Below are positions 1 to 40,556 of a stretch of DNA of 40,556 nucleotides, one piece after another (position 1 is the stretch's first letter; each line of letters opens with the position of its first letter). The position numbers were made by a program, and so were the translations under genes. Source of the DNA: Candidatus Colivicinus equi. GTDB taxonomy: Bacteria > Bacillota_I > Bacilli_A > Erysipelotrichales > Erysipelotrichaceae. Location of the stretch: assembly GCA_018064825.1 (NCBI GenBank), contig JAGHUL010000069.1, positions 1 through 40,556 on the forward strand, given 5' to 3'. The notes beneath the pieces were generated by a model that saw only the letters and a program-made list of their open reading frames with translations, searched no databases and was not told where the DNA came from.

Positions 1-31
1 TGTTGTAATTTGTGTAATACAAATGTCATAC

Positions 32-53
32 AAAAAGGTCCGTTTAGGACCTT
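32..53 (-). terminator. Intrinsic terminator of the ribosomal operon
   Basis: On the minus strand a 7-bp stem (AAGGTCC / GGACCTT) with loop TAAAC runs straight into a T tract (TTTTTG). It lies 12 nt past the rplQ stop and is the first convincing terminator in the whole 14-kb minus-strand operon, so it is the likely end of that transcript. A weaker 6-bp hairpin (ATTTGT/ACAAAT) follows at about 9-25. Confidence 0.85.
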
Positions 54-64
54 AGTGTGTGTTA

Positions 65-421
65 CTATACTAATTCAATGATAGCCATTGGGGCAGCATC
101 ACCACGTCTAACATAAGTCTTAGTTACGCGAGTGTAACCACCATTTCTATCTTTATATTTAGGAGCAACTTCATCAAATAATACTTTAAGAGCACTCTTG
201 CCGTCTTTGCCTTCCATATCAGCCATTTCAGCAGCAGCTTGTCTTCTAGCATTTAAGTCACCTTTTTTACCTAATGTAATTAGATGATCAACTACTGTTC
301 TTAATTCTTTAGCTTTCATTTCAGTTGTTTCAATCTTGCCTTTTAGAATCAAGTCGGCAGCCATATTCTTAAGAAGGGCTACTCTATGTTCAGCTACACG
401 GCCTAATTTACGATTTTCCAT
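65..421 (-). CDS. rplQ: 50S ribosomal protein L17
   Basis: L17 is a large-subunit protein near the exit-tunnel opening. The 118-aa length and the N-terminus ([19 protein letters not shown]) match the family, followed by the conserved RxxAEMAD... [20 protein letters not shown] region. It follows rpoA by 12 nt, the standard end of the alpha operon in Firmicutes. The start has a GGAGG ribosome site just upstream. It is the last gene of the operon and is followed by a terminator. Confidence 0.97.
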
Positions 422-433
422 TTTCTATCCTCC

Positions 434-1393
434 TTAATCTTCGTGCTTGAATGATAAGTTAAGTTCTTGTAATTTTTCTTTAACTTCTTTTAAAGACTTC
501 TTACCAAGATTTCTTACTCTTGTCATTTCTTCTTCTGTCTTTTGCGTTAATTCTTCTACTGTTGCGATACCAGCTCTCTTTAGACAGTTGTATGATCTTA
601 CAGTTAAATCTAAGTCATCAATAGACATATTTACTTTGCCAGAATTAGCATCAGAAACATTATCTTTCATAACTGATTCCATTTCACATACAGCATTATC
701 AACTTCTGTTAATAACTCTAAATGAGAAACTAAGATCTTAGCAGCTAAAGCAATAGACTCACTAGGATTAATTGAACCATCAGTCCAAACTTCAACTGTT
801 AGTTCATCATATTTTGCAGAATGTCCAACACGTGTTGGTTCTACAGAATAGTTAGCTTTAACTACAGGAGTGTAGATTGCATCAGTATAGATTGTACCGA
901 TACCTTGAGATGAACCTTGATATATTAACTTATTTTCTTCAGAAGATACATAACCTCTTCCTTTACGAGCCATAAGTTCCATATCTAGAACACCGCCCTT
1001 ATCTAGATGAGCGATTTCAAGTTCAGGATTTAATACTTCAACACCAGCAGGAAGCACGATGTCACCAGCAGTAACTGTGCATGGTCCTTTAGCATTGATT
1101 CTTAATGTATGAGTTTCATCATCAGTGATATCTAAAATTAAGTTTTTAATATTTAATACGATTAATGTAACGTCTTCTCTAACGCCTTTGATTGATGAGA
1201 ATTCATGGAATACTCCATCAACCTTGATAGAATATACTGCACCACCTGGTAGTGATGAAATCAATGTTCTTCTTAAAGCGTTTCCTAATGTTGTACCAAA
1301 TCCTCTTTCTAGAGGTGAAATGACAAACTTGCCATAGTTTTCTGATTCAACATATTCACTAATTTTGAATTTAGGACGTTCAAATTTTTGCAT
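434..1393 (-). CDS. rpoA: RNA polymerase subunit alpha
   Basis: Alpha nucleates RNA polymerase assembly (alpha dimer, then beta and beta'). The protein is 319 aa. The N-terminal dimerisation/assembly domain occupies about 1-230 and includes the conserved stretch FVISPLERGFGTTLGNALRR near residues 23-42. A flexible linker (about 231-250, rich in acidic and Asn/Ser residues) precedes the C-terminal DNA- and activator-binding domain with its helix-hairpin-helix (YNCLKRAGIATVEEL ... RNLGKKSLKEVKEKL). It lies between rpsK and rplQ, as in other Firmicutes, so alpha is made together with ribosomal proteins. Nothing is missing. Confidence 0.98.
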   Translation of the reverse strand: MQKFERPKFKISEYVESENYGKFVISPLERGFGTTLGNALRRTLISSLPGGAVYSIKVDGVFHEFSSIKGVREDVTLIVLNIKNLILDITDDETHTLRINAKGPCTVTAGDIVLPAGVEVLNPELEIAHLDKGGVLDMELMARKGRGYVSSEENKLIYQGSSQGIGTIYTDAIYTPVVKANYSVEPTRVGHSAKYDELTVEVWTDGSINPSESIALAAKILVSHLELLTEVDNAVCEMESVMKDNVSDANSGKVNMSIDDLDLTVRSYNCLKRAGIATVEELTQKTEEEMTRVRNLGKKSLKEVKEKLQELNLSFKHED

Positions 1394-1413
1394 TATGTTT
1401 CCTCCTTTATCTA

Positions 1414-1806
1414 TTAACCTCTAGGCTTCTTTGGTGGACGGCAACCATTATGTGGAATAGGTGTTACATCGTTGATTGCTGTGATTTCTAGACCAGCAGA
1501 AGCCAATGCTCTAACAGCAGCCTCTCTACCAGGTCCAGGTCCCTTAACGTTTACTTCTACTTTTTTCATGCCATGATCCATAGCAGTCTTTCCTGCAGCT
1601 TCAGAAACAAGTTGAGCAGCATATGGAGTAGACTTACGAGAACCTTTATAGCCTAATGCACCAGCACTAGACCATGCAACAACGTTACCAGCTTCATCAG
1701 CGATTGATACGATTGTATTGTTGAATGTTGAATGGATATGAGCAATACCCGTAGCAATATTCTTCTTAACACGTTTCTTACGTGTAACTTTTGCTTTTTG
1801 TGCCAT
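1414..1806 (-). CDS. rpsK: 30S ribosomal protein S11
   Basis: S11 is a platform protein of the small subunit, next to the mRNA exit. It is 130 aa with a basic N-tail ([13 protein letters not shown]), the core [13 protein letters not shown], and the conserved C-terminal [17 protein letters not shown]. It sits between rpsM (11 nt gap) and rpoA. An AGGAGG ribosome site precedes the ATG. Confidence 0.98.
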
Positions 1807-1817
1807 GTTTATCCTCC

Positions 1818-2183
1818 TTACTTCTTCTTATTAGCTACAGTACGACGAGGTCCTTTACGTGTACGAGCGTTAGTCTTAGTTCTTTGACCTCTTACAGGTA
1901 AACCCTTTCTATGTCTAATACCACGGTAGCAACCAACTTCCATTAATCTCTTAATGTTAAGTTGAGTTTCTCTTCTAAGGTCACCCTCTAATTTGTAACT
2001 ATCTAAAGCTTTACGGATTGCGTTAACTTGTTCATCAGTTAAATCTTTAACACGAACATCTTCGCTAATGCCACATTCAGCTAAAACTTTCTTAGCTGTT
2101 GAAAGGCCTACACCATAGATATAAGTTAAAGATACTGCAACGCACTTATTATTTGGAATATCAACTCCAGCTATACGAGCCAT
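1818..2183 (-). CDS. rpsM: 30S ribosomal protein S13
   Basis: S13 is a head protein that makes the subunit bridges to L5 and touches P-site tRNA. The 121-aa product begins [13 protein letters not shown], carries the helix-two-turn-helix segment ([15 protein letters not shown]) and ends in the basic tail [21 protein letters not shown]. The order rpmJ-rpsM-rpsK-rpoA is the canonical alpha operon. GGGAGGAAAG precedes the start. Confidence 0.98.
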
Positions 2184-2203
2184 TTAATCTCTTTCCTCCC
2201 TTA

Positions 2204-2317
2204 TTAACCTTGTCTTTGTTTGTGTTTAGGGTTTTCACAAATAACCATAACGCGACCTTTACGTTTAATAACACGACATTTATCGCACATTGGTTTTACA
2301 GATGGTCTTACTTTCAT
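2204..2317 (-). CDS. rpmJ: 50S ribosomal protein L36 (zinc-binding form)
   Basis: A 37-aa frame begins [18 protein letters not shown] and ends NPKHKQRQG. It has the C-X2-C-X12-C-X4-H zinc ligands of the C+ type of L36, which binds 23S rRNA in the large subunit. It lies in the 149-nt gap between infA and rpsM, exactly where L36 is expected. AGGAGG stands 6 nt before the ATG. The retained cysteines mean it is the zinc-dependent form. Confidence 0.97.
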
Positions 2318-2332
2318 GTTTTCCCTCCTAGA

Positions 2333-2551
2333 CTATTTATGTCTAAATGTAATACGCCCACGTGTTAAATCGTAAGGAGAAATTTCTACTGTCACTTTAT
2401 CACCTGGTAAAATGCGGATGTAATGCATGCGGATTTTACCAGAAACGTGAGCCAGGATCTCGTGACCATTTTCTAATTTCACCTTGAATTGGGCATTTGG
2501 TAATGTATCAATTACTTCGCCCTCGATTTCGATGACATCTTGTTTTGCCAA
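2333..2551 (-). CDS. infA: Translation initiation factor IF-1
   Basis: IF-1 occupies the ribosomal A site during initiation. The 72-aa protein is a single OB fold ([19 protein letters not shown] ... [18 protein letters not shown]), the exact usual length. It lies between map (3-nt gap) and rpmJ. A GGAGG site overlaps the end of map, so translation is probably coupled. Confidence 0.98.
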
Positions 2552-2554
2552 AAA

Positions 2555-3307
2555 TTAATCCTCCTTAGTTAGTATTCTATAACCGTCATCAGTTATAGCA
2601 ATTGTGTGTTCATAATGTGCTGCCCATGAATGGTCTACAGATTTAACACCCCAATCATCATCTAGTGTATAACAATGAGGCTTCCCCATAAATACCATTG
2701 GTTCAATAGCGATGCACATTCCTTTTTTAAGAACCTCTAATGTTCCTGCTTTTCCAACGTTAGGAACATATGGATCTTCATGAACACTTCTACCAATACC
2801 ATGACCTGTATATTCTATTGGTAATGAATATCCATGAGCTTCAACATAAGTTTGAATCGCATGAGATATATCACCAATATGATTACCAGGTTTTACTTGT
2901 TCAAGACCTTTATATAATGATTCTTCTGTAACTTTTAGTAAGTCAAGTACTTTTTCATCTTTTACTTCACCAACTGTATAGCTCCACGCGGAATCACCGT
3001 GATAGCCTTTATAACAAGCACCAACATCAACTGATATAATGTCACCTTCCTTTAAGATCGTATGATCAGGAATTCCATGCACAAGCATATCATTAATTGA
3101 TGTACATACTGCGCATGGAAATCCTTGATAATTCTTGAAAGAAGGAGTTGCACCATTCTCTAGAATAACTTCCTCAGCAATCTTGTTTATTTCTAGAGTA
3201 GAGATGCCTGGTTTGATAATTTCTAACATCTTCTTATGAACTCGAGCGACAATTGCGCCAGCTTGAGCCATTAGTTCTATCTCTCTTTGAGATTTAATCG
3301 AAATCAT
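2555..3307 (-). CDS. map: Methionine aminopeptidase, type I
   Basis: This enzyme removes the initiator Met from nascent cytosolic proteins. At 250 aa it is a bare type Ia pita-bread fold with no N-terminal zinc extension. The dinuclear metal ligands are visible at D94, D105, H169, E202 and E233, and the substrate-contacting His at H77 (MLVHGIP). Its ATG overlaps the adk stop by four bases (ATGA), so it is translationally coupled. The order secY-adk-map-infA is the classic Firmicutes arrangement. Confidence 0.97.
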   Translation of the reverse strand: MISIKSQREIELMAQAGAIVARVHKKMLEIIKPGISTLEINKIAEEVILENGATPSFKNYQGFPCAVCTSINDMLVHGIPDHTILKEGDIISVDVGACYKGYHGDSAWSYTVGEVKDEKVLDLLKVTEESLYKGLEQVKPGNHIGDISHAIQTYVEAHGYSLPIEYTGHGIGRSVHEDPYVPNVGKAGTLEVLKKGMCIAIEPMVFMGKPHCYTLDDDWGVKSVDHSWAAHYEHTIAITDDGYRILTKED

Positions 3308-3954
3308 TTTAAACCTTCTAAGATAAGTTTAATATCATCATATACTTGATTAGATGCTCTATCCGCATCAATCTTCTTTACTAAACCCATCTTTTCGTAA
3401 TACTCAAGAACTGGTTGAGTATTACGATGATATTCTTCAAGTCTAACTGTTAGACTCTCCAAACTATCATCTTTTCTTGAAATTAACTTACTACCACATT
3501 TATCACATACATCTTCTACTTTAGAAGGCTTTGAATAAATGTTGTAGATTTCTGAGCATGTAGGACATAATCTTCTTCCCGTAATTCTCTTCTTTAATGA
3601 TTCATCATCAATATCTAATTCAAGAACTGCATCAATTTGAATGTGAAGTTCATCAAGAATACTTGATAAATCAATTGCTTGATCAATTGTACGAGGATAA
3701 CCATCAAATAAGAAACCTTTTTTAATATCATCCCTTGACAATCTTTCTACGATAATGTCGTGAATTATTGAATCAGGAACTAATTGGCCTTTATTCATAT
3801 ATTCACTAGCACGAATTCCTACAGGAGAGTTCTCCTTGATCGCAAGACGAAGCATATCACCTGTTGAAACATGAGCGATATCATAATCCTTTAATAGATC
3901 GTTTGATACTGTTCCTTTTCCTGAACCAGGAGCACCAATTATTAGAAGATTCAT
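3304..3954 (-). CDS. adk: Adenylate kinase
   Basis: It catalyses ATP + AMP to 2 ADP, setting the adenylate balance. The 216-aa protein has the P-loop GAPGSGKGT (residues 7-15), the AMP-binding TGDMLR (31-36) and FDGYPRT (83-89), and the long LID domain. The LID holds four cysteines at about 130, 133, 150 and 153 (CPTC ... CDKC), the structural zinc site typical of Gram-positive enzymes. It lies 7 nt after secY and overlaps map. Confidence 0.97.
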   Translation of the reverse strand: MNLLIIGAPGSGKGTVSNDLLKDYDIAHVSTGDMLRLAIKENSPVGIRASEYMNKGQLVPDSIIHDIIVERLSRDDIKKGFLFDGYPRTIDQAIDLSSILDELHIQIDAVLELDIDDESLKKRITGRRLCPTCSEIYNIYSKPSKVEDVCDKCGSKLISRKDDSLESLTVRLEEYHRNTQPVLEYYEKMGLVKKIDADRASNQVYDDIKLILEGLK

Positions 3955-3961
3955 TCTGACC

Positions 3962-5239
3962 TTACTTTCCTACAAAACCCTTGTAATGTTTTTGTGTTAA
4001 TTGACCTTTAAGTGCCTTGATAGTATCCATAGCTACACCAACAACGATGATAATACCTGTACCACCGACAGCTGCAGATTGAGGTAAACCTGTAATTGCA
4101 GAAACGACGTAAGGTAGTATTGCAATAAATGTCAATAACAACGCACCAAGAACTGTAATTCTATTTAATACTTTAGAAACATAGTTCTTAGTTTCTGTTC
4201 CTGGTCTAACACCAGGAATGTATTGTCCATTCTTATTCAAATCATCAGCCATCTTCTGAGGATCGATAGTTAGATTTGTATAGAAGAATGTGAACAAGAT
4301 AATTAATACTGCATAGAAGCACAAGAACCAAGGACTCTTGAAATCCGCAATCTTAGCTAACCATTGATATGCATCTTGGTTAATCCATGAAGCGATGATT
4401 TGAGGACCTTGAATAAGTGCTGATGCAAAGATAACTGGGATAACAGATGCTGAATTTATCTTTAATGGGATATGATTCAAATCACCTTTAGTCTTATTGA
4501 TTTGATGAGAAGAAGATTGTTGAATTGGAATTCTTCTTTCTGACATTTGCATCAATACAACTAGAACGATGATAGCAATATACATTACAGCATAAGCGAT
4601 GAAACCACCAATACCTAAACCATTAGTAGCATTTTCGCCTAAGAATGCATTGTATACTGTTCTCCAGTTATTTGGCATATCAGCAACGATACCTGCAAAG
4701 ATAATCATTGAAGTACCATTACCGATACCCTTTGTTGTAATTTGGTCTGCTAACCACAATAAGAACATTGTACCAGCAGTGAAGATTACAGCAATATATA
4801 AGTAGCTTAATGCAGTTGGATTTTCTACGATGCCATATTGATCAGAGAACAATTTAACAATGAAGAAACCTTGAATTAAGCCCATCGCAACACCTAAGTA
4901 TCTAGTGATGCGATCCATTTGTTGACGACCCTTCTTTCCTGATTTAGCCATTTCAGCTAGAGGAGGAATGATGTCCATCGCTAACAATTCAATAATAATT
5001 GAAGCAGTGATATATGGACCAACACCAAGTGAGAAGATTGACATTTGTTCCAAAGAACCACCACCCATTAGGTTCATCATACCAAGAATTGATGTAGCAC
5101 TTAATTTAAATACTGTATCATTGATTCCTGGAACGGTAATTGCAGAACCTAAACGATAGATAAATAATATTCCAAGAGTGAAGAATATTTTCTTTCTAAT
5201 ATCTTTGTTTTTGAAGAAATCTATAAATGTTTTTAACAT
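3962..5239 (-). CDS. secY: Preprotein translocase subunit SecY
   Basis: SecY is the protein-conducting channel of the Sec system in the cytoplasmic membrane. It has 425 residues and ten predicted membrane spans. The plug/TM2 region has GPYITASIIIELL, and the cytoplasmic loop C5 carries the conserved GIRPGT-like motif as GVRPGTET. It begins 1 nt inside the end of rplO. Its partner SecG is encoded at 15024-15242; SecE is outside the window. Confidence 0.98.
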   Translation of the reverse strand: MLKTFIDFFKNKDIRKKIFFTLGILFIYRLGSAITVPGINDTVFKLSATSILGMMNLMGGGSLEQMSIFSLGVGPYITASIIIELLAMDIIPPLAEMAKSGKKGRQQMDRITRYLGVAMGLIQGFFIVKLFSDQYGIVENPTALSYLYIAVIFTAGTMFLLWLADQITTKGIGNGTSMIIFAGIVADMPNNWRTVYNAFLGENATNGLGIGGFIAYAVMYIAIIVLVVLMQMSERRIPIQQSSSHQINKTKGDLNHIPLKINSASVIPVIFASALIQGPQIIASWINQDAYQWLAKIADFKSPWFLCFYAVLIILFTFFYTNLTIDPQKMADDLNKNGQYIPGVRPGTETKNYVSKVLNRITVLGALLLTFIAILPYVVSAITGLPQSAAVGGTGIIIVVGVAMDTIKALKGQLTQKHYKGFVGK

Positions 5240-5679
5240 TAGATTACCTCTACTTTTCCGCCTGCCTTTTCAATTGCTGCTTTAGCGCTTTGCGAAATCT
5301 TATGGCAAGTAACGTTGATAGTTTTTTCTAGTTTACCATTGCCTAAAACTTTAATACCATCTAATTGTTTTTTAACAATGCCAGCTTCCTTTAATAATTC
5401 AGGAGTAACATTTGCGCCTTCTTCAAATTTGTTTAAATCACAAAGATTAATTACAGCGTATTCAACACGGTTTACATTAGAGAAACCTCTCTTAGGAATA
5501 CGTTTGTACAAAGGTGTTTGACCGCCTTCAAATCCGATAGCAACACCGCCACCAGATCTAGCGTTTTGACCCTTATGACCTTTACCTGCTGTCTTACCTT
5601 GACCAGATCCTTGGCCTCTACCTAGACGCTTAGTAACGTGTCTAGCGCCTTCGTTATATTTTAATTCGTTTAATTTCAT
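5239..5679 (-). CDS. rplO: 50S ribosomal protein L15
   Basis: L15 is an early-assembly protein of the large subunit. The 146-aa product has the glycine-rich basic N-terminal tail ([19 protein letters not shown]) and the globular C-terminal domain ending [13 protein letters not shown]. It follows rpsE by only 9 nt. The usual intervening rpmD (L30) is not there. The stop overlaps the secY start by one base. Confidence 0.97.
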
Positions 5680-5688
5680 ATAGGCCTC

Positions 5689-6237
5689 CTATCTAACTTC
5701 CTCAACCTTAATGCCACGAAGTTTAGCTACTGAATTAACAGTCTTTAATTCAGTTAAAGCTTTCATAGTAGCATGTACTTGGTTGATAGGTGTACGTGAA
5801 CCAACGCATTTAGAAATGACATCAGTTGCACCAGCAAGTTCTAGAATAGCACGAACAACGCCACCAGCAACAATACCAGTACCTTGAGCAGCAGGTCTTA
5901 ATACGATTTGACCAGCACCATAGTTACCTACAGTTGCATGTGGGATAGTTCTATAACCATCTACTAGTGGAATTCTTGCAACATTTTTCTTAGCTGTTTC
6001 AGAAGCTTTTCTTATAGCATCAGGAACTTCGTTAGCTTTACCAATACCATAGCCAACTCTACCCTTCTTATCGCCAACTACTACGATGGCAGCAAATCTC
6101 ATTTTACGACCACCTTTAACAGTCTTTGAAATACGGTTGATTTGAACTACTCTTTCTTCGAATTCTTTAACTTCTTTGTTAAATTTCTTATTGAAAGGTT
6201 TTCTTTCTCTCTTGTTGTCTTTATTAGTATTTTCCAT
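5689..6237 (-). CDS. rpsE: 30S ribosomal protein S5
   Basis: S5 contributes to decoding accuracy and to the mRNA entry helicase. It is 182 aa with the double-stranded-RNA-binding N-domain ([19 protein letters not shown]), the [19 protein letters not shown] motif and the C-terminal alpha/beta domain ending LRGIKVEEV. The Asn/Lys-rich N-terminal tail of about 25 residues is longer than in Bacillus (from memory). Confidence 0.97.
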
Positions 6238-6248
6238 CGAATTTCTCC

Positions 6249-6605
6249 TTAGAAGTTAAGGCCAGCTTCTCTAGCTGCCTCAGCTAATGCTTGAACACGT
6301 CCGTGATAAATGTAACCACCACGATCGAATACAACATTTTCAATTCCCTTTGCTTGAGCTCTCTTAGCTAATTCAGTACCAACTTGTTTAGCAGCTTCCA
6401 CATTGCTACCAATTTCAAGTTTTAATTCTACTGATGAACATGATACTAATGTTGCACCTTTAGTATCATCAATAATTTGTGCATGAATATGTGCGTTTGA
6501 ACGGAATACGCTTAAACGTGGGCAAGATTCAGTACCGACAACTTTGTTTCTAATACGTTCATGACGTCTTTGACGTTCTTTATTTTTATCATTTTTAGAA
6601 TACAT
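6249..6605 (-). CDS. rplR: 50S ribosomal protein L18
   Basis: L18 binds 5S rRNA in the central protuberance together with L5. It has 118 aa. The arginine-rich N-terminal arm ([14 protein letters not shown]) is followed by [18 protein letters not shown] and the C-terminal [24 protein letters not shown] signature. It lies between rplF and rpsE. Confidence 0.98.
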
Positions 6606-6626
6606 ATCTTTACTCCTTTCCCACTA

Positions 6627-7175
6627 TTAAGCACCAGCAGCAGCCGTCTTACCTTCTTTACGACGGATGACTTCGCCTTTGTATCTAATACCTTTGCCTT
6701 TGTAAGGTTCTGGTTTACGGAATCCTCTAATAACAGAAGAAACTTCACCAACTCTTTGTTTATCAATTCCAGAAATTACGATAGTTGCAGGATTAGGAAC
6801 TTCACAAGTGATTCCTTCTTCAATTTCGTAATTAATATCATGTGAATAACCAAGTGTTAATACTAAAGTTTTTCCATTAAGAGCAGCTTTGTAACCAATA
6901 CCTTCAATCTCTAATGTTTTGCTGAAGCCTTGAGTTACACCAACGATCATATTGTTGATTAATGCTCTAGTTGTTCCGTGTAATTGTTTTGTGTGTTTTT
7001 CTTCATTTGCTCTTGCACACTTAACTGAACCATCTTCTATTTCAATAGAAACTAGTCCGCTGAATTGACGTGTTAAAGTTCCCTTAGGACCTTTTACAGT
7101 CACCTCATTCTTGTCAGATACGTTAATTTCGCATCCTTCAGGAATGGTAATCGTTTTATTCCCGATACGTGACAT
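6627..7175 (-). CDS. rplF: 50S ribosomal protein L6
   Basis: L6 lies near the sarcin-ricin loop and the factor-binding site. The 182-aa protein has the two-fold repeated L6 domain and the signature PEPYKGKGIRYKGEVIRRKEGK near the C-terminus. It follows rpsH by 18 nt with a good ribosome site (AAGGAG). Confidence 0.98.
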   Translation of the reverse strand: MSRIGNKTITIPEGCEINVSDKNEVTVKGPKGTLTRQFSGLVSIEIEDGSVKCARANEEKHTKQLHGTTRALINNMIVGVTQGFSKTLEIEGIGYKAALNGKTLVLTLGYSHDINYEIEEGITCEVPNPATIVISGIDKQRVGEVSSVIRGFRKPEPYKGKGIRYKGEVIRRKEGKTAAAGA

Positions 7176-7193
7176 TTTATTCTCCTTTAATTA

Positions 7194-7598
7194 TTACCAT
7201 ACATAGGCAACAACTTCGCCACCAAGATTGTTCTTACGAGCATCTCTGTCAGTCATTAAACCTTTTGATGTAGATATGATTGCGATACCTAAACCATTTA
7301 ATACTCTAGGAACTTCATTGTTTCTAGCATAAACTCTTAAACCTGGTTTAGAAATTCTCTTTAATCCAGTGATAACTTTTTCACCATCTGGACCATATTT
7401 TAATTCAACAGTGATTGCCTTTTCTTTGGCTGTTTCACCTTCAACCTTATAGTCGCAGATGAAACCTTCTTGTTTAAGGATACGGGCAATTTCAACTTTC
7501 ATTTTACTTGCAGGGATTACTACAGTTTCATGACCAGCACCTAAGCCGTTTCTGATTCTAGTAAGCATATCCGCAATTGGATCTGTAACATTCATCAT
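7194..7598 (-). CDS. rpsH: 30S ribosomal protein S8
   Basis: S8 binds the central domain of 16S rRNA and in many bacteria represses its own operon. I take the start at 7598 ([18 protein letters not shown], 134 aa) because AAGGAGG (7607-7613) lies 8 nt upstream. A TTG at 7619 in the same frame would put the ribosome site inside the gene. Between that site and the start is an out-of-frame ATG (7601-7603) that reads ATG CAA TGA and stops beside the real ATG. The end, [26 protein letters not shown], is typical S8. Confidence 0.95.
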
Positions 7599-7612
7599 TG
7601 CATTGTCCTCCT

Positions 7613-7798
7613 TTACCAACTAGCCTTCTTAACACCAGGGATTTGGCCTTTATAAGCTAACTCTCTGAAACAGATTCGGCATAGTTTATATTTTCTTAAT
7701 ACAGAATGTGGTCTACCACATCTTTCACATCTTGTGTAAGCTCTTGTAGAGAACTTAGCTGGACGATGTGCTTTAACTTTCATTGATGTCTTTGCCAT
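7613..7798 (-). CDS. rpsN: 30S ribosomal protein S14, type Z (zinc-binding)
   Basis: A 61-aa S14 with the four zinc cysteines (CERCGRPH ... [22 protein letters not shown]). This short C+ form is the standard Gram-positive spc-operon S14, a late-assembly head protein. It lies between rplE and rpsH, and its stop overlaps the rpsH ribosome-binding site, so the two are probably coupled. Confidence 0.97.
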
Positions 7799-7812
7799 AA
7801 GTTCTCCTTTCC

Positions 7813-8352
7813 TTACTTAGCAAATGGCATGCCAAGTTGTAATAATAATTCCTTAGCTTCCTCATTTGTCTTAGCTGTAGTTACGATAACGATATCCATA
7901 CCACGAACTTTGCTTACCTTATCATATTGGATTTCTGGGAAGATAATTTGTTCCTTAACACCCAATGTATAGTTTCCTCTTCCGTCAAATGCAGTAGTTG
8001 ATACACCACGGAAATCTCTAACTCTTGGTAAAGAGATAGAAACTAACTTATCTAAGAATTCATACATTCTTTCGCCTCTAAGAGTAACTTTACAACCAAT
8101 AGCTGTACCTTCTCTTAGTTTGAAGTTTGCGATTGACTTCTTAGCTTTTGTGATAACTGGTTTTTGACCAGCGATTTGTGTTAATTCTGCAACTGCATCT
8201 TCAAGTTGTTTAGGTTCAGCAACTGCTTCACCAACACCGATATTTAATACGATCTTAGCAACTTTTGGAGCTTGCATTGAAGAAGAATAATTGAACTTCT
8301 TAATTAATGCAGGTTTAACTTCATTTAAATATTTTTCTTGTAAACGGTTCAT
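7813..8352 (-). CDS. rplE: 50S ribosomal protein L5
   Basis: L5 binds 5S rRNA and forms the bridge to S13. At 179 aa it has the conserved [15 protein letters not shown] and [17 protein letters not shown] segments and the C-terminal [18 protein letters not shown]. Its ATG shares one base with the rplX stop codon, so it is translationally coupled. Confidence 0.98.
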
Positions 8353-8672
8353 TATTTCTTATCCCCCTTTACAGCAGTACCAGACTTCTTAGTAATTCTA
8401 GTCTTTTTCTTGCCATCAACTTTGAAACCAACTCTTGAAGGTTTCTTAGCCTTTGCATCATATAACATAACGTTAGATGCATCGATAGGCATTTCCTTAT
8501 CAACGATTCCACCATCAGGATTAGCGTTAGAAGGTTTCATATGCTTCTTAGCAATTTTAACGCCTTCAACGATAACTTTATTTTCCTTAGGAAGAACAGC
8601 TTTAACTTCTGCAACAGTACCTTTGTCGGCACCTGCGATTACTTGAACTTTATCACCTTTTTTAATTTTCAT
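8352..8672 (-). CDS. rplX: 50S ribosomal protein L24
   Basis: L24 initiates large-subunit assembly and lies at the tunnel exit. It has 106 aa with an N-terminal KOW motif ([22 protein letters not shown]) and the usual [10 protein letters not shown] segment. The Lys-rich C-tail is typical. It lies between rplN and rplE. Confidence 0.97.
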
Positions 8673-8682
8673 GAGGCACCTC

Positions 8683-9051
8683 CTATAGTACTTCTGGTGC
8701 TAAAGACACGATCTTCATATAGTCTTTATCACGAAGTTCTCTTGCAACTGGACCAAAGATACGAGTTCCTAATGGAGTGTTATCATCCTTGATAATAACA
8801 GCAGCATTATCATCGAACTTGATGAATGAACCGTTTTCTCTTCTGATTCCATATTTAGTTCTAACTACAACAGCCTTAACTACTTGGCCTTTCTTAGCAG
8901 CACCACCTGGTGTTGCATCTTTTACTGAACATACGACAACATCACCGATGCTAGCGTATTTTCTCTTTGAACCACCTAAGCAACGAATTACAAGTAATTC
9001 TTTAGCACCGGTGTTATCAGCAACTTTTAATCTAGTCTCATTACGTACCAT
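8683..9051 (-). CDS. rplN: 50S ribosomal protein L14
   Basis: L14 forms inter-subunit bridges and is the docking site of the silencing factor RsfS. The 122-aa length is exact for the family. The motif set [40 protein letters not shown] and FDDNAAVII is all present. It lies between rpsQ and rplX. Confidence 0.98.
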
Positions 9052-9061
9052 AACTTACCTC

Positions 9062-9325
9062 CTATAGAATTACTGCTTTTTCGATTACTTTAACTAAACG
9101 GAAATGTTTTTGAGCGCTTAGTTTTCTAGTTTCCATGATTTCAACAGTGTCGCCTACATGAGCTTCATTGTTTTCATCATGAGCTTTAAATTTTCTTGTG
9201 AATTTAGCTTGTTTCTTATATAAAGGATGAGCCTTCTTTTCTTCGATAGCAACAACGATTGTCTTATCCATCTTATCAGAAACAACTTTTCCAACTAATG
9301 TACGTCTATTTGTTGTTCTTTCCAT
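9062..9325 (-). CDS. rpsQ: 30S ribosomal protein S17
   Basis: S17 is a primary 16S-binding OB-fold protein. The 87-aa protein has [20 protein letters not shown] at the N-terminus and [20 protein letters not shown] in the core. It lies 3 nt after rpmC and 10 nt before rplN. Confidence 0.98.
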
Positions 9326-9328
9326 TTA

Positions 9329-9517
9329 TTAGCCCTCCTTTTCCTTTAATACTGTAAGTATTCTAGCAATTGATTTTTTGATTTCTCTAATACGCATTGG
9401 ATTTTCAATTGAGCCTGTAGCTCTTTGGAATCTAAGGTCGAATAGTTCGGCTTTTAATTCTTCTAAAGTCTTCTTTAATTCTTCAGTTGACTTATCTCTT
9501 ACTTCTTTAATGTTCAT
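9329..9517 (-). CDS. rpmC: 50S ribosomal protein L29
   Basis: L29 is a small two-helix protein at the tunnel exit, part of the docking platform for SRP and trigger factor. It has 62 aa: [20 protein letters not shown], then [20 protein letters not shown]. It lies between rplP (2-nt gap) and rpsQ. Confidence 0.97.
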
Positions 9518-9519
9518 AA

Positions 9520-9930
9520 CTATTCACCTTTCTTTACAAATTTAGATTTAATAGGTAATTTGTTTGCACCAAGACGAAGAGCTTCTCTAGCAGTAGCTTC
9601 ATCAACGCCACCAACTTCGAACATAACTCTACCTCTTTGAACAACGGCAACCCAACCTTCAGGTGCACCTTTACCAGAACCCATACGTACTTCTAGAGGT
9701 TTCTTTGTAATTGCTAATTGTGGGAAAATTTTGATCCAAACGTTACCACCACGGTTCATGAAACGAGTCATAGCAACACGGGCAGCTTCGATTTGGTTAC
9801 TTGAAACATAACCGCCGACTGTAGCAACTAATCCGTATTCACCGAATGCTACTTCTGTGCCGGCTTTTGACTTACCTTCGTAACTCAAACGATGAGGACG
9901 ACGATACTTTGTTCTTTTTGGCATTAACAT
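9520..9930 (-). CDS. rplP: 50S ribosomal protein L16
   Basis: L16 organises the A-site tRNA elbow region of the large subunit. It has 136 aa ([48 protein letters not shown]). The MLMPKR start matches the family; a second ATG two codons in (9924) is possible. It lies 2 nt after rpsC. Confidence 0.97.
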
Positions 9931-9932
9931 AA

Positions 9933-10712
9933 TTATTCAGCATCCTCCTTTACTTCTTCAGCTTTTGGAGCTTCAGCTACAACTGGAGTTTCTTCCTTTG
10001 CAGCTTCAGGCTTTCTTTCTCTTCTTGGTCTAGCTGGACGATTACCCATTGTTTTTGGTTTTTCTGGTTCTTGAGCCATTTCACCAGGTAATACTTCACC
10101 ACGGCAAATCCAAACTTTAACGCCTAGTTTACCATAAGTTGTCATAGCTTCTTCCCAAGCATAGTCGATATTAGAACGTAATGTATGTAGTGATACAGAA
10201 CCTTCTGAATATCCTTCACTTCTAGCGATATCAGCGCCACCTAATCTACCACCGATAGATGTCTTGATACCTTTTGCTCCAGCACGCATTGTTTGTTGGA
10301 TAGCTTTCTTTTGAGCTGTACGGAAAGATTGTCTTTCTTCTAGCATCTTAACTATCTTCAATGCAACTAAACGAGCATCTAGATCAGGGTTAGCAACTTC
10401 AACGATGTTGATGTTGATTTCTTTACCCTTAGTAAGTTTTGCTAATTTCTTTTTGATTTCTTCTAATTTGGCACCATCTTGTCCTATGAACATGCCTGGA
10501 CGAGCAGTTCTAATGATAAGGTTAACTCTGTTCTTACTTCTTTCGATTTCAACACGTGATACTAAGCAGTCTGCGCAATCTTTAAGAATGTATTCACGAA
10601 TCTTAACATCTTCCAACAATAAATCGCCATATTCTTTTTCAGCATACCATCTAGATTCCCAATCTCTGATGACGCCAATTCTTAATCCTATTGGACTTAC
10701 TTTTTGACCCAT
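9933..10712 (-). CDS. rpsC: 30S ribosomal protein S3
   Basis: S3 lies at the mRNA entry site and helps unwind mRNA. The 259-aa protein has an N-terminal KH domain (about 40-110, with [20 protein letters not shown]) and the C-terminal S3 domain ending around [12 protein letters not shown] tail of about 45 residues follows that is first basic ([10 protein letters not shown]) and then Glu/Ala-rich ([18 protein letters not shown]). Bacillus S3 is shorter (about 218 aa from memory), so the acidic tail is an addition. It shares an EETPVV stretch with the N-tail of the neighbouring L22. Confidence 0.97.
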
Positions 10713-10723
10713 TGTTTTCCTCC

Positions 10724-11104
10724 TTATCTTTCTCTAACCACGATAGTGATGTGGCTAGTTCTCTTCATGATAGATGATGCAGAACCTTTTGCACGAGGCA
10801 TATATCTCTTAAGAGTAATACCTTCATTTGCATAACATTCTTTTACATATAATTTTGTTTCGTCCATTTGATTGTTGTGAGTAGCATTAGCTACAGCACT
10901 CTTTAATACTTTTAAACAATTTTCAGCTGCATGGTTAGGTAACAATTTTAAGATACCCATAGCTTCAGCAACATCTTTACCTCTGATTAAGTCAAGCACA
11001 AGTCTAACTTTACGAGCAGAGATTCTAATTGTTTTAGCAGTAGCTTTAACGTCTTTAGGTTCTTTAACTACTGGTGTTTCTTCAACCTTTTTAGTTCTTG
11101 CCAT
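10724..11104 (-). CDS. rplV: 50S ribosomal protein L22
   Basis: L22 lines the exit tunnel with its beta-hairpin. I place the start at 11104 ([13 protein letters not shown]..., 126 aa), where AAGGAGG lies just upstream. The reading frame stays open 12 codons further but has no ribosome site there. The family core starts near residue 22 ([20 protein letters not shown]) and ends with the tunnel hairpin [20 protein letters not shown]. The charged N-terminal extension of about 20 residues is unlike Bacillus L22. Confidence 0.96.
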
Positions 11105-11114
11105 ATTTTCCTCC

Positions 11115-11396
11115 TTATGCTTTCTTATCATCATCGGCATGAGTTCCGTGACCGCTAAACTTTCTAGTTACAACGAATTCACCTAACTTATGACCAACCA
11201 TATCTTCAGTTACATAAACTGGAACATGTTCCTTGCCATTGTATACAGCGAATGTATGTTCAACAAATGCAGGGAAGATTGTAGATCTTCTTGACCAAGT
11301 TTTAATAACTTCTTTTTTACCAGCCGCATTCAATGCTTCAACTTTTTTCATTAAGTGTTCATCAACGAATGGACCCTTTTTCAAACTACGACTCAT
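11115..11396 (-). CDS. rpsS: 30S ribosomal protein S19
   Basis: S19 is in the head and forms a dimer-like contact with S13. At 93 aa it has [19 protein letters not shown], the [19 protein letters not shown] segment and the [15 protein letters not shown] end. It lies between rplB and rplV. Confidence 0.98.
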
Positions 11397-11413
11397 TATT
11401 TCTTCCCCTTTCC

Positions 11414-12247
11414 TTACTTAGCATTTCTTCTTCTAATAATTAGAGCATTAGAAGCTTTCTTACTATTTCTAGTCTTAACACCCATAGCTTTCTTGCCCCA
11501 AGGAGTCATTGGTGACTTACGTCCAACTGGACATCTACCTTCACCACCACCATGAGGGTGATCTACTGGGTTCATAACAGAACCACGTGATTGAGGTCTG
11601 ATACCTTTCCAACGGTTTCTACCAGCTTTACCCCAGTTGATTAAGCTGTAATCTTCGTTACCAACTTGACCAATTGTTGCACGGCAATTACCTTGGATTT
11701 TTCTCATTTCACCAGATGCCAATCTAACGATAACGTATTTTTCTTCAATACCTAGGATTTGAGCGCTAACACCTGCAGATCTTGCAAGTTGTCCACCCTT
11801 ACCAGGTTTAAGTTCAACGTTATGAACGATTGTACCTTCTGGCATGTTTCTCATTTCTAAGCAGTTGCCGACTTTGATATCAGCAGTTGCACCAGATACA
11901 ACTTCCATACCTACTTGTAAATCTTTTGGAGCTAAGATATATCTCTTTTCACCATCAGCATATACAACTAGAGCAATGTTTGCGTTTCTGTTTGGATCGT
12001 ATTCAATTGCAACAACTTTTGCATTGATACCATCTTTGTTTCTCTTGAAATCGATGATACGGTATTTTTGTTTAGCACCACCACCGATATGTCTTGATGT
12101 AATTCTTCCTGTGTTTCCACGTCCACCAGTCTTCTTCTTGCTTACAATTAAACTCTTTTCTGGAGTTGTCTTTGTAATATCGCTGAATACTAGACTAGTC
12201 ATTCCACGTCTACCAGGAGTAGTTGGCTTATATGATTTTATAGCCAT
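11414..12247 (-). CDS. rplB: 50S ribosomal protein L2
   Basis: L2 is needed for subunit association and peptidyl transfer. The protein is 277 aa with an OB fold plus an SH3-like domain, and carries the signature [18 protein letters not shown] including the conserved HPHGGG loop with its functionally important His. It is preceded by the largest gap inside the operon (66 nt after rplW), which contains a bulged inverted repeat. Confidence 0.98.
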
Positions 12248-12272
12248 GATAATTTTTCCTCCTTATGCAATT

Positions 12273-12328
12273 TATCCGGAAATAGCATATTTCTTCCGAT
12301 AGTTTTTATCTGATTACTTATCAGATAA
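12273..12328 (-). repeat. Two tandem hairpins at the rplW-rplB junction
   Basis: A perfect 9-bp inverted repeat with a 5-nt loop (TTATCTGAT / ATCAGATAA, 12306-12328) overlaps the rplW stop codon. A second, bulged one (TATC-GGAA / TTCC-G-GATA, 12273-12301) follows in the gap. Neither is followed by a T tract on the minus strand, so they are not normal terminators. They could be RNA-processing or stabilising hairpins; this is inference. Confidence 0.5.
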
Positions 12329-12604
12329 GATTTCAATCTTAGAACCTTCTTTAAGTTTGATATAAGCTTTTCTAAGATTATTAGTTTTACCAACGTATTT
12401 ACCCATACGTTTAGTTCTAGGTTTTACGTTAACAACGTTAACTGTATCAACCTTTACATTGAAGATTTCTTCAATAGCTTGTTTAATTTGAATCTTATTT
12501 GTACCCTTCTTTACTTCGAAGACTACAGTGTTGTTTTTATCTTCAGTCTTGATTGTCTTTTCAGTTACAAGAGGACGAACAATGATATCTCTAGCGTTAC
12601 TCAT
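12314..12604 (-). CDS. rplW: 50S ribosomal protein L23
   Basis: L23 is the tunnel-exit docking site for trigger factor and SRP. It has 96 aa: RDIIVRPLVTEKTIKTEDKN, then the VDTVNVVNVKPRTKRMGKYVG region. Its start overlaps the end of rplD by 8 nt. Its stop codon lies inside a 9-bp hairpin. Confidence 0.97.
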   Translation of the reverse strand: MSNARDIIVRPLVTEKTIKTEDKNNTVVFEVKKGTNKIQIKQAIEEIFNVKVDTVNVVNVKPRTKRMGKYVGKTNNLRKAYIKLKEGSKIEILSDK

Positions 12605-13229
12605 TACCTAATACCTCCCCAGTCTTAACTGCAGCAGCCTTTGTCATGATTAACTTGTTTGCGTTTTGAAGATCAAAGATGTTCAAACCTTCAACAGTAG
12701 TCATAACAACGTTTTGAAGATTTCTTGAGCTCATGTAAGCATTATCGAATTCTTCTTCAACATCAACTACTAGTAATGCCTTTCTATCAACACCAAGAGT
12801 TGTTAATGTCTTAGCGAAATCTTTAGTTTTGATAGCTGGCACATTCATTGAATCTACAACAACTAAATTAGATTCATTAACCTTCATAGTTAAACCAGAT
12901 TTCAAAGCAAGTCTTCTTACTTTTCTATTTAACTTGAATGTATGAGATCTAGGTGTAGGACCAAACGCAACACCACCATGTCTGTATTGAACAGCTCTAG
13001 TAGTACCTTGTCTAGCACGACCTGTACCTTTTTGTCTAAATGGCTTCTTTCCACCGCCACTTACATCGCTTCTACCTTTTACAGCATGAGTTCCTTGTCT
13101 TAAAGAACTTTGTTGTCTAAGGATAGCATCGAATACTGCTTGTTCATTTACTTCGCAAGCATACACTGAGTCAGCTAATTCAACGTCGCCAACTTTTTTA
13201 CCAGTTAAATCTAATACGTCTAGCTTCAT
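12597..13229 (-). CDS. rplD: 50S ribosomal protein L4
   Basis: L4 extends a loop into the exit tunnel. In E. coli it also represses the S10 operon through the leader. It has 210 aa with the tunnel loop GGGKKPFRQKGTGRARQG and QYRHGGVAFGPTPRSHTFKL. It lies between rplC (3-nt gap) and rplW (overlap). Confidence 0.97.
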   Translation of the reverse strand: MKLDVLDLTGKKVGDVELADSVYACEVNEQAVFDAILRQQSSLRQGTHAVKGRSDVSGGGKKPFRQKGTGRARQGTTRAVQYRHGGVAFGPTPRSHTFKLNRKVRRLALKSGLTMKVNESNLVVVDSMNVPAIKTKDFAKTLTTLGVDRKALLVVDVEEEFDNAYMSSRNLQNVVMTTVEGLNIFDLQNANKLIMTKAAAVKTGEVLGNE

Positions 13230-13232
13230 CTA

Positions 13233-13904
13233 TTAGCCCTCCTTTACTAGTAGAGCCTTAGCTTCTACATGTTTAACTTTCTTTGTAGTAGTCTTGACAA
13301 TTACTAAGCCCTTCTTAGGTCCTGGTACGTTGCCCTTTACTAACATATAATTCTTTTCTGCGTCTACTTTAATTACTTCTAAGTTTTGGTTAGTAGTCTT
13401 TAAAGATCCGTCATGTCCTGGCATTGGTGTATTCTTTTCGATACGACCATTGTTTCTACCAGTAGTAGCTAATGAACCAACACTTCTGTGCACTGGACCA
13501 GCACCGTGAGTTTCATTAATCATGTGATGATGATATCTCTTTACAACGCCAGTGTAGCCTTTACCTTTTGAGATACCAGTAATATCTACTTTGTCACCAG
13601 CGGAAAAGATGTCAACTTTAATTTCTTGTCCAACTTCAGCTGCAACTTCGTCCATCTTGACTTCTCTTACAAACTGTTTTGGATTAGCGCCAGCTTTCTT
13701 AGCGTGGCCAACTTCTGCCTTAGTAGTTCTAGACTCTTTAACATCTTCCATGCCTAATTGAAGAGCTTCGTAACCATCTGTTTCAACTGTCTTCTTTTGA
13801 AGTACAACGTTTGGAGTACATTCAATAACAGTTACAGGAACTAGGTTACCTTCTTCAGTGAAGACTTGAGTCATACCAAGTTTTCTTCCAAGTATTCCTT
13901 TCAT
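13233..13904 (-). CDS. rplC: 50S ribosomal protein L3
   Basis: L3 starts large-subunit assembly and reaches the peptidyl transferase centre. The 223-aa protein begins MKGILGRKLGMTQVF and has the tip loop RSVGSLATTGRNNGRIEKNT and the MPGHDG motif. It lies 14 nt after rpsJ. The C-terminal 10-15 residues (VKHVEAKALLVKEG) are a small extension. Confidence 0.97.
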   Translation of the reverse strand: MKGILGRKLGMTQVFTEEGNLVPVTVIECTPNVVLQKKTVETDGYEALQLGMEDVKESRTTKAEVGHAKKAGANPKQFVREVKMDEVAAEVGQEIKVDIFSAGDKVDITGISKGKGYTGVVKRYHHHMINETHGAGPVHRSVGSLATTGRNNGRIEKNTPMPGHDGSLKTTNQNLEVIKVDAEKNYMLVKGNVPGPKKGLVIVKTTTKKVKHVEAKALLVKEG

Positions 13905-13918
13905 GATGTGTCCTTTCT

Positions 13919-14230
13919 TTATAATTTGATTTCAATATCTACACCACTAGGTAGCTCTAAACGGCTAAGGGCATCAATAGTCTTAGTGCTTGGCCCAATG
14001 ATTTCGATTAAACGCTTATGCGTTCTAATTTCGAACTGTTCACGAGAATCTTTGTACTTATGTACAGCTCTTAATACTGTTACTACCTGCTTTTCTGTAG
14101 GTAGAGGGATAGGTCCAACGACCTTCTTAACACCACCATCTTCAGCAGCTTTAACGATTTTCTCAGTAGCTACATCTAATGATCTGTGTTCGTAAGCTTT
14201 TAATTTAATTCTTACGTTGTTCTTTGCCAT
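13919..14230 (-). CDS. rpsJ: 30S ribosomal protein S10 (NusE)
   Basis: S10 is a head protein that also acts as NusE, linking NusG to the ribosome. It has 103 aa: [60 protein letters not shown]. It is the first gene of the big operon. TAGGAGG lies 9 nt before the ATG, downstream of a structured leader. Confidence 0.98.
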
Positions 14231-14352
14231 AGAATTTTCCTCCTATATTCCATTAACCCTTCTAGGGTAATCGCTCCATGTGAGTTCCCTGGTTATCACA
14301 CTATTACACAGGTTTCAGTGTGCCAGCAATCTCCCATATCCACGCGAATGCT
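14231..14352 (-). promoter_or_regulatory. Folded 5' leader of the S10 operon
   Basis: The roughly 120-nt leader between the predicted transcription start and rpsJ folds as one long interrupted hairpin. TCGC (14348-14345) pairs with GCGA (14275-14272), GAG (14334-14332) with CTC (14285-14283), CTGG (14327-14324) with CCAG (14293-14290), and CACACT (14323-14318) with AGTGTG (14303-14298). A second small hairpin (ACCCT-AGA-AGGGT, 14257-14269) lies just before the ribosome site. There is no T tract, so control would be on translation or RNA stability, as for autogenous ribosomal-protein leaders. The binding protein cannot be told from the sequence. Confidence 0.55.
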
Positions 14353-14358
14353 AAAAAA

Positions 14359-14387
14359 TTATATCGTTTTTACCAAAGTTTTTCAAT
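14359..14387 (-). promoter_or_regulatory. Sigma-A promoter of the S10-spc-alpha operon
   Basis: TTGAAA (14387-14382), 17-bp spacer, TATAAT (14364-14359): five of six and six of six matches to consensus at ideal spacing. The start of transcription would be near 14352. It is the only strong promoter I see for the 14-kb operon. Confidence 0.9.
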
Positions 14388-14543
14388 ACAAAATACATAA
14401 AAAGTCCTTATTTTATTAAGTTTTTTAACATTGTGTTGTTCAACTACTTTCGGTGTGCCGTATTTTATTAAAAAATATAGATAGATCAGCTCTAAAAAGC
14501 CTAAAAATTACCGAAAAACCATCATATTATTTCCCAGGTTATT

Positions 14544-14572
14544 AAAAACAAGCTAATATTTCATAGCTTGTT
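14544..14572 (-). terminator. Intrinsic terminator overlapping the smpB stop
   Basis: A 9-bp stem (AACAAGCTA / TAGCTTGTT) with an 8-nt loop is followed by a T tract on the minus strand. The right arm includes the smpB stop codon TAG itself, so the last codons of smpB form the loop and left arm. It separates smpB from the S10 promoter. Confidence 0.85.
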
Positions 14573-14996
14573 TGATCATTTTATCAATTGTGTTCTTTTT
14601 TGAAGCCTCACGCTTATCATATAAGCTCTTTCCTTTGGCTAAAGCTATCTCTACTTTGACCTTGCCAGAGACAAAATATAGCTTTAACGGAATTACAGTA
14701 TAACCTTGAAGCTTACATTTATTAGCTAACTTTCTAATTTCGCTTTTATGTAATAGTAATTTTCTTTCCCTTTTCTCTTCGTGATTATTGTATGAACCAT
14801 ATTCATATTGCGAAATATTCATTTCTTTTAATATTGCTTCGCCACGCACAAAAGACACATAAGCCTCCTTAAGTGAACATTTACCCATTCTTAATGACTT
14901 TATCTCTGTACCAACCAAAGCAATACCAGCTTCATATTTGTCTTCGATTAAGTAATCGTGATAAGCCCTTCTATTTACCGCAATATCTTTGTTCAT
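14553..14996 (-). CDS. smpB: SsrA-binding protein SmpB
   Basis: SmpB brings tmRNA to stalled ribosomes for trans-translation. The 147-aa protein has NRRAYHDYLIEDKYEAGIAL, LVGTEIKSLRMGKCSLKEAY, and the C-terminal tail GKSLYDKREASKKNTIDK that mimics codon-anticodon contacts in the decoding site. No Shine-Dalgarno lies at the normal distance: the only one (AAGGAG) is 20 nt or more upstream and buried in the left arm of a terminator-like hairpin (15006-15025), followed by TTATTTTTT directly before the ATG. The tmRNA gene itself is not in the window. Confidence 0.96.
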   Translation of the reverse strand: MNKDIAVNRRAYHDYLIEDKYEAGIALVGTEIKSLRMGKCSLKEAYVSFVRGEAILKEMNISQYEYGSYNNHEEKRERKLLLHKSEIRKLANKCKLQGYTVIPLKLYFVSGKVKVEIALAKGKSLYDKREASKKNTIDKMIKQAMKY

Positions 14997-15025
14997 AAAA
15001 AATAAAAGGAGTTTGTTAACTCCTT
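14996..15025 (-). terminator. Terminator-like hairpin between secG and smpB
   Basis: On the minus strand AAGGAGTT-AACA-AACTCCTT (8-bp perfect stem) is followed by TTATTTTTT, which runs into the smpB ATG. The left arm overlaps the secG stop codon and contains the only Shine-Dalgarno-like sequence upstream of smpB. Ribosomes finishing secG would cover the left arm, so terminator formation could depend on secG translation (inference). Confidence 0.65.
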
Positions 15026-15242
15026 ACTCAGTAATTCTAATAATAATTACAACCACAAATAGTAGAATGCCTAATGCCATAGTTGCAATTGAGATAACCT
15101 TTTCAGGACCTCTCTCTTTTACGTTTTGGAATAATCCAAGATCACCAGAACCTGTAAAAGCAGCTAGACCATCAGACTTACCACCTTGTAGTAAGGAAAT
15201 TAATATAAGTAGTACTGCAATAATTAATAACAAAATTTTCAT
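15024..15242 (-). CDS. secG: Preprotein translocase subunit SecG
   Basis: SecG is the small auxiliary subunit of SecYEG. At 72 aa it has two membrane helices (about 2-18 and 50-70) and, between them, the family motif LLQGGKSDGLAAFTGSGDLGLF. The ribosome site AAAAGGT lies 6 nt before the ATG. secG followed by smpB is a common Firmicutes pairing (rnr often lies between, but not here). Confidence 0.95.
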   Translation of the reverse strand: MKILLLIIAVLLILISLLQGGKSDGLAAFTGSGDLGLFQNVKERGPEKVISIATMALGILLFVVVIIIRITE

Positions 15243-15264
15243 ATCTTTACCTTTTGCGAATATA

Positions 15265-15293
15265 ATTTTACTTTATATATAAATAATAATCAA
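15265..15293 (-). promoter_or_regulatory. Promoter of secG-smpB
   Basis: TTGATT (15293-15288), 17-bp spacer, TAAAAT (15270-15265); transcription would start near 15258, about 15 nt before secG. It is divergent from the promoter at 15376-15404. Confidence 0.65.
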
Positions 15294-15375
15294 GTTATTT
15301 CTTACTTGCTTTTACCACTTATAAGAATATAAAGAAGATTGATAAGAATGTTTTAAAATAACTTGCATGTAATAG

Positions 15376-15404
15376 TTGCATTTATAAAACGTATTTGTTA
15401 TTAT
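15376..15404 (+). promoter_or_regulatory. Promoter of the NADAR operon
   Basis: TTGCAT (15376-15381), 17-bp spacer, TATTAT (15399-15404), giving a start near 15411 and a leader of about 114 nt. Inside the leader GCACT (15415) could pair with AGTGC, AGATG with CATCT, and TAGGC (15492) with GCCTA (15507) just before the ribosome site. I see no terminator in it and recognise no riboswitch. Confidence 0.6.
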
Positions 15405-15524
15405 TTACTAGCGCACTGATAAAGTGTTTAAAGTACTAGATGAAAGCTTAAATTATTATTCACGGGATAAGTGCATCTTGTGAAAAAAATTTAGGCTTTT
15501 TTTGTGGCCTAGGAAAGGAGCCAT

Positions 15525-15947
15525 ATGGCTATTAAAACATTTAGTATTATTAAAAAAGTAAATCTTCTTACTGGAGAAGAAAGCATAGTAAGATATGCTT
15601 TAAATCCAGAAAATGAGAAAAGAAGAAATGCGCTTCTAAGAAAACTAGCTAGACTAGATCGCATTGATGAGAAACTTTATTCATTAAAGTTTGATGAAGT
15701 GTTGCCTCTTCATATTCTTAAAGGAATCTCAAATGAGGTTATTCAAGAATTAAGTAGACACGCTTATCCAACTTGCTATGTTGTTTCTAGAAGAAACAAG
15801 AATGGCGAAAAGGCCTTGTACCTTTCTATCTTGAAAGATACGGCAGTTCGCTATTTGATTTCTCTTCCTGAAGCAACTAAACTTGTGGGAGGAAAAGAAG
15901 TTTTAAATAAAAACTTCACTGTGAAGGAGATTAGACTTCTTGTCTAA
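15525..15947 (+). CDS. Unrecognised 140-aa basic protein
   Basis: I do not recognise this family. It has a strong ribosome site (GGAAAGGAG) 5 nt before the ATG. The protein is soluble and basic, with many Lys/Arg. A beta-like N-terminus (IKTFSIIKKVNLLTGEESIV) precedes a charged helix rich in Arg/Lys/Leu (about 30-50), then mixed alpha/beta. Two recurring short segments end similarly (YVVSRRNKNGEKALYLSI and FTVKEIRLLV). There is no signal peptide or membrane span. It is the first gene of a three-gene operon with NADAR. The last 20 nt and stop form one arm of an 11-bp hairpin. Confidence 0.7.
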   Translation: MAIKTFSIIKKVNLLTGEESIVRYALNPENEKRRNALLRKLARLDRIDEKLYSLKFDEVLPLHILKGISNEVIQELSRHAYPTCYVVSRRNKNGEKALYLSILKDTAVRYLISLPEATKLVGGKEVLNKNFTVKEIRLLV

Positions 15948-15963
15948 TCTCCTAATATAGGAG
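15926..15963 (+). promoter_or_regulatory. Switchable hairpin over stop codon and next ribosome site
   Basis: A perfect 11-bp inverted repeat with a 5-nt loop (left 15926-15936, right 15942-15952, loop TTCTT) spans the stop codon (15945-15947) of the upstream gene. The end of its right arm, ATCTCC (15947-15952), is also complementary to GGAGAT at 15960-15965, which is the ribosome-binding site of the NADAR gene. The two pairings exclude each other. There is no T tract, so it is not an ordinary terminator. Confidence 0.6.
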
Positions 15964-15974
15964 ATAGTAAATAT

Positions 15975-16418
15975 ATGAATGAGATTAATAATTTTAAAGA
16001 AGAGTATAGGTTTTTATCTAATTTCTATCAATGTGATTTTGAGTATGATGGCATTTTATATCATAATGCCGAAACTGCTTTTCAAGCACAAAAGTGTAAA
16101 ACTGTTGAAGAAAGAAAAGAATTTGCTTTATTAAAAAATCCTGTAATAGCAAAAAGAAAAGGAAGAGCAATTAAGAATCTTGATGTTGTAAAATGGAATA
16201 AAGAATCTGAAGAAATAATGTATCAAATACTTAAGTGCAAATTTAATGTTCCTGAACTTAAAGAAAAGTTATTAGATACTGGTGATGCATTGTTGATTGA
16301 AGGCAATAAACATCACGATAATAAGTGGGGCGCATGTATGTGCGATGCATGCAAGAACAAGACTAAAAGTAATTTATTGGGAAATATATTAATGAGAATA
16401 AGAAAGGAATCAAAATGA
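15975..16418 (+). CDS. NADAR/YbiA-family N-glycosidase
   Basis: NADAR-fold proteins cleave N-glycosidic bonds. YbiA-type members hydrolyse reactive early riboflavin intermediates, and others remove ADP-ribose from nucleic acids as antitoxins or in phage conflicts. The 147-aa length is a lone NADAR domain: FKEEYRFLSNFYQC at 8-21, YHNAETAFQAQKC at 29-41, AKRKGRAIKNLDVVKW, LLIEGNKHHDNKWGAC, and NLLGNILMRIR at the end. The ribosome site GGAG (15960-15963) is 11 nt upstream. Its stop overlaps the next start (ATGA). No riboflavin genes lie nearby, so the substrate is open. The cysteine pair CMCDAC near 115-120 is notable. Confidence 0.88.
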   Translation: MNEINNFKEEYRFLSNFYQCDFEYDGILYHNAETAFQAQKCKTVEERKEFALLKNPVIAKRKGRAIKNLDVVKWNKESEEIMYQILKCKFNVPELKEKLLDTGDALLIEGNKHHDNKWGACMCDACKNKTKSNLLGNILMRIRKESK

Positions 16419-16990
16419 TGGAATACAAAGACATTTATGAAGAATTAGAACATGCTTTATGGGGCGAAAATGATGGATTATTAATTAAACTGCGTGATCC
16501 TTTCCATAATTATCTAGGAAATCTAGAAAGAAGTGAAACATTAGAAACAATAGAGATAGTTAATAACTTTGTAAACAAGCTAGCTCTAGATACTAATGAT
16601 GAATATGTTGTTAAGATTATCGATCTTATTTGTCAATTTGTTGGAGAATCATTTATTCAAGCTGATGAAAGCAAAGTTTGGGGAACTGAATATGATCCCG
16701 AATTTATGTTGAGTGAATTTTCAATGGAAGATGTTAAAGAACCTAAACCAAAGAAAAAATATATTGTAAGTAAAATAACAAAAAAATTAGATACAAATGA
16801 AGTTATTGAATCTAATGAAGAATTTTTCTTTTTCGCAGATGCAAAAAAATATATGGATGATCTTACAAAAAACACAAGAGAATTTGATAAGAGTATTTTT
16901 GAAAATGGTGAAGACAGTATTATTGCCAAAGATGAAGAAAGATACTTTGAAACAAAAGATGGCTATATTGTAAAAATTTTAGAAAAATAA
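16415..16990 (+). CDS. Unrecognised acidic 191-aa protein coupled to NADAR
   Basis: I do not recognise this family. The start overlaps the NADAR stop (ATGA at 16415-16418), so the two are translationally coupled and probably work together. The N-terminal half (1-105) looks helical and acidic. A proline/lysine linker (VKEPKPKKKYIV, about 108-119) leads to a C-terminal alpha/beta half with the acidic run EEFFFFADAKKY and a short end repeat, ETKDGYIVKILEK. There is no membrane span. It could be a partner of the NADAR enzyme, but nothing in the sequence proves it. Confidence 0.7.
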   Translation: MMEYKDIYEELEHALWGENDGLLIKLRDPFHNYLGNLERSETLETIEIVNNFVNKLALDTNDEYVVKIIDLICQFVGESFIQADESKVWGTEYDPEFMLSEFSMEDVKEPKPKKKYIVSKITKKLDTNEVIESNEEFFFFADAKKYMDDLTKNTREFDKSIFENGEDSIIAKDEERYFETKDGYIVKILEK

Positions 16991-17001
16991 ACTATTGCAA
17001 A

Positions 17002-18408
17002 TTATTTCTTACTTACATCAAATAAGAAAGAAACAGCTTTTCTCTTCTCTTCGTAGAAATACATACCAAAAGCTTGAAGCACAATAAAGAATACCAAGTA
17101 GTATAAAATTTGATAGCCATAAGTGTAGTATGCACAATAACACATAAATAGTGAAGAAATAATAGCTAATATAGGAAGAACAAAACGATTCAAGAAATTG
17201 AAACTCTTTTCTTTTAATATAATGTGCACAAAGATAGGAATATATAATGCATACAAAGTAATAATGCATATTTCATCAGCTTCCCAAGCGAATAACCATT
17301 CAGGATTATGTGTGCCATTAAAAGCTAATGGGCCTTGGAAGAATAATGTTGAAATTTGGAATAACCAGAAGCCCATCATGCCTATACCGATGATACAAGA
17401 CTTTAATGGCATACCTGTAATTTCATCGACATCCGCAACAGCTCTAGGATTAATGCCCTTTCCTCTAATAGCCAAAGAATAGAAGCCTCTCATAGTAGAC
17501 ATCGTCATGCCATTAGCTGTGCCTAAACAAGAAATAACGATGATAGATAAAATAAGATTTCCTGCAACATTGCCAAAAATATTTGTGAAAGCAATCTTAG
17601 GAAGACTATCACCTGCCGCAATAATCTCTTCTGGAGATAAAGTAGCACTCATTGAATAAACATAAAGCATATATATGAAAGTACAGAAAATTCCACCAAT
17701 AGTTAAAGCTAAAGGAAGATCTCTTTTTGGATTTCTTAGTTCTTGATTAATTGATGAAGCTGAAATCCAACCTTCATAAGCAAACGCAAATGCACATACA
17801 CCTGCTAGTAATCCATTATCTGTTGCGCCTTTTATAGAAGGCATTTCAAATACGGCAACACCATTACCATTGATTAAACCGACGATGCATCCAATAACAC
17901 CCATTAAAATAATTGGTGTAAGTTTAACAACCGTCGTTGCGACTTGGAATTTACCTGCAAGTTTAGGGGCCAACATATTCATGACGATTAAACCAAACAT
18001 GAACAAAATAGAAATACCAGTATTAGCTTGTCCATACATTTCTATACCAAGCATCATGCAGAAATAAGATGCACCAATATAAGATAATGTTGCAGCAATT
18101 ACTGGATTATATATTGTTGAAGTAAAGAAGCCTACAAAATAGGCATATTTAGAACCACATGAAACTTCGGCATAGTCAACTAAACCATTACATGTAGAAT
18201 AATGTCTACCCATTTGCGCAAAGACATTTGAACAAACAATACAAATCATTCCGACAATACCGATGATAAGTAAAGATTGTCCCATATTGCCATTTGTCAA
18301 ACTAAGTACCTTTACGGCTTTAAAAAAGATACCTGAACCAATGACGATTCCCATAACCATTGATAAGGCTGTAGGAAGTCCATATTTTTTCTCTAACTGT
18401 TTCCCCAT
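17002..18408 (-). CDS. APC-family amino acid permease
   Basis: A 468-aa membrane transporter of the amino acid-polyamine-organocation superfamily with about twelve hydrophobic spans. The unwound TM1 signature is present as SMVMGIVIGSGIFFK (16-30), and the TM6 equivalent as GVCAFAFAYEGWISASSINQEL, followed by RNPKRDLPLAL. It is most like the LAT/SteT-type exchangers. The substrate cannot be assigned from sequence. It stands alone, convergent with the NADAR operon (stop codons 11 nt apart) with no clear terminator between them. AGGGG precedes the ATG. Confidence 0.9.
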   Translation of the reverse strand: MGKQLEKKYGLPTALSMVMGIVIGSGIFFKAVKVLSLTNGNMGQSLLIIGIVGMICIVCSNVFAQMGRHYSTCNGLVDYAEVSCGSKYAYFVGFFTSTIYNPVIAATLSYIGASYFCMMLGIEMYGQANTGISILFMFGLIVMNMLAPKLAGKFQVATTVVKLTPIILMGVIGCIVGLINGNGVAVFEMPSIKGATDNGLLAGVCAFAFAYEGWISASSINQELRNPKRDLPLALTIGGIFCTFIYMLYVYSMSATLSPEEIIAAGDSLPKIAFTNIFGNVAGNLILSIIVISCLGTANGMTMSTMRGFYSLAIRGKGINPRAVADVDEITGMPLKSCIIGIGMMGFWLFQISTLFFQGPLAFNGTHNPEWLFAWEADEICIITLYALYIPIFVHIILKEKSFNFLNRFVLPILAIISSLFMCYCAYYTYGYQILYYLVFFIVLQAFGMYFYEEKRKAVSFLFDVSKK

Positions 18409-18440
18409 ATAAATCCCCTAATAAAAAAGATTATAAAAAT

Positions 18441-18468
18441 ATTATAGTACAACTACGATAAGAATAAA
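18441..18468 (-). promoter_or_regulatory. Probable promoter of the APC permease
   Basis: A perfect TATAAT (18446-18441) is preceded at 16 bp by TTTATT (18468-18463). The leader to the permease ATG would be about 26 nt. The -35 is weak. Confidence 0.45.
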
Positions 18469-18527
18469 CTATAAAATGATTATCCTTAAAAGAGCATATA
18501 TGTTTGTGACAATTATCTATTTTTATT

Positions 18528-18857
18528 TTAGTTTTTCAATATTACTTCTAAATACTTTCTTAATTCTTGGACACTATTCTTTGCTGTATTCCAAACAATT
18601 TCAAAATTAATGGTTCCGTAGCCGATATCTCGCATTCCTTTAATCTGTTTCCACGGCTGTTTATTATTTTCCATAATAAAATCATCTGACAACCCTTTGG
18701 CAAGTTCACCTATTTGAAATATGTTGAAACACACCATTTCTCTTATACCTAAGTCATTATCAAATTCTTCTTTTGAAATATTACTGACAATATCTTCTAT
18801 TCTCGTACAATGAGATATAATCTGTAAAACTCTACCTTTATCTTTCACTTCTAACAT
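18528..18857 (-). CDS. hepT: HepT-like (DUF86) protein with a broken RX4HXY motif
   Basis: HepT toxins are four-helix HEPN RNases whose catalytic motif is R-X4-6-H-X-Y; the partner MNT protein disarms them by AMPylating the Tyr. The 109-aa protein fits the family in length and layout: GIREMVCFNIFQIGELAKGL in the middle and WKQIKGMRDIGYG, then NFEIVWNT, near the end. Where relatives have R-x-x-x-x-H-x-Y, this one reads R-D-I-G-Y: three residues, including the catalytic His, are gone while Arg and Tyr remain. The frame is intact, as after a 9-nt deletion. The start overlaps the MNT gene by 7 nt. Confidence 0.85.
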   Translation of the reverse strand: MLEVKDKGRVLQIISHCTRIEDIVSNISKEEFDNDLGIREMVCFNIFQIGELAKGLSDDFIMENNKQPWKQIKGMRDIGYGTINFEIVWNTAKNSVQELRKYLEVILKN

Positions 18858-19312
18858 AAGTTAATCATATCCTCCATAATCTGCTCCTTGAAAAAATCGT
18901 TCATTTCGGATGAGCTTAATACCAAATCAACTTTTTTATTTAATGCGCCTTCTAATTCATCAATTAACTGACCTTGTTCAATTAAATCCTTTATTTTTCC
19001 TTTGTCACAATAAATATCAATATCGCTATCAGCGCTTGCTTCACCCCTTGCATAAGAACCAAACAGATTGATGTCTTTTATTCCGTATTTATGTAGAATT
19101 GGTTTAATTACGCTTTTTATTTGTTTTAATGATAATACATTTATCTTTTCTCTATTTTCGATTAAAGAAACGATATATTTGTTCTTATTAGATTTATTAT
19201 CTAGTATATCAACTATTGGGCTATCTTTTTTAACTCTAAATTGATACATCTTGTAATTGTTCTTGTTGTATTCTGCGACATATTCTTTTTGATCAAATTT
19301 TTTGTTTTTCAT
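18851..19312 (-). CDS. mntA: MNT-type nucleotidyltransferase antitoxin with an N-terminal DNA-binding-like domain
   Basis: The C-terminal part (about 62-153) is a minimal nucleotidyltransferase with GSYARGEASADSDID, i.e. the GSX10DXD motif, and the third Asp in KKVDLV. Such MntA proteins AMPylate the paired HepT. The first 60 residues are extra: a strand-like YQFRVKKDS, then PIVDILDNKSNK and YIVSLIENREK. This strand-helix-turn-helix order resembles a ribbon-helix-helix repressor (inference). I chose the ATG at 19312 because the predicted -10 box ends at 19319, leaving the ATG at 19318 outside any transcript from that promoter. No Shine-Dalgarno is present. Confidence 0.85.
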   Translation of the reverse strand: MKNKKFDQKEYVAEYNKNNYKMYQFRVKKDSPIVDILDNKSNKNKYIVSLIENREKINVLSLKQIKSVIKPILHKYGIKDINLFGSYARGEASADSDIDIYCDKGKIKDLIEQGQLIDELEGALNKKVDLVLSSSEMNDFFKEQIMEDMINLC

Positions 19313-19334
19313 ATACATATGATATCATATGTAT
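19313..19334. promoter_or_regulatory. Perfect 22-bp palindrome, candidate operator of the toxin-antitoxin pair
   Basis: Positions 19313-19334 form a perfect 22-bp palindrome (half site ATACATATGAT). It contains the whole -10 box and ends next to the start codon, so a bound dimer would block transcription. Palindromic operators at the start are typical for self-regulating toxin-antitoxin pairs. Confidence 0.6.
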
Positions 19335-19347
19335 TTGTCATAAGCAA
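19319..19347 (-). promoter_or_regulatory. Promoter of the MNT-HepT pair
   Basis: TTGCTT (19347-19342), 17-bp spacer, TATCAT (19324-19319). Transcription would start about 6-7 nt further on, at or beside the ATG at 19312: a leaderless mRNA. Confidence 0.5.
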
Positions 19348-19407
19348 AAATAGTTTTAAATAAGAAAATGTTTATATATGTAATTAACGTCTAATAATTA
19401 ATTTTAA

Positions 19408-20463
19408 TTATTTATTCTTAACTTTTACCCAAAGTTCTGACATTATTCTTAGAGTTTCTTCGTTATTATGGAATGACTCATCATTTGCGTTTTTCTCTCT
19501 AGGAATATAAGCTTCATTTCCATCGAAATCACAATCAGGCAAAACAATGTCACGTAACACTTCAGCATTTACTGAAGCATAACCAACATATGAACTGTTA
19601 TCATATGCGGCATCATAATCAGTAATATAATTCATGAAAGTATAAGCGTTATCTACATTCTTAGCACCAACTTGTAGGCACATTGCATCAACCCAATAGT
19701 TTGTGCCTGATTCAGGTGCAAAATAACGCATATCTTCATTTTCACTTAAGATGTATGCGGCATCACCAGAATACATAATGCCCATAGCTTTTTCACCATA
19801 CGCCAAACCATCAATGCATTCATCTGCAGCGTATGCAGGTTTCATAGTATCGGCAATATTGCATAACCAATCAAAGACATCATATAATTCTTCTTCAGAT
19901 TCAGCATTCATTGAATAGCCTAATTGTTTTTCACCAATCATGAATATATCTCTGATTGAATCATACATGTAAATCATGCCTTTATATTTAGGATTAGCTA
20001 AGACGTTCCAACCTTGAGACTCAACATCATTTTCATCGACTAATGTTGAATCATATACAATACCAACATTGCCCCAAAAGTAAGGAACAGAGTAATCATT
20101 GTTTGGATCATAGTCCATATTTCTAACGCCATCATATAAATAATCTAGACATGTTAATTTTGACTTATCTAACTTTTGAATAATTTTCTCATCAATAAGT
20201 CTTTCTATCATATAGTCACTAGGAATAACGATATCAAATTTTGTGCCACTTAATAATTTGGTATACATTGATTCATTTGATTCAAAAACAGTTAGATTAA
20301 CTTTGATACCAGTTTCATATTCAAACTGTTCAACAACTTCTTCACTAATATATTCGCCTGGAATAAAAATGTTAAGTTCGCCATTTTCAAAATTATTGTT
20401 AAAACAACCAGTTAAAGAAAAACAGATACACAAAGAAATTAATATATTAAAAAACTTGTTCAT
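19408..20463 (-). CDS. potD: Spermidine/putrescine ABC transporter, substrate-binding lipoprotein
   Basis: PotD captures polyamine outside the membrane and delivers it to PotBC. The 351-aa protein has a lipoprotein signal peptide with lipobox LTGC (Cys20 lipidated) and a periplasmic-binding type 2 fold (LNIFIPGEYISEEVVEQFE, DIVIPSDYMIERL, VPYFWGNVGIVYD, ANPKYKGMIYMYDS). The aspartates and aromatic residues common in polyamine pockets are present (for example YFWGN and the acidic residues nearby), but the ligand is not proven. It is the last gene of potABCD; its start lies 17 nt inside potC. Confidence 0.92.
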   Translation of the reverse strand: MNKFFNILISLCICFSLTGCFNNNFENGELNIFIPGEYISEEVVEQFEYETGIKVNLTVFESNESMYTKLLSGTKFDIVIPSDYMIERLIDEKIIQKLDKSKLTCLDYLYDGVRNMDYDPNNDYSVPYFWGNVGIVYDSTLVDENDVESQGWNVLANPKYKGMIYMYDSIRDIFMIGEKQLGYSMNAESEEELYDVFDWLCNIADTMKPAYAADECIDGLAYGEKAMGIMYSGDAAYILSENEDMRYFAPESGTNYWVDAMCLQVGAKNVDNAYTFMNYITDYDAAYDNSSYVGYASVNAEVLRDIVLPDCDFDGNEAYIPREKNANDESFHNNEETLRIMSELWVKVKNK

Positions 20464-21253
20464 GATGGTGATGTCTCTCCTTTCTTTGTTTTAACATTGG
20501 TGCAAAATTTACGATAATCAAAACTAGTGTAACTGCTAAAACAATAAGTGTACTTAATGAGTTAATACTAGGATTGATACGTTTACTTGTCGAATAAACA
20601 TAAGTAGAAATATTATTGATTCCAGGTCCGGTTGTAAAATAAGAAATTACGAAGTCATCAAATGACATTGTAAAAGCTACTAAAGCACCAGATATAATAC
20701 CTTCCTTGATTTGTGGAATAATAACTTTCGTCAAAGCTTGAAATGGCGTACAACCTAAATCTAGAGCGGCTTCTGCGATATTATCATCAAGCTGTCTAAG
20801 TTTTGGATTGATTGAAAGCATAACATAAGGGATACAGAAAACAATATGAGCTACTAGCAATGTTCCAAAGCCTGTAGGAATCTGTAAGGTCGTAAAGAAT
20901 AACATTAAACCAATTGCTGTAACGATATCAGGATTCAACATTGGTAAATTATTTACTTGTGTAACAATCTCTTTGATAACACGATTAGATTTGCTTAAAC
21001 CAATTGAAGCAATCGTGCCAACAATAGTTGAAATAACTGTCGCAAGAATAGCTATCAATAATGAATAATAAACTGATTCCATCATTGATCTAGATTTAAA
21101 CATCTTCTCATACCATCTCAAAGAAAAACCGGTAAAGCTTGTAAGCGAACGAGATTCATTGAATGAGAAAAATACAACATAAATAATTGGCAAATAGAAG
21201 AACAAGATGATTAAAGCTAAATAAAGCTTTTTGAAATTAAATTTCTTTTTCAT
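20447..21253 (-). CDS. potC: Polyamine ABC transporter permease
   Basis: A 268-aa permease with six membrane spans and the cytoplasmic EAA loop (EAALDLGCTPFQALTKVIIPQI) that contacts PotA. It is the PotC member of the PotB/PotC heterodimer. The start overlaps the potB stop by one base and the end overlaps potD. The C-terminus is a short His-rich tail (RKERHHHHEQVF). Confidence 0.94.
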   Translation of the reverse strand: MKKKFNFKKLYLALIILFFYLPIIYVVFFSFNESRSLTSFTGFSLRWYEKMFKSRSMMESVYYSLLIAILATVISTIVGTIASIGLSKSNRVIKEIVTQVNNLPMLNPDIVTAIGLMLFFTTLQIPTGFGTLLVAHIVFCIPYVMLSINPKLRQLDDNIAEAALDLGCTPFQALTKVIIPQIKEGIISGALVAFTMSFDDFVISYFTTGPGINNISTYVYSTSKRINPSINSLSTLIVLAVTLVLIIVNFAPMLKQRKERHHHHEQVF

Positions 21254-22032
21254 TATCTAGCCTCCTTGTCATAATCGAACTTTCTTGTAAAGTACATGCT
21301 GATCAAAATAACGATTGTCATCACCAAACTTACAGCTGCACCAAAGTTCCAGTCACCAGTTGTGACAAAATAATTTTCGATTAAGTTACCAACTAAAACG
21401 AAAGATCCTCCACCTAATAATTTAGGAATAAAGAAACTACTTACGGCAGGTAAGAAAACTAAAGTGATACCCGAAATAATACCAGGAACAGATAAAGGAA
21501 GTGTAACCTTTAAGAAAGCAGTTTTCTTATCACAACCTAAATCATATGCGGCATTAATTAATGAAGTATCTAACTTAGATAAAGAAGTATAGATTTGTAA
21601 AATCATAAATGGTAAGAAATTATATACCATACCGATATATACTTTTAATTCTGCGGAGAAGTCAGTATTCAACAAGATACCTCTCCATGCATATGTTCTA
21701 ACCAACATATTTATGAATTGTGGAGCTGTCATCAATAAAACTAATACAGCTTGTTTGTTGAAATCTGCTTGGGCAATAAAATAAGCAGCAGGATAACCAA
21801 TCAAGATACAAATAACTGTTGTAACTAAAGCTAAAATAACACTTCTTAATAAAACGTTTAGGAAAATAGGGTCTTGGAAAAACCTGATGAAATTATTTAA
21901 AGAAACTTTAACTTGAATTAGGTCATTGCCCTCTGTTGTGAATGCATAAAAAATCATTATCAACATTGGGATAACAATCAACATTAAAGCCCATATCATG
22001 TATGGGTATATTAATCGTCTAAAGCCTTTCAC
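21253..22032 (-). CDS. potB: Polyamine ABC transporter permease
   Basis: A 259-aa permease with six spans and an EAA-like loop ([22 protein letters not shown]). It pairs with PotC. Its ATG overlaps the potA stop by four bases (ATGA), so it is translationally coupled. Confidence 0.94.
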
Positions 22033-23600
22033 GCTATCATTTTCTCCATTACATGAATATCATCAGGATCAAAATCGATTGAAACAATATCACCCTCATT
22101 TTGTTTTTCCGTAGTATGAATCTTATATGTTCTACCTTCTGTAACGAATGTTACATCGTAGATGCCTTCTTTTATTTCCATTGGATCGAAATCAAATCTA
22201 ACGTCATCAATCTTAACTTCGTTTTCTGTTTCCAAATCCCAAGCATAAGCATCAGCCCAGTTTCTTAGGTCGACAGAAATAGCCATTGACTCTTTGATTT
22301 CATCGATACTCTTATATACATCAAATGCTTGAATACCAATCTTTTCTTCACTATCTTCATTTACTTTTGGTTGAACAACTTCAACGTTTATTTTGATGCA
22401 TGTTCCTTTTGCGGTTTTAAAAGTAATTTGATAGTTGCCTGCTTTATCAACGATGTTGTGTTCAACTTCGTTAATCGCAATTTCTTCTTCACTATCAGCA
22501 TCCCAAGCTTGCGCATTTGAACGTAAGATTAAATCTTGATCGCTGATTGATTCAACGTCTTCGATATCCATCTTGAAATCAGATGCAGACATCTTTTCAT
22601 TTGCTTCTTTATTGAATACGTCTTGGTCTCCTAAGACGTGTAATTTAATACTTTTTGCCGCACCACGTTTAGTCTCAACAATTACTTCGTAGTGAACACC
22701 CTTGAATAGACAAGACATGATTTGACCATTCATCTTTCCTTTAGATTTCTTTTTGATTTCAATATCTTCAGGTCTGATGATTATATCAACTGGTTGATTC
22801 TTTTTAAAATCATAATCAACGCATTCAAAGTCTTTGCCATCAAAGTTTACTTTGTAATCTTCGACCATTGTGCCATCAATAATATTTGATTGGCCAACGA
22901 ATGTTGCGACATATTTATTTACTGGTTCATTATATATTTCTGTTGGTGTACCGATTTGTTCGATATTGCCTTCTTTCATAACTACAATCTTGTCTGACAT
23001 TGTCAAAGCTTCTTCTTGATCATGAGTTACAAAAATGAAAGTGATACCAACTTCTTGTTGGATACGTTTTAATTCTTGTTGCATCTCTTTTCTTAGTTTT
23101 GCATCTAAGGCAGATAATGGTTCGTCTAGCAACAATACATCTGGTTCATTAACTAATGCTCTAGCTATGGCAACACGTTGTTGTTGACCACCAGATAATA
23201 GAGTTACATCACGATCTTCAAAACCAGCTAGACCAACAAGTTCTAACATTCTTGTTACTTTTGGTTCAATTAGTTCTTTATCCATCTTTTTAATCTTTAA
23301 ACCAAAAGCAATATTTTCATAAACATTTAAATGAGGAAATAAAGCATATTTCTGGAAGACTGTGTTAATTGGTCGTTTATATGCAGGGACATCAGAAATC
23401 TCTTCGCCATTAAAGACGACAGATCCTTCATCTTGTTCCAAGAAACCTCCTAAGATTCTTAATAAAGTTGTTTTACCACAACCTGATGGGCCTAGTAATG
23501 TTACGAATTCATTTTCATAGATATCAAGATTGATACCTTTCAATACTACTTGTCCACCGAACTTCTTTACGATGTTACGAAATTCAATTAACTTCTTCAT
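22029..23600 (-). CDS. potA: Polyamine ABC transporter ATPase with an enlarged, repeat-containing TOBE region
   Basis: PotA powers polyamine uptake. In the 523-aa protein the ATPase domain is complete: Walker [10 protein letters not shown] (37-45), Q-loop, signature LSGGQQQR (135-142), Walker B LLLDE (156-160), H-loop His193. The C-terminal TOBE region begins near 240 (IIRPEDIEI at 274-282) and ends with the usual [16 protein letters not shown] (503-518). Between these halves, about 316-498, is an insertion of two similar segments (336-408 and 420-497). Each has an AWD motif ([10 protein letters not shown] / [10 protein letters not shown]) and a strand pair ([17 protein letters not shown] / [17 protein letters not shown]). 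Family members are usually 350-380 aa. I place the start at 23600 (MKKLIEFRN) after AAAGGGG; an ATG 11 codons earlier has no ribosome site. Confidence 0.93.
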
Positions 23601-23870
23601 GTTTTTCCCCTTTCTAAACAAAAAGACAGGCATTTATTCTGCCTGTCTAAAATTACTCGAGCACCCTTAACAGAACGCTACTTATTGACCATTTTATAAG
23701 GCATCATAAACACTTTACAAAACTGAGCTTTTAACTCAATCAATAAGGTAATCAAATTACCTTCCGTATTCCCCAAATACGGTTCCAGTCTCTTCGCCTG
23801 GTTTTCGGCATTTGACCCGGCCGTCCGTGTAGCCTTAGCCAAGATTGGCGGTCATTCTGTACATAGTACT
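23601..23870 (-). promoter_or_regulatory. Structured potABCD leader: candidate OFF riboswitch/attenuator
   Basis: About 270 nt of RNA precede potA. A long-range stem pairs ACAGAA (23860-23855) with TTCTGT (23675-23670) and TGACC (23854-23850) with GGTCA (23690-23686), with a 10-nt bulge on the 3' side. A second GGTCA (23817-23813) competes for TGACC. Enclosed hairpins are GCCA/TGGC (23849-23838), CCAG/CTGG (23801-23785), CCGTATT/AATACGG (23782-23764), AAGGTAAT/ATTACCTT (23763-23745) and TGAG/CTCA (23738-23724). Downstream, 23703-23691 pairs with 23653-23640 (5 + 6 bp), which uses the left arm of the terminator and so acts as antiterminator. I could not match it to a known riboswitch core. Confidence 0.65.
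23620..23648 (-). terminator. Intrinsic terminator immediately upstream of potA
   Basis: A perfect 9-bp stem (AGACAGGCA / TGCCTGTCT) with loop GAATAAA is followed by TTTTT on the minus strand, ending 20 nt before the potA start. Placed between a promoter and the first gene, it is an attenuator rather than an end-of-operon terminator. Confidence 0.88.
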
Positions 23871-23876
23871 GAATTA

Positions 23877-23905
23877 ATTATTCTATAATTTATTTTAAAA
23901 TACAA
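23877..23905 (-). promoter_or_regulatory. Probable promoter of potABCD
   Basis: TTGTAT (23905-23900), 17-bp spacer, AATAAT (23882-23877), giving a start near 23870, at the 5' edge of the folded leader. The surrounding DNA is very AT-rich, so other -10 choices (TATAGA at 23887-23882) are possible. Confidence 0.5.
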
Positions 23906-23975
23906 TATTTTTTTAGCAATTTTTTAGCAAACTTTTTCTAGGGCATTTGCCAAAAAATATGATTAATCATTTTCG

Positions 23976-24944
23976 TTATTCAAAAGGATATTTTAATCCC
24001 CAAATATTTCTAATATTATCAGCGATTTCTAGAAGTTTAATTGACTCATTTAAAGGCATAGAAATTGATTCTATTCTTCCTTCTTCTAGACATTTTTTAC
24101 ATTCTAAGAATTCATATTCATAGCCACTTATCTGTTCTGGAATTATAACTTCTTTAACTAATTTATCCTCACAATTGAATACCTTTATTGAATTAGGATT
24201 ATTGATATTTTCTATGACGATATAACCTTTATCTCCATATATTATTCCTTTACGATCACTTCTTGAATATAGGCCATGAGTCAAACTAGCCATACGTCCA
24301 TCTTTATAGAATAGAGTGATAGTCTCCATTCCATCGACATTTGTATCAGTCATTTTTACTGATGTTTCAATTCTTTCGATGTCATCACCAAAATGCATCA
24401 AAGCAAAATTTAAGCCATAGACACCAACATCTAATAAGGCACCTCCGGCAAGATTAGGATTAATAAGACGATCTATCTGATATATAACATATGATAAATT
24501 ACCAGTTAAGATATTAGGTTTACCAATAATGCTGCTACTGATAACATCGTCAATTAGTTTTCTAGATGGCATATATCTAGGCCATAATGCCTCAGATACA
24601 AAGACATTATTCTTTTTTGAAAGTTCATATATTTCTTTTGCTTGTTTAGCATTTACGCAGAATGCTTTTTCGCATAGTACTGGTTTACGGTTTTCGATGC
24701 ATAATTTCATGCAGTCAAAATGTGTACTATGTGGTGTTGCCACATAGACTAATTCCACATTAGGATCTTTAACTAATTCAACATAAGATCCATATGCTTT
24801 TTCATAATTATATTTTTCTTTGAACTCATTTGCTTTAACAATATTTCTTGATGCTACAGCATAACATTCTGCTTCAGCCATTCTATTAAAAGTATTTGAT
24901 AATGTTGAAGCTATTGAACCTGTTCCTAATACACCTATTTTCAT
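23976..24944 (-). CDS. Gfo/Idh/MocA-family NAD(P)-dependent oxidoreductase
   Basis: The 322-aa protein has an N-terminal Rossmann domain (KIGVLGTGSIAST, GxGxxA at 7-12; VYVATPHSTH at 71-80; the conserved EK as VLCEKAF) and the C-terminal dehydrogenase domain with GGALLDVGVYGLNFA. Family members oxidise or reduce sugars, inositols or dihydrodiols; the substrate here is unknown. It begins after AAGGAG, 69 nt past rpoC and just beyond a hairpin terminator, so it may depend on read-through. A weak hairpin (ATGATTAATCAT then TTTTTT) follows its stop. Confidence 0.9.
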   Translation of the reverse strand: MKIGVLGTGSIASTLSNTFNRMAEAECYAVASRNIVKANEFKEKYNYEKAYGSYVELVKDPNVELVYVATPHSTHFDCMKLCIENRKPVLCEKAFCVNAKQAKEIYELSKKNNVFVSEALWPRYMPSRKLIDDVISSSIIGKPNILTGNLSYVIYQIDRLINPNLAGGALLDVGVYGLNFALMHFGDDIERIETSVKMTDTNVDGMETITLFYKDGRMASLTHGLYSRSDRKGIIYGDKGYIVIENINNPNSIKVFNCEDKLVKEVIIPEQISGYEYEFLECKKCLEEGRIESISMPLNESIKLLEIADNIRNIWGLKYPFE

Positions 24945-24975
24945 TTGTGCACTCCTTAATAATCAGATTAAGTCA

Positions 24976-25005
24976 AAGGGCTGCTATCTTTTGATAACAG
25001 CCCTT
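24976..25005 (-). terminator. Hairpin terminator after rpoC
   Basis: A 13-bp stem with an AAAA loop (AAGGGCTGTTATC ... GATAGCAGCCCTT) is fully paired on the minus strand thanks to one G-U pair; on the plus strand the same position is a C-A mismatch. This points to minus-strand function. The T tract (TTTGACTT) is short, so it may be leaky towards the oxidoreductase gene downstream. Confidence 0.7.
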
Positions 25006-25013
25006 GTAGTTAA

Positions 25014-28000
25014 TTATTCAGCAGCTTTTTCTTCTTCGTCGAAGTCAACGTCATCGTCATCGATGCCAGTTACTTCACTTGGAAGTTGTTGTTGTTGCTC
25101 TTCAAGACATAAGCGATATTTTTCATCTCTTATCTCTTTTAATTCTTCTGCTCTAGCTTTAATTAGTTCTGTAGATTCTCTTGCGAACTTAGAACCAGTT
25201 CCAGCTGGAATCAACTTACCGATAATAACGTTCTCTTTGATACCGAATAATGTATCAACTTTTGCGTTAACTGCAGCATCTGTTAAGACTTTAGTTGTCT
25301 CTTGGAATGATGCAGCTGATAAGAATGAATCTGTTTCAACAGAAGACTTAGAAATACCTAGTAATAATGGTCCAAACTTAGCAGGAACTTTGCCTTCCAT
25401 CAATAGAGAGTTATTTAATTCAATAATCTTCTTTGTAGAAATAGTTTGACCTGCACATAGTTCAGAATCACCTGGTTCAATAACGATAACTTTCTTTAAC
25501 ATCTGTTTGATAATAACTTCAACGTGTTTATCAGAAATATCGATACCTGTTACAGCATATACTTTCTTAACTTCTTTTAGAATGTAATTTTGTACAGCTT
25601 GTACACCAGCGATTTCAAGTAATTCTTTTGGATCAACGTTACCTTCAGTTAACTTGTCACCAGCTTTAACTTTTGATCCAACTGATAACCAAGCTCTAAC
25701 TGTTTGTGATAAACCACACTTATGAGTAATTGTTTCCTTTTCGTTAGCAATATCTACAACGTAAGTATGATCTTCTAATTCTTCAATTCTTGTGATTTCA
25801 CCATCAATCTTAGCTAAGATTGCAGGGTGTTTTGGACAACGTGCTTCAAATAATTCTTCAACACGTGGTAAACCTTGAGTGATATCATCGTTAGCATTTG
25901 CGACACCACCAGAGTGGAATGTACGCATTGTTAACTGAGTACCTGGTTCACCGATTGATTGAGCAGCCATGATACCGACAGCCTCGCCTGATTCAGCAAG
26001 TTTACCTGTTGCCATGTTACGTCCATAACATTTACGACAGATACCATCTTTACACTTACATGTAAATGAGTTTCTGATGTGCATGCCTTTGTAACCTGCA
26101 GCAAGAATCCTGTCAGCAACTGCTTCATCAATATATTGATCTTCTTCAACAATAACTTCACCAGTTTCTGGATCAGCTAAATTGTCTTTAGAGAATCTAC
26201 CAACGATACGATCATAGAATTTTTCAATAGTTGAATTATCTTTTTGATCAATAACATCTTCAACGTAGTAGCCTCTATCAGTGTGACAATCATCTTCCAT
26301 GATCATTACATCTTGAGCTACATCGACTAGACGTCTAGTTAAGTAACCAGATTCAGCAGTCTTTAAGGCTGTATCTGTTAAACCTTTTCTAACACCGTGA
26401 GTAGAAATGAAGAATTCTGATACATTTAATCCTTCACGGAATGATGAATAAATAGGAACCTCGATAATTGAAGGTTGATATTCTTTCTTTGATTTAGACT
26501 GAGTTGGTCTTCCCATTAGACCACGCATACCAGCCAATTGTGTAAAGTTAGATTTATTACCACGGGCACCTGATACTGATGACATGTTGATTGGAGACTT
26601 ACGAGGTAAGTTGTTCATAACATCATCACCGATTGCGTTAGTAGCATCAGCCCATAATTTAGAGAAGTGCTTTTCCCATTCAGGAAGAGTCAATTGACCT
26701 CTCTTCAATAATGTTTGTAATACATCAGCTTTAGCCTTAGCTTCATCAACGAATTTTTGCTTGTTTGGAGCAACGTTGATATCTGCTAGAGATATAGTCA
26801 TACCTGCAACTGTTGAATATTCGAAACCTAAGTCCTTGATAGCATCTAGTATTTCACTAGAACCTTCAGTCTTATATCTTGCGAATACTTCAGCAATTAC
26901 TTTAGATAGACATTTCTTAGAGAATTCTGGAGCGATCTTTTGGTTCTTGATATATTTCTTGATATCTGTACCAATTTCCACAAAATCAGAATCAGGAGTT
27001 CTCTTTAGTGCTTCACCTTCAACAGTGTTGATATAAGGGAAATCACTTGGGAAACGATCATTGAAGATTAGTTTACCAATAGTAGTAATTAAGTACTTAC
27101 TATTTTGCTCTTCGCTGAAGCATGATTTATTTAATGAACTTGCGATAATAGCAACACGTGTATGTAGATGCACTTGTTTATTTTCATAAGCCATTAATGC
27201 TTCGTTGAAGTCTTTATAAACGTGACCTTCATTATCACCGAATCTTCTCCACATATCAGCTGTTTCTTTGTCGCCTAGTGCGTCAATAGCATCAGCCTTC
27301 TCATAGAATTCTTCAGCAGTTTCTTCCATATTTAGATAGAAATTACCAAGAACCATATCTTGAGATGGAGTAACGATTGGTTTACCATCCTTAGGACCAA
27401 GGATGTTGTTAGAAGCCATCATCAATATTTCTGCTTCAGCTCTAGCTTCTTCAGATAATGGTAAATGGACAGCCATTTGGTCACCATCGAAGTCGGCATT
27501 GAATGCTGTACATACTAATGGATGAAGTCTTATTGCTCTACCTTCTACTAGTTTAGGTTTGAATGCTTGAATACCTAATCTATGTAAAGTAGGTGCTCTG
27601 TTTAAGAATACTGGATGATTATCCATTATTTCTTCTAGAATATCCCAAATTTGAGCATCTAATTTTTCAATCATCTTTTCAGCAATCTTTGGTGATTGAG
27701 CAATCTTTTCGTTAACTAATTCATTGATTACAAATGGTTTGTAAAGTTGAATAGCCATTTCTCTTGGGATACCACATTGATACATCTTTAGATCTGGTCC
27801 AACAGCGATAACAGATCTACCAGAGAAGTCAACACGCTTACCTAGTAAGTTTTGTCTGAATCTACCTTGTTTACCTTTTAATGAATGAGATAAAGATTTA
27901 AGAGGTCTATTACCTGAACCCTTAACTGGATTACCTCTACGTCCATTATCAATCAAAGCATCGACAGCTTCTTGTAACATACGTTTTTCGTTCTGTACGA

Positions 28001-28838
28001 TGATTGAAGGTGTACCAATTTCTAATAATTTCTTTAAACGATTATTACGAGTGATAACTCTTCTATATAAATCATTTAAATCTGATGTTGCGAATCTACC
28101 ACCATCAAGTTGAAGCATAGGTCTTAAATCTGGTGGGATAACTGGTAACATTGTTAGTACCATCCACTCAGGTTTATTATCAGATTCAACAAACGCATTA
28201 ATAGTTTCTAGTCTCTTGATAAGTTTCTTTCTCTTATCACCTTGAGCTTTTTCTAGTTCCTTAACAATTGCTTGTTTTTCTTTATTAACATCAACTTGTT
28301 CAAGTAGAGTCTTAACTGCTTCTGCACCTGTTTGGGCTTTGAAAGCATCTTTACCATATAGAGCTTCGTAATTTCTTACATCAAGTTCTGATAATGGTTG
28401 TTTATATTCTAGAGGAGTATTTCCTGGATCAGTAACAATCCAAGTTACGAAGTAAACTACTTCCTCTAATGTTTTTGGTGGAACGTTTAATACTAATCCC
28501 ATTCTTGAAGGAATACCCTTTAAGTACCAAATATGAGCAACTGGAGCAGCTAGAGCGATATGTCCCATACGTTCTCTTCTAACAGATGCTTTAGTAATTT
28601 CAACACCACATCTATCACAGATAACGCCTTTGTAACGTACCTTCTTATATTTGCCACAGTAACATTCCCAGTCTTTAGTAGGGCCGAATATTCTTTCGCA
28701 GAATAGACCGTCACGTTCTGGTTTTTGACTACGATAGTTTATAGTTTCTGGCTTTGTAACTTCACCATGAGACCATTCAAGAATACGATCTGGAGAGGCT
28801 AAAGCGACTTTAATAGCTTCAAATTTATTTTTTGCCAT
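25014..28838 (-). CDS. rpoC: RNA polymerase subunit beta'
   Basis: Beta' provides the catalytic Mg site and DNA clamp. In the 1274-aa protein the zinc-binding clamp cysteines are at about 58-75 (CYCGKYKK ... CDRCGVE), the catalytic loop is [15 protein letters not shown], and the trigger loop/bridge helix is [20 protein letters not shown] with [22 protein letters not shown] before it. The second zinc site is [13 protein letters not shown]. The acidic C-tail ([13 protein letters not shown]) is typical of low-GC Gram-positives. It lies 3 nt after rpoB. Confidence 0.98.
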
Positions 28839-28841
28839 ACT

Positions 28842-31800
28842 TTATTCCTCCTCATCATCTAAGCCCATAACTGCACTTGGAGCTTCTTCGTTTTCATCTA
28901 AACTATCAACAACAGATAAACCTTCTGTATCTTCTACAGCTTTAGCATCTGCTGCAACTTCTGTTTCCTTATCATCTTCATCTTCTCTAGAAACTGATAC
29001 TTCATTACCATCAGCATCTAACATTCTAATGTCGACTGCTAAAGCTTGAAGTTCATTCTTTAAGACGTTGAATGATTCTGGAATGCCTGGTTCTGGAATT
29101 TGTTTGCCCTTGATGATTGCATCATAAGTCTTAGTACGACCGTTGATATCATCTGATTTAACAGTAAGAATTTCTTCTAGAGTATGAGCAGCACCGTATG
29201 CTTCCAAAGCCCAAACTTCCATTTCACCAAATCTTTGACCACCATTTTGAGCCTTACCACCAAGAGGTTGTTGTGTAACTAATGAATAAGGACCAGTAGC
29301 ACGAGCATGTAACTTATCATCAACCATGTGGGCTAACTTAATCATATACATGACACCTACAGAGATTCTTTCATCATATGGTTCACCAGTTTTACCATCA
29401 CGTAAAACGATCTTACCATCTTGACTAGTTTGGGCTTCATTCATGATGCTCATCAATTCTTCATTAGTGATTCCATCGAATACTGGAGTTGCGAACTTAA
29501 CTGGTTTGCCTAGTTTTTCACTTAATGTCTTTGCAGCCATACCTAAGTGAATCTCTAGTACTTGTCCGATGTTCATACGAGAAGGAACACCAAATGGGTT
29601 AAGCATAATATCTACTGGAGTACCATCTTCCATGAATGGCATATCTTCAACTGGAAGGATCTTAGAAATAACACCCTTATTACCATGTCTTCCGGCCATC
29701 TTATCGCCTTCAGAAATCTTACGTTTTTGAACAACATATACTTTAATTACTTCAGAAACGCCTGGGCCTAATTCATATCCATCTTCTCTCTTGAAGACTC
29801 TGATTGATTGAACAATACCAGCGCCACCATGTGGAACTCTTAATGAATTATCTCTAACTTCGTGTGATTTTTCACCGAAGATAGCAAGTAATAATTTTTC
29901 TTCTGGTGATGCATCAGATTGACCTTTAGGAGTAACTTTACCAACAAGGATATCGCCTTCCTTAACTTCAGCACCAACCATAACGATACCTCTAGAGTCT
30001 AGATTACGACATGCGCCTTCTTGAACATTAGGGATATCACGAGTGATTTCTTCATCACCAAGTTTTGTCTTTCTCTTTTCAATTGAGTATTCATCAATAT
30101 GAATTGAAGTATAGACATCATCTTTTACCATTCTCTCTGACATGATGATGGCATCCTCATAGTTGTAACCATGCCATGTCATGAAAGCGATAGTAACGTT
30201 TTGACCTAGAGCTAATTCGCCATCATCCATAGATGGACCATCAGCAATAACATCACCCTTCTTAACTAATTCGCCATCAGTTACGATAGGACGATGATTA
30301 ATGCATGTACCAGCATTAGATCTATTGAATTTCTCTAAATCATAAGTATGTTCTTTGCCATCAGTACCAGCAATAATGACTTTAGTTGCATCAGCATATG
30401 TAACTGTACCATCTTCTTCAGCAATGATACCTGCACCTGAGTCTTTAGCAATCTTAGCTTCAATACCAGTGCCTACATATGGAGCATGAGGTCTTAATAG
30501 AGGTACTGCTTGTCTTTGCATGTTTGCACCCATCAAAGCACGTGAAGCATCATCGTTCTCTAAGAATGGAATACATGCAGCAGCAACTGAAACGATTTGT
30601 TTTGGTGATACGTCGGCTAATTCAACTTCGTTTCTATCAGCTAGGATAGTTTCACCAGCTTTTCTAGCAACTACTTGTTGATTTACTAATTTACCATCAA
30701 TAACTTCGTTTGCTTGAGCAATGATATAGTCGTTTTCATCATCTGCGCTTAGATAAATGTATTCATCTGAAACATTGCCCTTTTTATCAACTTTACGATA
30801 AGGAGTTTGAATGAAACCATATTCATTAATCTTAGCGTAAGTTGTTAGATAAGAGATTAGACCGATGTTTTGACCTTCAGGAGTCTCAATTGGACAGATT
30901 CTGCCATAGTGAGAGTTGTGAACGTCACGAACTTCGAAACCAGCTCTTTCTCTAGTTAAACCACCAGGTCCTAATGCAGAAATACGACGTTTATTTGTAA
31001 GTTCTGCAAGTGGATTTTGTTGGTCCATAAATTGTGATAATTGTGAAGAAGAGAAGAACTCTTTAATTGCACCAGATAATGGACGGTTATTAGTTAAAGT
31101 CTTTGGAGTTGCCATATCAACTTCAGTGATAGACATCTTTTCTTTAACTGCCTTTTCCATTCTTGATAAACCAATTCTGAATTGATTTTGAATCAATTCA
31201 CCAACAGTTCTAATTCTTCTATTACCAAGCATATCGATATCATCAGAAGAACCAACACCATCTAATAATGTAAGAGTGTAATTATAGAATGCGATCATAT
31301 CAGGCATAGTGATACACTTCTTATCATTTAATGGGTCAATACCAATTAGCTTAACAACTTGACTGTTGTCATTAGCGTTTTCGATATAGACAACTTGACA
31401 AGCACTACCAACTAACCAAGCACTGATAGCTTCTTTGTTGATAACTCTTTGTTTAATTGCTTCTTCTTTATCTGACATCAACATATAAGAATCATGATCA
31501 GGAATATAATGTGGCATAGCTTGTTCGCCATCCACTTCAATATCCTTACCATTCTTATCTGTCAATCTACCTAAAACGAAGAATCTTTGACCATAGTTCA
31601 TTACAGCGTTGAAGTTATCTTCAGTTAAAGCAACTTCTTTTGCAATAATGCCACTATAGATTCTTACTGTACTAATTTCTTTAGCGATTGCTTTAATATC
31701 ATTTTCATTTAAAACAGTACCTAAGAAATAAGTCTTATCTTTTAGATCAATATCGTTCGCAAGTACTCTACCAACAAGCGCAAGTTTATCTTTAGTTTCA

Positions 31801-32999
31801 ACTTCCACAATTGTTGGATGAGAGAATGCGTGCTTGAATGGGAATGCCATCATATGGCTTCCCTTTACTAATTCTTGTTTTAAAACGTTACGTTCTGCTT
31901 TACCAATTAAAGTACCCTTCTTATATAGAACAGTACCATCAGCTTTCAAGATATCTTGAGCTAGAACATGATGTTCAATACGATCAATAACGTTTAATTT
32001 CTTTCTTAGTTTGTATCTACCAGCAGATGTTAAGTCATACTTCTTTTGATCGAAGAACTTAGCATTCATTAATGTAGCAGCACCTTCAACAGTTGGAACT
32101 TCATCTTGTTTTTGGTTCTTATGCATTTCTAGTAATGCTGCATCAGTAGTCTTAGTCTTATCAGCTTGTAAAGTATTAGTAACTTCTTCGTAAGCTCCTA
32201 AGAAAGATGTATAAATTGCTTCATAGATATTTAAGAATTCTCTATCATCGTTTTGATTGATAAGATCTTCATAAACATCTAAGCCCATAGCTTTAATAAA
32301 TTTCTTAACGCCATCAAGATCGAAACCATCTTCACCCTTTTCAAGGTTCAATGAGAAACCGATACATTTGAATAAGATGGTAGATAAGATTTTACGCTTT
32401 CTATCAACAGACATATTCATTAATCTGCCTAAAGCATTCTTCTTATCATCAGTTAAGAATTCTAGCCATGTACCACGAGATGGAATTAATTCTCCATCGT
32501 ACATTTCTCTGCCAGTTTTATCATCATTTGTTACATCAAAGTAAGCACCTGGTGATCTGACAATTTGAGAAACGATAACTCTTTCAGCACCATTGATTAC
32601 AAATGTTCCTGTAGGAGTCATCATAGGGAAATCACCTAAGAATACTTCTTCTCTTCTTGTGATGACTTCACCAGTTTCTTCATCTATTACTTGCAACTCC
32701 ATGTTTGCTTTTAAAGGAGCGCAGTAATTGATTTCACGATATTTACTTTCGGCTACGCTATATTTTGGCTCACCAAATTCATAGTCGATTAATTTCAAGC
32801 GAATATTTCCGCTGTAATTTTGGATTGGATAAATATCATCAAATACTTCTTTAATTCCTTTAGTAGTGAACCACTTAAATGAATCAGTTTGAACTTCTAC
32901 TAAATTTGGTAGCTCTAATGAACCACTAACCTTAGAATAGTCACGGCGAGTAGAGTGCTTACCCAATTCAACAACTTTATAAGTTTGTTTTTCTTTCAT
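28842..32999 (-). CDS. rpoB: RNA polymerase subunit beta
   Basis: The 1385-aa beta subunit carries all core regions: [16 protein letters not shown], the rifampicin region [20 protein letters not shown] with [27 protein letters not shown]-type ([13 protein letters not shown]), [13 protein letters not shown], and the C-terminal clamp with [21 protein letters not shown]. Residue 669 (E. coli 526) is Asn, not His. The stretch between GRYK (327-330) and [10 protein letters not shown] (586-594) is about 130 residues longer than I recall for Bacillus. The C-terminus carries a roughly 55-residue acidic tail. The ribosome site GAAAGGA is 11 nt upstream. Confidence 0.98.
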
Positions 33000-33034
33000 T
33001 TGCCACGCCGTCCTTTCAAATAATTAAATCTAAC

Positions 33035-33625
33035 TCAGTTATAACTATCTATTACCAGATAGCCGCCATCTTTATTGATGACCTCAACCTTGTTAAACAA
33101 TGTTTCTAATTTGCTTATTGAGGAATTAGCACCTTGTTTTTTCTGAATCACAATATAGAAATGTCCACCATCATTAAGCATTAATCTAGACCTTTCATAA
33201 AGGTCATAGATAACCTTCTTACCCGTCCTAATAGGCGGATTTAGAATGATAGAATCATATTTATGATTTAGAGTTAAGATGTCTTCACACAAATAAGTTT
33301 TTATATCAACTTTATTAATGTCAGAATTTAGTTTAGTTAATTCTAAGGCACGAGAATTTACGTCGACAGCATCCACCTCAATTTCACTATTAAAGTGTTT
33401 GATAATGATACCGACCGGGCCATACCCACATCCCAAGTCTAGAACTTGCTTTCCTAAATTTAATTTATAGACACTTTCTATTAGTAGATAACTACCGTAA
33501 TCTATCTTTCCTTTCGAAAAGACGCCATTATCAGTAGTGAAACGGAAAACCACATCATCAAAATAATATTCGAATTCCCTCCTATTAGAAGGTAAGTCTT
33601 TATTATCTGTATAATAATGGCTCAT
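33035..33625 (-). CDS. rsmC: RsmC-like class I methyltransferase (YbxB type)
   Basis: The 196-aa protein is a single SAM-dependent methyltransferase domain: motif I VLDLGCGYGPVGI (60-72), AVDVNSRALELTKLN, and the catalytic NPPIRTGKK. This NPP motif marks N-methylation of nucleic-acid bases or glutamine; RsmC methylates 16S G1207. The gene between rplL and rpoB is ybxB in Bacillus subtilis, which has the same position and length, so the role is well supported by context though not proven. Confidence 0.9.
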   Translation of the reverse strand: MSHYYTDNKDLPSNRREFEYYFDDVVFRFTTDNGVFSKGKIDYGSYLLIESVYKLNLGKQVLDLGCGYGPVGIIIKHFNSEIEVDAVDVNSRALELTKLNSDINKVDIKTYLCEDILTLNHKYDSIILNPPIRTGKKVIYDLYERSRLMLNDGGHFYIVIQKKQGANSSISKLETLFNKVEVINKDGGYLVIDSYN

Positions 33626-33629
33626 TTAA

Positions 33630-34001
33630 TTATTTGATTTCGACTGTAGCTCCAGCATCCATTAATTTCTTCTTGATTGTTTCTGCTTCTTCAGTAGGGA
33701 TGTTTTCCTTGATTGGAGATGGACATTTATCTACTAAGCCTTTAGATTCAACTAGACCTAAGCCAGTGATTTCCTTAACAGCCTTAATAACAGCAGTCTT
33801 TGCTTCACCAAAGCTTGTTAAAATTACAGATACAGAAGTTGGGCCTTGAGGAGCTTCTTCAGCTGGAGCAGCAGCTACAGCTACAGGTGCAGCAGCAGTT
33901 ACACCGAATTTTTCTTCGATAGCCTTTACTAAATCGTTTAATTCAAGAATGCTTGCTTCTTCTAAGTAAGCTAAGATATCATCATGTGATAATTTTGCCA
34001 T
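33630..34001 (-). CDS. rplL: 50S ribosomal protein L7/L12
   Basis: L7/L12 forms the flexible stalk that recruits translation GTPases. The 123-aa protein has the N-terminal dimer domain (1-33), an Ala/Pro-rich hinge (about 36-54) and the C-terminal factor-binding domain ([20 protein letters not shown]). It follows rplJ by 42 nt. Confidence 0.98.
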
Positions 34002-34043
34002 AATTGTTTTTTTCTCCTTTTTCTAATTTTTAATTGTTTTTAA

Positions 34044-34595
34044 TTATGCTGCAGCTTCTTCTGCAGGGGCAGCTTCAGCAACTGGTGCTTCAGCAGCAGG
34101 TTGTCCAGCTTCCTTAGCTTCAGCAACAGCCTTTACGACTCTAGCGAAACTAGATACTGGTGATTGTAGACAGCTTAGTAACATTGATAGCATACCGTCA
34201 CGGTTAGGAAGTAATGATAATTCTTTAATTGTTTTTTCATCAACAACTTTGCCTTCAACGATGCCACTCTTAAGTACTAGTGCCTTGTGTTTCTTCGCAA
34301 ACTTAGCAAGAACTCTAGCTGGTGCTGTTGCATCTTCAGAGAATGCAAGAGCGTTAGGGCCTGTTAATGCAGCTTTAAGATCTTCAAATCCTAATTCTTC
34401 ACTAGCTCTTTCAACCATTGTGTTCTTGTAGATTTTTAATTCTACGTTTTCAGCTTTTAAGTTACGTCTTAGTTCAGTAACTTCAGCTACAGTAAGTCCA
34501 CGATACTCGCAAACTACAGTTGAATCTGACTTTTTCATCTTGTCAACGATTTCGTTAACTACAGCTTGCTTACTACTTAATACAGCTTGATTCAT
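34044..34595 (-). CDS. rplJ: 50S ribosomal protein L10
   Basis: L10 anchors the L7/L12 stalk and, as the L10(L12)n complex, represses its own operon. I start at 34595 (MNQAVLSSKQAVVNEIVDK, 183 aa) because AAAGAGG is just upstream; a GTG six codons earlier has no ribosome site. The N-terminal rRNA-binding domain (1-130) contains CEYRGLTVAEVTELRRNLK, and the Ala/Glu-rich C-tail is the L12-binding helix region. It is first in the operon; rplK and rplA are not adjacent. Confidence 0.96.
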   Translation of the reverse strand: MNQAVLSSKQAVVNEIVDKMKKSDSTVVCEYRGLTVAEVTELRRNLKAENVELKIYKNTMVERASEELGFEDLKAALTGPNALAFSEDATAPARVLAKFAKKHKALVLKSGIVEGKVVDEKTIKELSLLPNRDGMLSMLLSCLQSPVSSFARVVKAVAEAKEAGQPAAEAPVAEAAPAEEAAA

Positions 34596-34613
34596 ATTAC
34601 CTCTTTCTAACAC

Positions 34614-34737
34614 CCAATATACTCATAAAAATAGAAAACCTGCGCCCATAGACGCAGGTAAAAATCATAATTGATTAACCTCGGTAACATTATTAAGCAT
34701 ATAGCCGTTACTGTCTATGGTATATCGATGCTTAATA
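34614..34737 (-). promoter_or_regulatory. L10-type ribosomal leader (attenuator)
   Basis: The 5' leader opens with a perfect 12-bp stem (34739-34728 with 34700-34689), whose apical part holds ACCATAGACAGTAACGG, followed by GTTACCGAGGT and the terminator. This layout, with CCATAGAC able to pair with the terminator, matches the known L10 leader of Firmicutes. There, the L10(L12)n complex binds the leader and favours the terminator, setting rplJL and rpoBC levels. Confidence 0.8.
34635..34659 (-). terminator. Attenuator terminator in the rplJ leader
   Basis: ACCTGCG-TCTATGGG-CGCAGGT (7-bp stem) followed by TTTTCTATTTTT lies 40 nt before rplJ on the minus strand. Its loop and arm sequence GTCTATGG (34653-34646) is exactly complementary to CCATAGAC upstream (34720-34713), the antiterminator pairing. 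Confidence 0.85.
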
Positions 34738-34767
34738 ATTGTATCGTAAAAGGCTATTCTTATTCAA
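34738..34767 (-). promoter_or_regulatory. Promoter of rplJL-rsmC-rpoBC
   Basis: TTGAAT (34767-34762), 18-bp spacer, TACAAT (34743-34738). Transcription would start around 34731, at the beginning of the leader's long stem. Confidence 0.75.
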
Positions 34768-34885
34768 TAAATATCGTCTTTTTTTGTGTGTTTTTAGCTA
34801 ATTTTTTAACAAATTCATAATAAATCAATAAAAAAATAAGACTTTTAATATTTTTCTTGAATACATATAACAGGAGGAATTAGAC

Positions 34886-35014
34886 ATGACTAATTTCTTC
34901 TTATGTGCGGCTAGCTTAAGAAAGGCCTATTATTCAATGAATAAGATTTTCATGATATTTATTCTTGAAATTCTATTTTCAATTATTAAGTTAATCATGA
35001 ATTTGTTGATGTAG
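34886..35014 (+). CDS. Small hydrophobic peptide, 42 aa (possible type I toxin-like membrane protein)
   Basis: An ATG 8 nt after a perfect AGGAGG (34872-34877) opens a 42-codon frame: MTNFFLCAASLRKAYYSMNK, then a hydrophobic stretch (IFMIFILEILFSIIKLIMNLLM, residues 21-42) able to span the membrane. A strong terminator follows 26 nt after the stop. Codons 6-12 (34905-34917) are complementary to the 3' UTR (35024-35036) with 12 of 13 bases pairing, so the mRNA could fold end to end. Size, hydrophobicity and this fold recall type I toxins, but I find no clear promoter or antisense RNA. It may instead be a regulatory RNA in which the peptide is unimportant. Confidence 0.5.
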   Translation: MTNFFLCAASLRKAYYSMNKIFMIFILEILFSIIKLIMNLLM

Positions 35015-35036
35015 CGTAAGTTCAAGCTAGACGCAC
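34905..35036 (+). repeat. Interrupted inverted repeat closing the small ORF
   Basis: GTGCG-G-CTAGCTT (34905-34917) pairs with AAGCTAG-A-CGCAC (35024-35036), one G/A mismatch in 13, enclosing about 106 nt. It is either a 5'-3' mRNA stem or the ends of a tiny non-autonomous element. No target-site duplication is visible. Confidence 0.55.
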
Positions 35037-35040
35037 AAGA

Positions 35041-35071
35041 GAAAAAGCACTCCCGGTAAGAGTGCTTTTTC
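35041..35071. terminator. Strong bidirectional intrinsic terminator
   Basis: A 12-bp perfect stem (GAAAAAGCACTC / GAGTGCTTTTTC) with loop CCGGTAA carries an A-run on one side and a T-run on the other. It therefore works for the small plus-strand ORF and for the minus-strand TPM operon arriving from 35153. Confidence 0.9.
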
Positions 35072-35152
35072 TATAAAATGAATAAAATTTTCACTCATAT
35101 TATAACATATGATATATGAATGTGACATTGCTTAATTATTTATAATTTACGT

Positions 35153-35956
35153 TTAAAATTTACGTCCACCGCCACCAGAGAAGCTATGCCCTGATGAACT
35201 ATGACCACTTGTGAATGAACCTCCACCATGGAAATGATTGTTATTTTTCTCTATACGTGGACGTCTACGACGATTTACATTTCGATATAAGAATATATCG
35301 CCCTGTCTAAACAAATTAAAGTTTGTTGATTTAACATAATTAGATGCATCAAATTTCTTTCCTTCAGTCTTTAGTTGCTTATACATGATGAGTGTAGCAA
35401 TTAAACTTATTACGCCACCTGTACCAGCAGAAATACCTAATAAAGATAGAGGGCTTGCTTTTTGTGGCTCAATTTGTGGATTATATTGAGGATCATTTTG
35501 TTGATTCTCATTGTAATCGTGCGATATATGAGCTTCATCTACAAAGTAAGCAAAATCTCTACATGCACCATAGAAATCGCCGTTTGATAAAGAGTCATAA
35601 ACATAGTCCATACCTTCTTCAATATATTCAGCAAGATACTGTTCCTCACCAAGGATGACAATATCATATTCACTATTAGCCATATTTATTTCAAAGATGA
35701 ATCCATTTGAATATCCTAATGATTCAAAATAATCGGCTGCTTGTAGATCAATATTGTCAGTTGGAATATCTGTTATATAAGCAACTATATCAATATCGTA
35801 TTGCTCAGCGATTTGTTTGTAGTATTGCTCTAATTCATATTCCTCATCGTTACTTAGAATATTAGCTTCGTCTACAATACTCACATTGCTTGCTTCTATT
35901 TTAATCGGGCACAATAACAAGAAGCTTACAAATAATATCGATAATAACTTTTTCAT
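35153..35956 (-). CDS. ydjH: TPM-domain membrane protein (YdjH/YgcG type)
   Basis: A 267-aa exported protein. A signal peptide (1-22) is followed by a TPM domain (about 25-145: VSIVDEANILSNDEEYELEQ, VAYITDIPTDNIDLQAADYF), a linker rich in Asn/Gln/Pro, a membrane span (about 172-190, LLGISAGTGGVISLIATLIM) and a basic stretch (NRRRRPRIEK). The C-terminal Gly/Ser/His-rich tail ends GGGGRKF. The order SPFH protein, zinc-ribbon protein, TPM protein matches YdjI-YdjG-YdjH of Bacillus, a module tied to PspA and membrane stress. It lies 1 nt from the zinc-ribbon gene. Confidence 0.88.
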   Translation of the reverse strand: MKKLLSILFVSFLLLCPIKIEASNVSIVDEANILSNDEEYELEQYYKQIAEQYDIDIVAYITDIPTDNIDLQAADYFESLGYSNGFIFEINMANSEYDIVILGEEQYLAEYIEEGMDYVYDSLSNGDFYGACRDFAYFVDEAHISHDYNENQQNDPQYNPQIEPQKASPLSLLGISAGTGGVISLIATLIMYKQLKTEGKKFDASNYVKSTNFNLFRQGDIFLYRNVNRRRRPRIEKNNNHFHGGGSFTSGHSSSGHSFSGGGGRKF

Positions 35957-35957
35957 A

Positions 35958-37034
35958 TTATCTTTGCGTAATCATGAGTATTATAAACATCACAATTGTT
36001 ATGGCTAAGAAAATAATAAAACCATAACTAATTGTGCGCTTTGGATCAGCAGGAAGATTGCCCGAGAATTTTCCTGTCTGACCATTCATTGCGAAGTTAT
36101 ATACTTTACCATTATATTTTGCGGAAAAAATGTAGATAGGTAATAAAGCATAAGATACTTTACCATTATCAAATCTTACATTGCTTGAAAGTGGAAATAC
36201 TGTAGTGTATCCAATTAGAGTAGCTGAAATTGCTTCTGTTGTAGAATTTTTAATTCTTTCATTAGCTCTTTTAATTGCACTATCAGAATCAACATCATAT
36301 TGATTAGATAAATAACCAGCTAAATATGCAGTGTTAAAATCGACAGCTTTTGAAAAATCAAATGGTTCTAGCGCTTCTAGTAATTCAGCTGGTAGATTGT
36401 CTGAACCATCAACTGGAACATGTGAAAAAGATACATTGCCATCTCGATATACAAGATAGTGATCAATTTCTTCAATATCGTAATCAGCTGTTGAATATGC
36501 TCTCATTCTTGTAGCATTAAATCTTGCTTGACAAGAACAATCACAATCAAATAGCCAATATGGTACATATAAGCCATTTATCTTATCGACAACCTTTTCA
36601 AATGAAAAATCTCTAGCTAGTAATTTCTTACTCTTTAGATATTTACTAAACTCCTGTTTAGCTTGTTCCTTAGTATATTTGAATGGAATAACTAAATCTG
36701 GTTTATAGATATCTTTTAATTTATCTTCAACGATGACATTGTTTCCACAATATGGACACTGACAAGAACTTGTTGTCTTATCGCCAATTACTTCACCACC
36801 ACAAGAAGGACAAACATATACTATTTGTCCTGAATCGTTATCCATTGTTTGTGAAGTGTATTCTTGCCAACCAAAAGAATCTGTTTCAATGTTTTCTTCC
36901 GCTTGCATTGATTGCAGAGTCTCAATATCATATTCCGTGCCACAGTGTGCACATTTTAATTTTTGTGTTCCTGGATCAAAAGGTATTGATGCTCCGCAAT
37001 TTGGACACTTATATTGCGAAACGTTTGTTGCCAT
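35958..37034 (-). CDS. ydjG: Zinc-ribbon membrane protein (YdjG type)
   Basis: The 358-aa protein has two N-terminal zinc ribbons: CPNCGASIPFD ... CAHCG (Cys 10, 13, 28, 31) and CPSCGGEV ... CPYCG (about 74-97). A large alpha/beta domain follows, with VPYWLFDCDCSCQARF near the middle, and then one C-terminal membrane span (about 333-354, GFIIFLAITIVMFIILM). Its ribbons face the cytosol if the tail anchors it. It overlaps the SPFH gene stop by one base (37034). It belongs to the stress module described with the TPM gene. Confidence 0.88.
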   Translation of the reverse strand: MATNVSQYKCPNCGASIPFDPGTQKLKCAHCGTEYDIETLQSMQAEENIETDSFGWQEYTSQTMDNDSGQIVYVCPSCGGEVIGDKTTSSCQCPYCGNNVIVEDKLKDIYKPDLVIPFKYTKEQAKQEFSKYLKSKKLLARDFSFEKVVDKINGLYVPYWLFDCDCSCQARFNATRMRAYSTADYDIEEIDHYLVYRDGNVSFSHVPVDGSDNLPAELLEALEPFDFSKAVDFNTAYLAGYLSNQYDVDSDSAIKRANERIKNSTTEAISATLIGYTTVFPLSSNVRFDNGKVSYALLPIYIFSAKYNGKVYNFAMNGQTGKFSGNLPADPKRTISYGFIIFLAITIVMFIILMITQR

Positions 37035-38134
37035 TATTGTTCCTTACCGCAATATGGACAGAATCTAGAATCTGCAGTAATTTGTTTACCACAATATTTA
37101 CAATATCTTACTTCTCCAGTTGGAGCTTGTGTTTGAGTTTGTTGAGATTGCATGCCATAGAAACCTTGAGCATTTGCGCCAGCATTCATAGCCATGTTCA
37201 TACCCATGAAGCCCATACCAGCACCATTAGCGTTATTAGCTGCATCTCTCATAGCATCAGCTTGAGCAGTAACTAAAGTTGCGCCAGCCATGTTAGGATC
37301 TTTATTAACTGCTGCTTTTTGAAGTTCCTTAATCATGTCTTCATCTTCTTTAGAAGCACTGATTGAATTAACGCCAAATGAAACAACATTAATACCACGT
37401 AAATCAGCCCACTTTGTACTTAATTGATTATTTAATTCATCAACCATTTCTGTTGTGTGTGCTGGAATTTCTGAATATCTAACACCTGTTGCAGAAATCT
37501 TTGCGAATACTGGTTGTAAAGCTGTTAGTAATTCACTCTTCATTTGTTGAGCTAAATCTTCTTTTGTAATAGCAGAAGATACATTGCCTGCAACATTCTT
37601 ATAGAAAAGAAGTGGATTGACAATCTTGAATGAATATTCACCATTGCATCTAACTGAAATGTCTACATCTAGATTAATGTTTCTATCAATAACTCTAAAA
37701 GGAATAGGTGTAGTTGTTCCATATAGATTGTTTAAAATCTCTTTAGTGTTTACATAATAAACTCTTTGATTCTTAGCAGCGATACCACCATATGTAAATC
37801 TGCCGATCATTTCTTTGAATGTATCAGCGATGCCTTTGAAACCACCATCAAAAATTGATGGAGATTTTGTTGTATCAAATGTATAGTTGCCAGGTTCGTT
37901 TGCAACTTCCAAAATTTGACCTTCATCAACGATTAGTGCACATTGACCATCAGCTACAACAATTCCTGAACCATTAGTAATAACATCTGGATCAGCGAAT
38001 AATGATGATGAACCTTTCTTAACGCCCTTTGTAATAAGTGTGTCATTATTTAAAGAATCACACACAAAATAATCTTTCCAAGTATCAGCTAAAGTGCCTG
38101 CAAAAGCACCTATACCTGCCTTAATTAATCCCAT
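37034..38134 (-). CDS. ydjI: SPFH/virion-core-like protein with C-terminal zinc ribbon (YdjI type)
   Basis: The 366-aa SPFH (band 7) protein has an N-terminal GLIKAGIGAFAGTLADTWKD, central SPFH core (VRCNGEYSFKIVNPLLFY ... RGINVVSFGVNSI), a Met/Ala/Gly/Gln-rich segment (about 310-340) and a terminal zinc ribbon CKYCGKQI ... CPYCGKEQ. In Bacillus YdjI localises to membrane sites with PspA. No pspA homologue lies next to this operon. AGGAGG precedes the ATG by 7 nt. Confidence 0.9.
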   Translation of the reverse strand: MGLIKAGIGAFAGTLADTWKDYFVCDSLNNDTLITKGVKKGSSSLFADPDVITNGSGIVVADGQCALIVDEGQILEVANEPGNYTFDTTKSPSIFDGGFKGIADTFKEMIGRFTYGGIAAKNQRVYYVNTKEILNNLYGTTTPIPFRVIDRNINLDVDISVRCNGEYSFKIVNPLLFYKNVAGNVSSAITKEDLAQQMKSELLTALQPVFAKISATGVRYSEIPAHTTEMVDELNNQLSTKWADLRGINVVSFGVNSISASKEDEDMIKELQKAAVNKDPNMAGATLVTAQADAMRDAANNANGAGMGFMGMNMAMNAGANAQGFYGMQSQQTQTQAPTGEVRYCKYCGKQITADSRFCPYCGKEQ

Positions 38135-38185
38135 ATAAAATACCTCCTAATGTATATATTAATAATATCATTTTTGAAAATGCAT

Positions 38186-38191
38186 TATAAT
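38186..38191 (+). promoter_or_regulatory. -10 box directly before the TraB-family gene
   Basis: A perfect TATAAT (38186-38191) is separated from the ATG by only 7 nt and is not followed by a Shine-Dalgarno, so transcription would start at or next to the ATG. The -35 (TAATAT, 38163-38168) is weak. Confidence 0.5.
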
Positions 38192-38198
38192 AGAGACT

Positions 38199-39362
38199 AT
38201 GAACGAGAACATAGTAAAACTTACTTATCAAGAAAAAGAAATCTACTTAGTAAAAACGGCTCACGTATCTAAGAATTCTGTTCAAGATGTTATCGATTGC
38301 GTAAACGAAGTCAATCCTGATGCCATCGCCATTGAACTAGATGAACAAAGATACAAATCAATGATTGAAAAAGATAAATGGCGTGACACGGACATTGTCA
38401 AAATAATCAAAGATGGTCAAGTTGGTTTTTTACTAGTAAATGTTATTCTTTCTAGTTTTCAAAGAAGAATGGCCAAATCAATGGATTCTAACACTGGCGC
38501 CGAAATGATGAAAGGCATTGAATTAGCCAATGAAAGAAATACGGAATTAGTTTTAGCAGATAGATCAATCAAGGCTACCTTCTCACGTATTTGGAATAAA
38601 CTAGGTCTTTGGGAAAAATCAAAATTATTAACTTCAATTATCACATCGATATTTGATAACGAAGAGATTTCAGAAGAAGAGCTTGCGAAATTAAAAGAAG
38701 CAGATGCTTTGGAAGCAGCACTAAGCGAAGTGGGAAAAGAATTCCCAATGGTTAAAAAGGTCTTGGTTGATGAAAGAGATGCTTATTTAGCGCAAAAGAT
38801 AAAGAGCGCAAAAGGAAATAAGATTGTTGCTATCATCGGTGCCGCACACGCGAAAGGTATTGAAAGAAATCTAAATAATGATGTTGATATCAATGAGTTA
38901 AATGATACTGGAAGTAAGAATAAGAAAAAATCCATCATTAAATGGATTATTCCTATCGCTTTAATCGCAATGGTTGTTTATACGATCATCAACAATTCAA
39001 ATCTTGGTCTACAACAACTAAAAGCTTGGGTATTGTGGAATGGCACACTTAGTGCTCTTGGTGTATTGTGTGCTGGTGGCCACATTCTTTCTATCGTTAC
39101 TGCTTTCATTATGGCTCCTATCACTTCTTTAAACCCTGTACTTGCGGCTGGTTGGTTTGCAGGTATGGTTGAAGCAATGGTAAGAAAACCAAAAGTAAAA
39201 GATTTTGAAGATATCGCAAAAGATACAGAAACTGTTAAAGGTTTCTGGAAAAATAGAGTTACAAAAACTCTAATGGTCGTAATATTCGCCAACCTATTCT
39301 CAACAATCGGAACATTCGTATCTGGTATTGGTATTGTAAAAGCGTTTATTGAAACTCTATAG
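38199..39362 (+). CDS. TraB/PrgY-family membrane protein
   Basis: A 387-aa protein of the TraB (EreA/ChaN-like) family, proposed to be membrane metallopeptidases; enterococcal TraB/PrgY shuts down the producer's own pheromone. Motifs in order: KTAHVSKNSVQDV (20-32) with the conserved H, IAIELDEQRY (43-52) and IIGAAHAKGIERNL (213-226) with the second conserved His. C-terminal membrane spans follow (about 247-263, 280-310, 315-335, 355-380). Its 3' end overlaps the end of alr by 17 nt, tail to tail. Its chromosomal role is not known. Confidence 0.9.
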   Translation: MNENIVKLTYQEKEIYLVKTAHVSKNSVQDVIDCVNEVNPDAIAIELDEQRYKSMIEKDKWRDTDIVKIIKDGQVGFLLVNVILSSFQRRMAKSMDSNTGAEMMKGIELANERNTELVLADRSIKATFSRIWNKLGLWEKSKLLTSIITSIFDNEEISEEELAKLKEADALEAALSEVGKEFPMVKKVLVDERDAYLAQKIKSAKGNKIVAIIGAAHAKGIERNLNNDVDINELNDTGSKNKKKSIIKWIIPIALIAMVVYTIINNSNLGLQQLKAWVLWNGTLSALGVLCAGGHILSIVTAFIMAPITSLNPVLAAGWFAGMVEAMVRKPKVKDFEDIAKDTETVKGFWKNRVTKTLMVVIFANLFSTIGTFVSGIGIVKAFIETL

Positions 39363-40443
39363 AATTATTAAAACGTCTATCAACTTGGTATCTTAATTTA
39401 CCATTCTCATAATATTTTCTACATAGGCGGTCATTTAAACTTACTAGGAGCTCATAGTTAATAATATTAACTTCTTGAGCTCTTTTATTTACATCGATGT
39501 GGCCACCTAATAGTTCAACTTCTTTGCCGACTTCATGATATTCATCCACGTGTATCATCATCATATCCATGCAGATATTGCCAATAATAGTTCCATATTC
39601 ACCATCTACATACGCTTGATGATTGACATTGACTTTCTTGAATCCATCCGCATAGCCTAAAGGAATAGTAATGATATATCCTTTGCCGTTAGAAGTATAG
39701 TGGCGATTATAAGAAACCGTTTCTCCTTTATCAACTTGTTTAATAGCAATGATTTCACTCATTAATGTTACGCATGGCTTAATATCACATGGATAAGTGC
39801 TGTATCCTAATAAACCTAAACCAACTCGGCAATGAGTTGAAATATCATCATCTATAACTAGACTCGCATCAGTTGCACACATATGGATATATTTGAAATC
39901 GTAATCAAGATTTTTAACTGTATCTTTAAATAGTTGATATTGTTTTTTTGAATAATCAATATCTTCATCAGCACTAGAAAAATGTGACATAACGCCTTCA
40001 ACTATCGCGCCTTTATTAATTAATGTATTTAACATATCCTTGGCATCTTCAGGTTTTACACCAAGACGGTTCATACCAGTATTAAGTTTTAGATGCACTT
40101 TAACATCATGAAGATCAGCTTTATCAACATATTCTTTTGACACACTAACAATACTTATGTTGTTATCCCTTACGACATCTAATGCTTCTATTGGCACATA
40201 GCTTAATGCCAATATTTCACCTTTGACGTCGTGACTTCTTAAACTCATTGCTTCATCTAAACTAGATACTGCAAAGAAATCTACACCAACTTCATTTAAA
40301 GCTTTAGCCTCCATGTAATCAATAACGCCATAACCATCAGCCTTAACAACAGCAATAAGTTTCTTATGTGTATTATTCATAAAAAACTTTGCATTGTTTT
40401 TAAGTTTATCTAGTTCGATTTTTACGTATGAATTTCTGTACAT
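39346..40443 (-). CDS. alr: Alanine racemase
   Basis: A PLP enzyme that makes D-alanine for peptidoglycan. In the 365-aa protein, Lys34 in VVKADGYG is the PLP anchor and the second catalytic Tyr is in GETVSYNRHYTS. The region IGNICMDMMMIHVDE is the conserved MDQ-like core (here MDM). The usual GHG after the lysine motif is replaced by GVI, which is unusual. The start MYRNSYVKIELDKLKNN fits the family. No Shine-Dalgarno lies upstream, and a TATAGA box (40457-40452) ends 8 nt before the ATG, so the mRNA may be leaderless. Confidence 0.94.
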   Translation of the reverse strand: MYRNSYVKIELDKLKNNAKFFMNNTHKKLIAVVKADGYGVIDYMEAKALNEVGVDFFAVSSLDEAMSLRSHDVKGEILALSYVPIEALDVVRDNNISIVSVSKEYVDKADLHDVKVHLKLNTGMNRLGVKPEDAKDMLNTLINKGAIVEGVMSHFSSADEDIDYSKKQYQLFKDTVKNLDYDFKYIHMCATDASLVIDDDISTHCRVGLGLLGYSTYPCDIKPCVTLMSEIIAIKQVDKGETVSYNRHYTSNGKGYIITIPLGYADGFKKVNVNHQAYVDGEYGTIIGNICMDMMMIHVDEYHEVGKEVELLGGHIDVNKRAQEVNIINYELLVSLNDRLCRKYYENGKLRYQVDRRFNNSIEFQ

Positions 40444-40451
40444 AATTACAT

Positions 40452-40457
40452 TCTATA
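40452..40457 (-). promoter_or_regulatory. Possible -10 box of alr
   Basis: TATAGA on the minus strand, 8 nt before the alr ATG; the -35 is weak. It shares its region with the divergent tRNA promoter. Confidence 0.3.
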
Positions 40458-40461
40458 CTAT

Positions 40462-40491
40462 TTGACTTTATTATTTTCTATGTGTTATCAT
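40462..40491 (+). promoter_or_regulatory. Promoter of the tRNA-Val gene
   Basis: TTGACT (40462-40467), 18-bp spacer, TATCAT (40486-40491), putting the start near 40498, ten bases before the mature tRNA 5' end. Confidence 0.75.
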
Positions 40492-40507
40492 ATGTAAGCA
40501 CATAAGT

Positions 40508-40556
40508 GGAGGCTTAGCTCAGTTGGGAGAGCATCTGCCTTACAAGCAGAGGGTCA
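40508..40556 (+). tRNA. tRNA-Val (anticodon TAC), truncated by the window end
   Basis: Acceptor strand GGAGGCT, T8-A9, D-arm GCTC-AGTTGGGA-GAGC, then anticodon stem TCTGC-CTTACAA-GCAGA with anticodon TAC (Val), then the variable loop start GGGTC. The T-arm and 3' acceptor strand lie beyond the window. Nothing in the visible part departs from a normal tRNA. Confidence 0.93.

Follow-up and report, generated by a model that had tools for sequence, protein, structure and literature searches.

A conserved attenuator RNA ahead of polyamine genes in Bacillota, a candidate polyamine riboswitch with a core catalogued as RF02440

The potA leader and its match in Rfam

The window, a 40,556-nt stretch of DNA from Candidatus Colivicinus equi analyzed here as a whole, carries a long conserved leader ahead of pot genes, which raises the question of what this RNA is and which signal it might read. 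The leader, on the minus strand, is flanked by the end (23976) of an ORF that we take to be oxidoreductase-like and by potA (22029..23600, minus strand), which matches NF043075 at 553.7 bits (cut-off 550) and likely starts at the ATG at 23600, behind AGAAAGGGGA. The genes after the leader are ordered potA, potB, potC, and potD, all on the minus strand. For the potB-like (21253..22032) and potC-like (20447..21253) permeases, polyamine permeases are the best matches, and for the potD-like binding lipoprotein (19408..20463), PotD is the best match, all three under the curated cut-offs. The window PotA (22029-23600) has 523 amino acids, and its C-terminal part outruns the 341-378 positions of PotA-type models. 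Downstream of the pot genes, an APC-family amino-acid/polyamine-type permease, below cut-offs, lies at 17002-18408, and two adjoining small ORFs at 18528-19318 look like a HEPN (DUF86) and MNT nucleotidyltransferase pair.

An earlier note, made from the letters of this DNA, had described the leader as an unrecognised, riboswitch-like attenuator behind a promoter. The leader folds strongly for its composition (-82.9 vs -62.2 +/- 4.5 kcal/mol for shuffles; z -4.65, with 0 of 200 shuffles as good). The promoter was not borne out, as the site TTGCTA-16-TAAAAT (23892..23919, minus strand) is a weak consensus match with 9 of 12 positions, and such matches in the region are not above chance (4 found, 5.2 expected).

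The same note had found no match to known RNA families. However, an all-Rfam search, which it had proposed as a check, returned RF02440 (SpF59_sRNA, ldcC RNA) over 23805..23854 of the minus strand at 60.8 bits, above the cut-off of 37.2. Rfam types this streptococcal model, 54 positions long, as an sRNA gene. What it matches is just the 5′ portion of a larger domain, which by comparison with relatives measures 175 nt in the window. The description as unrecognised was thus half right: the first 50 nt were already filed as an sRNA, whereas, among the matches listed, open-licence papers (preprints lay outside the scope) neither described RF02440 as a riboswitch nor treated the whole element. Nor did open-licence papers reveal where the name "ldcC RNA" in Rfam comes from. 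The whole element is new, while its core is already catalogued.

No other Rfam family exceeded its cut-off in the window leader. Similarly, a scan of 20 related loci placed RF02440 over the cut-off in all 20 and otherwise returned one tRNA only. The SAM-I model gave no match in 23400-24100 and the T-box model none in the leader region, each at E values up to 10, and a SAM-II match at 23937-23903 lay far under its cut-off (20.3 vs 44 bits).

Architecture and covariation of the conserved domain

The whole conserved domain occupies 23680..23854 of the minus strand, on which all leader features below also lie, and it scores 112.4 bits (E 1.3e-28) against model R1, built here from 35 seeds of which the window is one. 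The closing helix P1 joins the 5′ strand ACAGAA (23855..23860) to the 3′ strand TTCTGT (23670..23675). In P2, TGACC (23850..23854) pairs with the nearby GGTCA at 23817-23813 (23813..23817), and the P3 hairpin GCCAATCTTGGC follows at 23838..23849. P2a (23819..23834) consists of GGC at 23834-23832 with GCC at 23821-23819 and an inward T.G pair. A pseudoknot is formed by CGG (23825..23827) with CCG at 23808-23806 (23806..23808). Further along, two extra hairpins (CCAG/CTGG and CCGTATT/AATACGG; 23764..23801) are predicted from the sequence and occur in close relatives too. The remaining elements are the P4 hairpin GGTAATTTGATTACC (23747..23761), the P5 5′ strand TTATTGAT (23739..23746), the P6 hairpin TGAGTTAAAAGCTCAG (23723..23738), the P7 3′ strand TGCCTTATAAAAT, which is also the 5′ strand of the antiterminator (23691..23703), and the P5 3′ strand GGTCAATAA (23682..23690).

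The earlier note had closed the domain with ACAGAA/TTCTGT plus TGACC and a distal GGTCA. The first part stands, since ACAGAA/TTCTGT (23860-23855 with 23675-23670) recurs in relatives with other letters. The second part is rejected: the distal GGTCA pairs with the outermost TGACC base in 62% of leaders, vs 94% of 129 for the nearby GGTCA, and A persists at the distal position in 36 of the 37 leaders that carry CGACC/GGTCG. Instead, the distal GGTCAATAA partners TTATTGAT in P5, where 99.3% of cells are paired. Plain energy folding favours the TGACC/distal GGTCA pairing, and simple minimum-free-energy folding is therefore a misleading guide here, as it prefers a helix that covariation rejects.

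The leader alignment holds 141 leaders, or 130 once near-identical ones are removed. Over 129 leaders, the outer pair of P2 reads TA in 75, CG in 37, GC in 5, and TG in 4 (94% paired; UA/CG/GC in the RNA), and the outermost TGACC base shows 42 both-side changes with the nearby GGTCA. The strongest covariation in the family belongs to P3, with 12 to 59 both-side changes for each pair. All leaders counted (130/130) keep the CGG/CCG pseudoknot paired, with one CG to TA double change. The pair beside P2a (alignment columns 58-67) is C.A in 116 and T.G in 13 of 129 leaders, and the window carries T.G at 23831 and 23822, where most relatives have C.A. The exchange of C.A for T.G is an isosteric wobble exchange.

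Across 35 diverse leaders, 93.8% of the cells of the named structure are paired, vs 87.9% after shuffling, and both-side changes affect 18 pairs and 103 cells, vs 10.4 and 31.2 (0 of 500 shuffles reach these values), although kinship among the sequences alone can exceed such shuffles. When the partners were slid by 1-3 columns, 26-46% of cells were paired and 14-40 showed both-side changes. These 35 were taken from 45 diverse leaders, and the percentages lean to canonical members because ten short or divergent leaders were left out (L008, L009, L013, L014, L056, L073, L080, L084, L087, and L147). In a stricter tree-based test on 130 leaders, with a null in which columns evolve independently on the tree, only four pairs passed E < 0.05; P3 supplied three of them and P2 the fourth. 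The test has weak power here because conservation leaves most of the core no room for variation.

The weakest helix is P9 (75%). Past the modelled part, most relatives carry a P10 hairpin, AGAGT/ACTCT, paired at 88-95% per pair, with the P1 3′ strand in its loop; the window is without P10.

Among the 35 diverse leaders, 32 bases are invariant and about 30 more are nearly so. This bears on the idea that attenuation works through an RNA-binding protein that reads polyamine status, since such an indirect route is compatible with the sequence. However, so many fixed bases together with a pseudoknot better fit a self-contained aptamer, and we consider the protein route improbable.

Terminator and competing antiterminator

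In agreement with the earlier note, an intrinsic terminator is present; it has a 9-bp stem followed by the U-tract TTTTTGTTT, at 23648-23624 (23624..23648, minus strand), and by our count lies 23 nt ahead of the likely potA ATG. No other site in 23200-24400 resembles a terminator (0.3 expected). The antiterminator of that note, TGCCT/AGGCA plus TAAAAT/ATTTTA (23703-23691 with 23653-23640), is also present, its 3′ strand being ATTTTAGACAGGCA (23640..23653, minus strand), and an equivalent pairing recurs in the family. Furthermore, the proposed exclusion of the closed domain and the antiterminator agrees with the layout: the antiterminator loop encloses the 3′ strands of both P1 and P5, and P7 and the antiterminator share one strand.

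To compare relatives, we used P5 as an anchor, which could be placed in 134 of 142 leaders. Of the 134 anchored leaders, 115 carry a terminator under -8 kcal/mol downstream, vs 12 of 134 in a control of one dinucleotide-preserving shuffle per stretch. Relative to the codon that aligns with the start of a reference protein, 110 of the 115 terminators end before it, one overlaps it by 6 nt, and four have no ORF. With the start of the longest ORF as reference, the split is 56 before and 55 after, since this start is the earliest codon that could serve.

The P7 3′ strand was tested as the 24 nt before the 3′ strand of P5 (consensus ACUUGUGAAA). With the left arm of its own terminator, it pairs at a mean of -13.80 kcal/mol, compared with -11.02 for permuted arms (sd 0.22; lowest of 5000, -11.73) and -7.30 for shuffled arms. 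Permutation within gene class, a guard against clade composition, gave -11.33 (lowest of 3000, -12.07). Similarly, over 131 leaders, the P1 duplexes with own partners average -13.07 kcal/mol, vs -9.53 when permuted and -10.73 when permuted within gene class. Strong in the potA and speD classes and in the remaining ones, the P7-arm signal nearly vanishes in the CASDH class, where terminator arms are nearly alike and own pairings hardly beat those with others (arms, -13.16 vs -12.89; P1, -15.09 vs -14.80). The own-sequence signal therefore comes from the non-CASDH classes. The median rank of the own arm is only 29 of 115; for the window, the rank is 3rd among 115 arms and 2nd among 131 P1 partners. 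Two further counts add little because permuted pairs come close and shuffled arms also reach high values: the own duplex falls on the P7 strand in 114 of 115 leaders (permuted 104, shuffled arms 87) and buries at least five arm bases in 113 of 115 (permuted 107, shuffled arms 74).

For the window, the computed energies are -78.6 for the closed domain with terminator, -74.7 for the antiterminator, and -82.9 unconstrained, values that leave out the pseudoknot and any ligand. At the level of sequence, complementarity together with the shuffled and permuted controls points to an expression platform with mutually exclusive states. We regard the leader as a real, conserved cis-attenuator with very high confidence.

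The mechanism that we propose starts from this competition. With ligand bound, the domain would be kept closed by P1, P5, and P7; P7 would occupy the 5′ strand of the antiterminator, the terminator would form, and transcription of potABCD would stop. When no ligand is bound, the P7 3′ strand (ATGCCTTATAAAAT in the window) would pair with the terminator left arm, and RNA polymerase would read through.

Attenuation by a leader peptide on which ribosomes stall would offer another route to the same switch, and an ATG does occur at a conserved ATGCCG in 104 of 129 leaders. This ATG is lost in the other 25, and the readings that follow range from 3 to 100 codons; the leader peptide was rejected and is scarcely credible.

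Distribution, downstream genes, and the candidate ligand

RNAs of the RF02440 type are patchily distributed. Counting the query genome in each tally, RF02440 matched in the genome of the window (1/1), in 21 of 195 genomes of its family, in 36 of 315 of its order, in 4 of 392 of a phylum sample, and in 11 of 299 of the phylum of a clostridial genome. Scanning an 84,980-species collection by pattern returned at least 120 stretches, at least one of them by chance. Among the matches listed are Paenibacillus, Bacillus, Neobacillus, Lederbergia, Cohnella, Lactococcus, Oscillospiraceae, Lachnospiraceae, Ruminococcus, Acetobacterium, and Holdemania, as well as single draft genomes labelled Synergistaceae, Spirochaetes, and Brachyspira; by its surroundings, a Micromonospora match (L091) looks like chance. 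Model R1 matches 6 of 36 genomes of the genus. One same-genus genome holds divergent copies found by R1 and missed by RF02440 (L181, L182, and L183), two of them near contig ends, and in this genome of the window's genus a C26 gamma-glutamyl-hydrolase-like protein follows the RNA at L181:1747-2565.

For the downstream genes, 153 of 154 loci entered the count (L020 ends at a contig end), and 12 of them were without a downstream ORF on the fetched stretch, leaving 141. Dropping the Micromonospora match L091 and the loci L025, L035, L039, and L117, which share contigs with other loci, left 136 distinct loci. The first downstream gene serves polyamine synthesis or uptake in 122 of these 136, a raw share by BLAST grouping: potA in 49, speD in 32, carboxynorspermidine-synthase-like in 32, Orn/Lys/Arg decarboxylase in 6, potD in 2, and nspC in 1. 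Because the loci were collected by RNA sequence alone, this association is not circular. A conserved structured domain in the 5′ leaders of metabolically related genes, as expected of a riboswitch, is thus what these loci present. The clusters were named by BLAST grouping with profile scans of samples. In the naming check, 9 of 9 sampled proteins of the potA group exceeded the NF043075 cut-off, as did one SpeD and one NspC their own; the carboxynorspermidine-synthase, decarboxylase, and PotD group names are best matches under curated cut-offs.

The other 14 loci comprise eight C39-like and five M28-like putative secreted peptidase lipoproteins and one Lnt-like (acyltransferase-like) protein under the cut-off. 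The C39 group was found at L005, L009, L014, L015, L017, L018, L019, and L021, and the M28 group at L004, L008, L045, L066, and L107, with one protein scanned in each. Putative secreted hydrolases downstream of the RNA may free polyamines from conjugates. In clostridial L036 and L041, the RNA heads a speD-decarboxylase-speE-speB-CASDH-like row, with nspC in addition at L036 (named by eye), and one Lactococcus genome carries two copies, before potA and before a decarboxylase.

This gene association also bears on the reading of RF02440 as a trans-acting small RNA, as the Rfam type and the pneumococcal literature class it. To judge from its name, RF02440 derives from pneumococcal F59. F59 (srn235) is listed among the S. 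pneumoniae sRNAs as an RNA of 82 nt between SP0915 and SP0916 on the SP0916 strand, and a second table gives srn235/F59 coordinates that span 327 nt. According to PMC7531197, SP_0916 is an arginine decarboxylase, and a term-seq study reports 141 putative regulators, of which F59 may be one (PMC6296669). The window matches the model, and F59 (srn235, SN20) itself precedes the arginine decarboxylase gene SP0916 on the same strand, as a cis-acting leader would. However, the model is a 54-nt sRNA, whereas the element here is about 120-200 nt with a terminator and stands before several kinds of polyamine gene. An RNA that acts in trans would not be expected upstream of one pathway at so many loci with terminators behind it, and a terminated leader would itself show up as an sRNA, which makes the trans-acting reading very unlikely.

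The earlier note had guessed an OFF switch that responds to a polyamine or related ligand. The terminators, the own-arm pairing, the covariation, and the polyamine loci all agree with this proposal, from which we infer small-molecule binding, polyamine identity, and the OFF sign. Polyamines are abundant and strong RNA binders. That a single OFF-type architecture stands before genes of both synthesis and uptake suggests an end product as ligand, and spermidine or a close analogue would be the most economical choice. In the window's own genome, a 96% complete draft, no match was found to either SpeD type, spermidine synthase, or NspC, with models that matched in control genomes, nor to the Paenibacillus CASDH-like protein, in a search that had no positive control. 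With these proteins unmatched, uptake by PotABCD may be the polyamine supply.

The same attenuator could instead sense another metabolite of the pathway, such as decarboxylated SAM, MTA, agmatine, putrescine, cadaverine, or a carboxy-polyamine, given that the speD, decarboxylase, and carboxynorspermidine-synthase-like genes have several intermediates in common. In contrast, the potA and potD loci (51 of 136) and the unmatched synthesis proteins of the window's genome point to an imported polyamine, and decarboxylated SAM and MTA are unsuited to an importer. Putrescine is a possible ligand; as a whole, we consider this alternative unlikely, though the least so of those weighed here. Judged from sequence patterns, the potA leader would be a member of a large cis-regulatory RNA class across Bacillota and is probably a polyamine riboswitch, with a conserved domain that would bind most likely spermidine or a close analogue and a transcriptional OFF action.

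A spermidine riboswitch has been described as a rare SAM-I variant with a consensus from 13 representatives (Salvail et al. 2023, PMC10853860). That paper judges earlier polyamine riboswitch claims unconvincing and expects further classes. Like the RNA proposed here, it is a termination OFF switch with a polyamine ligand (in our case a putative one), and it precedes ldcC, speE, and speB. In contrast to that SAM-I RNA, the window leader has no SAM-I match, and its pattern returned at least 120 stretches (one or more by chance) against those 13 representatives. According to Naville and Gautheret (2010, PMC2965389), the Pasteurellaceae ABC-leader likewise places a premature terminator before potABCD; it belongs to Haemophilus somnus and Pasteurella multocida and was set beside the window by description only. 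The potE and odc1 motifs are also RNA motifs near polyamine genes, although they come from Veillonella and alpha-proteobacteria and were set apart by their descriptions only (Brewer et al. 2021, PMC8632094).

We lean slightly toward a widespread, structurally new, pseudoknotted polyamine riboswitch class of up to about 200 nt, filed so far only as a 54-nt streptococcal sRNA. It would be a main regulator of how many Bacillota make and import polyamines, and would act on secreted hydrolases possibly freeing conjugated polyamines as well. If so, it would be a far commoner polyamine riboswitch class, unlike the SAM-I variant in sequence and architecture; an entry in the pneumococcal sRNA list would become a cis-regulator, and the way in which gut and soil Bacillota keep polyamine levels would be explained. 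Test constructs of the RNA family are obtainable from several genera. Elsewhere in the window, a ribosomal protein L10 leader (RF00557) lies at 34623-34738.
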